DNA from: Woeseiaceae bacterium | Lineage (GTDB): Bacteria > Pseudomonadota > Gammaproteobacteria > Steroidobacterales > Woeseiaceae | Reading direction: 5' to 3' | Length of the DNA: 64,000 nucleotides | NCBI GenBank assembly: GCA_028227395.1 | Contig: JAOIZZ010000002.1 | Coordinates: 62,001-126,000, forward strand | In this document: positions 1-64,000 of the stretch, piece by piece | Numbering within the stretch: the first letter of the stretch is position 1 | Layout: every line of letters begins with the position of its first letter | Made by a program: the position numbers and the translations under genes | The notes under the pieces: generated by a model | The model's database searches: none | Seen by the model: only the letters and a program-made list of their open reading frames with translations | Told to the model about the DNA's origin: nothing

Positions 1-254
1 AGCATTTCATCTGTTACTGCCATCTCTAAATTTAAATGTGTTTGCATTAATGCTGAAAAATTATAAATATCTTCTTTCTGGATATGTCGTCGATCTTCTC
101 TTAAGTGCATTGTGATACTATCAGCACCAGCTTTTTCTGCTCTCAGTGCTGCTTCTACGGGATTTGGATACAAACCTTTTCTCGCTTGACGTAAAGTCGC
201 AATATGATCAACATTAACGCCAAGGTCAATTTTACCTGAACGCTTATTTTCCAT
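1..254 (-). CDS. pdxJ: Pyridoxine 5'-phosphate synthase PdxJ (C-terminus outside window)
   Basis: Reverse-strand translation [58 protein letters not shown] matches the PdxJ N-terminus; overlaps the recO stop. Confidence 0.93.
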
Positions 255-969
255 TCCTCTTCATCTCCTCTATGACCTTTCTAGTCATTAATTTCTTACC
301 CCCTAATTGATGAGATATAATATTTTTTAATAAGCGGTTAGCACATCTTAGTGTATCTTCGCATTCAAAATTTTGCTGCTGAATTGATCCAAGCTGGCTC
401 CCAAGAAAAGTCATTGTACCTTCATTGTTTTCGGCCATAACAAGACCTATATCAGGTTTATACTCATAATATGACAATGAATCAACTGGTATCTGAGAGT
501 CAACTACTTCTCTCAAATTCAATGCATAACCAACTAGCTCAAGTAACTTGATCTCGAATTGACGCAGCAATGGTGCAATCCGATTTGTTAAGCTGAGTTT
601 CTTTATTGTCTCAGAATAAAGCGAAAAAACCTCAGCATGAGAATCGTCTTTATATAATAATTTTAGCAATAATTCATTAATATAATAACCAGATATTAAC
701 GCATCACCAGCTAGAGAAATTGGCGCTCCTTGAATTTCCGCCTCTGTTAAAGTACCTAAATTTGTTCGTGAAAACCAAGATATACTTAAAGGCATAAAAG
801 GTCTTAACACCCCTCTAAATTTTGATTTTGCCGATCGGCTGCCCTTCGCGATTAGTGAGATACGACCATATTCACTAGTCATAATCTCAAGAATCATACT
901 TGAATTACTAAATGGCCTGTGATGTAAAATCCATGCTGATTGATTTTGAATACGCTTCTTAGTGGACAT
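244..969 (-). CDS. recO: DNA repair protein RecO
   Basis: RecO OB-fold N-terminus ([34 protein letters not shown]); era-recO-pdxJ synteny. Confidence 0.93.
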
Positions 970-978
970 AAATAATTC

Positions 979-1893
979 CTAAAGATCGTAACCTAAACTT
1001 TGAAGATCTTTTTCACTATCAGCCCAATTAGCTTTGACCTTAACCCATAAATTAAGATGAATGGATTTACGCAAACGCTCTTTTAGATCTACTCTTGCTG
1101 CAGTACCTACTTTTTTTAAAAGTGAACCATTCTTTCCTACCACAATACCTTTTTGAGTTTCTCTTTCAACCCAAATGATAGCCTGTATAAGAATATTTTT
1201 TTTGGTATCTTCGTAATTCTCAATTTCAACAGTCAAACCATAAGGAATTTCTTGTCTTAATTCTAAAATTAATTTTTCTCTAATAGTTTCTGATGCGGTA
1301 AAAGCAGGACTCCGATCAGTAATTGTTTTACCTGAATATAATTGTGGAGATAGAGGAAGATACTCTGGGAGGAGATCGATTAGTACTTTCAATGAATCTC
1401 GCCTCCTTGCACTAATAGGTATTACTTCTCGAAAGTTATAACGAGCGGATATTTTTGCTAGTTTTTCAAATAAAATTTCCTTTGGATGTACCTGGTCAAT
1501 TTTATTTAATAACATGATAGTTGGTACTGTACTTTTTTTAATTCGATCAAGAACATCTTGATCTTCCTCAGTCCAAGATTTAGCTTCGCAAAGAAATAAA
1601 TTCAAATCAGCTTCCATGAGAGCATTCGTGGCAGTTTTATTCATCATTTTATTCATCATTTTATCAGCTTTACGATGCAATCCTGGGGTATCTACGAATA
1701 TCGCTTGGAAATTTAATTGCGTATAAATGCCAAGAATTCGATGTCGAGTCGTTTGTGGCTTCCTAGTTACAATGCTCACTTTACTTTTAAGTATTGTGTT
1801 TATTAGGGTCGATTTACCAACATTTGGTCGTCCAATTACCGATATAAAACCACTTTTATAGTCGCCTGACATCGAATTAAAAACCTTTTTCAT
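979..1893 (-). CDS. era: GTPase Era
   Basis: GRPNVGKSTL, DTPGLH, NKID motifs and C-terminal KH domain (GIVVGKNGSLLKKVGTAAR). Confidence 0.97.
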   Translation of the reverse strand: MKKVFNSMSGDYKSGFISVIGRPNVGKSTLINTILKSKVSIVTRKPQTTRHRILGIYTQLNFQAIFVDTPGLHRKADKMMNKMMNKTATNALMEADLNLFLCEAKSWTEEDQDVLDRIKKSTVPTIMLLNKIDQVHPKEILFEKLAKISARYNFREVIPISARRRDSLKVLIDLLPEYLPLSPQLYSGKTITDRSPAFTASETIREKLILELRQEIPYGLTVEIENYEDTKKNILIQAIIWVERETQKGIVVGKNGSLLKKVGTAARVDLKERLRKSIHLNLWVKVKANWADSEKDLQSLGYDL

Positions 1894-2572
1894 TTAATTT
1901 AAATAGCATATCTTTAGCTGCTTGTTGCTCTGCATTTCTTCTTGATGATCCTTTGCCAGTAGTCTTTAGATTATTTTTTTCAATATTACAGTCAACATAA
2001 AATAATTGATTATGATCTGCTCCCATAATCTTTACTAAAGTGTATGCAGGCAATAAATTACCATCATGTTGCAATAACTCTTGTAATTGAGTTTTTGAAT
2101 CTTTCAGTTGATTTAAATCAGGTAAATTAGCGAATAATGAGGCGAATAATCGTTTAATAAATTTTCTTACTTGTTGGTAGCCACCATCGAGATAAACGGC
2201 GCCAATAAGGGCTTCTATAGTATCTGACAACACTGAAGCACGAAATTTAACTCCACTTTTTTTTTCACCTGAACCTAGTAAAATATAATCACTCAAATCG
2301 ATATTTACCGCGATTTTATGTAAAGTTGACTCTTGTACCAAATAAGCTCGTAATCTCGTCAAATCGCCTTCATTCATCTCTGGTTCTAACTGAAACACAT
2401 GATCAGCAATCATAAAACCTAAAATGGAGTCACCCAAAAATTCCAATCTTTCATTATTTACCGATGAAGCACTCCGGTGAGTTAAAGCCAAAATAAGCAG
2501 GGACTGATCTTGGAATTCATATTTTAGATTATGGCTAAACCATTTATCCGCTTTATTTAGAACTTGACTCAT
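1877..2572 (-). CDS. rnc: Ribonuclease III (start trimmed to MSQVLNKADKW)
   Basis: RNase III signature NERLEFLGDSIL plus C-terminal dsRBD; the ORF-track start would overlap lepB. Confidence 0.96.
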   Translation of the reverse strand: MSQVLNKADKWFSHNLKYEFQDQSLLILALTHRSASSVNNERLEFLGDSILGFMIADHVFQLEPEMNEGDLTRLRAYLVQESTLHKIAVNIDLSDYILLGSGEKKSGVKFRASVLSDTIEALIGAVYLDGGYQQVRKFIKRLFASLFANLPDLNQLKDSKTQLQELLQHDGNLLPAYTLVKIMGADHNQLFYVDCNIEKNNLKTTGKGSSRRNAEQQAAKDMLFKLNEKGF

Positions 2573-2591
2573 AAATATATTTTTTTCCAGA

Positions 2592-3350
2592 TTAATTAAT
2601 TTTTTGCCCAATACGCTTATAATCTGGCCACTCAAGCCCATCCATATGCATCCATATCATAGCTGCTTTTCCGACTAAAAAGGTTTCAGGAATAGCTTCA
2701 ATGAAGCGACTATCGCGACTATTGTCACGGTTATCACCCATCATAAAATAACTGTCATCTGGCACGACATAATAACCTTCTCCCATAGTATTAATATTAT
2801 TAGCTATAAGAATTGTGTGAAGACTTTGATCGATTGATTCTATGTATTGTGGTTTCATTTCGTGAAATGGATTAATTGGATCACGCTCCATTTTAATTAT
2901 CTGACCATTAATTGTTAATCTATGGTCTTGATAAATAATTTTGTCACCAGGGAGTCCGATTACACGTTTTATATAATTAATACTTGGATCAGAAGGTAGA
3001 CGAAATACAGCTACATCACCCCTTTTTGGGCTATCAACTTCCCAGATTTTGGTTTCAAGTACAGGCAATCTCAAGCCATAAGAGTATTTTTTTACAAAAA
3101 TAAAATCTCCGACTAATAAAGTAGGTTTCATAGACCCTGATGGAATTCTGAATGGTTCAAAAATAAAGGAACGAATAATAAGGACGAAAAATAAGACCGG
3201 GAAAAAAGCATATGAGTATTCTAGGATTGTGTTCTTAAGATTTTTTTCAGTATTACTTTGATCTGATTTTTTTCTCCAAAATAAAATGTCAATTACAATA
3301 AAAAAACCACTGAATAAAGTTAAAGAAACGAGTATTAAAGCTAAATTCAT
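2592..3350 (-). CDS. lepB: Signal peptidase I
   Basis: PSGSMKPTLLVGDFIFVKK, YIKRVIGLPGDKI, MGDNRDNSRDSR motifs. Confidence 0.97.
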   Translation of the reverse strand: MNLALILVSLTLFSGFFIVIDILFWRKKSDQSNTEKNLKNTILEYSYAFFPVLFFVLIIRSFIFEPFRIPSGSMKPTLLVGDFIFVKKYSYGLRLPVLETKIWEVDSPKRGDVAVFRLPSDPSINYIKRVIGLPGDKIIYQDHRLTINGQIIKMERDPINPFHEMKPQYIESIDQSLHTILIANNINTMGEGYYVVPDDSYFMMGDNRDNSRDSRFIEAIPETFLVGKAAMIWMHMDGLEWPDYKRIGQKIN

Positions 3351-5164
3351 TAATTTCTTCCTTTTTTTCCATCAACACTTAATATCGTCAAAAATGCTTC
3401 CTGAGGGATTTCAACAGAGCCAATTTGCTTCATTCTTTTCTTACCAGCCTTTTGCTTTTCAAGTAATTTTCTTTTCCTACTGATATCACCACCATAACAT
3501 TTAGCAGTAACATTTTTGCGTAATGCTTTTACAGTACTTCGTGCCAATATTTGATTACCAACGCCTGCCTGAATAGCGACATCAAACATCTGCCTTGGAA
3601 TTAACTTTCTCATTTTTTCAACTATCTCTCTACCTCTAAATATAGAATTATCACGATGAATGATCACCGCTAAAGCATCTACTCGTTCTCCATTAATAAG
3701 GATATCAAGGCGAATAAGAGGAGCAGCTTGAAATCTTAAGAATTGGTAATCGTATGAAGCATATCCTCGGCTTACCGATTTAAGGCGATCAAAAAAATCC
3801 ATTACAACCTCTGCCAGAGGCATTTCATATTCTAACGATACTTGCTTACCTAGATATCTAATTTGTCTTTGTCGCCCTCTTTTCTCGATACACAATTTGA
3901 TTACTGAGCCTACATGCTTTTGAGGTACTAAAATACTAGCTAAAATTATAGGCTCTCTCAATTCAATTATTTCATTTGGTGGTGGCAATTTTGCTGGATT
4001 ATCAACAAAAATAACCTCATTTTTACTATTTATAATTTCAAAGATTACAGTTGGGGCTGTTGTTATTAACTCAAGATTGTATTCTCTTTCTAAGCGCTCT
4101 TGGATAATCTCTAGATGCAACATACCAAGAAAGCCACAACGAAAACCAAGACCAAGTGCGGTTGAACTTTCTGGCTCAAAATGCAAAGAAGCATCATTAA
4201 GGCGGAGTTTTTTTAAGGCTTCACGAAAACTTTCAAAATCATCTGAACTTATTGGGAATAAACCTGCAAATACTCTCGGTTGAACTTGTTTAAAATCAGG
4301 TAATGCCTCATTGCATGGATTTGCGGTGCACGTAAGGGTGTCACCAACGGGCGCGCCATCAATATCTTTAATTCCAGCTATCACAAAACCTACTTCACCC
4401 GTTTTAAGAATATCCCGATCTATCATTTTTGGAGTGAAGCAACCAACACGATCAGCAATATGGGATCGTTGTGAGGACATTACAGTCATTTTACTACCTT
4501 TTCTTAACTCACCATTAACTATTCGTACTAGAGAAACAACACCCACATAATTATCGAACCATGAATCTATTATTAATGCCTGTAAGGGAGCATTTGCGTT
4601 ACCTATTGGAGGGGGGATAAACGCAACAAGCTGCTCTAATAATTCATTAACTCCCTCGCCCGTCTTGGCACTTACTAAGGCAGCGTCTTTCGCATTAATA
4701 CCAATTACGTCCTCAATTTCGTTTATTACGAGTTGAGGTTCAGCTGCAGGTAAATCTATTTTATTTAGTACAGGAAGAACTTCCAAATCTTGGTCAATAG
4801 CAGTAATACAATTCGCCACACTTTGTGCCTCAACACCTTGCGCGGCATCTACAACGAGCAAGGCACCTTCACATGCTGCCAAAGATCTAGATACCTCATA
4901 CGAGAAATCAACATGGCCTGGAGTATCGATCAAATTAAGTTGATAGATCTGACCGTTAATTCCTGTGTATTCTAGCGAGACACTTTGCGCCTTAATGGTA
5001 ATGCCCCGCTCTCTTTCTATATCCATTGAATCGAGGACTTGTTCTGACATTTCTCTTGCTTGAAGACCACCACATATCTGGATAAATCTATCCGCTAAGG
5101 TAGATTTACCATGATCAATATGAGCAATAATTGAAAAATTTCTTATGTGTTTCATGTGATCCAA
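3350..5164 (-). CDS. lepA: Elongation factor 4 (LepA)
   Basis: [23 protein letters not shown]; LepA-specific C-terminus. Confidence 0.98.
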
Positions 5165-5213
5165 ATATTAAAAATTATTTAAATTATATACGTTATATGG
5201 TTCAGCTATAGAA

Positions 5214-5453
5214 TTATTGCTGATTTAATATTTCTTCTATAATAAAACTATCAAGATGATACTGAAATAAAGTTCGGTCTTGATATCTCACAACTGGAAT
5301 TCTAGTTTTATATTTCTCTAATAAATAAATTGATTCTTGAATATCATTAATTTTGATTTCTGCCCGATCGCCTACCAATTCATATAATTGTTCAATTAAT
5401 ATTTCGCAAAGATGGCAACCCTTTTTACTATAGACTTCGATAATTGGCTTCAC
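5214..5453 (-). CDS. Glutaredoxin-like protein (DUF836 family)
   Basis: IEVYSKKGCHLCEIL CxxC thioredoxin-fold motif, small size. Confidence 0.75.
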   Translation of the reverse strand: MKPIIEVYSKKGCHLCEILIEQLYELVGDRAEIKINDIQESIYLLEKYKTRIPVVRYQDRTLFQYHLDSFIIEEILNQQ

Positions 5454-5474
5454 ATTAAATTCACTTCTAATAAT

Positions 5475-5708
5475 TTAACGAGTAATTAAAATTTTCTCAA
5501 TGATCAAATTAATTGACTTGAATTCGGATTTGTAAGGAGTTAATAATAATTTAATTAAATCTGGGTCACTTAATTTCAGCAACTCATGAAAGGCGCTCTT
5601 TTCATTCTCAGACGATTCATCATAATATTCATTTAAATAGCTGACTAGTAACTCATCCAGCTCCCTCATACCACGGCGACACTGCCAACGAAGTTTAGAA
5701 TTAAGCAT
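5475..5708 (-). CDS. sdhE: FAD assembly factor SdhE (SDHAF2/CptB family)
   Basis: RRGMRELDELL motif; adjacent to sdhB. Confidence 0.9.
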   Translation of the reverse strand: MLNSKLRWQCRRGMRELDELLVSYLNEYYDESSENEKSAFHELLKLSDPDLIKLLLTPYKSEFKSINLIIEKILITR

Positions 5709-5731
5709 AAGCTTTATTATTTAAATGAGTT

Positions 5732-6526
5732 TTAAGCCTGTCTTTCAATTAACATTTTCTTTGTTTTAGCTATAGCTTCAGCTGGATTCAAACCCTTTGG
5801 ACACGTATTTGTACAATTCATAATTGTATGGCAACGATAAAGACGAAAAGAATCCTCCAAATCATCCAATCTTTCCTCTTGAGCATCATCTCGACTGTCT
5901 ACCAACCAACGATAAGATGCCAATAGTGCAGCTGGACCCAAATATCGATCACTATTCCACCAGTAACTTGGGCAACTAGTAGAGCAGCATGCGCACAATA
6001 TACAAGCAGCTGGTTCGTCAATTTTTTCTTGATCTTGTTTTGACTGGATTCGCTCACTATCCTTAGGCGGGCTAGTTTTATTTTGAAGCCAGGGCTTGAT
6101 AGAAGCATATTGCGCATAGAAATTTGTTAGGTCAGCTACCAGATCTTTAATGACTGGCATATGAGGCAATGGATATATTTTTGTATCGCCAGCTAGAGAG
6201 TCATTAGAAATTGTGCAGGCTAATGTATTCCCACCGTTTATGTTCATCGCACATGAACCACAGATACCCTCTCTGCATGATCTTCGAAAAGTTAAAGTAG
6301 GGTCAATTTCATTTTTTATTTTAATTAAAACATCCAGCACCATTGGACCACAATTATCCATATCAATATCGAATGTATCCATTCTTGGGTTATCACTAAG
6401 ATCAGGATCGTAACGATAAACGACAAACCGCTTGATGTTTTTTACACCATCAGATGCTGCAAAGTGCTTGCCTTTTTTTACCCTTGATTTCAGAGGCAGT
6501 CTAAATTCAGCCACGGTACACACCAC
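5732..6526 (-). CDS. sdhB: Succinate dehydrogenase iron-sulfur subunit
   Basis: [21 protein letters not shown] and [16 protein letters not shown] cluster motifs. Confidence 0.97.
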
Positions 6527-6539
6527 ATATTTTTTTCAT

Positions 6540-8324
6540 CTAATACACCCTTGCTTTTGGAGGGATAGCTTCAACATCATCAGTTAAAGTCTCTTGATGG
6601 ACTGGTCGATAATCAAAACTTACTTCACCTGGTTCACCAACCCAGCATAAAGTATGCGTCATCCACAATTTATCATCACGCCCAGGAAAATCTTCGCGCG
6701 CATGTGCACCTCGACTTTCTTCTCTATTTGCGGCAGATTCAATAGTCGCAGTGGCATTTACGAGTAAATTCTCAAGCTCCATTGTTTCTATTAAATCCGT
6801 ATTCCATATCAACGAACGATCCGCTACCGAGATATCTGCGAATGTTTTATAAGACTCTTGGAGCAAATTAACGCCCTCATTAAGAGATTTACCAGTACGA
6901 AATACTGCAGCATGGTTTTGCATGATTTTTTGCATTTCCAATCGAACTTCTGACGTTAATCTTGATCCATTCGAATTTCTGAGCTTATCAATTCTGGATA
7001 TACTATTTTGACCTGCATTTTGCGGTAATACTCTGAATTTCTTCTTGTCTTTTAAGATTTCAGCGCAATATTTAGCCGCAGAGCGACCAAATACAACCAA
7101 ATCTAACAATGAATTCGAGCCCAAACGATTTGCCCCATGAACCGATACACAACCTGCTTCACCGACAGCCATTAGACCATTAACAACTGACTCAGAGTCA
7201 TCATTACGTTTTGTTACTACTTCGCCTTTGTAGTTGGTCGGTATTCCTCCCATATTATAGTGCACTGTAGGCAAGACCGGTATGGGCTCTTTAGTTACGT
7301 CAACGGACGCGAATACTCTAGCGGACTCAGCAATACCTGGTAATCTCTCGTCAATAACTTCTGAACCAAGATGTTCAAGATGTAAATTAATATGGTCTTT
7401 TTCTGGGCCAACACCTCTCCCTTCTTGAATTTCAATTGTCATTGAACGGCTAACAACATCTCTGGAGGCTAAATCTTTCGCATTAGGTGCATATCGCTCC
7501 ATAAACCTCTCTCCTTCAGAGTTGGTGAGGTAACCACCTTCACCTCTCGCTCCTTCGGTAATTAACATACCCGCCCCGTAGATCCCTGTAGGATGAAATT
7601 GAACGAACTCCATATCCTGTACTGGTAACCCAGCTCTCAAGACCATAGCATTGCCATCACCAGTGCAAGTATGGGCTGAGGTACAGGAAAAATATGACCT
7701 ACCGTAACCACCTGTAGCCAAAATAACTTGATGCGATCTAAATCGATGTAATTTTCCTGTCGACATCTCAAGAGCTACGATGCCATGACATTCTTGATTC
7801 TCCATAATCAAATCAATAGCAAAGAATTCGATAAAAAATTCCGCTGAGTTTTTTAATGATTGTTGGTACAGAGTATGTAACATTGCGTGCCCAGTTCGAT
7901 CAGCAGCCGCACAAGTCCTCTGAGCGATTCCTTCGCCATAATGAGTGGTCATTCCACCAAATGGTCTCTGGTATATCAACCCATCTTCGGTTCTAGAAAA
8001 AGGCACACCGTAGTGCTCAAGTTCAATAACTGCACCAGGCGCTTCTTTGCACATATATTCAATAGCATCTTGATCGCCTAACCAATCTCCGCCCTTAACA
8101 GTATCATACATATGCCAACGCCAATCATCTTCACCCATATTGCCAAGAGCTGCACTGATTCCGCCTTGTGCTGCCACAGTATGACTTCGAGTCGGGAATA
8201 CCTTGGTGATACATGCGGTTTTTAGGCCTACTTCAGCAAGACCAAATGTTGCTCTTAATCCGGCGCCACCAGCACCAACTACCACAACATCATAATCATG
8301 GTCTATGAATTCATACTCACCCAT
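6540..8324 (-). CDS. sdhA: Succinate dehydrogenase flavoprotein subunit (start at MGEYEF)
   Basis: [28 protein letters not shown] motifs; ATG overlaps the sdhD stop (ATGGGTGA). Confidence 0.97.
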
Positions 8325-8706
8325 TAAATAACTCCAAATTAATAACAACCAAAGCAACGATTAGAATAAAAGTTAAAATAAAGTGAGTTATTTTATTCAA
8401 ACTCAAGCAAAATTCTCTCAGAGAAAATTGATGTATATAATCTTCTATTATCACGTCTAAACCAAGGCTGGAATGGTAAGTTAAGGATAAGCCAAGCAGT
8501 ATTAACATAATGGAATTGAGTGGATGTCCAATCCAGACTCTTATCTCAATATATTGATAGCTTTCAAACATTACTAAGGAAACTAAAAACCAAGTGCCAA
8601 AAAAAATCAAGCAAAGTGCCGTTAATCTTTGCGACCACCAATGCGCTGAAGCACCCTTAACTAGCGAATTATTAAATATAATTTTTATAAAAGATTTATA
8701 ATTCAC
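8317..8706 (-). CDS. sdhD: Succinate dehydrogenase membrane anchor subunit
   Basis: Small 3-TM protein between sdhC and sdh[16 protein letters not shown] motif. Confidence 0.88.
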
Positions 8707-9077
8707 TTAATTAGCCAAAAAAATGATGTTAAGAAAATAGTGCTTAGAAGCACTAATCGAGCGGAAAACTCAACTTTATCCTTGTTAAACCCTCGTCCTG
8801 TATCCCAATAAAGATGACGAATACCATTACAAAAATGAAGGAAAAAAGCGAAGCTCCAAAGAAAAAGTACCAATTGACCTAACCATGACTTTAAAATCGT
8901 CAGAAGAAAATTATACCCGCTCTCATTAAACGCAACAGTTGCTATCCAAGCAATAAAAACTAACATACCTATTGATAATGCCACTCCTGTAGCTCGATGC
9001 ATTATCGATAAGATCATAGTTATCGGCCAACGATAAATCGTCAAATGAGGTGATAGTGGTCTTGGGCGAGTGGCCAT
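8703..9077 (-). CDS. sdhC: Succinate dehydrogenase cytochrome b556 subunit
   Basis: RPLSPHLTIYRWPITMILSIMHRATGVAL motif. Confidence 0.95.
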   Translation of the reverse strand: MATRPRPLSPHLTIYRWPITMILSIMHRATGVALSIGMLVFIAWIATVAFNESGYNFLLTILKSWLGQLVLFLWSFAFFLHFCNGIRHLYWDTGRGFNKDKVEFSARLVLLSTIFLTSFFWLIK

Positions 9078-9111
9078 ATTTATAGTTTTCTCAATGAAAA
9101 TAATCGTTTAA

Positions 9112-9294
9112 TTAAAAATCGATACAGCGTCCATTTTTTTCCCAGTCACCATATCTGGCTGGATCTAAACCACCTCTGCCACCGATTTCTTTTTTATTTA
9201 ATTTATCTGATGGGGGTATATTCTTATTCTGAGGTTGATTTATTTTATTTTTTTTTGAACGTTCTTTAGTATCAATTTCTAGTCTGTTTTCCAT
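9112..9294 (-). CDS. DUF1674 / SDHAF4-like succinate dehydrogenase assembly factor
   Basis: C-terminal GGLDPARYGDWEKNGRCIDF is the SDHAF4/DUF1674 signature; directly upstream of sdhC. Confidence 0.88.
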   Translation of the reverse strand: MENRLEIDTKERSKKNKINQPQNKNIPPSDKLNKKEIGGRGGLDPARYGDWEKNGRCIDF

Positions 9295-9370
9295 GTGATG
9301 ATTATGCCAGAATAATTAGACCGATGTAGACTATTAACCCATCTAATGTTACAAATGCATACAAGAATAT

Positions 9371-10186
9371 ATGAAAAATTTATTTGAAATAATCAATGTA
9401 ACTGGCGCCGATCGTATTGCCTTTCTTCAGGGACAGTTTACTCAAAATATTGAGCTATTATCCTCTTCAAAGGTTCTTTTTGGTTCTCTATGCAGCCCCA
9501 AAGGACGAGTATTTGCTACATGCCAATTATTTGCAACAAAAGAAAATATTCACATCATTTTACCGTCACAAATGACAGACCTCGTCATTCAAAGACTTAA
9601 TCTATATAAACTCAGAGCTAATGTTTTTCTCGAAAGAAATAATAACACTCAATTATATTGCATTCATCGTCAAGATGATCAATCAACTATTCAGAATAAT
9701 AAATTTCTAGAGAATTATTTTGTCTGTCATGATCTTAAAAAAACCAATCATATGGAAATTATTATCTATGGAGAAAATCAAAAATCTAAAATGAAGAATT
9801 TTGATGCTCATCTGAATAACGAACAGTGGCGAGCAGCAAGAATTGCAAACGGAATTGTTGATATTGTTCCTGAAATTTCAGAAAAATATACACCTCATAT
9901 GCTAAATCTGGACATGCTGAAAGGAGTAAGTTTCAACAAGGGTTGTTATATAGGGCAGGAGATTGTCGCCAGGACAGAATATATAGGAAAAGTTAAAAGA
10001 CGTGCTATTTCTTATTCATTATCTACAAAAATAACCTCACGCGATGAGAAATTATTTCTCGATGAAAAATTGGTTGCCATTGATATTCTCTCCATCTCTG
10101 GGGAGATAATGATTGCATTAGTGAGCACATCAATTGCTAACGAGAATTTAACCTATGAAGGCGGAGTAGCGTCTCCCATGAGTTGA
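9371..10186 (+). CDS. ygfZ: Folate-binding YgfZ-family Fe-S maturation protein (IBA57-like)
   Basis: KGCYIGQEIVARTEYIGKVKRR signature. Confidence 0.92.
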   Translation: MKNLFEIINVTGADRIAFLQGQFTQNIELLSSSKVLFGSLCSPKGRVFATCQLFATKENIHIILPSQMTDLVIQRLNLYKLRANVFLERNNNTQLYCIHRQDDQSTIQNNKFLENYFVCHDLKKTNHMEIIIYGENQKSKMKNFDAHLNNEQWRAARIANGIVDIVPEISEKYTPHMLNLDMLKGVSFNKGCYIGQEIVARTEYIGKVKRRAISYSLSTKITSRDEKLFLDEKLVAIDILSISGEIMIALVSTSIANENLTYEGGVASPMS

Positions 10187-10197
10187 AAAAATACACT

Positions 10198-11697
10198 TTA
10201 ATCAAAATTTTCATGTCGCATATATGGGAACAGCAAAACATCTCTAATAGAAGGTGAATCAGTAAACAGCATGATCAGCCTATCTATTCCAATACCTAAA
10301 CCAGCTGTCGGTGGTAACCCATATTCAAGTGCTCTAATATAATCATGGTCAAAAGACATGGCCTCTTCATCACCCGCTGCTGCATTTGAAACCTGTTCTA
10401 AAAATCTTTGCGACTGATCTTCCGAATCATTTAACTCGGAAAAGCCATTTGCCAATTCCCTGCCTGAGACAAAGAACTCAAATCGATCTGTAATAAATGA
10501 GTCATCATCGTTCTTTCTGGATAAGGGTGAGATTTCAGTTGGATAAGCATATATAAAAGTTGGAGAGATTAAATGCTGCTCGCATGTTTTATCAAAAATT
10601 TCAGCTTGAATTTTTCCCGGACCATAATTAGCTTGAATTTTAATGCCCATTCTTTCAGCATAAGCTTTCATATAATCTAAATCTCGAATATTCTCACTTT
10701 TAATATCTTTATTGTATTTACAAATAACCTCTTCCATCGTAAGACGTTGAAATTTTTTTGAAAAGTCTATGGATTGTTCTTGATAGTTAATTACTAAAGA
10801 ATTATGAATTACCTCACTAATCCCACGCATTAAATCTTCCACTAATTGCATAAAATCCTCATAATCAGCATATGCACGATAAAGTTCCAACATGGTAAAT
10901 TCTGGATTATGCTGAGTGGATACGCCTTCATTTCTGAAATTTCGATTAATTTCATAAACTCGCTCAAACCCACCTACCACTAATCTCTTCAAAAATAGTT
11001 CTGGCGCTATCCTTAAGTAGAGTTTCATATCTAATGCGTTATGATGTGTCTCAAATGGTTTTGCAACTGCTCCACCCGGAACGCTGTGCATCATTGGTGT
11101 TTCAACTTCCATAAAATCCTGAGAATCCAAGAAAGATCTAATGAATGATACAATTTTCGTTCGAGCCAAGAAGACATCACGGCTATCTTTATTCATGATT
11201 AAATCAGCGTAACGCTGTCTATATCGAGTTTCTTGATCAGCTAAGCCATGATATTTCTCTGGAAGCGGCCTGAGTGATTTTGTCAATACATTAGCTTGAT
11301 CTGCGAGAATGGTCAATTCATCAGTATTCGTTTTAAACAAAATTCCAGTAATATTTAAAATATCACCCACATCCCATTTTTTAAAATCTTGATAATGCCC
11401 TTCGGGTAAACGATCGCGCTCCATCCTAATTTGAATTTGACCACTGACATCTTGTATCTTAATAAAACTCGCTTTTCCCATGACTCGCTTCACCATCATA
11501 CGTCCGGAGACTGTCACTTCAATTTGAGCACTTGCAAGACTCTCTTTATCAGATGCATCATGCTTTAGATGCATCTCATGAGCGAAATTTTTTCGACGAA
11601 AATGATTTGGAAAAGCATTACCATGCTCTCGCAAAAGGGATAACTTCCTTCTTCTTTCTTTGATTAACTCATTTTCATTATTATTTTTATTTTCCAC
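10198..11697 (-). CDS. lysS: Lysyl-tRNA synthetase (class II)
   Basis: [46 protein letters not shown] motifs; GTG start abutting the prfB stop. Confidence 0.97.
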
Positions 11698-12796
11698 TTA
11701 CAATCCCTGCTTTAAACTAGCCTCAATAAATTTATCTAGATCACCGTCCAATACAGCCTGTGTATTACCGGTCTCTATACCCGTTCTTAGATCTTTTATA
11801 CGACTTTGGTCTAGCACATAAGATCTTATTTGACTTCCCCAGCCAACATCTGCTTTAGAATCTTCAAGCAAAGATGCTTCTGAATTCTTTTTTTGTAACG
11901 CCAACTCATAAAGTTTTGCTTTTAATTGTTTCATCGCTGTGGCTTTATTCTTATGCTGAGACCTATCATTTTGACATTGTACTACTACATTAGTCGGTAA
12001 GTGTGTAATTCTTACCGCAGATTCTGTTCGATTTACATGTTGACCGCCTGCACCACTTGCACGATAGACATCGATTCTAAGCTCAGATGGATCTATCTCA
12101 ATCTCAATATTATCATTCACTTCAGGCATGACAAAAACAGAAGCGAAAGAGGTATGTCTTTTATTACCAGAATCAAATGGTGACTTCCTAACAAGCCTAT
12201 GCACGCCTGTTTCAGTTCTAAGCCAGCCATAGACATACTCGCCAGAAACCTGAATAGTTGCACTTTTAATTCCAGCTACTTCTCCAGCTGAAACCTCAAT
12301 AATCTCAACTTTATATTCATGAGCTTCCGCCCATCTTAAGTACATTCTTAGTAACATCTCAGCCCAATCTTGAGCTTCTGTACCTCCAGCTCCAGATTGA
12401 ATGTCAATAAATGCATTAGAATCATCCATTTCACCATTAAACATTCTGCGAAATTCTAATAAAGCAACTTGCTTTTCTAAATTATCAATTTCAGTCAAAA
12501 TATCATAAATAGTAGACTGATCTTCTTCTGCAAGCGCCAAAACCATCAACTCTTTAGATTCACTACATAACGATTGCATGGCATCCAATCCATCTACAAT
12601 CGATTCTAAGGTCGCACGTTCCCTACCTAAAGATTGAGCCCTATCTGGTTTATTCCAGACATCAGGATCTTCAAGCTCTCTTCGAACTTCAGTAAGCCGC
12701 TCAGACTTAATCTCATAGTCAAAGATACCCCCTCAGCGAATCTATACGCTCAAGAATATTATTTATTTTTTGTTTTAAGCTATTGATCTCAATCAT
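11698..12796 (-). CDS. prfB: Peptide chain release factor 2, full length, via programmed +1 frameshift at 12719-12724
   Basis: Zero-frame leader [25 protein letters not shown] ends at UGA; AGGGGGTATCTTTGAC slippery site; +1 frame continues [38 protein letters not shown] motif. The ORF track starts at an internal Met (12588). Confidence 0.97.
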
Positions 12797-12800
12797 AATA

Positions 12801-14498
12801 TTAGACTATATAAATCTTCTCTACTAATAATTGAACGGAAGTCTTTCCTCTAAATTCATTTATTTGCAATTTGTAAACTAATTCTATCGCATCTCTTGCT
12901 ACAATACTGCCCTGATTAAAAGCGATAGCATCGATAAATGTCTCACTTTTTATGGGTTTAACTCTCATCTTAAGATGATTCTCACCAACCACCCGCTGAT
13001 CTATTAAATAAAATTTTCCATAGAATAAAGGTTCATCAAATCCAGCCCCCCACGGACCATAATCTTTGATCATTTGAGCAAATTCAATCGTGAGTTTTTG
13101 ATGAGGTATTTGACCGTCAATATATATTGCACCAGTGAAATCAGCCATCGGATAAAGTTTTTTTATATGAGTCGTTGCGTGAATTTTAAATTCCTCAAAG
13201 TTATCTTCTTTTATCGTTAGGCCAGCTGCCATCGAGTGGCCGCCATATTTTTCAATTAGATGAGGATTTTCAGTAGCAATTGATTCAAGTAAGTCTCTAA
13301 TATGTATCCCTGAAATAGATCTTGCTGATCCTTTGAAGGTACCTTGATTTTCTTCAGCAAATGCAATAACTGGTCTATTGCAATGATCTTTTAGCCTTGA
13401 AGCAACTAAACCGACCAGGCCTTGATGCCAATTTTTATCATAAATACACAGGCATGATGGTAAATTTTTTGCATTGAATTTTTCAATATATGCATGAGCT
13501 TCACGTTGCATTTGTTGCTCGATATTTTGCCGTTTTTTATTTTTTTCAATGAGAGATGCAGCGCATTGCATGGCAACTGAATCATCTTCAGTTATTAGAC
13601 ACTCAATTCCAATTGATATATCTTCCAACCTTCCTGCAGCATTAATTTTTGGCCCCAAAGAAAACCCTAAATCCATACTTGTCAATTTACTATAGTCTTT
13701 TCCAGATTGTTTAATGAGGCTTAAAATACCTGGTACACATTGTTTATTTTGAATTCTCTTCAAGCCTTCATTAACTAAAATTCTATTATTAAAATCAAGT
13801 TTTACCACATCTGCGACTGTACCTAACGCAACTAAATCGAGATAGCGAGCAGAAATCTTTGCTGCATCAGCTTGTCCTTTGAGTTGTAATTCTCTTCCAA
13901 GGCCGGCCATAAGGTAAAAAGCCACTCCAACCCCTGCTAGATTTCTACTAATAAATTTACTATCTTTTAAGTTTGGATTAACTATTACATTAGCATTGGG
14001 CAGATCAGGGCCAGGCAAATGATGATCTGTCACCATCACATCAATTCCTAATTGACGAGCTTTATTCACCCCATCAATGCTTGAGATACCATTATCAACA
14101 GTAATTAAAAGTTGCGGGTGAGATTTCTTTGCATCTTCAATAATCTTTGATGTCAATCCATAGCCATAATAAAATCTATTGGGCACAATATAGCTGATTT
14201 TTTTATAACCATAATCACTCAGACAGCGCATCAACAGTGCTATACTTGTTGCACCATCGACATCGTAATCTCCTACGATAAGAATATTTTTATCCTTATG
14301 CTTCAGGAGTAACTGTATTGCCTCATCTAGATTCTCAAGTGAACTGATCGGTGCCAAAGCACTCAGTTTGTAATCGTACTCTTCTTTATTTTCAACGCCT
14401 CTTGATGATAAAACTTTGGCTATAATAGGATCAATCTCTCCCAATAAATTTATATCTTTATATTTTCTTTCATATATATTTGGTTTTTTTTGGTTCAT
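12801..14498 (-). CDS. recJ: Single-stranded-DNA-specific exonuclease RecJ
   Basis: VGDYDVDGATS, VTVDNGISS, VTDHHLPGP DHH-family motifs. Confidence 0.97.
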   Translation of the reverse strand: MNQKKPNIYERKYKDINLLGEIDPIIAKVLSSRGVENKEEYDYKLSALAPISSLENLDEAIQLLLKHKDKNILIVGDYDVDGATSIALLMRCLSDYGYKKISYIVPNRFYYGYGLTSKIIEDAKKSHPQLLITVDNGISSIDGVNKARQLGIDVMVTDHHLPGPDLPNANVIVNPNLKDSKFISRNLAGVGVAFYLMAGLGRELQLKGQADAAKISARYLDLVALGTVADVVKLDFNNRILVNEGLKRIQNKQCVPGILSLIKQSGKDYSKLTSMDLGFSLGPKINAAGRLEDISIGIECLITEDDSVAMQCAASLIEKNKKRQNIEQQMQREAHAYIEKFNAKNLPSCLCIYDKNWHQGLVGLVASRLKDHCNRPVIAFAEENQGTFKGSARSISGIHIRDLLESIATENPHLIEKYGGHSMAAGLTIKEDNFEEFKIHATTHIKKLYPMADFTGAIYIDGQIPHQKLTIEFAQMIKDYGPWGAGFDEPLFYGKFYLIDQRVVGENHLKMRVKPIKSETFIDAIAFNQGSIVARDAIELVYKLQINEFRGKTSVQLLVEKIYIV

Positions 14499-15475
14499 TA
14501 ATAATGTCCAATTTTTTTTACAAAATCCGGTTTACGCCATATTCTATATTTATGGTAAGCGCTTATATCGGCTGTCCACCCATCTCTGAAAATTAAAATT
14601 AATCGCTCAGGTTTGTATTTACTCTGATACTGATGAATTGAACTTAAAAAGCCTCTTAAATTGTTGGCATTTGAATTATGAGGATCATTATCATTGGCTG
14701 TAACCGCAACAAATGAATTTCGATCTAGATTCAATAAATTTTCTAAATCTGAGTGAAATGGTTTAGTTTCTGACTCAGAGGCATACCAATAACCTTTGAG
14801 GATATGATTATTTGAATACAACACAGGTAATTTTTTTGTTACTAAAGAATCGATGTAACCACCACCCCATAACCACAAAGAGTTAAATAGATTACTATCA
14901 ATAGATTTATTATCATAAATTAACATCTGAATTTCGTTGATTAATTGACCGTATATCTGAGACTGATATCCACTAGGAAAAACTTGATTAATACTTAGAT
15001 TTAATATCTCAGTAGGCGAATAACTACTCGTTGGAATTGAATGTTTTGATTGTATATAACCCGTAATACCATTAGTCATAAGATCAACTGAATACTCTTT
15101 TGCTAAAATTTTATTTATTTCTTTATAAACAAATACCATATCTTTTTTATCTATCAATTTTTTGCTTATTGATTTAACAAGCATTCGATCTAAATGTGCT
15201 TGGATAAAAACTGGATCTGCTGAAGCAATCCAGTTCATTGGTTTTTTTTTAGTTTCTCCATAATATCTTAGCGCACCAAAACTATATATTTCTTCAGGTG
15301 CATCAAGATAATATAAGATACGATTAATTATATTTTTAGTAGGTTTATTGTACGTAAGATTTGATCTTGCAAGCCAGTTTTGCAGATTAAGATCTATATC
15401 AATGCATTCCCCTAGTGCAGGTAATACTATTATGGAGAAAGGATTTTTGACTGATGGCATCATGAGACCAAACAT
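14498..15475 (-). CDS. RpfE-like / phosphoglycerate-mutase-like hypothetical protein
   Basis: Weak similarity recalled plus position upstream of recJ, as in the Xanthomonas rpfE-recJ arrangement; SLWLWGGG motif. Confidence 0.55.
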   Translation of the reverse strand: MFGLMMPSVKNPFSIIVLPALGECIDIDLNLQNWLARSNLTYNKPTKNIINRILYYLDAPEEIYSFGALRYYGETKKKPMNWIASADPVFIQAHLDRMLVKSISKKLIDKKDMVFVYKEINKILAKEYSVDLMTNGITGYIQSKHSIPTSSYSPTEILNLSINQVFPSGYQSQIYGQLINEIQMLIYDNKSIDSNLFNSLWLWGGGYIDSLVTKKLPVLYSNNHILKGYWYASESETKPFHSDLENLLNLDRNSFVAVTANDNDPHNSNANNLRGFLSSIHQYQSKYKPERLILIFRDGWTADISAYHKYRIWRKPDFVKKIGHY

Positions 15476-15543
15476 ATTATTATCAAATATTATCGCACAA
15501 AAAATTAATTATTTTCATAACGCACTAGAAAAGTAAATATTAA

Positions 15544-15909
15544 ATGAAATTCACAAAAGATCAGGGTTCTGAGATTACAATTAGACAAATTGAAGATAAT
15601 CGAATCAAGATAGGTAATAACTTCATCAATCACTCCTGTATAGTTACCTCAGAAGAAATTCTTGGTGAATGGGATAAAAACAATGCAGATGTTACCACTT
15701 ACAAGGATCTTGAATTTATTCTAGAAAAGAAACCGGATATATTAATTTTTGGTACTGGTAAAAAGGTGGTCCTGCCTAATCGTAACCTAGTATTTGATCT
15801 AGCAAAAAAAAATATAGGGCTAGAAGTTATGACCACTGCAGCAGCTTGCAGAACATTTAATATTTTAATTTCCGAGGACAGAAGTCCAATTGCAATATTG
15901 ATTTTATAA
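15544..15909 (+). CDS. Mth938-like (DUF498 / NDUFAF3 family) protein
   Basis: PDILIFGTGKKVVLPN...GLEVMTTAAACRTFNILISEDR pattern. Confidence 0.85.
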   Translation: MKFTKDQGSEITIRQIEDNRIKIGNNFINHSCIVTSEEILGEWDKNNADVTTYKDLEFILEKKPDILIFGTGKKVVLPNRNLVFDLAKKNIGLEVMTTAAACRTFNILISEDRSPIAILIL

Positions 15910-15917
15910 ATTAGTTA

Positions 15918-16622
15918 CTAAGACTTTCCAATAAAACTTAACGGATCTACCGGATCACTGTTGCGTCGTATCTCAAAATATAATCTTGGTAATTTTTCTG
16001 GACCAATTCCCATAGTGGCTATCTTTTGACCTTTAACAATCCAATCACCTTCTTTTACAATCAATCCTTCGTTATATCCGTAAGCGCTAAGATACGTATT
16101 ATCATGCTCTATAATAATTAATTGGCCGTAACCCACCAAACCGTTGCCTGCATAGACAACTCGACCATCAGAGGCAGCATTAATTGCTTGTCCTAGTTTA
16201 CCACTCAATAAAATTCCACTAAATAATTTAGAGCTTTTAGAGAATTGCCTAATAACTTTACCATTAGTGGGGCTGACCCATTTTAAATTCCTGTTATTGC
16301 TGGTGACGCTTGTCCGTTTATTTTTCCTTGTTATCTTTTGTTTGTTTGATTTAGCAACAATTTTTTTTACTTTTGCAAAATCAGTCGGGGCTGTTAGCTT
16401 TATTATTTGACCTGGATATATCAAAGCTTTCGATGAAATTTGATTCCAAGCGATCAAATTTTGATAATCTAAACCATAACGCCAAGCAATAACATAAAGA
16501 GTTTCGCCAGAACGCACGAAATGACGTTTTTCCGATGATTCTTCCAACTGAATAGAGCTGCAAGATAAAAGAAATAAAGATAGAGTAATAAAAGTGATAA
16601 TTTTTTTATAATCCATACACAT
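15918..16622 (-). CDS. nlpD: NlpD-like lipoprotein with LysM and M23 peptidase domains
   Basis: Lipobox LLSCSS, LysM (VRSGETLYVIAWRYGLDYQNLIAWN), degenerate LytM domain (ASDGRVVYAGNGLVGYGQLIIIEHDNTYLSAYG). Confidence 0.9.
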   Translation of the reverse strand: MCMDYKKIITFITLSLFLLSCSSIQLEESSEKRHFVRSGETLYVIAWRYGLDYQNLIAWNQISSKALIYPGQIIKLTAPTDFAKVKKIVAKSNKQKITRKNKRTSVTSNNRNLKWVSPTNGKVIRQFSKSSKLFSGILLSGKLGQAINAASDGRVVYAGNGLVGYGQLIIIEHDNTYLSAYGYNEGLIVKEGDWIVKGQKIATMGIGPEKLPRLYFEIRRNSDPVDPLSFIGKS

Positions 16623-16699
16623 TTTAATTTTTCCTTGTAAAAATAGATTCTAAAAAATTATTACGCATTTACTATAATTGAATTCAGGCTATAAAATTA

Positions 16700-17269
16700 T
16701 CAATACATTAAAAATGCGGCTATGAGTAATACTATAGACCAGCCTATTCGCTCTATAAAACTTTCCAAAAATAGAGAAATACGTTCACCAAAAAAAGAAA
16801 TCATAGCTGCAATTAAAAAAAATCTTGCACCTCTACCTAATAAAGAAAATAAAATAAATCCAATTAAATTAATTCCTGTAATACCAGCCGCAATCGTAAA
16901 GATTTTATATGGTATAGGAGAAATTCCTGCTAAGAGAACCGCCCATAGACCCCATTCTTCAAACCAAGCTTTCGAAATTTGAAACGAATGCCAATAATTT
17001 GAATCTCTTAACCATAATTCTAATGAATCAAAGATAAAATACCCAATGAAATAACCAAATATACCTCCAAGAACTGAGGCTAAAGTTGTTATCAAAGCAT
17101 AATACCAAGCTTTCTTTTTATCAGCCAAGCACATAGGTATCAACATTACGTCTGGCGGGATTGGGAAAAATGAAGATTCTGCAAAACTCAAGAAAAACAA
17201 ATAACGACGTGCCCTTAAGTCAGCTGACCATGATATTACTTTTTTATACAAGTAATTAAAAATATTCAT
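16700..17269 (-). CDS. YqaA/DedA-type (VTT domain) membrane protein
   Basis: SFAESSFFPIPPDVMLIP, GISPIPYKIFTIAAG motifs. Confidence 0.88.
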   Translation of the reverse strand: MNIFNYLYKKVISWSADLRARRYLFFLSFAESSFFPIPPDVMLIPMCLADKKKAWYYALITTLASVLGGIFGYFIGYFIFDSLELWLRDSNYWHSFQISKAWFEEWGLWAVLLAGISPIPYKIFTIAAGITGINLIGFILFSLLGRGARFFLIAAMISFFGERISLFLESFIERIGWSIVLLIAAFLMY

Positions 17270-17322
17270 AGCTATATAATTTAATTGATTTAATTTTTTG
17301 TAAATAAGCCTCTGTAATCATC

Positions 17323-17988
17323 CTATTTCCCCTTAACCAATGGAACAAAGCTGACAGAGCCTAAATTTTTAGTCTCATAATGATCATGATTTCGCTTAAC
17401 AAGAATTAACTCCTGCTCTCTTGGTGGGCCAATCGGAATAATCAAAACTCCACCAATGTTTAATTGCTCTAGAAGATCATTTGGTAACTCAGGTGCTGCA
17501 GCGGCAACAATTATACCATCGTAAGGCCCATATTTTTGCCACCCCTTCCAGCCATCGCCATGGCGAAACTGGACATTATATATATTCATATCTCTTAAAC
17601 GTTGCTTTGTCTTTAGTAATAGACTGCGAATTAGCTCAACCGTATATATTTTCTTAAAAAACGAGGCAAGGATGGCGGTTTGATAACCACATCCAGTGCC
17701 AATTTCCAGGACGAAATCACCTTTAACTGAGTCAATAAGAGCCTCTGTCATTTTTGCTACAATGTAAGGCTGACTTATTGTTTGGCCCAATCCAATTGGA
17801 AGTGCAGTATCCTCATATGATCTAGATGCAAGCGCCTCATCAACAAATAAATGACGAGGGACATTTCTGATTCGCTCTAATACTAAATTAGACTCAATAC
17901 CTTGCTCTTTTAATCTTTCGATTAGTCTGTCACGAGTCCGATCAGACGTCATCCCGATGCCTTTATTTTCAGGTATCAGTTTACTCAC
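17323..17988 (-). CDS. pcm: Protein-L-isoaspartate O-methyltransferase
   Basis: VPRHLFVDEALASRSYEDTALPIGLGQTISQPYIVAKM, VLEIGTGCGYQTAIL. Confidence 0.97.
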   Translation of the reverse strand: MSKLIPENKGIGMTSDRTRDRLIERLKEQGIESNLVLERIRNVPRHLFVDEALASRSYEDTALPIGLGQTISQPYIVAKMTEALIDSVKGDFVLEIGTGCGYQTAILASFFKKIYTVELIRSLLLKTKQRLRDMNIYNVQFRHGDGWKGWQKYGPYDGIIVAAAAPELPNDLLEQLNIGGVLIIPIGPPREQELILVKRNHDHYETKNLGSVSFVPLVKGK

Positions 17989-18734
17989 TCAGTTAGCCAT
18001 TCAGTCATACCAGATAAGATTTTATGGTTAGTCATGTCTATATGAATAGGAGTAATTGATACTGAATTATTTTCTATGGCATGAAAATCAGTTCCGGGTC
18101 CGGCATCATTGCCCTCACCTGGAGGGCCTATTTTATAATCAAAAGTATTTTTTATATCTGATTTCATTACAAATGGTATTGAGCGGTGGCGTGTTCCCAG
18201 CCTAGTTGCAACCATTCCATTCAATTCTCGATAATTCTTATCTGGGACATTAATATTTAATATCGTATCAGATGAGAATGGGTGATCGTCAAATTTCTCA
18301 ACTAATTGCGAAGTTATCTTTGCCGCTACCTCATAGTTATCTATATTTTTTGCGATAGAAGAAACTGCTATTGAGGGTAACCCCAGAGCTCGACCCTCGA
18401 TTGCGGCCGCAACTGTCCCTGAATACAAAACATCTTCACCTAGATTTGCACCATGATTAATTCCAGAAATAACCATATCAGGCACTTTATCAAGGAAACC
18501 AGATAAGCCAAGATAAACCGTATCTGCTGGAGTGCCATTGACACAGTAAATATTCTTAGCAATTTTTTCAATTTGTAATGTTGAACGAAGGGATAATGCA
18601 CTACTGGAGCCTGAGTGATTTGACTTTGGTGCAAAAATTATAACCTCAGCAATTTCCCTTAAATGAGAAGCGAGGACATTAATACCTTCTGCTAAATATC
18701 CATCATCATTGCTTAATAAAATAATCATTATCAA
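17985..18734 (-). CDS. surE: 5'/3'-nucleotidase SurE
   Basis: ILLSNDDGYLAEGI, VISGINHGANLGEDVLYSGTVAAA. Confidence 0.97.
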   Translation of the reverse strand: MIMIILLSNDDGYLAEGINVLASHLREIAEVIIFAPKSNHSGSSSALSLRSTLQIEKIAKNIYCVNGTPADTVYLGLSGFLDKVPDMVISGINHGANLGEDVLYSGTVAAAIEGRALGLPSIAVSSIAKNIDNYEVAAKITSQLVEKFDDHPFSSDTILNINVPDKNYRELNGMVATRLGTRHRSIPFVMKSDIKNTFDYKIGPPGEGNDAGPGTDFHAIENNSVSITPIHIDMTNHKILSGMTEWLTE

Positions 18735-18834
18735 ATTTTACATTTTTCAATATCAAGCAGCTATATATTTATCTTTTTTTATATGATTTAAAATAATAAT
18801 CTTTCTCTAATTTTATTGATACACTTAAATAATA

Positions 18835-19401
18835 ATGAGTAAAAAAAAAGATTACCGTGATGGTCCACCAAAAATAACAAGAGATGAAATCGATTTATTT
18901 CGAAATACACTAGATAATACAAAGCCCATAAAAAGCCAAAAAAATCCACCCTTTCGCAAAAAATTAACTGCGAAAGCTTATTTTACTAAAAAAGATAATC
19001 AAAATGTACTCACAGAAAGCTTGAATGTCGATATTGATCTTCAGGAAGAAAATAATAGTGATATTTTAAGATTTCATCGCTCCAATATCACTCCAAAGAT
19101 TATGAAAAAATTATCACGAGGTACATTTAGTGTGCAATCCGAACTTGACCTCCATGGAATGACGTCAAATGAAGCAAGTTTGGCTTTAAAATCATTTATC
19201 AGTGAATCAGTTCAAGATGGTTTGACATGCGTTAGAGTAATTCATGGCAAAGGATTGGGCTCAGGACCAAGAGGTCCTGTCATAAAACAACAAGTAAATA
19301 GATTGCTTAGAAGATGGGAACAGGTGTTGGCTTTTATATCTGCCCGTCAAGTCGATGGTGGAACCGGCGCAGTTTATGTTTTATTAAAAAAGAGCCAATA
19401 G
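18835..19401 (+). CDS. Smr-domain protein
   Basis: ELDLHGMTSNEASLAL...VRVIHGKGLGSGPRGPVIKQQVNRLL Smr motif. Confidence 0.92.
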   Translation: MSKKKDYRDGPPKITRDEIDLFRNTLDNTKPIKSQKNPPFRKKLTAKAYFTKKDNQNVLTESLNVDIDLQEENNSDILRFHRSNITPKIMKKLSRGTFSVQSELDLHGMTSNEASLALKSFISESVQDGLTCVRVIHGKGLGSGPRGPVIKQQVNRLLRRWEQVLAFISARQVDGGTGAVYVLLKKSQ

Positions 19402-19419
19402 TAAACATGCATTTTATTA

Positions 19420-19704
19420 TTAATTTTGGTCAATAATTATATACATAATCTCATCTTTACCAATTAAACCTAAATCCTTTCTTGCTCTCTCTTCAATAGC
19501 TTCAGTGCCTATTTTTAAGTCTCTAATCTCAACCTCTAATGCTTTATTTCTATCTTCAAGAAAAATATTATTTTTAATTTGGGTATCGACACTGTTCTGC
19601 AAAACACTCATTTGTTGATAGCCGTCTTCAGAAACCCATATTTTAATTTGCATAAATAAAATCACTATTACGAGTAATAATAGAATCCAACGAACATTCT
19701 CCAT
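19420..19704 (-). CDS. ftsB: Cell division protein FtsB
   Basis: Short TM plus coiled coil, EERARKDLGLIGKDEIMY; next to eno. Confidence 0.9.
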   Translation of the reverse strand: MENVRWILLLLVIVILFMQIKIWVSEDGYQQMSVLQNSVDTQIKNNIFLEDRNKALEVEIRDLKIGTEAIEERARKDLGLIGKDEIMYIIIDQN

Positions 19705-19718
19705 AACTCAGTACCTAT

Positions 19719-21020
19719 TCATGTTTTTAAAAGAGGGACAGAAAATGCATTCTCCGGGTCATATAAAGCTTCACTACCTAGCATCTCTTCTATTCTTAAG
19801 AGTTGATTATATTTTGCCATACGATCAGATCTTGATAAGGATCCAGTTTTAATTTGAGTTGCACTCGAACCTACAGCTATATCTGAAATTGTATGATCTG
19901 AGGTCTCTCCAGATCGATGCGAGATAATTGCTGAATAATCAGCAGAAATTGCCATATTTATAGCATCAAATGTCTCGGATAAAGTACCTATCTGATTGGG
20001 TTTTATAAGTATAGAATTTGCAATACTTTTTTCTATTCCTGCTTTAAGTATAGAAGTATTTGTTACAAAAAGATCATCGCCCACGAGTTGAATGCGGTCA
20101 TTCAATTTTTTACTCAGAATCGACCATCCCTCCCAATCCGACTCATCCATTCCATCCTCGATAGTAATAATGGGATAGACATCAGCCAGTTCAGCAAGAA
20201 AATCCGAAAAACCTAATGCATCAAATTCTCGTCCTTCAGATTTCAGATGATAGATATCATTAGAAAAAAATTCACTACTTGCAACATCCAAACCTAGGGA
20301 TATATCTTTACCATGCTCTAAACCGGTTTTCTCTATTGCCTCACAAATTACATCAAGAGCAGCGCGATTTGATTTTAGATCAGGGGCAAATCCTCCTTCA
20401 TCCCCAACTGCAGTATTTAGTCCCTTTTTTTTCAAGACCGATCTAAGTGAGTGAAATACTTCTACTCCATGCCTTAGTGCTTCTTTGAATGAATCTGCAC
20501 CTACAGGGATAATCATGAATTCTTGTATATCGACATTATTATCCGCATGCGCCCCTCCATTGATGATATTCATCATTGGCACTGGCATGGTACTTTTTTC
20601 GCCAAAATACCTAAATAAAGGAATTTTTTTAGATACAGCAACAGTCTTTGCGTAAGCCATAGAGACTGCAAGTAATGCATTTGCACCTAAATTAGCTTTA
20701 TTTTCCGAACCATCTAATTGTTTTAATATATCATCAAAATCTTTTTGACTAACCACTTCCATATCAGAAAATTTATCATTAATTACTTCGTTAATATTCT
20801 GAACGGCTTTCATTACTCCTCTTCCAAGGTATCTAGATGAATCGCCATCTCGTAACTCAATTGCTTCCCGACTTCCAGTCGAAGCACCCGAGGGAACAGC
20901 AGCACGACCAAAACTACCATCATAAAATCTAATCTCAGCTTCTACAGTCGGGTTTCCTCGTGAATCAATAATTTCCCTTCCATGAATATTAGATATTGCC
21001 GTCACAATCAAAATCTCCAA
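19719..21020 (-). CDS. eno: Enolase (start may be the downstream [12 protein letters not shown])
   Basis: [31 protein letters not shown]. Confidence 0.97.
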
Positions 21021-21038
21021 AAATTTAAGGTTTATTTC

Positions 21039-21887
21039 TTACTTAGAAGACCATTCAATCTGATCTTCAATGTAAGCTCTTTTCTTTACTGCATGATCTA
21101 TAGAAATTAATGTCTCTAATAACTCATTCATTCTATCTAATGGCCAAGAATTAGGCCCATCACTTAACGCTAAATCTGGATTTTCATGAGTTTCAACAAA
21201 TAATCCTGCAACGCCCACAGCAATTGCAGCTCGTGCTAAAACTGGCACAAATTCTCTACAGCCATCTGAGCTATTTCCTTTGCCTCCAGGCAATTGAACT
21301 GAATGAGTGGCATCATAAATTACTGGACAACGAGTATTTCTTAAAATAGGTAAAGATCTCATATCTGACACCAAATTGTTGTAGCCAAACGAAAAGCCTC
21401 TTTCACAAACCATGATGTCCTTATTTCCTGTAGAAAGCGCTTTATTTACAACATTTTGCATCTCATTGGGAGATAAAAATTGACCTTTTTTTATATTAAC
21501 AGGTTTGCCTTGTTTCGCCACATTCAAAATAAAGTTGGTTTGCCTGCACAGGAAAGACGGAGTCTGGAGCACATCTACAACATCAGCAATTTCGTCTAAT
21601 GGAGAATCATCATGCACATCAGTTATAATTGGAATTCCAATCTGAGATTTAATTTCTGATAAAATTTTTAATCCTTCTTCTAAGCCAGGCCCACGAAATC
21701 CATCTCTTGAACTGCGATTTGCTTTGTCGAAGGAAGATTTATAAACGAGTGAAATTCCCAAATTTTTTGTGATTTCTTTTAATTTTCCGGCAGTTGCAAT
21801 CGCTGACTCTCGACTTTCGATAACACAGTTACCAGCAATTAGGAAAAAAGGAGCGTGATTGCCGATCTCGAAATCAAGAAGTTTCAT
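21039..21887 (-). CDS. kdsA: 3-deoxy-8-phosphooctulonate synthase
   Basis: [37 protein letters not shown]. Confidence 0.97.
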
Positions 21888-21889
21888 TT

Positions 21890-23521
<1,632 letters not shown>

Positions 23522-23720
23522 TTAGACAGTGTGACTAAACATTTAATGAGCCCAACATCATAGATAGTCATAAAAAAATTCCATGATTAAGAGCTTCGTT
23601 AATTGCAATATTATTTGTTGTAATTTTTTCAATTTTCTTGGATCCGTCGTTTGATTAAAGACGGTTTTAAAAATTACCAGAGGATCTTTACCAAAACAAT
23701 CTTATTTTAAAATAAAAGAA

Positions 23721-25055
23721 CTAAGGTAGCCCTAGCTTAGGTTTCTGATGCCACTTAAAATTATAACCATGCAGTTTAGAAAATTTTTCCGCAATCCAAA
23801 AATCAGCGACACACACTATTTCATCACCAAGCATTAGTATCGGAATTTTATCTCTCATCCATGGAAAGATCTGCTTGTCTTGTAATAATTTTTTTAATTT
23901 TCGATTATGATTACTATTAACTGGACGTATATTTTCACCGCCTTCCCTAAAAACAATTAATAAGCCTTGATTGGCTATTTCAATATCAATGCCGAAATTA
24001 GTTGACGGTTCTAATGATATAGCTCCCATCCCTGAGCCCAAACTTATATATTCATCATTAGGGTAAATCTTGAGTTTCTTTAAAGTATTATTTATTGCTA
24101 TTTGTGGTAGCAAATACAGTTGATTTTGATATCGCCTTATATCAACTCCTGACCATGACACAACTGGATTAGAATTTAACCCAGAATTAACAATAGTTTT
24201 TGTTATCTCTATTAATTGGTTATAAGGTGGTGATGGTAAGCTCATCTTATCAACGGAATATCTCAATAAATTTCGTTGCCGAGACCCGGATAACTTTCTA
24301 TATCGATCTAAATCATAACAATCAATTAGGCCAACTCTATCTAAATCAATCTTTGCCAAATCTACCAAATGTAATTTAGATTCGTTTGCTAATTGAGTTA
24401 CTTTGCTTAAACGTTTATTCAAAGATACCCATCTATCTTCTAATTTAGGGATAATATTATTACGCAGGAAATTTCTGTCTAGATTATTATCTTTATTTGA
24501 AGGGTCATCAATCCAATTGAGATTCTCTTTCTCAGCATAATCCCTTAAATATTTCTGATCAACAGATAATAAAGGTCTCACTAACTTACCATTAGAAAAA
24601 TTTCTAAAATTATTGATACCAGAGAGGCCATGAGGACCACTCCCGCGAAATAAATTAAGTAATAATGTTTCAGTTTGATCATTTAAATGATGTGCCGTTA
24701 AGAGCCAATCACCTTCTTTAATAAAATCTCGAAAAATTTTGTACCTAGCATCCCTCATTGAGGCTTCTGCACCTTTCCCAGAATTAAAATCAACATCTAC
24801 CTTATAGGCAGAAAAATTAATACCTAAGCTGTCAGCGTTAGTATTACAAAATTCACTCCATTCATTGGATTCGTCATTCACTTGATGATTAACATAAAGA
24901 GCAATAATGGGGGTATCATCATCAATTGATTTAAGCGCATGAAGTAATACGGTTGAATCCATACCTCCGCTATAAGCAACAATATATCTAGATGGTTTTT
25001 GATATTCAATTGCTAATTTTGAGAGTGAATGCTGAAGATGATATTTATCAAACAT
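23721..25055 (-). CDS. tilS: tRNA(Ile)-lysidine synthetase
   Basis: YSGGMDSTVLLH PP-loop, HHLNDQTETLLLNLFRGSG. Confidence 0.95.
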   Translation of the reverse strand: MFDKYHLQHSLSKLAIEYQKPSRYIVAYSGGMDSTVLLHALKSIDDDTPIIALYVNHQVNDESNEWSEFCNTNADSLGINFSAYKVDVDFNSGKGAEASMRDARYKIFRDFIKEGDWLLTAHHLNDQTETLLLNLFRGSGPHGLSGINNFRNFSNGKLVRPLLSVDQKYLRDYAEKENLNWIDDPSNKDNNLDRNFLRNNIIPKLEDRWVSLNKRLSKVTQLANESKLHLVDLAKIDLDRVGLIDCYDLDRYRKLSGSRQRNLLRYSVDKMSLPSPPYNQLIEITKTIVNSGLNSNPVVSWSGVDIRRYQNQLYLLPQIAINNTLKKLKIYPNDEYISLGSGMGAISLEPSTNFGIDIEIANQGLLIVFREGGENIRPVNSNHNRKLKKLLQDKQIFPWMRDKIPILMLGDEIVCVADFWIAEKFSKLHGYNFKWHQKPKLGLP

Positions 25056-25120
25056 AGAAAAATTATAAAGAAAATTAATAATAAATATGAGTTTTTAAAC
25101 TACTTTGTATTATTTTATAA

Positions 25121-26080
25121 TTAATTTTTTTTATATTCTCCATAATCAGCAATACGTGCTTGTCGATTAGAGACCAAGGTATTTTTATCTATAGCTAATA
25201 ACTCATCTAAAGATTTAAGCATTGAGCTCCTTATGCTGTCAGCCATTTCTTCCACAGATCTATGCGCTCCACCCAAAGGTTCTTGCAGGACTAAATCAAT
25301 CAATCCATATTCTTTCAAGCTTTTAGCGGTAATTTGCATAGCTTCTGCTGCTTTTTCAGCTAATTCTGCATTTTTCCATAAAATTGAAGCACATCCTTCT
25401 GGGGAAATTACCGAGTAAATACTATATTGTAACATTAGTAATTTATCGGCAACTCCTATAGCTAATGCACCCCCAGAACCACCCTCACCTATAACAATTG
25501 AGATAATTGGGACAGTTAATTTGGACATTTTGAATAAACTACTAGCAATTGCTTCACTTTGACCGCGCTCTTCTGCGCCTAGCCCAGGATAAGCGCCTGG
25601 TGTATCAATAAATGTTATAACTGGAAGATTAAATTTTTCAGCTAATCGCATCAAACGTTGAGCTTTACGATACCCTTCCGGTTTCGGCATTCCATAATTT
25701 CTTCTCACACGTTCCTTGGTATCTCGACCTTTTTGGTGCCCAATAAACATAATAGACCTTCCCTCAAATCTACCAACGCCGCCTATTATGGCAAAATCAT
25801 CAGCATACATTCGATCGCCATGCAGTTCACTAAAATCAGTAAAGAGTAATTCGATATAATCTAAAGAGTATGGACGCATTGGATGTCGAGCAATTTGAGC
25901 TATCTGCCAATCAGAAAGACTATTATATATATTTTTAGTGATGGCTTGGCTCTTAGATTTTAATCGAGTTACTTCTAATGATAAACCTTCATCTGATTCA
26001 TCGGTTATATATTGAAGCTCTTCTAGTTTTGCCTCAATTTCTGCAATTGGTTTTTCAAATTCTAAAAATGTTGAGCTCAC
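25121..26080 (-). CDS. accA: Acetyl-CoA carboxylase carboxyltransferase alpha subunit
   Basis: LDFEKPIAELE-like start, [23 protein letters not shown]. Confidence 0.97.
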
Positions 26081-26144
26081 TTATTAATCCCCAATAAAAT
26101 TCTATTTTAATTATACATATTGATTGATAGCAAATTTCAATATT

Positions 26145-29100
26145 TTAATAACTTAATTTCACACTATTTTTGCCTAACAACATAATCAGCTCATCACGAA
26201 GATCTTTGGTAGGAGTAACTAACCATTTTCCACCCAAATCAAGTCTTCCTGAAGCAGCATCATTATTAAATTTTATGGAAATTTCACAATGACCGGCTAT
26301 TCCTGATTTTAGTAATTTTTGCAATTGAATAAGAGTATTATTACCTTTCTGAGATGATGGTAACTCTATTATTAGATTTTTTGCTAGATTCTCTATCATC
26401 GTCTGTATATTAACGATTTTTTCAACATTAACCTGCCATGATGAAGAAAATTCATCAAATCTCAAATTACCATCGATGACTATAATGGTATCTTTTTTCA
26501 ATAAATCTCTAAATTCTTGAAACTTTTCATTGAATATAGTTGCCTCCATTCTTGCGGTATCATCATCAATTATAATAGAAATGCGATTACCTCGTTTCTT
26601 TATATCGGCAATCAAACCAGCGATGGATATTTTCTTTCTAGGTTGCCTGTACTTTTTCTCTCCTGTCGTTTTTTCTGGACGATTCATAGATTGAATGGTC
26701 TTTAATGTTCCGCCAGTAAAACAAAATGCATCATCTTTAACTGCATGAAATGGGTGGCCAGACAAATACAGTCCTAAAGCTTCTTTTTCTTTCTTAAGTA
26801 ACTTTTCTTCCTTCCATTCTAGGGAGTCTTTATAATCATGATCGCTGACTTGAATAGCTGGTGCTAAACCAAACATATCATTTTGACCTGCGGCAGAATT
26901 CCTTGCTTCTTGATCGGCGCCTTTTATTGCTGTTGAAAGTTGATTATCCAAATTTTTTCGTGACTCATTGAATTCATCTAATGCTCCACATTTTATTAAT
27001 GACTCAAGCACACGTCGGCTAATTTTTTCCGTACCCAGTCTTTTGCAAAATTCATCAAGATTTTCATAATTTCCATGATTATCTCTCTCAGTAATTATTG
27101 ACTCCACCGTCGATTTTCCTACTCCTTTAATTGCACCAAGGCCATAAAGAATCTGTTGTTTACTTAAAACCTTAAATTCATAAAGAGAATGATTGATTGA
27201 TGGCGGTAATAAATTAATATCATAATTAAAACAATCATCTTTAATCATTATCAAGCGATCAGTATTGTCCATTTCCGTGGTCATTACAGCAGCCAAAAAT
27301 GGAGCTGTATAATGAGTCTTTAAATAAGCAGTTTGATATGAAATTAGTGCATATGCCGCTGAATGCGACTTGTTAAAACCGTATCCTGCAAATTTCTCCA
27401 TTAAATCAAATATTCGTTCAGCTATTCGCTGAGACACCCCCCTTTCAATGGAGCCTTTAAGAAAACTTTCACGTTGAACTGCCATTTCTTCTGCTTTTTT
27501 CTTACCCATCGCTCGTCTCAAAAGATCCGCACTACCGAGTGAGTACCCAGCTAGAACTTGGGCAATTTGCATTACTTGCTCTTGATACAAAATAACCCCA
27601 TAAGTAGGCTTAAGTATCTCTTCAATATCAGGGTGCAAATAGTCAATATTCATTTTATCCAAATCATGCTTGCGATTAATAAAATCATCGACCATGCCTG
27701 ATTGAAGTGGTCCTGGTCTAAATAAAGCCACTAGAGCAACCAAATCATCAAACTGATCTGGTTGCATTCTTTTAATCAAATCTCTCATACCTGGTGATTC
27801 AAGTTGAAATATAGCAGTGGTATTACAAGTCCTCAAAAGTTCAAATGTTTTTGAGTCTTTCATTGGTATTTTATCTATATCTATCTGACTAACATTAGAT
27901 TTACTAGCGATTCGAATCGTTAAATCAATAATAGTGAGCGTTCTTAATCCTAGAAAATCAAATTTTACTAGTCCAGCCGCTTCTACGTCGTCTTTGTCAA
28001 ACTGTGTAACTACATTTACTTTGCCTTCCTCACAATATAAAGGCGTAAAATCAGTTAATTTATCAGGAGCAATAACCACACCACCTGCATGCTTTCCTGC
28101 ATTTCTTACTAACCCCTCAAGCGATTTTGCAAGATTTATAATAGCTTCAACTTCCTCATCTTCACTATACATTCTTCGTAATTCATCATCTTGCTCTAAT
28201 GCTTTATTGAGCGTCATACCTACTTCAAATGGAACTTGCTTTGCAATTCTATCCACAAAACCATAAGGCTGATCCAAAACTCTGCCAACATCTCTTATCA
28301 CAGCTCTAGCAGCCATTGTTCCGTAGGTAATAATTTGTGAAACTCTTTCTCGACCGTATTTATCTGAAACATAATCAATCACTCGATCACGACCGTCCAT
28401 ACAAAAATCTATATCAAAATCAGGCATTGATACTCGCTCTGGATTTAGAAATCTTTCGAATAACAAATCATGCTCCAATGGATCAACATTTGTAATACCT
28501 AATACATAGGCAACTAAAGAGCCTGCTCCGGAACCTCTGCCAGGTCCTACTGGTATGTTATTTTTCTTTGCCCAATCAATGAAATCAGAAACTATTAAAA
28601 AGTAACTGGAGAATCCCATATTATTTATTACGTCCAACTCTTCTTTAAGACGTGATTGATAAATTAATGGATCAATCTGATTATCACTTCGAGAGTCTTT
28701 TAGTTTTAGAGTTAAGCCTCTTTCAGATTCTTTAAGCAAATAGGAGTCTGTTGTTTGTTCTTTCGGTACAGGAAAAATCGGTAAAAAGGATTCGCCTAAC
28801 CTAAGATGTAAGTTACATCTTTTGGCAATCTCAGTAGTATTTTTCAATGACTCTGGAATATCTCTGAATAAATCATGCATTTCTTTGGCATTTTTTAAGT
28901 ATTGTTGATCACTGTACAATTTTGGTCTATTTGAGTCAGATAGAATTAACCCTTCATTTATGCATACTCTAGCCTCATGCGATGAGTAATCGTCAGAATT
29001 CAGGAATCTTACGTCATTTGTCGCAACCGTTGGAACCGAATTATCATGTGCTAAAAGGAGTGCTTGTTGAATATAATTCTCCTCAAATTGACGGTTAGTG

Positions 29101-29615
29101 CGAATAAGTTCTATATAAAAACGATCTTCAAACAAACCAAGCCAAGAATCTAATTGCCTAGAAGCAAGATCATGATGCTCATTTACCAAACTTCGACCAA
29201 TATCACCTTTAAGTCCAGCTGAAAGTGCGATCAAACCTTTACAATTATTCTTAGAAAGCCATGATTTATGCAGACGAGGGCCAAATCTTGTTTGCCCGTC
29301 TAACCATGCACGAGTAATTAATTTAGTAAGATTTTGATAGCCATTATTATCAGCGCACAGTAATGTGATACGATCACACCTTGTCTCATCATCTTCATCC
29401 GCGAGAAAAATATCTGCCCCAATTATCGGCTTTATGCCAAACTCAAGAGCTTTGCGATAAAATTTAACCATACCAAATACATTATTCTGGTCAGTCAATG
29501 TTATTGCCGGCATATTATTTGAGGTACACTCTTCCATTAGTTTAGGTATTCGAATCGTACTATCTACAATCGAATACTGACTATGAAGATTTAAATGTAT
29601 AAAATTATTTGTCAT
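26145..29615 (-). CDS. dnaE: DNA polymerase III alpha subunit
   Basis: PHP domain FIHLNLHSQYSIVD, PGRGSGAGSLVAYVLGIT, DFDIDFCMDGRDRVI. Confidence 0.98.
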   Translation of the reverse strand: MTNNFIHLNLHSQYSIVDSTIRIPKLMEECTSNNMPAITLTDQNNVFGMVKFYRKALEFGIKPIIGADIFLADEDDETRCDRITLLCADNNGYQNLTKLITRAWLDGQTRFGPRLHKSWLSKNNCKGLIALSAGLKGDIGRSLVNEHHDLASRQLDSWLGLFEDRFYIELIRTNRQFEENYIQQALLLAHDNSVPTVATNDVRFLNSDDYSSHEARVCINEGLILSDSNRPKLYSDQQYLKNAKEMHDLFRDIPESLKNTTEIAKRCNLHLRLGESFLPIFPVPKEQTTDSYLLKESERGLTLKLKDSRSDNQIDPLIYQSRLKEELDVINNMGFSSYFLIVSDFIDWAKKNNIPVGPGRGSGAGSLVAYVLGITNVDPLEHDLLFERFLNPERVSMPDFDIDFCMDGRDRVIDYVSDKYGRERVSQIITYGTMAARAVIRDVGRVLDQPYGFVDRIAKQVPFEVGMTLNKALEQDDELRRMYSEDEEVEAIINLAKSLEGLVRNAGKHAGGVVIAPDKLTDFTPLYCEEGKVNVVTQFDKDDVEAAGLVKFDFLGLRTLTIIDLTIRIASKSNVSQIDIDKIPMKDSKTFELLRTCNTTAIFQLESPGMRDLIKRMQPDQFDDLVALVALFRPGPLQSGMVDDFINRKHDLDKMNIDYLHPDIEEILKPTYGVILYQEQVMQIAQVLAGYSLGSADLLRRAMGKKKAEEMAVQRESFLKGSIERGVSQRIAERIFDLMEKFAGYGFNKSHSAAYALISYQTAYLKTHYTAPFLAAVMTTEMDNTDRLIMIKDDCFNYDINLLPPSINHSLYEFKVLSKQQILYGLGAIKGVGKSTVESIITERDNHGNYENLDEFCKRLGTEKISRRVLESLIKCGALDEFNESRKNLDNQLSTAIKGADQEARNSAAGQNDMFGLAPAIQVSDHDYKDSLEWKEEKLLKKEKEALGLYLSGHPFHAVKDDAFCFTGGTLKTIQSMNRPEKTTGEKKYRQPRKKISIAGLIADIKKRGNRISIIIDDDTARMEATIFNEKFQEFRDLLKKDTIIVIDGNLRFDEFSSSWQVNVEKIVNIQTMIENLAKNLIIELPSSQKGNNTLIQLQKLLKSGIAGHCEISIKFNNDAASGRLDLGGKWLVTPTKDLRDELIMLLGKNSVKLSY

Positions 29616-29693
29616 TATGATGAATAAATTAAGTCAAAAAATTTGTCGCAAGAGTTGAATTTAATATTAATTAGCTTTTATAAACTAAACCAG

Positions 29694-30305
29694 TTAATTC
29701 TTTTCTAAGATGATGTTTTCACATAAGGGCCTAAAACTCATTCGATGTTGTGAAGATGGCCCATTATTTTTAATACGTTCGAGGTGTTCTTTTGTGCCAT
29801 AGCCTTTGTGCTTTGAAAAATTATAGCCAGGATAAAATGAGTCTAAATTAGACATTAACGCATCTCTATATACTTTTGCGATAATAGATGCCGCACTAAT
29901 CTCCTCAACTTTACTATCCCCTCCAATAATAGCTTCGCCAGGTATGACTTTATTATAAAAATTCAAATTAGGTAAAATATTACCATCTATTCTGAGTAAA
30001 TTCGGTAAATAAGCTAAGCCTAAAATTGAACGGCGCATAGCTAACATCGTTGCTCTTAAGATATTAAGGTTATCAATCTCATTAACATCAGAATAAGCTA
30101 TCGACCAAGATAGAGCTTGAGTGAGAATTTGCTTAGATAAATGATTTCTTTTTTTTTCACTAATTTTTTTGGAATCATTCAAACCATCAAATGAATAATT
30201 ACTAGGAAGAATAACTGCCGCTGCCACAACGGGGCCTGCTAAAGTACCTCGCCCAACTTCATCAACTCCTGCGACAAATTCGTATTGATGAATATTTATA
30301 GTAAT
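29694..30305 (-). CDS. rnhB: Ribonuclease HII; 5' end proposed at a non-canonical ATT (30303-30305)
   Basis: In-frame extension upstream of the ORF-track GTG (30227) encodes the catalytic motif YEFVAGVDEVGRGTLAGPVVAAAVIL; no ATG/GTG/TTG/CTG in frame back to a stop at 30330-30332. Confidence 0.85.
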   Translation of the reverse strand: MTINIHQYEFVAGVDEVGRGTLAGPVVAAAVILPSNYSFDGLNDSKKISEKKRNHLSKQILTQALSWSIAYSDVNEIDNLNILRATMLAMRRSILGLAYLPNLLRIDGNILPNLNFYNKVIPGEAIIGGDSKVEEISAASIIAKVYRDALMSNLDSFYPGYNFSKHKGYGTKEHLERIKNNGPSSQHRMSFRPLCENIILEKN

Positions 30306-31420
30306 TCTAATACCTCTAATGCTGCTAACTTATCTGTGTCAAGATTCAACTTTGATCTCAACGACATAAAATCATCTGCAATCATCTCTTTGTAATTTGA
30401 ATTCTCCAAGTATTCACAAATAGCTTTATTTAGATTTTCGACAGATGCCTCATTTTGAATATATTCAGGAATAATTTTTTTATTTAAAAGTATGTTTGGA
30501 AGCGTAAAAGAATCTATTTTAATCAATTTATTTAAAATAAAATAACTTAACATAGATACTTTATAAGCAGCTATAGTCGGTCTACATAATAATGCAGATT
30601 CGAGTGCCGCGGTACCTGAGGCCAATAGCACTAAATTCGAAGCTACAATCATTTCATGTGAATAACCTCTTATCAATGTAAAACTATCTCGTATATTATT
30701 ATCAATAAGAACTTTTTCAAATTGATTGAAAATTGCGAGAGATGGCATAGGAGATACAAAAGAAATGTCCTTGTACCGATCAATTAATAACTTAGCTACA
30801 CCAGCAAAGATTGGACCAAGATTTTCTATTTCACTAGAACGACTGCCAGGTAATATCGCTATAATAGTCCCTGATGAGAGATTAAATTCATTCCTTACAG
30901 CACTACTTTCCAAATCATAAGGTAATGTATTAGCTGCCGGATGACCGACAAATACAGCTGGTATTTTATGCTTTTTGTACAAATCAGGTTCAAATGGAAG
31001 CAGGCATAGTACTTTATCAGCACATCTGCGAATTTTTTTTATTCGATTTGGTCGCCAAGCCCAAATAGAAGGGCTAACATAATGAACTGTAGTAATACTA
31101 TTTGATCGTAATTTTTCTTCTAGTGTAAGATTAAAATCCGGCGAATCAATTCCGATAAATACATCTGGTGGACGCTGTAACCAATTTTTTAAAATCCGTT
31201 TGCGAAGCGATATCAAATGGGGCAATCTTTTGATGGGTTCTATAATTCCCATTACCGATAATTCACTCGATGTTGCCCAAGATTTACCGCCAATTTCTTC
31301 CATTTTTGGCCCGAAAATACCCTCAAAGTTAGCATCAGGATGAATTTTTAGTATTTCTCGCATGAGACCTGACCCCAAAGAATCTCCCGAAGCCTCACCA
31401 GCCACTAATCCAATACGCAT
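30296..31420 (-). CDS. lpxB: Lipid-A-disaccharide synthase
   Basis: GLVAGEASGDSLG, FVGHPAANTL, ILPGSRSSEI. Confidence 0.97.
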   Translation of the reverse strand: MRIGLVAGEASGDSLGSGLMREILKIHPDANFEGIFGPKMEEIGGKSWATSSELSVMGIIEPIKRLPHLISLRKRILKNWLQRPPDVFIGIDSPDFNLTLEEKLRSNSITTVHYVSPSIWAWRPNRIKKIRRCADKVLCLLPFEPDLYKKHKIPAVFVGHPAANTLPYDLESSAVRNEFNLSSGTIIAILPGSRSSEIENLGPIFAGVAKLLIDRYKDISFVSPMPSLAIFNQFEKVLIDNNIRDSFTLIRGYSHEMIVASNLVLLASGTAALESALLCRPTIAAYKVSMLSYFILNKLIKIDSFTLPNILLNKKIIPEYIQNEASVENLNKAICEYLENSNYKEMIADDFMSLRSKLNLDTDKLAALEVLELL

Positions 31421-31423
31421 AAA

Positions 31424-32221
31424 TTATCTAATAATTCCTCGATCAGAGGCTAATTTTATTGATTCAAGGAATAACTCTAATTCTTTTTGATCTTGGGTTA
31501 ATTTTTCAATCTCATGCAATGACTCAGATAGCTTCAAGTCCTTACGATAAAGAATACGATATGCATTTTTAATATTTGTGATTTGTCCAGCCTTATAACC
31601 CCTTCTTTTGAGTCCTTCTGTATTAACACCTCTTGGTCTAATTGGTTGTCCTTCTGCCATCACATATGCCGGTATATCTTTTGTGGTTAGTGTATTCATC
31701 CCAATAAAGCTATGCGCTCCAATTCGAGTAAATTGATGCGCACCAGTAAAGCCGGCAAATATCGCCCAATCACCAACATATACATGGCCAGCTAAAGTCG
31801 CATTATTAGCAAAAATAGCATTACTTCCAACAATACAATCATGCGCAATATGCACATAAGCCATAATCCAATTATTATCACCTATAACTGTTTTTCCTTT
31901 ATCTTGAGATGTTCCTCTATTTATTGTGCAATATTCTCTAATGGTATTTCCATCACCGATAATCAGTGAAGTTTTCTCATTATTATATTTTTTATCTTGA
32001 GGGTCACCACCAATTGAGGCAAAAGAGTAAATATGATTTTTTTTGCCAATTGTTGTTGAGCCATTTATAACCACATGACTATCAATTACAGTCCCTTCTC
32101 CGATGACAACATCATCATTGATTACTGTATAAGGACCAATTTTTACATCTGCAGCTATTACGGCAGATTCAGAAATAATTGCAGTTTTATGAATCATTAG
32201 AACTAAATATTTGGAGCGCAC
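31424..32221 (-). CDS. lpxA: UDP-N-acetylglucosamine acyltransferase (likely start at MIHKTAIISE)
   Basis: Left-handed beta-helix hexapeptides, REYCTINRGT, GAHQFTRIGAHSFIG. Confidence 0.97.
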   Translation of the reverse strand: MRSKYLVLMIHKTAIISESAVIAADVKIGPYTVINDDVVIGEGTVIDSHVVINGSTTIGKKNHIYSFASIGGDPQDKKYNNEKTSLIIGDGNTIREYCTINRGTSQDKGKTVIGDNNWIMAYVHIAHDCIVGSNAIFANNATLAGHVYVGDWAIFAGFTGAHQFTRIGAHSFIGMNTLTTKDIPAYVMAEGQPIRPRGVNTEGLKRRGYKAGQITNIKNAYRILYRKDLKLSESLHEIEKLTQDQKELELFLESIKLASDRGIIR

Positions 32222-32652
32222 ATGATTTTAGCATTCACGGAAATCTCATCATTGACATACGCATTACACGAATATCGCCACATTCCTCGAATAATACGGT
32301 CTACATCGACTGTTATAGTCAGTTGATCTCCCGCTAATACAGGAAAACGAAAACGCGCTTGCTCAACTGAAACAAGATAATAAATTGGCTTAGGTTTGAT
32401 ATCACCGACTGTTAAATGCCCAAGTATTCCTCCCGCTTGAGCCATTGCCTCAATAATAATCACACCCGGCATAATTGGTTTTTCTGGAAAGTGACCTTGA
32501 AAAAATGGTTCATTGATTGATACATTTTTTATTGCTGTAATTGATTTACCAAGCTCGTAGTCAATAACTCTATCTATATACAAAAATGGATAACGATGCG
32601 GAAGAAGCTCCATTATCTGAGTGACATCTAAGATCTTATTTTTTTTATTCAT
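32203..32652 (-). CDS. fabZ: 3-hydroxyacyl-ACP dehydratase
   Basis: LLPHRYPFLYIDRV, GHFPEKPIMPGVIIIEAMAQAGG. Confidence 0.97.
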   Translation of the reverse strand: MNKKNKILDVTQIMELLPHRYPFLYIDRVIDYELGKSITAIKNVSINEPFFQGHFPEKPIMPGVIIIEAMAQAGGILGHLTVGDIKPKPIYYLVSVEQARFRFPVLAGDQLTITVDVDRIIRGMWRYSCNAYVNDEISVNAKIMCAPNI

Positions 32653-32689
32653 CCAATTACTCGTTGTATACTATGATTATTATGTAACC

Positions 32690-33658
32690 TTATAAACGAC
32701 GTATTTTAGCAACTAATTTTTTCCAAACCTTATCTTCATCAGCCGCAAAAGACCCAGAATAAACACCTGACTTCTTAATACTTTTTGTAACAACAGAGCC
32801 GCCATTTATTCTCACATCGTCACAAATTTCAATATGTCCAACTAAACCTACTTGACCAGCAATCATACATCGTTTACCAATAATTGCACTGCCGGCAATG
32901 GCTGCAGAAGCCGCAATTGCAGTGTGTTCGCCTATACATACATTATGTCCAATTTGAATTTGGTTATCTAGTCGAACCCCATCATGAATCTCAGTATCAT
33001 CAAGTGAGCCCCGATCAATTGTTGTGTTAGAGCCAATTTCAACATTATTTCCAATCTTAACACCGCCTATCTGATGTATTTTTAACCACCCTTTTTCCGT
33101 CTTAATATTACCAAAACCATCAGAACCAATGACTGCCCCAGGGTGAATCATAGTTTTTATTCCAATTGCTACTTTATTAACTACCGTGACATTAGCTATC
33201 AATCTGGAATTACTTCCAATCTTTATATGCCCATCAATGATACACCCCGGCCCTATAAATACATTTTCACCAATTTCTACTCCATCACCAATAAAACAAA
33301 GCGCACCAACAAATGCTGAATTTGGTATTATTGCTTTTTCTGAGATTGAAGCACTAGCATCAATGTTCGGCTCAAAAGTTGGTAGCGGATTAAGTAAAGC
33401 TACTATTTTAGAAAAAATTATATATGGATCATCAGCTAATAAAGCATCAACCGGACAATACTTTAGATCAGATGGTTTTATGACAACGGCTGATGCTGCT
33501 GTTGACTCTAACTGCTTAAGATAAAATACATTCGAATAGAAGGATAAATCGCCCTGCTTAGCTGAGATTAATGTAGAAGAAAATGAAATTCTTGTTTTTG
33601 GATCGCCAACAAGATCACAACCAAATTTTACCGCTAACTCCCCTAAACTAAAATCCAA
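32690..33658 (-). CDS. lpxD: UDP-3-O-(3-hydroxymyristoyl)glucosamine N-acyltransferase
   Basis: GSDGFGNIKTEKGWLKIHQIGGVKIGNNVEIGSNTTIDRGSLDDT. Confidence 0.97.
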   Translation of the reverse strand: MDFSLGELAVKFGCDLVGDPKTRISFSSTLISAKQGDLSFYSNVFYLKQLESTAASAVVIKPSDLKYCPVDALLADDPYIIFSKIVALLNPLPTFEPNIDASASISEKAIIPNSAFVGALCFIGDGVEIGENVFIGPGCIIDGHIKIGSNSRLIANVTVVNKVAIGIKTMIHPGAVIGSDGFGNIKTEKGWLKIHQIGGVKIGNNVEIGSNTTIDRGSLDDTEIHDGVRLDNQIQIGHNVCIGEHTAIAASAAIAGSAIIGKRCMIAGQVGLVGHIEICDDVRINGGSVVTKSIKKSGVYSGSFAADEDKVWKKLVAKIRRL

Positions 33659-33711
33659 TACATTCCCCTTGAAAGATAAAGCATGTATAAAACGATTTTA
33701 AGTATTAAAAC

Positions 33712-34260
33712 CTAGTTTGCAACATCCTGAGGGTCATTCTGCAATGACTCTAATATCAAACCAGTAATATTCATATTTTCACTTGCGTAAATAACTCCAT
33801 CGGCAAATACCATGTCATATTCATTTGATTGTGCAAAAACATTTACAGCATCTAGAATTGATCTTTGGAGTTTTCCTAGCTCTTCATTTCTTCTGAGATT
33901 TACGTCCTCTTCAAGTTCTGTACCTAAGCGATTTACCTCACGCTGAAGTTCTCTAAATTCTTTCTCAGCATTTGCTCTTTCTGATGCGCCCATTACGGCA
34001 GCATCTTTTTGTAATTTTGCCGCTAATTCTTCTAGTTCTTTTGATTTAGCTATTGCTTCTCTCTGTCTAGGTTGAAATTCTCCAGCTAATGATTCCATTA
34101 CAAACCTAAATTGTGGAGAACTTTCAACCAGTGCCTGGAAATTGACGACACCAATTTTTTGCTCTTGCGCTGATAGTGAAACCACAAAAAATAAACTAGC
34201 TATTATTGAAATACAAATGTGTTTAATCAAAATATTCAAAAAATTCATATACCCTTCCAA
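33712..34260 (-). CDS. skp: OmpH/Skp family periplasmic chaperone
   Basis: Signal peptide, KIGVVNFQALVESSPQ, coiled coil; between bamA and lpxD. Confidence 0.9.
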   Translation of the reverse strand: MEGYMNFLNILIKHICISIIASLFFVVSLSAQEQKIGVVNFQALVESSPQFRFVMESLAGEFQPRQREAIAKSKELEELAAKLQKDAAVMGASERANAEKEFRELQREVNRLGTELEEDVNLRRNEELGKLQRSILDAVNVFAQSNEYDMVFADGVIYASENMNITGLILESLQNDPQDVAN

Positions 34261-34263
34261 TTA

Positions 34264-36654
34264 TTAAAAAGACTGTCCAATTGAGAATTGAAATCTTTCA
34301 ATCTCATCCTTATAAAATCTATCCGTACCCTCATATCGATTAAGTGGGTATGCATAGCTAAATCTAAATAACCCCATTGGTGCCATCCATTGTACCGCAA
34401 TACCAACAGATCTTTTTAGCTCACCAAATGATGTTGTATATTCTACTGGATCTCCTTTCTTGTCAAAGAAAACCACCTCGCCCGTATTGAATACGTTTCC
34501 AATATCATAAAATATACTCGCTCTAGCTTGGCTTGAAAACTTTTCAGGCATAGGGATTATAAGCTCTAGTTGACTTGCAACTAGTACGTTTCCGCCATAT
34601 GGCCTACCATTTGTGTCCTTTGGTCCAAGATATGACTCCTTGAATCCACGAGTAGATTTAGGGCCACCACTATGAAACTGCTTAAAAGGTGGAAGTGCTG
34701 TCGTATCGCCTAGAGCTTTACCGTAACCTAATTGCGCATTCCACAAAAATATCCAACGTCCATAGACGGGCTGATAAGTCGTAAAGTTATATCTTGTAGT
34801 CCAATACTCAACATTACTTCCCGGCGTCGTAAGAGTTGCAAAGAGTTGATGTTTAGTTCCTTTATCTGGGAAGATTGTTCTATTTCTGCTGTCATAATTC
34901 CAGCCAGCCATTATTTCTAGATTTCCAAATTTAGTACCTATAAATCCATTTCCGGCATCATACGACTTACCATTACCGGTTACCCAATCTATTGCTTGTT
35001 GCGTGCTATATCTAGAAGACAACATCTCCACTTGCTGAAGATTTAATCCTAAGCTAACCGTTTGATATTCACCTAAAGGATAACCATAATCAATTGTAGC
35101 GCCACCACTAGTAGTAGATAAAGCGGAGGCTGCGGATGTAAATTGCTTGTAATCCCTATAATTAAGAGATGCGGTTCTTCTTATACCATTCATGGTTGTG
35201 AAATAATCTGTATGCGAAGCACTAACTTGTTTGGAGTATTTACTCGAATTGGCATTTAATGCGACTCTTTCACCCGTTCCTAAGAAATTTGTATGAGTGA
35301 TACTACCGTTGATATTAAGTTTAAAAAATTCAGAATAACCTACCCCACCACTAAACTGACCTGGCATTCGATATTTAAGATCGAAGTCCACATCAACCAA
35401 ATCGGGACTCCCAATTACGGGGTTGCTTTCAAATTCAACTTCTTCAATAAAAGGCAATCTTTGCAACCTAATCTTAGAGCGATCAATCAGAATATTAGAT
35501 ACAAAAGCCCCTTCAATTTGACGAACCTCTCTTCGAAAAACCTCATCATCCACCTCTTTGATTCCATTAAAATTTATACGCCTGACATAGACTCGACTTC
35601 CCGGATCAATATAAAATGTAACAGCAACTTCTTTTGCCTCATAATCTAATTCAGGAACAGGCTCAATTTTTGCATTAGCATAACCGTCTTCACCTAATCT
35701 AAATGACATTAATTCAGCTGTACTAGTTAATGTTTGTAAATTAAACATGTCACCAGATTTTGAAATAACATATCTTTCCAGATCTTCATCAGGGATAACA
35801 TTGTTTCCTACTAGCTTTATATTTGAAATATTGTAACGTTCGCCCTCATGAACCACTATAGTAACGAACATATCTTTTTTATTTGGAGATATAGCTACTT
35901 GGGTTGATTCCACTCTAAAATCGGCATAACCTCGATCCATATAAAAAGACCTTAGCTTTTCAAGATCGCCGGTAATTGCCTCTTTTGAGTACCTATCATC
36001 AGATCTTATCCATGATAACCAATTGGCCGTATCTAATTCAAAATCTTCACGAATATCAGTTTCACCAAAAGAGTCATTACCAATAATATTCACTTGACGT
36101 ATTTTTGCTCGATCCCCTTCTTTAACATCTATACTAATTCGGACCGTATTATTTGGTCGATCTTCGACATCAGCCTTAATTCTGACTCCATATTTACCTC
36201 GATCATAATACTGCTCTCTTAAAAAACCCGTAACATTATCGAGTACGGAACGATCAAATGTCCTCCCTCGAGACATACCGACATTTCGTAATGAAGTCAT
36301 TAAATCTTCGGTTTTGATATCTTTATTACCTTCTATAGTAAACGCTTCTATGGAAGGCCTCTCTTTTACCTCGATTATTAATATCGTCCCTTCTCTTTTC
36401 ATTGAGATGTCATCGAATAGCGCTTCACTATAAAGAGATCTTATTGCTTCTTGAATTCTAATTTCATCAACAGTATCACCAACATTTATTGGTAAATAAT
36501 TAAACACAGTTCCCTCAGAGATTCGCCTCAGACCCTCAACTCTCATATCACTGATCTTGAAAGTTTCAGCACGAGATTGATCCACCATAAAAACAAATGA
36601 CAAACAAACCAAGATAATTGATTTAAATATTAAATTATTATTCATTAATTTCAT
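34264..36654 (-). CDS. bamA: Outer membrane assembly factor BamA
   Basis: POTRA repeats, SGGPKSTRGFKESYLGP (VRGF/Y-like) and C-terminal aromatic F. Confidence 0.97.
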   Translation of the reverse strand: MKLMNNNLIFKSIILVCLSFVFMVDQSRAETFKISDMRVEGLRRISEGTVFNYLPINVGDTVDEIRIQEAIRSLYSEALFDDISMKREGTILIIEVKERPSIEAFTIEGNKDIKTEDLMTSLRNVGMSRGRTFDRSVLDNVTGFLREQYYDRGKYGVRIKADVEDRPNNTVRISIDVKEGDRAKIRQVNIIGNDSFGETDIREDFELDTANWLSWIRSDDRYSKEAITGDLEKLRSFYMDRGYADFRVESTQVAISPNKKDMFVTIVVHEGERYNISNIKLVGNNVIPDEDLERYVISKSGDMFNLQTLTSTAELMSFRLGEDGYANAKIEPVPELDYEAKEVAVTFYIDPGSRVYVRRINFNGIKEVDDEVFRREVRQIEGAFVSNILIDRSKIRLQRLPFIEEVEFESNPVIGSPDLVDVDFDLKYRMPGQFSGGVGYSEFFKLNINGSITHTNFLGTGERVALNANSSKYSKQVSASHTDYFTTMNGIRRTASLNYRDYKQFTSAASALSTTSGGATIDYGYPLGEYQTVSLGLNLQQVEMLSSRYSTQQAIDWVTGNGKSYDAGNGFIGTKFGNLEIMAGWNYDSRNRTIFPDKGTKHQLFATLTTPGSNVEYWTTRYNFTTYQPVYGRWIFLWNAQLGYGKALGDTTALPPFKQFHSGGPKSTRGFKESYLGPKDTNGRPYGGNVLVASQLELIIPMPEKFSSQARASIFYDIGNVFNTGEVVFFDKKGDPVEYTTSFGELKRSVGIAVQWMAPMGLFRFSYAYPLNRYEGTDRFYKDEIERFQFSIGQSF

Positions 36655-36679
36655 TTTTTTATATTTACAAACAAACTAT

Positions 36680-38014
36680 TTAATTAAACAAATCATTGTA
36701 AAAAGCGATTCCCATTAGTAAAAACAAAATCATGATACCAAATTGGTGCCCAAGTAACTGAAATCTTATTGATAAAGGGCTTCCTTTTATCCACTCTAAA
36801 GTTTGATAAACAATTTGCCCACCATCGAGCATCGGGATAGGCATTAAATTAATAACACCGAGACTAATGCTAATCAAAGCTAAAAATTTTAAAAATTGAT
36901 TCAAACCCGCATCTGCAGATATTCCTGCATACTTTGCGATACTAAAAGGACCACTTATATTTTTAGATGAAACATCTCCAGTTAACATTTTAGTAAACAT
37001 AATGACGGTAAAACTAACAGATGCCCATGTCTCTTTTATTGATTCTGCAAAAGCATCAGTCGGATCTAATCTATTAAGATACCAAAAATTCTCATAATTA
37101 CCACCCGCCGCAACCCCTAAAATACCCTTTGGATCAGTCTCATCTGTTTGACCCAGTCGAATATCCATAACATAGTCAAAATTATCTCTCATATACCTCA
37201 TAGAAACTAACTGTCTAGGCTTACTTTCAATGATAGCTCTTAGCTCCAAAAATGATTTTACTTTTTGGTCGTCGATAGAGATTATCCGATCATTCTTTAA
37301 TAATCCGCCTTTATCTGCAGCGCCCCCTGGTAAAACTTCACCTATTACAGCTGGAGGTTGCCAAGGATAGAATCCCAATCCTTTAAATAACTCACCAGGT
37401 ACCGTTAGAGATGAGCTATCTCCTTGAACAATCATATTAATAATTTTATTGGATTTTTCTTGAGTTTCTATTTGAAAATTAATTTCTTGCTTTTTAGTTA
37501 CTGTCATTAAAATTTCTGAGATTGCATCTTCCCAATCATTAATAATTTGACCTTCAATCTTCAAAATACGATCACCGTAATTCAGTCCTGCCTCAGCAGC
37601 ATATGAATTATTCTCAACTTCACCAATGACTGGTTTTATAGTCATAATTCCATTCGAAAAAATAACAAAATAAGCAAAAATCGCAAATAGAAAGTTAAAT
37701 ACAGGTCCAGCTAATAAAACTGCTACCCTTGATCTTATTGGTCTCTGATCGAAAGCTCGACCTTCATCTTTAGGGTCAATAGAACCATTGCGACCATCAA
37801 GGAATTGAACATAACCACCCAAGGGAATCATTGATAAGCAATACTCAGTTTGATCTTTTCCTACTTTTTTAGAATAAATCGATTTACCAAAACCAACTGA
37901 AAATTTTAAAACTTTCATACCGCAGTAACGACCAATAATATAATGACCAAATTCATGAATTGTAACCAAAAGACCTACGGCAAAAATAAAAGCTAGAATA
38001 CTAGTAAGTATCAT
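36680..38014 (-). CDS. rseP: RIP metalloprotease RseP
   Basis: TIHEFGHYIIGRYCGMKVLKFSVGFG, two PDZ domains, NLMPIPMLDGGQIV. Confidence 0.96.
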   Translation of the reverse strand: MILTSILAFIFAVGLLVTIHEFGHYIIGRYCGMKVLKFSVGFGKSIYSKKVGKDQTEYCLSMIPLGGYVQFLDGRNGSIDPKDEGRAFDQRPIRSRVAVLLAGPVFNFLFAIFAYFVIFSNGIMTIKPVIGEVENNSYAAEAGLNYGDRILKIEGQIINDWEDAISEILMTVTKKQEINFQIETQEKSNKIINMIVQGDSSSLTVPGELFKGLGFYPWQPPAVIGEVLPGGAADKGGLLKNDRIISIDDQKVKSFLELRAIIESKPRQLVSMRYMRDNFDYVMDIRLGQTDETDPKGILGVAAGGNYENFWYLNRLDPTDAFAESIKETWASVSFTVIMFTKMLTGDVSSKNISGPFSIAKYAGISADAGLNQFLKFLALISISLGVINLMPIPMLDGGQIVYQTLEWIKGSPLSIRFQLLGHQFGIMILFLLMGIAFYNDLFN

Positions 38015-38046
38015 AATTTATATACCTTTTTACCAAAAATAAACAT

Positions 38047-38838
38047 TCAGCTTAAAATGAGAATCAAGCCAAGAGCGAATAATGGTGCTGATGAGACAAT
38101 ACTGTCTAGTCTATCCAGCACACCACCATGTCCAGGGAAAAAATTACCAGTATCTTTAGTTCCTGAACTTCTTTTGAACATACTAATTGCGAGATCACCT
38201 ATGACAGATAATAAGCTCAATGAGATTACAAAAGGTATCAAAACTAGGTTATCGAGATCAAAATATACCGATAAAAATAAAGTAAAAATAATAACTAAGC
38301 ACAATCCACCAATGAGTCCTTCCCAAGTTTTATTCGGACTGATATGAATGGCAAGTTTTAATTGACCGAAACTTTTTCCAGCAAAATACGCACCACAATC
38401 CATCAACCAGATAAAACATAAGAAGCCTAAGAAATAATCTCTTCCCCAATTTATAAATATCCAGTCCATCGCAAAATACCCTGAAGCCAAAATAATTAAT
38501 CCTATTATCCAGCCAATCGAGCTGGGGATATGCATAGGGTAATAAAATAAACTCAAAAAAAGCAGCATCCAGAAAATAACTGAAAAAATAAATAAAAATT
38601 TAAAATCTATGATACCTAAGTCTATAAAATGAATGCCAAATATCACCGAAATTAAGGTTATTAGAAAAACGACCCTGAGGTTTATATTATCTTGATCTAT
38701 AAGATTTGCCCATTCCCATCCAGCAATAATAAAAATTATAAAAAATAATGCCCTAGTTATCTCATGAGGCATAAAATATAGAATACTTAATAGAACTATA
38801 AGCCCAACAATACCAGTTATCGCTCTTTCCTTTAGCAT
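38047..38838 (-). CDS. cdsA: Phosphatidate cytidylyltransferase
   Basis: SVIGDLAISMFKRSSGTKDTGNFFPGHGGVLDRLDS signature. Confidence 0.96.
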   Translation of the reverse strand: MLKERAITGIVGLIVLLSILYFMPHEITRALFFIIFIIAGWEWANLIDQDNINLRVVFLITLISVIFGIHFIDLGIIDFKFLFIFSVIFWMLLFLSLFYYPMHIPSSIGWIIGLIILASGYFAMDWIFINWGRDYFLGFLCFIWLMDCGAYFAGKSFGQLKLAIHISPNKTWEGLIGGLCLVIIFTLFLSVYFDLDNLVLIPFVISLSLLSVIGDLAISMFKRSSGTKDTGNFFPGHGGVLDRLDSIVSSAPLFALGLILILS

Positions 38839-38853
38839 AAATGAGTCCTATAA

Positions 38854-39552
38854 CTATACATTTTTTCCATATCGCCTTTTTCTTTGAGCATAAAAATCTA
38901 ATGCTAGCTGTAAATCATCGCTAACAAAGTCAGGCCACAAAGTGTCACAAAAATATAGCTCTGTATATGCAATATTCCATAATAGAAAGTTTGATATTCT
39001 CCGTTCCCCACCTGTTCGAATTAACAAATCAGGATCAGGGTTTGCACCCAATTGCATATATGATGAGAATTGCTTCTCATCAACATCAATTTGATTTAAT
39101 TCATTGCTTTCAATTTTATCTTGAATTAATTTTGCTGCATTAACTATATCCCATCTCCCTCCATAAGCCATTGCAATGGTTAAATTTAGACCTTGATTAT
39201 TTTTTGTTAATAATTCGGCTTTATCAATCTTATTAATTAATGATTTTTTTAAATTAGACCTATCTCCTATAAATCTAATTTTTACATTATTATTGTTAAG
39301 ATCTTTTATTTCAGAGTCGAGAGTCTCTATGAAAAGCGCCATCAATAGGTTAACTTCTTTAAGTGGGCGACCCCAATTCTCAGAACTAAATGCATACAAT
39401 GTGAGAAACTCTATCCCTAGCGAACCAATAACACGGACAATATCTCGAGCGGTTATGGCGCCTCTTTTGTGACCAAATTTTCTACTCTCGTTATGATTTT
39501 TGGCCCATCTACCATTTCCATCCATGATTATTGCAATGTGATTAGGTTTCAT
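38854..39552 (-). CDS. uppS: Undecaprenyl diphosphate synthase
   Basis: HIAIIMDGNGRWAK, LTLYAFSSENWGRP, DLLIRTGGERRISNFLLWN. Confidence 0.98.
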   Translation of the reverse strand: MKPNHIAIIMDGNGRWAKNHNESRKFGHKRGAITARDIVRVIGSLGIEFLTLYAFSSENWGRPLKEVNLLMALFIETLDSEIKDLNNNNVKIRFIGDRSNLKKSLINKIDKAELLTKNNQGLNLTIAMAYGGRWDIVNAAKLIQDKIESNELNQIDVDEKQFSSYMQLGANPDPDLLIRTGGERRISNFLLWNIAYTELYFCDTLWPDFVSDDLQLALDFYAQRKRRYGKNV

Positions 39553-39574
39553 GTTCCTAGGCCTTGATAATCAA

Positions 39575-40132
39575 TTAAACAACCATTAGTTCTTTTTCTT
39601 TAACCGCGATTATTTGATCTATTTCCTCTACATGTTGATTGGTTAATTCTTGAATCTCTTCTTGCCCTTTTCTTTCTTCATCCTCACCAATCATTTTTTC
39701 TTTGAGCAATTCTTTGATATCACCCAGTGAATCTCTTCTAACATTTCTTACAGCAATCTTTGATTGCTCACCTTCTTGCCTTACAACACGAATCATGTCC
39801 TTTCTTCGGTCTTCAGTTAGAGGGGGTAAAGGAATTCTAATGATTATTCCAGCCGTGACTGGATTTAGCCCTAAATTTGAATTCATTATTGCTTTTTCAA
39901 TCGGCTGTATCATGTCTTTCTCCCAAGGTGTGATTTTGAGAGTACGGGAATCCTCTATACTGACATTTGCTACTTGATTTAAAGCAGATTGGCTTCCGTA
40001 ATAATCAACAAATATCTGATCCAATAGACTGGTATTTGCTCGTCCAGTTCTTATTTTTGTTAAATTTTGCTGCAATGCCATTGTGCTTTTCTTCATTCTA
40101 TCTGCAGCGTCTTTTTTGATCTCATTAATCAC
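39575..40132 (-). CDS. frr: Ribosome recycling factor
   Basis: [21 protein letters not shown]; synteny. Confidence 0.97.
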
Positions 40133-40153
40133 TTTATATTCTCCGATTTACTC

Positions 40154-40876
40154 CTAAGTCCCTACTGAAGTTCCAACTGATGCATCTGTCATCGCTGCAA
40201 CTAAGGTGTTTGGTTTTAGCAAATTAAACACTCTGAGTGATAAATCATTATCTCTGCACATCACGATTGCCGTGGCATCCATAACATTAAGCTTATTTGA
40301 TAAAATTTTGTCAAAAGATATGTGCTTGTATAATTTTGCCTTATTATTGTTTTTCGGATCAGAATCATAAACACCATCAACCATTGTCGCCTTCAGCAAT
40401 ACTTCTGCACCTATCTCAATAGCTCTAAGACTTGCAGCTGAATCTGTCGTAAAAAATGGGTTACCTGTACCTGCTGCAAGAATAACTATTCGGTTTTTTT
40501 CTAAATGCCTTACAGCTCTTCTTCGTATATAGTCTTCGCAAACTTCATGAATTTTGATAGCAGACATCACTCTTGCGTTTACCTGCATTGATTCAAGAGC
40601 ATCTTGTATTGCTAATGCATTCATCACAGTTGCTAGCATTCCCATATAATCGCCAGTCACTCGATCCATTCCTGCGCCAGCAAGACCGGCACCACGAAAA
40701 ATATTCCCACCGCCTATTACTACGGCAATTTCGATACCAAGTTTCTTTACTTGAATTAATTCATTCGCAATACGTTTAATTACCGTGGGGTCTATTCCAT
40801 AATCAAGATCGCCCATTAGGGCTTCACCACTTAATTTAACTAGTATGCGCTTATAGAGAGGAGATGATGTTTTCAT
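40154..40876 (-). CDS. pyrH: UMP kinase
   Basis: [26 protein letters not shown]. Confidence 0.97.
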
Positions 40877-40988
40877 TGGAAAAATCCTTCTTTTTTATAC
40901 AAGAATACCTTAATAATTAGATATTAGCCTATTAATAAAATTAAAAAGAATTCAATTGAGGCGTTCCCTTATAAATGAGTAAGTTAGA

Positions 40989-41867
40989 TTAAGAAGCACT
41001 ATCTTTTATTTGCTTCATGACCTCATCAGCGAAATTTTCTTCTTTTTTCTCAATACCTTCGCCGACCTCATAACGAATAAACTTAGTTACATCAGCGTTA
41101 GAATTTTTTAATAATTCCCCAACAGAGATATCAGGATCCTTAATAAATGATTGGCCTAATAACGTTATTTCTTTAATAAATTTAGACATTTTGCCTTGAA
41201 TCATTTTTTCTATTATTTCAGGTGGCTTACCAGAGGACTGCGCTTGCTCATTGTAAATCTTCTTCTCTCTCTCTATTAATTCATTCGGTATACCATTTTG
41301 ATCAATACATATTGGATTTGATGCAGCGATATGCATAGCCAAATCCTTAGCCAACTCTTTGTCACCGCCCGATAAACTTACGATAGTTCCTATTCTGGAG
41401 CCATGCGAATAACACCCAAGGTTTTCTGCGTCACTAATTTTACCAAAACGACGTAAAGAGATTTTCTCACCAACTTTAGTAACGAGTTCAGTGCGAGCCT
41501 CTTCAACTGTTTGATTATTTGACAAAATACTGTCGCTCAATTGTTTTATATCTTTAATGTCAGTATCTAATAATAGATTTGCTATAGAGTCAGAAAAATT
41601 GATGAAATTTTCATCTTTAGCTACGAAATCAGTTTCAGAATTAATTTCGATTATTACCGCCATGAACGCATTGCTTTTGATAACAATTCTTCCATCTGCA
41701 GCAACTCGAGATGCTTTCTTTTCCGCCTTAGCTTGTCCGGAAGTTCTAAGTAAATCTATAGCTGCGTCGATATCGCCATCAACCTCAACCAAAGCTTTCT
41801 TGCACTCCATCATTCCGGCGCCAGTTCTATCACGAAGTTCTTTCACCAAAGATGCTGTTATAGACAT
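40989..41867 (-). CDS. tsf: Elongation factor Ts
   Basis: VKELRDRTGAGMMECKKALVE, INSETDFVAKDENF. Confidence 0.98.
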   Translation of the reverse strand: MSITASLVKELRDRTGAGMMECKKALVEVDGDIDAAIDLLRTSGQAKAEKKASRVAADGRIVIKSNAFMAVIIEINSETDFVAKDENFINFSDSIANLLLDTDIKDIKQLSDSILSNNQTVEEARTELVTKVGEKISLRRFGKISDAENLGCYSHGSRIGTIVSLSGGDKELAKDLAMHIAASNPICIDQNGIPNELIEREKKIYNEQAQSSGKPPEIIEKMIQGKMSKFIKEITLLGQSFIKDPDISVGELLKNSNADVTKFIRYEVGEGIEKKEENFADEVMKQIKDSAS

Positions 41868-41910
41868 ATTATTTACCTTAAATAGTTTTTTTATAGAATA
41901 ATAAAAATAT

Positions 41911-42984
41911 TTATTTTTTTGTGACTTTCTTCTTAGCTACTTTCTTCTTAGCTACTTTCTTCTTAGCTACTTTCTTCTTAGCTACTTTCTTCTTAGCTAC
42001 TTTCTTCTTAGCTACTTTCTTCTTTGTCGTCTCTTTTATAGGTTTTTCCTCAGATATTTCTTCTGATGACTTTATTTCAGATGCAATATCTTTTTTATCA
42101 ACTGAAATAGACTCATCTAACTTTGGCTCTCCATCCACTTCAAGAGGCTTAGATGTTTTTGATTTTTTATTCACAGAGGTTATTTTTACTTTTTTACTTG
42201 TTATTTTGCCTGGTATTTTATTCTTCCTTACACTCTGTTTGGTAGGTTTTCCATCTTCATCCAACTCTATAAATTCATCATCACTCAAAGCGACTTCAGG
42301 AAGGGAGGCCTTCCCATCTAATACCGCATCCGCCATATATGAAGCATATAAAGAAACAGCTCTTATAGCATCATCATTTCCTGGAATTACGTAATCAACA
42401 AGATCAGGAGAACAATTAGAATCAACAATACCAACGACAGGAATACCTAGTTTTTTTGCTTCGCGAATAGCTATTTCCTCTTGCCCGACATCCACCACAA
42501 AAAGTGCATCTGGAATGGATCCCATGTCTTTTATTCCACCAAGACTTTTTTCTAATTTTTCAGATTCCCTGGTTAAACCTAAAATCTCTTTCTTATTTAG
42601 CCCGACAAAGCCGCCCTCTTCTGTCATTTTATCTAAATTCTTTAACCTCTTTACCGATTGACGAATCGTCTTATAATTGGTTAGCATGCCACCAAGCCAT
42701 CGATGATTCACATAAGGCATTTCACAGCGCTCCGCTTCAGATTTAACTGTTTCTCTTGCAGCACGTTTAGTGCCAACAAATAAAACCTTTCCGCCATCTG
42801 AGATAATAGCTTTGATAAATGCATAAGCATCTCTAGCCATTGGCAAACTTTTTTCTAAATTAATTATGTGAATTTTATTTCTAGAACCAAAGATATAAGG
42901 TGCCATCTTAGGATCCCAATAACGAGTTTGATGTCCAAAATGAACGCCCGCTTCAAGCATTTCACGCATAGTAATATCTTTCAT
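41911..42984 (-). CDS. rpsB: 30S ribosomal protein S2 with extended lysine-rich C-terminal tail
   Basis: [24 protein letters not shown]; tail ends in (KKKVA)n. Confidence 0.97.
41921..42025 (-). repeat. In-frame 15-bp tandem repeat (unit gctactttcttctta on + strand; KKKVA on - strand), about 7 copies
   Basis: gctac recurs at 41936, 41951, 41966, 41981, 41996 and 42011 with identical 15-bp spacing, plus a variant gtgac unit at 41921. Confidence 0.97.
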
Positions 42985-43091
42985 TTTATTCTCCGGGTTA
43001 TGCCTCCGTTTACCCCATTATGCAACTCAGTTCTTACTTAAGCACCCAGCATTATGTGACGATAAACGTGTGGATTATTTGCCTCAAGGGC
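42985..43091 (-). ncRNA. Candidate rpsB 5' leader (S2 autoregulatory leader / t44-like)
   Basis: About 107-nt leader between the predicted TSS and the rpsB ATG, GC-rich relative to surroundings, contains GGGT-aaacggaggcata-ACCC; located at the map/rpsB divergent junction where t44/rpsB leaders occur. Consensus not checked. Confidence 0.35.
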
Positions 43092-43126
43092 GGGCGCTTT
43101 ATAACATATCCATAAAATTCGAACAA
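43088..43126 (-). promoter_or_regulatory. Putative rpsB promoter with GC-rich discriminator
   Basis: Minus strand: TTGTTC - 17 bp - TATAAA (extended TGT) followed by GCGCCCGCCC, typical of stringently regulated promoters. Confidence 0.55.
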
Positions 43127-43243
43127 TATTTATAATAAATAAAAATATATTACAAATTGGAAAAATAAAAAAATTTTAACGATATCTAAACCCTTACCAG
43201 TTAAACTATGGTTTAGAAAGATAATAAAGAGAATTATTTTAAG

Positions 43244-44008
43244 ATGACAATCACAATTAAAACTTTAGAAGAACAAGAAAAAATGCGTAAGGCGGGAAGG
43301 TTAGCCGCAAATGTTTTAGATATGATAAGTGACTATATTAAGCCAGGAGTTACTACTGATGAACTTGATGTAATATGTCATAAATTTATTACTGAGGAAC
43401 AAAAAGCGATTCCTGCCCCACTTAATTACATGGGTTTTCCAAAGTCAATCTGCACCTCATTGAATCATGTCGTTTGCCATGGCATTCCAGGTCAACGAAT
43501 TCTAAAAACGGGTGATTGTTTAAATATAGACATTACAGTAATAAAAGATGGTTTTCATGGCGACACCAGTCGCATGTTCTTTGTTGGCAAGCCCAGTATA
43601 AAAGCAAAAAGGCTCTCTGATATAGCCTACAAATCCATGTGGTTAGGTATCGAGCAATTGGCTGATGGCAAATATTTAGGAGATATAGGGCATGCAATTC
43701 AATCTTTTGTTGAAAGAAATAGATTCTCAGTTGTTAGAGAGTATTGTGGGCACGGTATTGGGAGTGTGTTTCATGAGGAGCCGCAAGTATTACATTATGG
43801 CAAGCCAAAAACAGGCGTAAAACTCAAAGCTGGAATGACATTAACTATAGAGCCTATGGTTAATGCTGGAAAAAAAGAAGTTAAACTTCTTCCTGATAAC
43901 TGGACTGTGGTTACTAAAGATCATAGTCTTTCCGCTCAATGGGAACACACAATACTTATTACAAAAGATGGTTTTGAAGTTCTTACACTGGGTCTAGACC
44001 AAAGATAA
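43244..44008 (+). CDS. map: Methionine aminopeptidase type I
   Basis: MRKAGRLAANVLDMI, NIDITVIKDGFHGDTSRMF, EYCGHGIGSVFHEEPQVLH. Confidence 0.97.
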   Translation: MTITIKTLEEQEKMRKAGRLAANVLDMISDYIKPGVTTDELDVICHKFITEEQKAIPAPLNYMGFPKSICTSLNHVVCHGIPGQRILKTGDCLNIDITVIKDGFHGDTSRMFFVGKPSIKAKRLSDIAYKSMWLGIEQLADGKYLGDIGHAIQSFVERNRFSVVREYCGHGIGSVFHEEPQVLHYGKPKTGVKLKAGMTLTIEPMVNAGKKEVKLLPDNWTVVTKDHSLSAQWEHTILITKDGFEVLTLGLDQR

Positions 44009-44019
44009 AATAGAATAAA

Positions 44020-46671
44020 ATGTCTTCTAGCTTAACTATTGATTTAAAAGAAGATGCTGATATCAGATGTTTTTCTGAATCAATGACTAAAAATAGTACA
44101 CTCGATAGTCTAAAACTATCCTTAGCAGAGATAGATGACAACCTTATGGCGCGCTTCATTAATAATGAAGCAATAGAAAATCTTGTTTATCTGCGTTCTC
44201 ATGCCATAGATCAAATAATGCTCCATCTTTGGCGTACAAATAAGTTAAATAACTTACCGGATATCGTGTTAATGGCAGTTGGAGGTTACGGTCGCGGTGA
44301 ATTACATCCGCAATCAGATATCGACATCATGATCTTATTTAAATCTAAAATAACACCTGAGATAAATGATCGTATTTCACTATTTCTAACCACTCTTTGG
44401 GATTTAGGTTTTGATCTTGGTCATAGTGTCCGCTCACTAAAAGAATGCAAAGCTGAGTCGGAAAAAGATTTAAGCACCATAACAACTCTCATGGAATCGC
44501 GTTTATTATTTGGATGCAAAAAACTTCATAACTCTATGAGTGAAAGTATCAAAAAAAATATGATGTGGTCATCAAAGAAATTTTTTGCCGGAAAAAGAAA
44601 AGAGCAAGTTGACAGACATCTTCGATCAGATAATTCAGCTTATAAACTCGAGCCCAATGTGAAGCTTAGTCCAGGTGGACTGAGAGATATTCAATTAATA
44701 GGCTGGGTGGCAAAAAGACACTTCCAAGTCAATAATATAAATGAGCTGATCAAACATAAATTTCTCACCGTTGGACAATTAAAAAGGCTAAATGAAGGGC
44801 AAAGATTTCTTTGGAAAATTCGCTATGGACTCCACGTAATAGCAAAAAGAAGGGAAGATCGATTATTATTTGATTATCAAAAAAATTTAGCAGCGATGCT
44901 AGGTTATGAGGATGCAGCTTTTACTCTTGCTGTAGAACAAATGATGCAACGTTATTATAGAACTGTAATGGAATTAAGCCGTATCAATGAAATGTTATTA
45001 CAACAATTTGAAGAGGCTATTTTACTTAATCCAAATGCAAAGCCAAAGGCGATTAACAACTCATTTCAAATAAAAAATGGCTATCTGCAAGCAACACATA
45101 ATCAAATATTTGAGGAGAACCCGTCATGCTTGTTGATGATTTTTCTCTTGTTACAACAAGAAGAAAAATTAATTGGTGTAAGTGCCTATACGATTGGACT
45201 AATAAAAAGAAATCTATATTTAATTGATGATGAATTTAGGCAGAACCCAAAAAATCATCGTTTATTTTTAGAGATACTAAAAGCTCCTCAAGGGGTAACG
45301 CACGAACTAAGAAGAATGAATTTATATGGAGTATTAGGTCTTTATATTCCTGCATTTGGTCGAATTGTTGGACGTATGCAATATGATTTATTTCACGCCT
45401 ATACCGTTGATGAACATACTCTTTTCGTGGTGAGTAACTTAAGAAGATTTGCATTATCAAGGTTTGATCATGAATACCCACATTGCAGTAAATTAATGCA
45501 ATCACTTGAAAAGCCAGAAATTGCCTATCTTGCAGGAATTTTTCATGATATCGCAAAAGGACGTGGAGGAGATCATTCTGAACTTGGGGCTATTGATGCC
45601 GAAGCCTTTTGCCTAGAACATGGTATGAGTGAATACTCTTCAAAGACAGTCGCTTGGCTGGTCAAACATCATCTTTTATTATCGATGACTGCTCAAAAGA
45701 AAGACATCAGTGATCCTGCTGTCATTAATGAATTTTCTAGAATAATTGGAGATAAGATACATCTTGATTACCTTTATGTACTATCTATCGCAGACATAAG
45801 AGGCACTAATGAAAATCTATGGAACTCCTGGAAAGCAACTCTATTTTATGATCTTTATAGCCTTACAAAACGAGCATTAAGGAGTGAATTGGATGATCCA
45901 ATTGATCGCGATCAATTGATAGTAGAAAAAAAGTCTGAATCACTTGATTTGCTATCAAAATTACCCATTGATAACAAAGATATTAGTGATATTTGGAATT
46001 TGCATACGGAAGAATATTTCATAAGATATCGTGCCAACGAAATAGCTTGGCACACCAAGAAACTAATGGATAATGATAATTCTAAGAATGGCTTTATTGA
46101 TATACGCGAACAAATCAATGACGAAAGTATTCAAATTGTTGTTTATACGCCACAATCAATGAGAACTTTTGTTGCCACTACCGGAATATTAGATGAATTA
46201 GGGATGAATATATTAGACGCAAGAATTGTTCCGATGAATAACGATTTCAGTATGGATACCTTTATCTTTATAAATAATGATAATGAAAATCAGGTAAATG
46301 AAAAAACATTAGTAAAAATAAAATCAAAATTATCTGCATTTCTTATAAATACTGATGAAGGAAAAATTAAAATATCACGTCGAGTCTCAAGAAAAGCTAA
46401 GCATTTCTCAACGAAACCAGAAGTTATATTTAAAACTGATAGAAATAACAATCGCACGGTTATAGAAATAATAACAAAAGATCAGCCTGGTTTACTTTTC
46501 AAGATTGGGAGTATATTCACAAAACTAAATATTAATATTGAAACTGCTAAGATTGTGACCATTGGTGAAAGAGCTGAAGATGTTTTCTTTGTCGTTGATG
46601 ATCTCAATATGCCATTATCTGAAAAAATTAAAACACAATTAAAAAATACTTTAATCCAGTACATAAACTAA
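44020..46671 (+). CDS. glnD: Bifunctional uridylyltransferase/uridylyl-removing enzyme GlnD
   Basis: VGGYGRGELHPQSDIDIMIL NTase motif, HD domain GIFHDIAKGRGGDHSELG, C-terminal ACT domains. Confidence 0.97.
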   Translation: MSSSLTIDLKEDADIRCFSESMTKNSTLDSLKLSLAEIDDNLMARFINNEAIENLVYLRSHAIDQIMLHLWRTNKLNNLPDIVLMAVGGYGRGELHPQSDIDIMILFKSKITPEINDRISLFLTTLWDLGFDLGHSVRSLKECKAESEKDLSTITTLMESRLLFGCKKLHNSMSESIKKNMMWSSKKFFAGKRKEQVDRHLRSDNSAYKLEPNVKLSPGGLRDIQLIGWVAKRHFQVNNINELIKHKFLTVGQLKRLNEGQRFLWKIRYGLHVIAKRREDRLLFDYQKNLAAMLGYEDAAFTLAVEQMMQRYYRTVMELSRINEMLLQQFEEAILLNPNAKPKAINNSFQIKNGYLQATHNQIFEENPSCLLMIFLLLQQEEKLIGVSAYTIGLIKRNLYLIDDEFRQNPKNHRLFLEILKAPQGVTHELRRMNLYGVLGLYIPAFGRIVGRMQYDLFHAYTVDEHTLFVVSNLRRFALSRFDHEYPHCSKLMQSLEKPEIAYLAGIFHDIAKGRGGDHSELGAIDAEAFCLEHGMSEYSSKTVAWLVKHHLLLSMTAQKKDISDPAVINEFSRIIGDKIHLDYLYVLSIADIRGTNENLWNSWKATLFYDLYSLTKRALRSELDDPIDRDQLIVEKKSESLDLLSKLPIDNKDISDIWNLHTEEYFIRYRANEIAWHTKKLMDNDNSKNGFIDIREQINDESIQIVVYTPQSMRTFVATTGILDELGMNILDARIVPMNNDFSMDTFIFINNDNENQVNEKTLVKIKSKLSAFLINTDEGKIKISRRVSRKAKHFSTKPEVIFKTDRNNNRTVIEIITKDQPGLLFKIGSIFTKLNINIETAKIVTIGERAEDVFFVVDDLNMPLSEKIKTQLKNTLIQYIN

Positions 46672-46688
46672 TAATAAAATTATATAAG

Positions 46689-47033
46689 ATGATTATATTA
46701 TACGGTCTCAAAAATTGTGATAGTTGTACAAAAGCAAAAAAATGGCTAACTTTGAAAAAAATTGACTACATCTATCATGATATCAGGATAGATGGATTGA
46801 ATGAAGTCACCTTGGAGCTATGGTCAAATATAGTTAATCTTGAGTTACTTCTTAATCGACGGAGCACTACATGGAGAAACTTGCCTGATGCTGATAAAAA
46901 TAAAATAAATAATGAAAATATTATTAATTATTTTCTTATGTATCCCACTTTGATAAAACGACCAATAATTAAAAATAATAATTCAATTTTTATAGGTTTT
47001 AACCCGGATGAATTAAAAAATAAATTAAATTAA
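46689..47033 (+). CDS. ArsC/Spx-family reductase-like protein (YffB-like)
   Basis: LYGLKNCDSCTKAKKWL; RRSTTWRNL; IKRPII. Confidence 0.88.
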   Translation: MIILYGLKNCDSCTKAKKWLTLKKIDYIYHDIRIDGLNEVTLELWSNIVNLELLLNRRSTTWRNLPDADKNKINNENIINYFLMYPTLIKRPIIKNNNSIFIGFNPDELKNKLN

Positions 47034-47077
47034 AAATTTTCTAATTTCTCTAAAAAATCGTCTATAATATCTTTCTT

Positions 47078-47575
47078 ATGCAAAATATATCAATACGAAC
47101 ATTATATCTCATGGGATTTTTATCTTGTATACTCATGATGGGTTATGCGTTGTATGCTGAATATCAATTGTTACTCACCCCTTGTCCTTTATGTGTGCTG
47201 CAGAGAATTGCAGTGACATTTACTGGAATATTATTTCTCTTGGCTGCCCTGCATAATCCAAATAATTTTAAACGCTATATCTATACCACTTTAATATTTA
47301 TCACTTCTATAGCAGGTGCTGGTGTAGCTGGATGGCATGTCTATCTTCAGAACCTTCCTATAGATAAGGTACCAAGTTGTGGGCCAGGTTTTGATTATCT
47401 TGTCGGTAATTTTCCTTTAGGTGATGCTCTATTATTAATATTTAGCGGTTCTGGTGAGTGCGCATCGACTGACTGGAGCTTTATGATGCTTTCTATGCCA
47501 ACGTGGGTAGTTATTTGCTGCCTTGGTTTAGCTGCATTAAATATTCTTGCAGGACTGAGATTAGCTAATAAATAG
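47078..47575 (+). CDS. dsbB: Disulfide bond formation protein DsbB
   Basis: 4-TM protein, TPCPLCVLQRIA, conserved periplasmic Cys pair (PSCGPG...GECAS). Confidence 0.93.
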   Translation: MQNISIRTLYLMGFLSCILMMGYALYAEYQLLLTPCPLCVLQRIAVTFTGILFLLAALHNPNNFKRYIYTTLIFITSIAGAGVAGWHVYLQNLPIDKVPSCGPGFDYLVGNFPLGDALLLIFSGSGECASTDWSFMMLSMPTWVVICCLGLAALNILAGLRLANK

Positions 47576-48706
47576 ACGTTTCATAATATTTAGATAAATA
47601 TTACTTAACTCTGGTGTTCCATCTATAGAGACAGATTCATTTACTTTATGAATAGTGGCATTAAGAGCACCTAACTCAATAACCTGACAACCCATTGGGG
47701 CAATAAACCTTCCGTCTGATGTACCGCCGTCTGTGGAGAGCAATGGTTCCGTGCCACAATATTCAAGAATCACGTTTTTAACGATATCAGTCAAATACCC
47801 CTGTTCTGTATAATAAGGCTTACCGGACTCACGCCAAGTTAAATCAAAATCTAAAGTTTCTGAAGTCAGTAAATTATTTATATGTAATTTAATTTTTTCA
47901 TAATTCCAATTTGGGTTATAACGAAGATTAAAAATAATTTTTATTTCTCCTGGGATAACATTAATAGCATCACTATTAGTCATTATATTTACAATTTCAA
48001 AGCTAGTTGGTGGAAATAAATCACTTCCTTTATCCCATGTTTCACTCAATAACATTGAAATTAATGGTGAGGCCAAACGAATTGGATTATTAGCGAGCTG
48101 CGGATATGCGACATGGCCTTGCACTCCCTTAACTGTCAGGTAACCTGTCAAAGAACCCCGTCTACCGACTCTTACCGTATCGCCGAGAAATTCCTTACTA
48201 GATGGCTCGCCAACAATACACCAATCAATTTTTTCCTTTCTTTCTTTAAGTTCTTCAACTACCATCAAAGTGCCATTAACAGCTGGCCCCTCCTCATCAC
48301 TGGTAATCAAAAAAGCTAATCTACCAAAGAAATGATGTTCGCTATCTATGAATTGCTCTGCTGCAATTACCATTGCTGCTAAGCCAGATTTCATATCTGC
48401 AGCACCTCGACCATAGATAGAATTATCGGCAAAAGTTGCTTGAAAAGGATCAAATTTCCATTCATTTAGTGGTCCTGGCGGCACAACATCCGTATGACCG
48501 GCAAAACAGAGTGTCGGTCCATTAGTATTGCCAATAGTAGCCCATAAATTTTTTACCTCTCCATAATTTAATTCTTCACAAATAAACCCAATAGATTGCA
48601 GTCTTTTTTTTATTATATCTTGGCAACCAGCATCTTTAGGAGTTATAGATTTACAGTTAATCAAATCAATTAATAACTGGTTCGATGGGTGATTTCTTAT
48701 ATTCAT
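47561..48706 (-). CDS. dapE: Succinyl-diaminopimelate desuccinylase
   Basis: CFAGHTDVVPPGPLNEW, GRGAADMKSGLAAM, TSDEEGPA. Confidence 0.96.
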   Translation of the reverse strand: MNIRNHPSNQLLIDLINCKSITPKDAGCQDIIKKRLQSIGFICEELNYGEVKNLWATIGNTNGPTLCFAGHTDVVPPGPLNEWKFDPFQATFADNSIYGRGAADMKSGLAAMVIAAEQFIDSEHHFFGRLAFLITSDEEGPAVNGTLMVVEELKERKEKIDWCIVGEPSSKEFLGDTVRVGRRGSLTGYLTVKGVQGHVAYPQLANNPIRLASPLISMLLSETWDKGSDLFPPTSFEIVNIMTNSDAINVIPGEIKIIFNLRYNPNWNYEKIKLHINNLLTSETLDFDLTWRESGKPYYTEQGYLTDIVKNVILEYCGTEPLLSTDGGTSDGRFIAPMGCQVIELGALNATIHKVNESVSIDGTPELSNIYLNIMKRLFIS

Positions 48707-48763
48707 ATCAATTTATATATTACCTATGATGAGACTTGAAAAGCATAGATCTATTAAAAAACA

Positions 48764-49447
48764 CTATAATTTTGGCTTTGAAGCTACTTCTTGCCTAATA
48801 TAATCTAGAGTGAGATTTTCAGGCTCTACTGCATCTGAAATAAGGTATTTCTGCTGAGCTAAATTAAGTAAATAACTTGCTCTAGGGTAGCCAAACCCTT
48901 CTTCCAACTTAACATTAAACCGCATGTTTTTAATACTACCGTAATGTCCTGAGAAACCAATTCCAACAATATCTTTTTTTTGATTTGAATATTCACTTAT
49001 ACTCTCAGAGATCGTCTGTAATTTAACGGGTGTGATGATTTCAGTTAGCCCATCAGCACAAATTTTATATTCTCCAACATAAACTTCATTCATTCTTGCG
49101 TTCTGCATAACGACAATCTCACTCAGACTATGAATTAACATTACTTCTAGAGCTATTGTTTCCATAGATGAGATTGGAATAATCTTTATATTACTAGCAA
49201 ATGCTAAACCTTGGGCTACAGAAGCACCGATTCTCATCCCCACAAACGAACCTGGCCCTATTCCCAAGACTACCGCATCAATCTCATCCATATTTAATTT
49301 AGCAACATCTAGCATTGCCATTATGGCTGGCAATAATACTCGAGTATGACTTTTTGCTTCGATAAAATGCGATTCAAATATTTTTCCTTTTGAGCTAATA
49401 GCTACTGAACAGGCTTCAGAGGAGGTATCAAGAGCTAATAATTTCAT
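48764..49447 (-). CDS. tsaB: tRNA threonylcarbamoyladenosine biosynthesis protein TsaB
   Basis: LALDTSSEACSVAI, GIGPGSFVGMRIG. Confidence 0.93.
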   Translation of the reverse strand: MKLLALDTSSEACSVAISSKGKIFESHFIEAKSHTRVLLPAIMAMLDVAKLNMDEIDAVVLGIGPGSFVGMRIGASVAQGLAFASNIKIIPISSMETIALEVMLIHSLSEIVVMQNARMNEVYVGEYKICADGLTEIITPVKLQTISESISEYSNQKKDIVGIGFSGHYGSIKNMRFNVKLEEGFGYPRASYLLNLAQQKYLISDAVEPENLTLDYIRQEVASKPKL

Positions 49448-49460
49448 GAAAATTGAATCC

Positions 49461-51380
49461 TTAATAGTCGGTTCTAGTTGATTTATGTGTTTCTATAAAA
49501 TTTTTGACTTCAAACAATGAATCCGTTGATTTCATGGGGGAAAGTCCATCAATGAAAGCCTTACCATAATTTTTATTTTTAATACGAGGATCACATAATA
49601 CCACTAACCCATAATCGTCTTCATCTCTCAGCAAACGACCTACTCCTTGTTTTAACGCTAAAACCGCTGTTGGTAATTGATGCTCACTGAATCCATTGCC
49701 TCCATTTTTTTTAATATACTCTAATCTAGCCATCATCAGAGGATCGGCAGGAGATTTAAATGGTAATTTATCAATGACTACCATATTCAGAGCTTCACCT
49801 CGAACATCAACCCCCTCCCAAAAACTGCCGGTGCCCAGCAATATTGCATTCTCATTTGTTCTAAATTTTTTTAACATATCATCACGAGGTGAATCACCTT
49901 GAACGAGCAATAATCTATCGTTTAGTAATTTCTGTTTTGCTTTGAACCATTCCTTGGCTTTATTGAGCGCACTATGGCTAGTAAAAAGGAAAAAGACACC
50001 GCCAGACACAACTTTTAAAAGTGGTTGTGTCGCTTCGAGCATTTTTTCGGTAAATTTTATATTAGATGGTTCAGGTAAATCTTTAGGTAAATAAATCAAC
50101 GCATTTTCATCTATCGCAAAAGGACTTGGAAAAGAGGCTTCCATTGAACTAGGAAGACCAATTCTATCTTTAAAGTGACTGAAGTCTTCTCCGATAGCTA
50201 TGGTTGCAGAAGTGAATATCCATGACTTTTTTGAGCCTGAGAATAATTCACGCAATTTCATGCCCACATCTAATGGTGTAAGGTTTAATCGTAAACTACG
50301 AGATTTAATATCAATCCAGCGTAAGCCATCACCAAGATCATGATCCAGAATACTTGATATTCTATTAAAATATAATTCCGTAAGTTCATGTTTTTTTTCA
50401 AGCGTTTCAGTCACATCTGTCAGTGGCGCTAAAACTTGTCCCAAATTTTTTAATGCATTGCATATATTCTTTATTGGGGTAATGATTTCAGCTTGAACTT
50501 GAGCGAATTCATAACGTCCCTCTTTTTTTGGAGCCTCTATTAGAAGTTGTCTTAGTGCCTTTCTAAGTAAATCAATTTGTTTTAAAACTATTGGTTGATT
50601 TAAGGGAATAATAGTTGCCAATAACTCATTACAAAGCCTATCAAGCTCTATATTTCCAATACTGACGCCAAAAAACTGAGCAGCTAAATCCGGAATTTGA
50701 TGAGCTTCGTCTAATATCATGGCTCTAGCATCTGGTAAAAATTCAGCAAAGCCTTCTTCTTTCATAGTCAAATCAGCGAATAATAAATGATGATTAATAA
50801 CGAGAAGATCTGACTCTTGAGCATTCTTTCTTGCTTTCATTACATGACACTCTTGATAGTCTGGACATTTTCTTCCCAAGCAATTGTCAATTGTTGAAGT
50901 TACCAGAGGCCACACCATTGAAGTTTCAGGCACATCAGATAATTCAGTTTTATCGCCAGTAATTGTTTGATGCCTCCACTGATTAACCAAGTTAAGATCT
51001 CTGGAAATATACCTATCATTGCTTGATGCTAAATTTAATCTATTGAGACATAAATAATTTGACCGTCCTTTCAACAAGGCCGTCAAAATAGGCCGGCCAA
51101 TTGCTTTACTAATTAATGGTAAATCTCTGTGATAAAGCTGATCTTGAAGAGTTTTTGTGCCAGTTGAAATTATAACCTTACGTTCACTGAGCATTGCTGG
51201 TACCAAATATGCAAATGTTTTTCCTATTCCGGTTCCTGCCTCAACCACTAGATGCTGATCTTCTTTTATGGCGTAAGCAACTTCCTCGGCCATGCTAGCC
51301 TGACCTTGTCTTGGCTGAAAACCGTTTAGTAGTTTATCTAAAGGACTTAGTGGCCCAAAGAATTCAGTTAAATTAACCAT
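49461..51380 (-). CDS. DinG/YoaA-family ATP-dependent DNA helicase (XPD-like, Fe-S)
   Basis: VEAGTGIGKTFAYLVPA, DEAH box ILDEAHQI, Fe-S cysteines CLGRKCPDYQEC, QGVGRLLR. Confidence 0.93.
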   Translation of the reverse strand: MVNLTEFFGPLSPLDKLLNGFQPRQGQASMAEEVAYAIKEDQHLVVEAGTGIGKTFAYLVPAMLSERKVIISTGTKTLQDQLYHRDLPLISKAIGRPILTALLKGRSNYLCLNRLNLASSNDRYISRDLNLVNQWRHQTITGDKTELSDVPETSMVWPLVTSTIDNCLGRKCPDYQECHVMKARKNAQESDLLVINHHLLFADLTMKEEGFAEFLPDARAMILDEAHQIPDLAAQFFGVSIGNIELDRLCNELLATIIPLNQPIVLKQIDLLRKALRQLLIEAPKKEGRYEFAQVQAEIITPIKNICNALKNLGQVLAPLTDVTETLEKKHELTELYFNRISSILDHDLGDGLRWIDIKSRSLRLNLTPLDVGMKLRELFSGSKKSWIFTSATIAIGEDFSHFKDRIGLPSSMEASFPSPFAIDENALIYLPKDLPEPSNIKFTEKMLEATQPLLKVVSGGVFFLFTSHSALNKAKEWFKAKQKLLNDRLLLVQGDSPRDDMLKKFRTNENAILLGTGSFWEGVDVRGEALNMVVIDKLPFKSPADPLMMARLEYIKKNGGNGFSEHQLPTAVLALKQGVGRLLRDEDDYGLVVLCDPRIKNKNYGKAFIDGLSPMKSTDSLFEVKNFIETHKSTRTDY

Positions 51381-51567
51381 AAGTAATTTCTACCAGAGAG
51401 GATTAAGATAAATTAATAAATTAATTTTATATGATCAGATACATTTAATAAGATCTAATATTACGCTACAATTAACAATGTTATTATCCTTTAATAGATA
51501 ATAAACTAAGATTAAAATCCTATATATGTAAAAATAGTATTCACTTATTCTGATTATAAGAGGCTTT

Positions 51568-53310
51568 ATGACCACTTCTTTAACTTCTTTAAAAGACTGG
51601 ATTGACAATTCAGCATCACAAACTCTTCCTGAAAATATACATTGGTGCGATGGATCAGAAGAAGAATATAATTATTTGATTAAGGAGATGAATAAATCTG
51701 GAGATTTACATGAACTCAATCAAGACAATTACCCGGATTGTTACCTTCACAGATCAGATCCTTCAGATGTTGCGAGAGTTGAGCATTTAACATTTATTTG
51801 TACGAAAAATGAAGATGATGCAGGACCCAATAATAACTGGATGATGCCTAGCGAAGCACATCAAAAAATTGATCGGCTTTTTGATGGTGCCATGCGAGGA
51901 AGGACAATGTATGTGGTTCCTTATTGTATGGGTCCAATTGATTCACCGCATGCCAGATGTGGTGTAGAAATTACTGATAGCGCATACGTAGTAGTCAATA
52001 TGAAGCTAATGACACGTATGGGCTCAAAAGCGTTGAAACGAATCGAAAAAGAAGGTGATTTCGTAAAAGGCCTTCATTCTACAGGTCAACTTGACCCTAA
52101 CAATCGTCTTATTATGCATTTCCCAGATGAATTAATGATAAAAAGTTTTGGCTCAGGTTACGGTGGCAATGCCCTTTTAGGGAAAAAATGTCATGCCTTA
52201 AGAATTGCCAGTTGGCAGGCCAAGCAAGAAGGATGGTTAGCTGAGCATATGTTAATTGTTGGCATAGAAAATCCACATGGTAAAACTCATTATTTAGCAT
52301 GCGCATTTCCATCAGCTTGCGGTAAAACCAATTTGGCTATGCTTATCCCACCAAAATCCCAACCTGGATGGAAGGTTTGGACACTCGGTGATGATATTGC
52401 TTGGTTGCATCTTGATAAAAATGGTCAAATGCGCGCCATAAATCCGGAAGCTGGATATTTCGGTGTCGTTCCTGGAACCAATGAAAAAACCAATAAAAAT
52501 GCCTTTGATATGATTAAAAATAAGACTATATATACCAATGTAGGTCTAACTAAAGATAATGAACCATGGTGGGAGGATAAAAATATAGGTGAACCAGAAA
52601 CCGACTGGAGAGGCGATTCATTTGAAGCATCTAACGGTCCTGCCGCTCATCCTAATTCAAGATTTACAGTATCCGCAACAAATAATTCATCATACTCGGA
52701 ACTTGCTGAAGCTCCAGATGGGGTTGTTATTTCGGCAATTGTTTTTGGCGGAAGACGAAAAACACTAGCACCATTGGTATATGAGGCAAATAGTTGGGAG
52801 CATGGTGTACTAATCGGTGCAGGTGTAGCATCAGAGACAACAGCAGCAGCAGCGGGTGAAGTTGGTGTTGTCAGAAGAGATCCTATGGCCATGAAACCTT
52901 TCTGTGGTTATAACTTTGCTGATTACTGGGATCACTGGCTTTCATTCTCAAAAAAATCCAATAACCTACCAAAAATATTCCATGTAAATTGGTTTCGTCA
53001 AAATGAAATAGGAAAATTTCTCTGGCCGGGTTTCGGTGAAAACCTAAGGGTACTTCGATGGATTATAGATCGCTGTGAAAATAACGTAGAAACTCATAAA
53101 ACAGCAATAGGAGGCTTGCCCAATTCGAAAGATATCGATACTAACGACTTAGATATTTCACCCGAAGTACTAAAAGAATTACTTTCCGTAGAAAATAGTG
53201 AATGGCGCGATGAAATAAATTCAATCGGGGAATATTTAGAAAGCTATGGTGATCGATTGCCAGCTGCTCTGAAAAAAGAATTTACAAAGCTCAAGATGGC
53301 TTTGAGCTAA
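51568..53310 (+). CDS. pckG: Phosphoenolpyruvate carboxykinase (GTP)
   Basis: CAFPSACGKTNLAML GTP-PEPCK signature; C-terminal domain. Confidence 0.97.
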   Translation: MTTSLTSLKDWIDNSASQTLPENIHWCDGSEEEYNYLIKEMNKSGDLHELNQDNYPDCYLHRSDPSDVARVEHLTFICTKNEDDAGPNNNWMMPSEAHQKIDRLFDGAMRGRTMYVVPYCMGPIDSPHARCGVEITDSAYVVVNMKLMTRMGSKALKRIEKEGDFVKGLHSTGQLDPNNRLIMHFPDELMIKSFGSGYGGNALLGKKCHALRIASWQAKQEGWLAEHMLIVGIENPHGKTHYLACAFPSACGKTNLAMLIPPKSQPGWKVWTLGDDIAWLHLDKNGQMRAINPEAGYFGVVPGTNEKTNKNAFDMIKNKTIYTNVGLTKDNEPWWEDKNIGEPETDWRGDSFEASNGPAAHPNSRFTVSATNNSSYSELAEAPDGVVISAIVFGGRRKTLAPLVYEANSWEHGVLIGAGVASETTAAAAGEVGVVRRDPMAMKPFCGYNFADYWDHWLSFSKKSNNLPKIFHVNWFRQNEIGKFLWPGFGENLRVLRWIIDRCENNVETHKTAIGGLPNSKDIDTNDLDISPEVLKELLSVENSEWRDEINSIGEYLESYGDRLPAALKKEFTKLKMALS

Positions 53311-53313
53311 TAT

Positions 53314-54159
53314 TTATTTTTCAGCGACAATATATATGATCCAAGCTAAATCAGGCTCTCCCTTGTTATTTGGTAAAAATTCGCCGTTACCCTCACCCTC
53401 ATCATCTTCACCTTCCCAATAAAAAGTCACTCTTGCAAAGCCAGCCTCTAAGAGTAATTCTTTAATTTCTGGTGCGCTCCATAATCGCCATTTATAAATA
53501 AATGCATCTTCAATAATCGATCCATCAGGAAAATCATAACTTATAGAGCATTCTATAAAATTCGATAATGGGTGAAATTTTGACTGATGCCAAATATAAG
53601 TAAAATCCTCATGTTCCGTTTTTTCGATTAATTCTTGGTGTGCTTCTGGGCCCCCAAATAGATCCAAAAAGAAAATACCATCGGATTTTAATGTCTCTAA
53701 GGATCGTTTAAAATAAAGGCAAAGCTGTTCACGTGAATCAAACAAAAAATAACTGAAGTTAAATGCCGACAATATATCTACGGGAAAAGACTTTACGGTC
53801 ATTACGTCAGCCTCAATTATTTTAATTCTTTGAAACTCTTTATCGGGCAGATGTATTAAACGGTTATTTTTTGCCCAAAGAAGTACCGACTCATCATTAT
53901 CGATACCGATAGCATCATAATCATCTCCTTGCTTGATCCATTCATACGATGAATTTGCAGTTCCACAAAAATCTTCACGATAAGAATACGCTGACTTTGT
54001 TTTTAGCTGTTGATATGTTTCTTGCATAAATTCAATTTCATGCTCAACATTTTGAACTGAGCGCTCATACAAATCATGGATATTGGCTTTATCTGCAAGT
54101 GACAATTTTTTTATATTCAATTTAAGCCTATGCTGCCAGAAGAAGTTTCTTTTTCGCAT
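53314..54159 (-). CDS. Class I SAM-dependent methyltransferase (true start probably downstream of the track start)
   Basis: YREDFCGTANSSYEWIKQGDDYDAIGIDNDESVLLWA. Confidence 0.8.
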   Translation of the reverse strand: MRKRNFFWQHRLKLNIKKLSLADKANIHDLYERSVQNVEHEIEFMQETYQQLKTKSAYSYREDFCGTANSSYEWIKQGDDYDAIGIDNDESVLLWAKNNRLIHLPDKEFQRIKIIEADVMTVKSFPVDILSAFNFSYFLFDSREQLCLYFKRSLETLKSDGIFFLDLFGGPEAHQELIEKTEHEDFTYIWHQSKFHPLSNFIECSISYDFPDGSIIEDAFIYKWRLWSAPEIKELLLEAGFARVTFYWEGEDDEGEGNGEFLPNNKGEPDLAWIIYIVAEK

Positions 54160-55102
54160 CTTGCAAAACTTCGATTCCTGCTCCTTCTATATGTGCGTGA
54201 GTGCTTAAATACCTTCTCCATGCTCTAGCACCTGGTTGCCCTGAATAAAGCCCGAGCATGTGACGAGTAATATGATTTAATTTAACTCCTGATTTAATTT
54301 GAGATTCAATATAAATGCACATTTTATCCACAATATCTTCTCTTGTAAGAGGCTCTTTTTGGCAAGAGTTAGTTAAAGCTCTCAATTCATAAAGAAACCA
54401 TGGTTGATGGTAAGCAAATCTACCTATCATCACTCCGTCAAGTAACGCCAAATGCTCTTTACAGTCATCAAGACTATTGATACCTCCATTTACCGAGATA
54501 TGTAAATGCTCATAGTCTGATTTTAAGCGATAAACACGTTCATAGTTTAATGGGGGAATAGTGCGATTTTGTTTCGGGCTTAGTCCCGACAAGATGGCCT
54601 TTCTTGCATGAATAATAAATCTATTGCAGCCAGATTCGACAACATTATCGATGAAATGACGCAAAAAATCATAACTATCCAAATCATCGATACCGATCCT
54701 AGTTTTTATAGTAACCGGAATATCTACTGAATCAATTATTGCTCTAATACACTCGGACACCAACTCAGGTTTAGCCATCAAACATGCACCAAAAGACCCT
54801 TGTTGAACACGATCACTCGGACAGCCAATATTTAAATTTATTTCATCATAGCCACAAGCTGCAGCAATTATAGCTGCTTGCTTCAATTTTTCTGGATCAC
54901 TACCACCAAGCTGCAATGCGATTGGATGCTCTTCATCATTGTATTTGAGATGCTTGCTTTTATCGCCAAAAAGTAATGCATCAGCAGTGATCATTTCGGT
55001 ATAGAGTAAGATATTTGAATTTAACAGCCTCATAAAATATCGGCAATGAGTGTCCGTCCAATCCATCATAGGAGCAACGCTAAAAATCTTAGTGGATATC
55101 AT
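54128..55102 (-). CDS. dusA: tRNA-dihydrouridine synthase A
   Basis: FSVAPMMDWTDTHCRYFMRLL, LNIGCPSDRVQQGSFGACLM. Confidence 0.96.
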   Translation of the reverse strand: MISTKIFSVAPMMDWTDTHCRYFMRLLNSNILLYTEMITADALLFGDKSKHLKYNDEEHPIALQLGGSDPEKLKQAAIIAAACGYDEINLNIGCPSDRVQQGSFGACLMAKPELVSECIRAIIDSVDIPVTIKTRIGIDDLDSYDFLRHFIDNVVESGCNRFIIHARKAILSGLSPKQNRTIPPLNYERVYRLKSDYEHLHISVNGGINSLDDCKEHLALLDGVMIGRFAYHQPWFLYELRALTNSCQKEPLTREDIVDKMCIYIESQIKSGVKLNHITRHMLGLYSGQPGARAWRRYLSTHAHIEGAGIEVLQDAKKKLLLAA

Positions 55103-55219
55103 TTCAATATTATACCAAGTTTAACTAATGTCTTTAAACTATAAATAATATAGATCTTTACTAGAGAAAAATTGCATTCTTTATTTTAAAAAAACATCAG
55201 TAAATGTTATAAATAGATA

Positions 55220-55405
55220 ATGATCAGACCTATGTTATTTTTGTTAATATTATTTTTTCCATTTTTTGTTATAAATTTACATAGAATTAATCAACAGAAG
55301 AAAAGTACATCTCCCAAGATTAAATGGAAATATATTTATATAATATTTGTATTTTTTTATGTTCTTTTCGTTCTTTATGCTGCAGAAGTATTTGATATCA
55401 CTTAA
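55220..55405 (+). CDS. Small two-TM hypothetical protein
   Basis: 61-aa ORF with two hydrophobic segments upstream of the DUF962 gene in the same direction. Confidence 0.45.
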   Translation: MIRPMLFLLILFFPFFVINLHRINQQKKSTSPKIKWKYIYIIFVFFYVLFVLYAAEVFDIT

Positions 55406-55426
55406 ATAATAAGACTAAACTTAATT

Positions 55427-55735
55427 ATGGCAAAGCAATACAGTAACTTTAAAGACTTCTATCCTTATTACATCCAACAGCACAAAAATAAATACACGAA
55501 GCTACTGCATTTTATTGGTGCTTGGCTCTTTATTTCATTTATCTTTAACTTAATTTATAGTCATGAAATAAAATACCTCCTATTTGCATTCCTTTCGGCT
55601 TATGGGTTTGCATGGATTGGACATTTCTTTATTGAAGAAAATAAACCTGCCACTTTTGATTATCCTGTTTATAGTTTTATGGGGGATTGTTTAATGTTTA
55701 TAGAAATCCTTAAAGGTAAACATAAAATTCTTTAG
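55427..55735 (+). CDS. DUF962 / Mpo1-like membrane protein
   Basis: FYPYYIQQHKNKYTKLLHFIGAWL...FAWIGHFFIEENKPATFDYPVYSFMGDCLMF. Confidence 0.9.
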   Translation: MAKQYSNFKDFYPYYIQQHKNKYTKLLHFIGAWLFISFIFNLIYSHEIKYLLFAFLSAYGFAWIGHFFIEENKPATFDYPVYSFMGDCLMFIEILKGKHKIL

Positions 55736-55799
55736 CAAAGAAATTCAATCAATCAAAAAAATAATCTACAAATAAGATAAAAACAACTATATAAATCAT

Positions 55800-55853
55800 C
55801 TAACGCCGATTTGTTCAGATTGCGGGCGTTTAATAAATACAGCTAAATAGACA
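55800..55853 (+). promoter_or_regulatory. SAM-II riboswitch
   Basis: AACGCC-GATTTGTTCAGATTGCG-GGCGTT-TAATAAATACAGCTAAATAGAC aligns without gaps to the crystallised SAM-II aptamer recalled as CGCGCU-GAUUUAACCGUAUUGCA-AGCGCG-UGAUAAAUGUAGCUAAAAAGGG; P1 is compensated (CGCGCU/AGCGCG to AACGCC/GGCGTT); upstream of a metF remnant. Confidence 0.9.
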
Positions 55854-55854
55854 T

Positions 55855-55887
55855 AAACCTGTTTAGCTTTGCTTGCAGGTTTTTTTT
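55855..55887 (+). terminator. Rho-independent terminator (expression platform)
   Basis: AAACCTG (55855-55861) / CAGGTTT (55876-55882) with inner AGC/GCT pairing, then an 8-T run. Confidence 0.85.
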
Positions 55888-55930
55888 GGCCACGACTTTT
55901 TCGAACATATAAAACGTATAAGGAAATACG

Positions 55931-56095
55931 ATGAAGGTAAATAAGATAAAGAAAGCAACATCTCTCAAGAAGGTTTCTTTTGAATTTTTTCCACCTAATG
56001 ATAAAAAAATGGAAAGGATGATGTGGCGATCCATTGAAAAACTGTCCCCACTAGATCCAAGTTTTATTTCTGTAACATACACTCATAATGAATAA
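55931..56095 (+). pseudogene. metF: Truncated methylenetetrahydrofolate reductase (MetF N-terminus only, 54 aa)
   Basis: MKVNKIKKATSLKKVSFEFFPPNDKKMERMMWRSIEKLSPLDPSFISVTYTHNE* matches the MetF N-terminus (VSFEFFPPK..LWRSIERLAPLxPxFVSVTYGAGG) and stops where VTYGAGG would follow. Confidence 0.9.
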
Positions 56096-56639
56096 TTTGC
56101 CCATAATTTGTACCTATAGTTTTGATACTCATGGAAAATCTATGATGGGGTTAGAACCAAAAAGTTTAGCTAAATTAGCAGAAAAATATTATCCGGATGT
56201 TATTGGTTATGGGGCTAATTGTGGTATTGGTGCATCCGAACTTATTGGAACAATTATTTGTTTGGCAAATGAGAGAATTAATGAGGATATGCTATTAATC
56301 GCAAAAGGAAATTGCGGTATACCGGAGTTTATTGAGGGAAAAATTGCTTATACAGGTACACCAGAATTAATGGCTGAATATGCAAGCCTTGCTAGAGCAA
56401 TCGGGGCAGATATTATAGGAGGTTGCTGTGGAACAAAATACGAACATATTGTGGCAATGCGTGATGCGTTGCGGAATAAGCGTCAATCACAAATTATCGA
56501 TCTTGATGCAATAACGCAATCATTAGGTAAAATGTCCGCGGGTAATACAGCATTAATTGATGGGTACTTGAATCCCAACAAGAAAATAAAACCATCTGTT
56601 AAGAAAAAAATGAGGCGTAGAAAAAAAAGACCAGATTAA
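56088..56639 (+). pseudogene. C-terminal half of homocysteine S-methyltransferase (Bmt/BHMT family), N-terminal half missing
   Basis: LPIICTYSFDTHGKSMMG...GANCGIGASELI...PELMAEYASLARAIGADIIGGCCGTKYEHIVAMRDAL; Zn-ligand GANC and GGCC present but about 150 N-terminal residues absent. Confidence 0.82.
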
Positions 56640-56642
56640 GTT

Positions 56643-58253
56643 TTAATGCTCTCTAGTTCTTTGTAATTGAATATCGGGCCATCGTTCTTCTGTGAGATTC
56701 AAATTAACTCTTGTTGGAGCGATATATACAAGAAGATCACTATGATCAAGCGCTAGATTATCATGCGCCTTGCGCTTAAATTCCTCTAGTATCTTAATAT
56801 CATTACATTCCACCCATCTCGCAGTTGCGACATTAATTGATTCAAAATTACACTCCACTTTATATTCATCCAGTAAACGGTGCGCTACCACATCGAATTG
56901 TAATAATCCGACTGCACCCAGGATTAAATCATTACTCTTCATTGGCTTAAATAATTGGGTTGCTCCTTCCTCACACAATTGCGATAACCCTTTTTTTAGA
57001 GCTTTTAGTTTCAATGGATCTTTGAGAATAACTCTTCGAAAAATTTCCGGTGCAAAATTAGGTATCCCTGAAAATCTTATCACTTCGCCTTCTGTAAACG
57101 AATCTCCAATATTAATCGTGCCATGATTGTGAATACCTATAATATCTCCAGCAAAAGCCGAAGTCGTTTTTTGTCTATCAGCCGCCATAAAAGTAATTGC
57201 ATCTGTTATTTTCATCTCTTTTCCTGAGCGAACATGCAATAGTTTAATCCCATTGATGTATTCGCCAGAGCAAATCCTCATGAATGCTATCCGATCTCTG
57301 TGTGCTGGATTCATGTTTGCCTGAATCTTAAAAACAAATCCAGTTAATGCTTCTTCGTTAGCCATAACCATACGTTTACTAGATTCTCGAGACCTTGGCT
57401 TTGGTGCATCCTCAATAAAACCATCAAGTAATTCCTTAAGTCCGAAATTAGAAATAGCAGAACCAAAATAAACAGGACTTTGCTTGCCCAATAAGTACTG
57501 ATCTTTATTGAACTTTGGATAAACACCGGCAATTAATTCAATTTCATTTCTAAGTAATTCTGCTTCATCGTCAAGAAACTCATCTGCAAGCTCTGAATCC
57601 AATCCATCTATTATCTTAATTGATGAAGCTCTTTCACGTCCTTTATCGGAACTATAAATAAATATCTTATCCTGCTGAAAATGATAGATACCTTTAAGAG
57701 AGCGACCCATACCAATTGGCCAAGTTATTGGTGTGCATTTAATTTTCAAAATAGCTTCAATTTCATCCAATAACTCAATCGGCTCTCTTCCCTCTCGATC
57801 TAATTTATTAATAAATGTTGTAATTGGAGTATCTCTTAAGCGACAAACTTCCATTAATTTTATGGTTCTAGCTTCAACACCTTTAGCGCAATCAATAACC
57901 ATTAATGCTGAATCTACCGCCGTTAATGTCCGATAAGTATCTTCAGAGAAATCCTCGTGGCCAGGCGTATCCAATAAATTGATAATGCAATTATTATATG
58001 GAAATTGCATAACAGAAGAAGTTACTGAAATTCCTCGTTGTTGCTCTAATGCCATCCAGTCGGATGTAGCATGTCGACTGGCTTTGCGGCCCTTAACGGT
58101 CCCAGCTAATTGAATTGCACCACCAAATAACAATAATTTTTCAGTTAGAGTTGTCTTTCCAGCATCAGGGTGCGATATGATCGCGAAAGTTCGGCGCTTA
58201 GATGATTGTAATTCTATTGAATCCATACAAACCTTATATTTATCTTTAGACAT
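56643..58253 (-). CDS. prfC: Peptide chain release factor 3
   Basis: [38 protein letters not shown]. Confidence 0.98.
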
Positions 58254-58315
58254 CAGATAAAGAGACTTAATAGGTAAAAATTAATAAATAAATATGCGTT
58301 ATAATGTCAAACTGG

Positions 58316-58804
58316 TCAGTATTGTATATCTAAGTAGCCAATTTTACTTGTATATAACAAATAAACGTCTGCGTCCTCTCTTCCATTAACGTGCCTGTAA
58401 TAAGATGGTCTCTTTGCTATTTTTTCAAATCCTTTTTTAATATACAACGCAATTGCTTTTATATTGGATGGACGAACCTCTAGAAATATCTTTTCAATAC
58501 TATTGACCTTAGATTGATTAATCAAAAAATCCAATAACTGATGCCCAAAACCAAGATTTCTATACCCTTTATCAATACAAAAATTTAAAATATGAGCTTC
58601 ATCCAGAGCTGAAGATAAAATAGCATAACCTACTATAAGATCACTTTTTTTAGCGACCACACAAGTATATCCAGATAATAAGCAATCCCTAAATATATTC
58701 TCATTCCAAGGGTAATCGTAACTATTCCGTTCAATACTCACCACGCTTGAAAGATCGGTCTCAAGCATCTTATTTATTTCAATATCAAGATCAAATACGT
58801 GCAT
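58316..58804 (-). CDS. rimI: Ribosomal protein S18 alanine N-acetyltransferase
   Basis: GNAT fold, IEKIFLEVRPSNIKAIALYIKKGFEKIAKRPSYY. Confidence 0.92.
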   Translation of the reverse strand: MHVFDLDIEINKMLETDLSSVVSIERNSYDYPWNENIFRDCLLSGYTCVVAKKSDLIVGYAILSSALDEAHILNFCIDKGYRNLGFGHQLLDFLINQSKVNSIEKIFLEVRPSNIKAIALYIKKGFEKIAKRPSYYRHVNGREDADVYLLYTSKIGYLDIQY

Positions 58805-58813
58805 TAATAAATC

Positions 58814-59392
58814 CTAAATAATACTTTCCATGAAAGTAAGATCCCGAGAAGCTTCTTTTTTTAAGTCAGGATTTTTAAATAATTCATTCGGATGAAAACT
58901 TACGATACTAGGAATATTTTCGATCCTATGAATAATTTGACGGAGCTCATTTATTGGTTTTTGAGATTCCAGCATCATTTGTGCCGATTTTTCACCAAAA
59001 ATAACAATTTTTTTTGGTCTTAAGTAATTTATTTTTTTTATGTTAAATTTTCTACAACAAGTTACAGAGATTGCAATATTTTTTAACTCCAAATTAATGG
59101 AATACAACATAGCTTCTACCAATCTCGAAGTTTTAGCCCATAAAAATTGACTGTAACTTGTATCATTATTTGAGTTTTCAGCCAAAAACAATAAGCCGGA
59201 ATAATGATTTTTTTCTAATGCGCCTTCCAATAAATGATAAGTGTTGCATTCCTCGCATAATACTCTGTCGCTTGCCTTTGCATGAATACCATTCATATCA
59301 TATTCAGACAATTCATTTTTATCAGTATCACGAGCGCACCAAACATCAATACCTAGTCTCTCTAAATAATTTATTCGTTGATGTTCTTTCAT
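58814..59392 (-). CDS. Uracil-DNA-glycosylase-superfamily-like protein next to rimI (holD-equivalent position)
   Basis: YLERLGIDVWCARD N-terminus, VIFGEKSAQMML, SFHPNELFKNPDLKKEASRDL UDG-like C-terminal motif. Confidence 0.6.
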   Translation of the reverse strand: MKEHQRINYLERLGIDVWCARDTDKNELSEYDMNGIHAKASDRVLCEECNTYHLLEGALEKNHYSGLLFLAENSNNDTSYSQFLWAKTSRLVEAMLYSINLELKNIAISVTCCRKFNIKKINYLRPKKIVIFGEKSAQMMLESQKPINELRQIIHRIENIPSIVSFHPNELFKNPDLKKEASRDLTFMESII

Positions 59393-59534
59393 AAAATTTC
59401 ACATATTAGAATAAGTTGACACGCAAAGGTTGGCTCATAAGCATTGAGAAAAATATATATACTATTAATCATCTCTACTTTACATTCTTTAACATGTAAA
59501 ATAACAAAAAACACAACAAACAAAAATAAATACT

Positions 59535-61229
59535 ATGCTTTACTCAAAACTAGGCCTCACAACACTAAAAGAAAATCCAGTTGACGCTGAAATAATCAGT
59601 CACAAACTTATGCTAAGAGCAGGATTAATAAGAAAACTCTCTTCTGGTTTATTTACTTGGATGCCAATAGGATTAAGAGTCTTAAGAAAAGTAGAGAATA
59701 TTGTGAGAGAGGAAATGAACCGCGCAGGTGCGCAAGAAATACTAATGCCAGCTGTACAACCAAGTGAGCTGTGGAAGGAATCTGGACGCTGGGATCAATA
59801 TGGATCGCTTTTACTACGCATGAAAGATCGTCACGAAAGAGATTATTGTTTTGGGCCAACTCATGAAGAAGTTATTACAGATATAGCCAGAAAAGAATTA
59901 AGAAGCCACAAACAACTGCCTATCAATTTTTATCAAATACAAACTAAATTTCGAGATGAAATTCGACCTCGTTTTGGTGTTATGCGTGCTCGTGAGTTCA
60001 TCATGAAAGATGCCTATTCATTTCATGTTAGTCAAGCATCACTTGAAGAAGGTTACAATCAAATGTACAAAGCTTATTCATCGGCATTTTCTAGGTTAGG
60101 ATTAGAATTTCGAGTCGTTGATGCTGATAATGGTGAAATTGGAGGTAATCGCTCTCAAGAGTTTCATGTAATAGCTGACTCTGGTGAGGATGCCATCGTA
60201 TATTGTGATGAAGAAAATTATGCCTCAAATATCGAATCAGCTTTAATTGCAAAAATTGATACACCGAGGTCCTTACCAAAAGAGCAAAAAAGAAAAATAT
60301 TAACGCCCAACACCAAAGATATTAAATCCTTGTGCAAATTCTTGAAAATAGAGTCTATAAATACAATAAAAACACTAATTATCAATGGTTTAGAACAACC
60401 GATAGCAATAGTTATTAGAGGTGATCATGAGCTTAATACAATAAAAGCCTCAAAAATACCTGGAGTCTCATTGCCTGTGACTATGGCGAGCCCAGAAGAT
60501 ATAAAGAAATTCACAGGTTTCGAGCTTGGCTACCTAGGACCTATCAATCTTGATATTCCTGTTTACTTTGATCATGCCGTTGATAATATGATTGACTTTG
60601 TATGTGGAGCGAATGAAGAGGGATATCATTTTGCGGGTGTAAATTTTGAGAAGGATATAAAAGAAGCTGAAACCTTAGATCTGAGGATTGTAAAAGATGG
60701 AGACCCTTCCCCTCTCGGCAAAGGTAAACTCAAAATTACTCGTGGTATCGAAGTCGGACATATTTTTCAACTTGGCACTAAATACAGTGAAGCTCTTAAT
60801 GCCAAAGTACAAGATAATGAGGGAAATGATAATCCTATGGCAATGGGTTGTTATGGGATAGGAATATCAAGAATTGTTGGTGCTGCCATTGAGCAAAATC
60901 ATGATGAAAAAGGTATTATGTGGCCAGAAACATTGGCACCATTTAAAATCATCATCATTCCAATCGGTCTAGATAGATCTGAAATAGTGAAGAAAACTAC
61001 CAATGACCTATATAACCAAATGCTAGAATTAGGGTTTGAAGTTCTATTAGATGATAGAAATGTCAGACCGGGCGTTAAATTTGCTGATGCCGAACTCATT
61101 GGTATTCCTCACAGGGTAGTCATCAGTGAGAAAGGGATTGAGAAAAATAATATTGAATATCGCCACCGATCTCAAAAAGATTCTAAAATGATGACTATTG
61201 ATAATTTAATGAAATTAATAAGCCATTAA
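59535..61229 (+). CDS. proS: Prolyl-tRNA synthetase (bacterial type with INS domain)
   Basis: LRKVENIVREEMNRAGAQEILMPAVQPSELWKESGRW, GCYGIGISRIVGAAIEQ. Confidence 0.98.
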   Translation: MLYSKLGLTTLKENPVDAEIISHKLMLRAGLIRKLSSGLFTWMPIGLRVLRKVENIVREEMNRAGAQEILMPAVQPSELWKESGRWDQYGSLLLRMKDRHERDYCFGPTHEEVITDIARKELRSHKQLPINFYQIQTKFRDEIRPRFGVMRAREFIMKDAYSFHVSQASLEEGYNQMYKAYSSAFSRLGLEFRVVDADNGEIGGNRSQEFHVIADSGEDAIVYCDEENYASNIESALIAKIDTPRSLPKEQKRKILTPNTKDIKSLCKFLKIESINTIKTLIINGLEQPIAIVIRGDHELNTIKASKIPGVSLPVTMASPEDIKKFTGFELGYLGPINLDIPVYFDHAVDNMIDFVCGANEEGYHFAGVNFEKDIKEAETLDLRIVKDGDPSPLGKGKLKITRGIEVGHIFQLGTKYSEALNAKVQDNEGNDNPMAMGCYGIGISRIVGAAIEQNHDEKGIMWPETLAPFKIIIIPIGLDRSEIVKKTTNDLYNQMLELGFEVLLDDRNVRPGVKFADAELIGIPHRVVISEKGIEKNNIEYRHRSQKDSKMMTIDNLMKLISH

Positions 61230-61248
61230 AATAACAAAGAAATTTATC

Positions 61249-61602
61249 ATGGAATTAACTATTTATCATAATCCGCAATGTTCAAAATCAAGAAACACTT
61301 TATCCTTAATTAAAGAGCAAGGTATAAAGCCAGAGATTATTCTTTATTTAGAAAATATCATTTCTGCAAAAGATATTCGTAATATTGCAAAATTATTACA
61401 TTTCCCAATCAAAGATATAATTAGGAATAACAATAAAGATTACATGAAAGAAAAAAACTACCCTGTCGGAGAAAAAGATATAGAGCTATCTATTTGGCTA
61501 GCTAAGAATCCTGAAGCATTACAACGCCCAATTGTCGTAAATAACTCAAATGGTAAAGCGATTATTGGTAGGCCTCCTGAAAATTTATATGAAATATTGT
61601 AA
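61249..61602 (+). CDS. arsC: Glutaredoxin-dependent arsenate reductase family
   Basis: IYHNPQCSKSRNTLSLI, LQRPIVV, IGRPPENL. Confidence 0.92.
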   Translation: MELTIYHNPQCSKSRNTLSLIKEQGIKPEIILYLENIISAKDIRNIAKLLHFPIKDIIRNNNKDYMKEKNYPVGEKDIELSIWLAKNPEALQRPIVVNNSNGKAIIGRPPENLYEIL

Positions 61603-61605
61603 TTT

Positions 61606-62208
61606 ATGATAGAAATACTAATACTTTATTATTCGAGGCATGGGTCAACTGAGTCACTCGCAAGAGAAATATGCCAAGGTGTCGACTCCGTAAAAGGAGC
61701 TTCTGCAAAACTCAGAACAGTACCGAAAGTCTCATCGGTATGTGAATCCATGGAGGATGAAATTCCAAAAGATGGTCCAGCCTATATAGATAAAAAAGAC
61801 TTACATAATTGTAGTGGCCTAATACTTGGTAGTCCAACTCACTTTGGAAACATGGCAGCAGAATTAAAATACTTCTTTGATAGCACCAGTAATGAATGGT
61901 TAAATAATGTGCTCTCAGGCAAACCCGCCGGTCTTTTTACCTCATCAAAAAGCCAGCATGGTGGCCAGGAAACCACTTTACTTACAATGGCCATACCATT
62001 AATTCATCATGGTATGTTGATTACCGGTGTACCCTATTCTACCAAAGAATTATCTACGACTAGTGGTGGTGGAACACCATATGGCCCAAGTCATGTATCA
62101 TCTAGTGATTCCAATAAGGGACTCACTGAAGACGAAATTTTGATTGCAAGAAAATTAGGTAAACGAATTGCCTCTATAGCCTTAAAACTTAATCCAAATC
62201 ACTTATAA
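61606..62208 (+). CDS. wrbA: NAD(P)H:quinone oxidoreductase WrbA-like flavoprotein
   Basis: ILYYSRHGSTESLAREI, GSPTHFGNMAAELKYFFD, TSSKSQHGGQETTLL. Confidence 0.93.
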   Translation: MIEILILYYSRHGSTESLAREICQGVDSVKGASAKLRTVPKVSSVCESMEDEIPKDGPAYIDKKDLHNCSGLILGSPTHFGNMAAELKYFFDSTSNEWLNNVLSGKPAGLFTSSKSQHGGQETTLLTMAIPLIHHGMLITGVPYSTKELSTTSGGGTPYGPSHVSSSDSNKGLTEDEILIARKLGKRIASIALKLNPNHL

Positions 62209-62878
62209 CACTTTTCAAAAAAGGTATGGTAAGTTTGCGTTTTGCTGCTAGTGACTCTGTATCTAGTTTATCCAAAAAATCATATAGTATTTTCATATCT
62301 CTTTGCTTATGAGTAAGCATATAATTTACCGTATCGTCAGGTAAAAATAGTCCCCTCTGATTGGCTCTCAACTGAAGAGCGGACTTACAATCTTCATCAC
62401 TCATCGATTTTAACTTATATACAGAGTATTGAGAAAACCTACTCGTGAGATCAGGTAGGCAGAAGTCATTTATTTTCGGGGCATATAATGAAGAAACTAA
62501 CAAAGTAGACTGAAGTTCTATCAAGCGATTAAATAGATCGAATAACGCAAGTTCCCAATGATTTTTTCCAGCGCAAAGATGAATATCATCAATACAAATA
62601 AACCTTCGTGAAGCAAGGTCTGTCAATAAAGATGGATCATCATTAATTAATTCCTCCATCGGAAGATAAATGGCATCGTCACGTAATCGCTGACATACAG
62701 ACTGTAACAAATGACTCTTGCCACTAGAATTAACACCCCAAAGCCAGCAACTAGGTGAGTAATATTTATCTGCTATCAGCTCAGTGAGAAATTTCAATAC
62801 ATCCTGATTATTCGCTGGAAAATAACTTTCAAATACAGCGTAGTCATCAAATTTAATAGGAAGCCCTAATTGTCCCAT
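62189..62878 (-). CDS. hda: DnaA regulatory inactivator Hda
   Basis: DnaA-like AAA+ domain without DNA-binding domain: LWGVNSSGKSHLLQS, ICIDDIHLCAG. Confidence 0.9.
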   Translation of the reverse strand: MGQLGLPIKFDDYAVFESYFPANNQDVLKFLTELIADKYYSPSCWLWGVNSSGKSHLLQSVCQRLRDDAIYLPMEELINDDPSLLTDLASRRFICIDDIHLCAGKNHWELALFDLFNRLIELQSTLLVSSLYAPKINDFCLPDLTSRFSQYSVYKLKSMSDEDCKSALQLRANQRGLFLPDDTVNYMLTHKQRDMKILYDFLDKLDTESLAAKRKLTIPFLKSVISDLD

Positions 62879-62907
62879 ACTAGATCCTTGAATATATTCC
62901 TAGAAAC

Positions 62908-63462
62908 TTATGCATGTATATCATGCGTTTTTACTCTTCGAATCCAAGATATAATATAGTCAACTCCACTAATAAAGACTGTCACGAGTACCGCTGAACC
63001 GATTACGGTAATCGTTAGTTGGTTTGGCCACATGAAAGCGGATGAACTAAGTACCATTAGAACAAATAATAATTCCAAGAAAGTATTAATTTTACTAATA
63101 ATAGTGGGCTCTCCCTCAAAAGGCTCTATTACAAAACTATAAAACAATACGCCACCAGCGATAATTAAATCTCTTAAAATTACAATTGCAGTTAACCAAA
63201 GCGGAATTAGGCCAAGCCAAGTTAAAACAATATACGTCCCTGCAATTAATAATTTATCAGCAACAGGATCAAGTAAAGCACCCAGACGAGTTCGCCAGCC
63301 AAAATGCTTAGCTAGATATCCATCTAATGCATCCGATACACCGGCCACTAAAAATAAAAATAAAGCCCAATCATATAGAGAGCGATAAATTAATATCAAA
63401 ATAGGTATTATCAAGAAAATCCTGATTATCGATATAATATTAGGAATCCATTTTAAATGCAT
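62908..63462 (-). CDS. CDP-alcohol phosphatidyltransferase (PgsA-like)
   Basis: DALDGYLAKHFGWRTRLGALLDPVADK CDP-OH-P motif. Confidence 0.9.
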   Translation of the reverse strand: MHLKWIPNIISIIRIFLIIPILILIYRSLYDWALFLFLVAGVSDALDGYLAKHFGWRTRLGALLDPVADKLLIAGTYIVLTWLGLIPLWLTAIVILRDLIIAGGVLFYSFVIEPFEGEPTIISKINTFLELLFVLMVLSSSAFMWPNQLTITVIGSAVLVTVFISGVDYIISWIRRVKTHDIHA

Positions 63463-63475
63463 GATATATATTATA

Positions 63476-64000
63476 TTAAAGTTTTAATTTATATTCTAAA
63501 ATAGAATTTTCATTATATTGTAATTTATTAGGTGCTCTTGCAGTTTTTTCCCATAAATTAAGATTATTTATTGATGCGACTAAATCACTGGTAAAACCAT
63601 TGTAGTAGATCGAATATTGAACATAATCTTCATGAATATCTTCGACAGTAAAGGACTCAATCATACTTAAATTACTTAAAGCTAGGAAGATATCACCGAA
63701 ATTATTTATGGAATTGATATTACCAAATATAATTTCAATTTCTTTTGCAGGAACTCTATCTGAATATGAATACCTTGCCATTAAAGTATCGGCTAGAAAA
63801 TTAATTGCATTTTCGGAGGTGGCGCTAAAAGAGGTTGAGGAATTATTAAAATGTAAAGTCCAATCATTAATCTCTCTTTCATCATTACGGACTTTTCCTG
63901 AAAGCACAATTGAGGCACCGTAATTTTTAGCAATATCCGTCAAATTCTCACTAAAACCACCCCATATATCACTAAAACTAATACTTAATTGATTTACATC
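63476..64000 (-). CDS. DUF2066 domain protein (N-terminus outside window)
   Basis: Frame stays open from 63943 to 64000 (DVNQLSISFSDIWGGFSENL); position next to pgsA-like/hda matches the common DUF2066 context. Confidence 0.65.
   Translation of the reverse strand, partial: DVNQLSISFSDIWGGFSENLTDIAKNYGASIVLSGKVRNDEREINDWTLHFNNSSTSFSATSENAINFLADTLMARYSYSDRVPAKEIEIIFGNINSINNFGDIFLALSNLSMIESFTVEDIHEDYVQYSIYYNGFTSDLVASINNLNLWEKTARAPNKLQYNENSILEYKLKL

Follow-up and report, generated by a model that had tools for sequence, protein, structure and literature searches.

The cdsA-rseP junction in a Woeseiaceae genome

The junction of cdsA and rseP in the DNA analyzed here raises the question of whether its owner has given up the MEP pathway to isoprenoids and, if so, what took its place. 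In the window (the whole 64,000-nucleotide stretch analyzed, which is part of contig C12 of assembly G000), the ORFs for CdsA and RseP lie 32 bp apart with no dxr between them, as a preliminary description of this DNA had stated, and the identities of the two ORFs were confirmed with Pfam and NCBIfam (Table 1). The same description regarded uppS-cdsA-dxr-rseP as a widespread gene order, and within the same taxonomic order this proved correct: among dxr-bearing relatives, homologs of CdsA and RseP flanked dxr at 12 of the 12 dxr loci examined, so the lack of dxr in the window is a genuine change from the gene order of the ancestor. The second locus that it singled out, from which ispD and ispF were said to be missing, has the order eno, an ftsB-sized ORF, a Smr-like ORF on the opposite strand, and surE, and we found neither ispD nor ispF between eno and surE. 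Its remark that uppS is kept was also upheld, as the UppS ORF scored above the TIGR00055 cut-off. UppS uses FPP and IPP as substrates. Elsewhere in the window, a ribosomal protein S2-like ORF (rpsB) has a lysine-rich tail with repeated AKKKV units at its end.

Table 1. Locations of features at the window loci, in the mevalonate cluster of relatives, and of two incidental observations (window positions unless a locus is named)
Feature	Location	Strand	Remarks
cdsA-rseP junction without dxr	38015..38046	.	between RseP and CdsA ORFs
rseP	36680..38014	-	TIGR00054, 345 bits vs cut-off 147.6
cdsA	38047..38838	-	PF01148, 2.7e-50
uppS	38854..39552	-	TIGR00055, 287 bits vs cut-off 109.6
eno	19719-21020
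ftsB-sized ORF	19420-19704		after eno
eno-surE interval	18735..19718	.	ftsB-sized ORF and Smr-like ORF
rpsB, lysine-rich tail	41911-42000
HMGR-mevalonate kinase fusion	L014:8068-10311		orthologs in L015-L021
Phosphomevalonate kinase candidate	L014:10308-11306
HMGR frame with in-frame TAA codons	G143:C2:151289-152410

MEP genes in the genus and family

The G000 assembly comprises 1.62 Mb in 50 contigs and is 84.6% complete, and our searches extended from it to a sample of 61 genomes of the family, including 37 with a completeness of 90% or more. DXR was found in none of nine genomes of the genus, one of which is 99% complete, and in the order sample none of the genomes positive for dxr belonged to the family. 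Neither IspH nor IspF was found in any of the 61 family genomes, while control genomes were matched where expected in both searches. These counts bear out the suggestion of the preliminary description that the MEP pathway had been lost or replaced. The N-terminal DXS family had no match in G000 or in its nearest relative, G008, the DNA of which is 92-97% identical to that of G000. Elsewhere in the family the DXS matches were weak (19-39 bits) and fell mostly in frames of ~690 or ~360 residues; we considered these as possible true Dxs enzymes and rejected them, since such frame sizes are typical of transketolases and E1 subunits, and we judge them to be transketolase-like proteins or E1 relatives. 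The sole GHMP kinase in the G000 assembly was homoserine kinase (ThrB), encoded beside a homoserine dehydrogenase-like ORF, and hence neither IspE nor mevalonate kinase is present in the assembly.

A mevalonate cluster in relatives

A swap to the mevalonate route had been put forward as plausible, and we found a full mevalonate cluster in the closest relative as well as family-wide. HMG-CoA reductase (HMGR) was present in 58 of the 61 family genomes, including 37 of the 37 high-quality ones; the genomes without it were G000 (85% complete), G007 (65%), and G005 (52%). In G008, the plus-strand part of the cluster encodes HMG-CoA synthase, preceded by mdh, fadE, and a gene for a small protein, and the minus strand encodes Idi1, a 747-residue fusion of HMGR and mevalonate kinase, a 332-residue GHMP kinase, and diphosphomevalonate decarboxylase (MVD). 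Beyond the decarboxylase gene are ispA and genes for an ExeA-like ATPase, a GspB-like protein, and a DAK/DegV protein (pathway genes were assigned by Pfam and NCBIfam domains; the other neighbors were named by eye). This order was kept in eight loci, six from the genus and two from other genera of the family, one of the latter two in a genome that is a single contig of 4.06 Mb, and between ispA and mdh two MAGs titled Woeseiaceae had their genes arranged in the same way.

Most of the pathway assignments in relatives were supported by scores above model cut-offs: HMGR with TIGR00532 (385 bits vs 260), mevalonate kinase with TIGR00549 (244 bits vs 163), MVD with TIGR01240 (248 bits vs 171), and the IPP isomerase Idi1 with TIGR02150 (160 bits vs 106). 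HMG-CoA synthase exceeded the cut-offs of PF01154 and PF08540 and has the Cys motif ACLGG, and it scored 168 against TIGR01835, below the cut-off of 360. The 332-residue GHMP kinase had TIGR01220 as its best NCBIfam match, at 78 bits (below the cut-off of 166), and a profile of this kinase had the Lin0012 protein (3k17) as its best PDB match, with the phosphomevalonate kinase (PMK) 1k47 ranking lower. A decarboxylase of the diphospho type needs a PMK step, and we therefore read this kinase as a probable divergent PMK, in keeping with its position and its weak similarity.

In the order sample of 117 genomes, the distributions of dxr and HMGR were nearly complementary: dxr was found in 36 genomes and HMGR in 83, with both in four and neither in two. 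The long fused HMGR never occurred together with dxr in this sample; the four genomes with both genes (G063, G068, G069, and G126) have unfused HMGRs in frames of 391-453 residues, which perhaps serve mevalonate catabolism or mark a transitional state. The two genomes with neither gene were G000 and G066; the latter is 82% complete and may represent another assembly gap. Unlike its relatives, an HMGR frame in G143 contains three TAA codons in frame, as would be seen with a broken gene, a sequencing error, or recoding.

A probable mevalonate cluster of the window species

The preliminary description had proposed searching the complete genome for genes of the two pathways, and in G000 this gave a divided answer: the absence of MEP genes held, but no mevalonate pathway genes were read in the 84.6%-complete assembly either, leaving it with neither pathway. 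IspA was likewise not found in G000, where the protein search gave only an IspB-like synthase, and a FadE query gave only distant paralogs (frames 27-32% identical to acyl-CoA dehydrogenase). Taken alone, this search of the species' own genome would mislead, as the mevalonate cluster very probably falls in a gap between contigs C3 and C48. When a 19-kb query containing the G008 cluster was compared with G000, the region was matched only from query base 14935, at base 1 of C48 and with 92% identity; two further short matches, on C12, were to a different, ABC-transporter-like place. The G008 stretch preceding this query matched C3 at 96-97% identity as far as base 44275, where that contig ends. 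Contig C3 ends within a gene for an SDR (short-chain dehydrogenase-like) protein and C48 begins within the DAK/DegV gene, so that 17.1 kb (2187 + 14934 bp in G008 coordinates) is missing between them, a stretch that in G008 holds the entire mevalonate cluster and ispA. Since both contigs end mid-gene at the two borders of this stretch, we attribute the absence of the cluster to the draft state of the assembly, and the window species very probably carries a mevalonate cluster in the ~17-kb unassembled gap between the end of C3 and the start of C48. G000 keeps UppS and the IspB-like synthase, both of which require FPP, and their presence without IspA is what such a gap would be expected to produce. 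A caution follows for other draft genomes that seem to lack both pathways, which may have the cluster in an assembly gap.

We are thus highly confident in a reading in which the ancestor of the family lost the MEP pathway and came to make IPP and DMAPP via mevalonate, with the window species' own cluster lying in the assembly gap and the enzyme activities being those predicted from sequence. The ancestor would have lost dxr from between cdsA and rseP, ispD and ispF from between eno and surE, and ispH together with the remaining MEP genes. In the predicted pathway, acetoacetyl-CoA and acetyl-CoA would give HMG-CoA, which would be converted by way of mevalonate, mevalonate-5-phosphate, and its diphosphate to IPP; Idi1 would convert IPP to DMAPP, and IspA would yield the FPP that feeds UppS and IspB.

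Isoprenoid precursors are imported by Rickettsia, and the alternative that the window species has lost both pathways and is likewise an auxotroph importing its precursors was suggested to us by ThrB being the only GHMP kinase and by the lack of HMGR. It would account for an assembly without dxr, ispH, ispF, dxs, HMGR, mevalonate kinases, or ispA; however, a deletion would have joined the flanks in a single contig, whereas here each of two contigs breaks off within a gene, right where the missing stretch begins or ends, and on these contig ends we rejected auxotrophy. Also within that stretch are mdh, fadE, and further genes, and the full cluster is present in a relative as close as G008, which makes auxotrophy very improbable. 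A second alternative, that the MEP genes were relocated and then missed, draws on the incompleteness of the G000 assembly, but near-complete (99-100%) relatives in the genus and family are without ispH and ispF, and near-complete relatives within the order sample are also without dxr, so we give it next to no credence. It is just as hard to credit a divergent MEP variant with DXR-II (DRL) in place of dxr, a substitution known in some bacteria according to a passage of PMC3847144, since that route would still require the IspF and IspH that are absent from all of the family genomes sampled.

A fusion of HMGR and mevalonate kinase

The fusion of HMGR with mevalonate kinase is well supported: in each of the eight genomes it is encoded by a single open frame (742-805 residues), with TIGR00532 matching residues 3-387 and TIGR00549 residues 448-722, both above cut-off. 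Each half aligned to enzymes whose structures were solved separately, with no solved chain covering both. The same fusion was present in Dyella, Cryobacterium, Calditrichota, Acidobacteriota, and others, and a module of MVD, PMK, the fusion, and Idi1 recurred in Rhodanobacteraceae, Calditrichota, Acidobacteriota, and other records. In a tree of 48 proteins, in which nine inner forks are open, the family sequences grouped with the two MAGs titled Woeseiaceae (fork support 95/73, not starred); with the shared gene order of those MAGs, this makes Woeseiaceae the most likely family. Literature titles and abstracts gave no clear description of an HMGR-mevalonate kinase fusion, and passages of PMC13001223 and PMC13370337 describe no such protein. 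We tentatively suggest that MVD, PMK, the fusion, and Idi1 might form a mobile cassette that has passed between Gammaproteobacteria, Calditrichota, Acidobacteriota, and Actinomycetota, taking the place of the MEP pathway in entire families, the fusion perhaps channeling mevalonate from reductase to kinase. The reductase-kinase fusion may merit testing for metabolic engineering.

Relation to known pathways

The cluster resembles the bacterial mevalonate pathway with class II HMGR in that HMGS, HMGR, mevalonate kinase, MVD, and Idi1 are in one cluster; it differs in that HMGR and mevalonate kinase form one protein of ~745 residues and in that the PMK is divergent. A search of titles and abstracts for a mevalonate or isoprenoid pathway in Woeseiaceae or Woeseia gave nothing relevant. 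According to a passage of PMC7691419, the mevalonate pathway occurs in Wenzhouxiangella and not in Marinicella, so that there, as here, one gammaproteobacterial lineage has the pathway and a related lineage does not; the Wenzhouxiangella pathway is tied to squalene and soda-lake life, and that passage mentions neither dxr nor a fusion. A survey puts mevalonate users at 12% of bacterial species and those with neither pathway at 2.6%, and states that operons are more frequent for mevalonate genes, which may be subject to horizontal transfer (passages of PMC13001223).

Our case is a well-supported instance of a type of pathway swap already on record; new here are its family-wide extent and the reductase-kinase fusion in several phyla. 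It amounts to a clean, family-wide exchange of an essential pathway in Gammaproteobacteria, the scar of which can still be read at two loci, and the missing DXR predicts fosmidomycin insensitivity in these lineages. Legionella and Coxiella, Gammaproteobacteria for which mevalonate has been described in place of MEP, bear on the present case by analogy only, the gene set here including a reductase-kinase fusion. Legionella is reported to be without a canonical PmvK and often without HmgS (passage of PMC13001223), whereas the present cluster, compared with it by description, has HMGS and a PMK candidate. An enzyme similar to this candidate might carry out the step that Legionella reportedly lacks.
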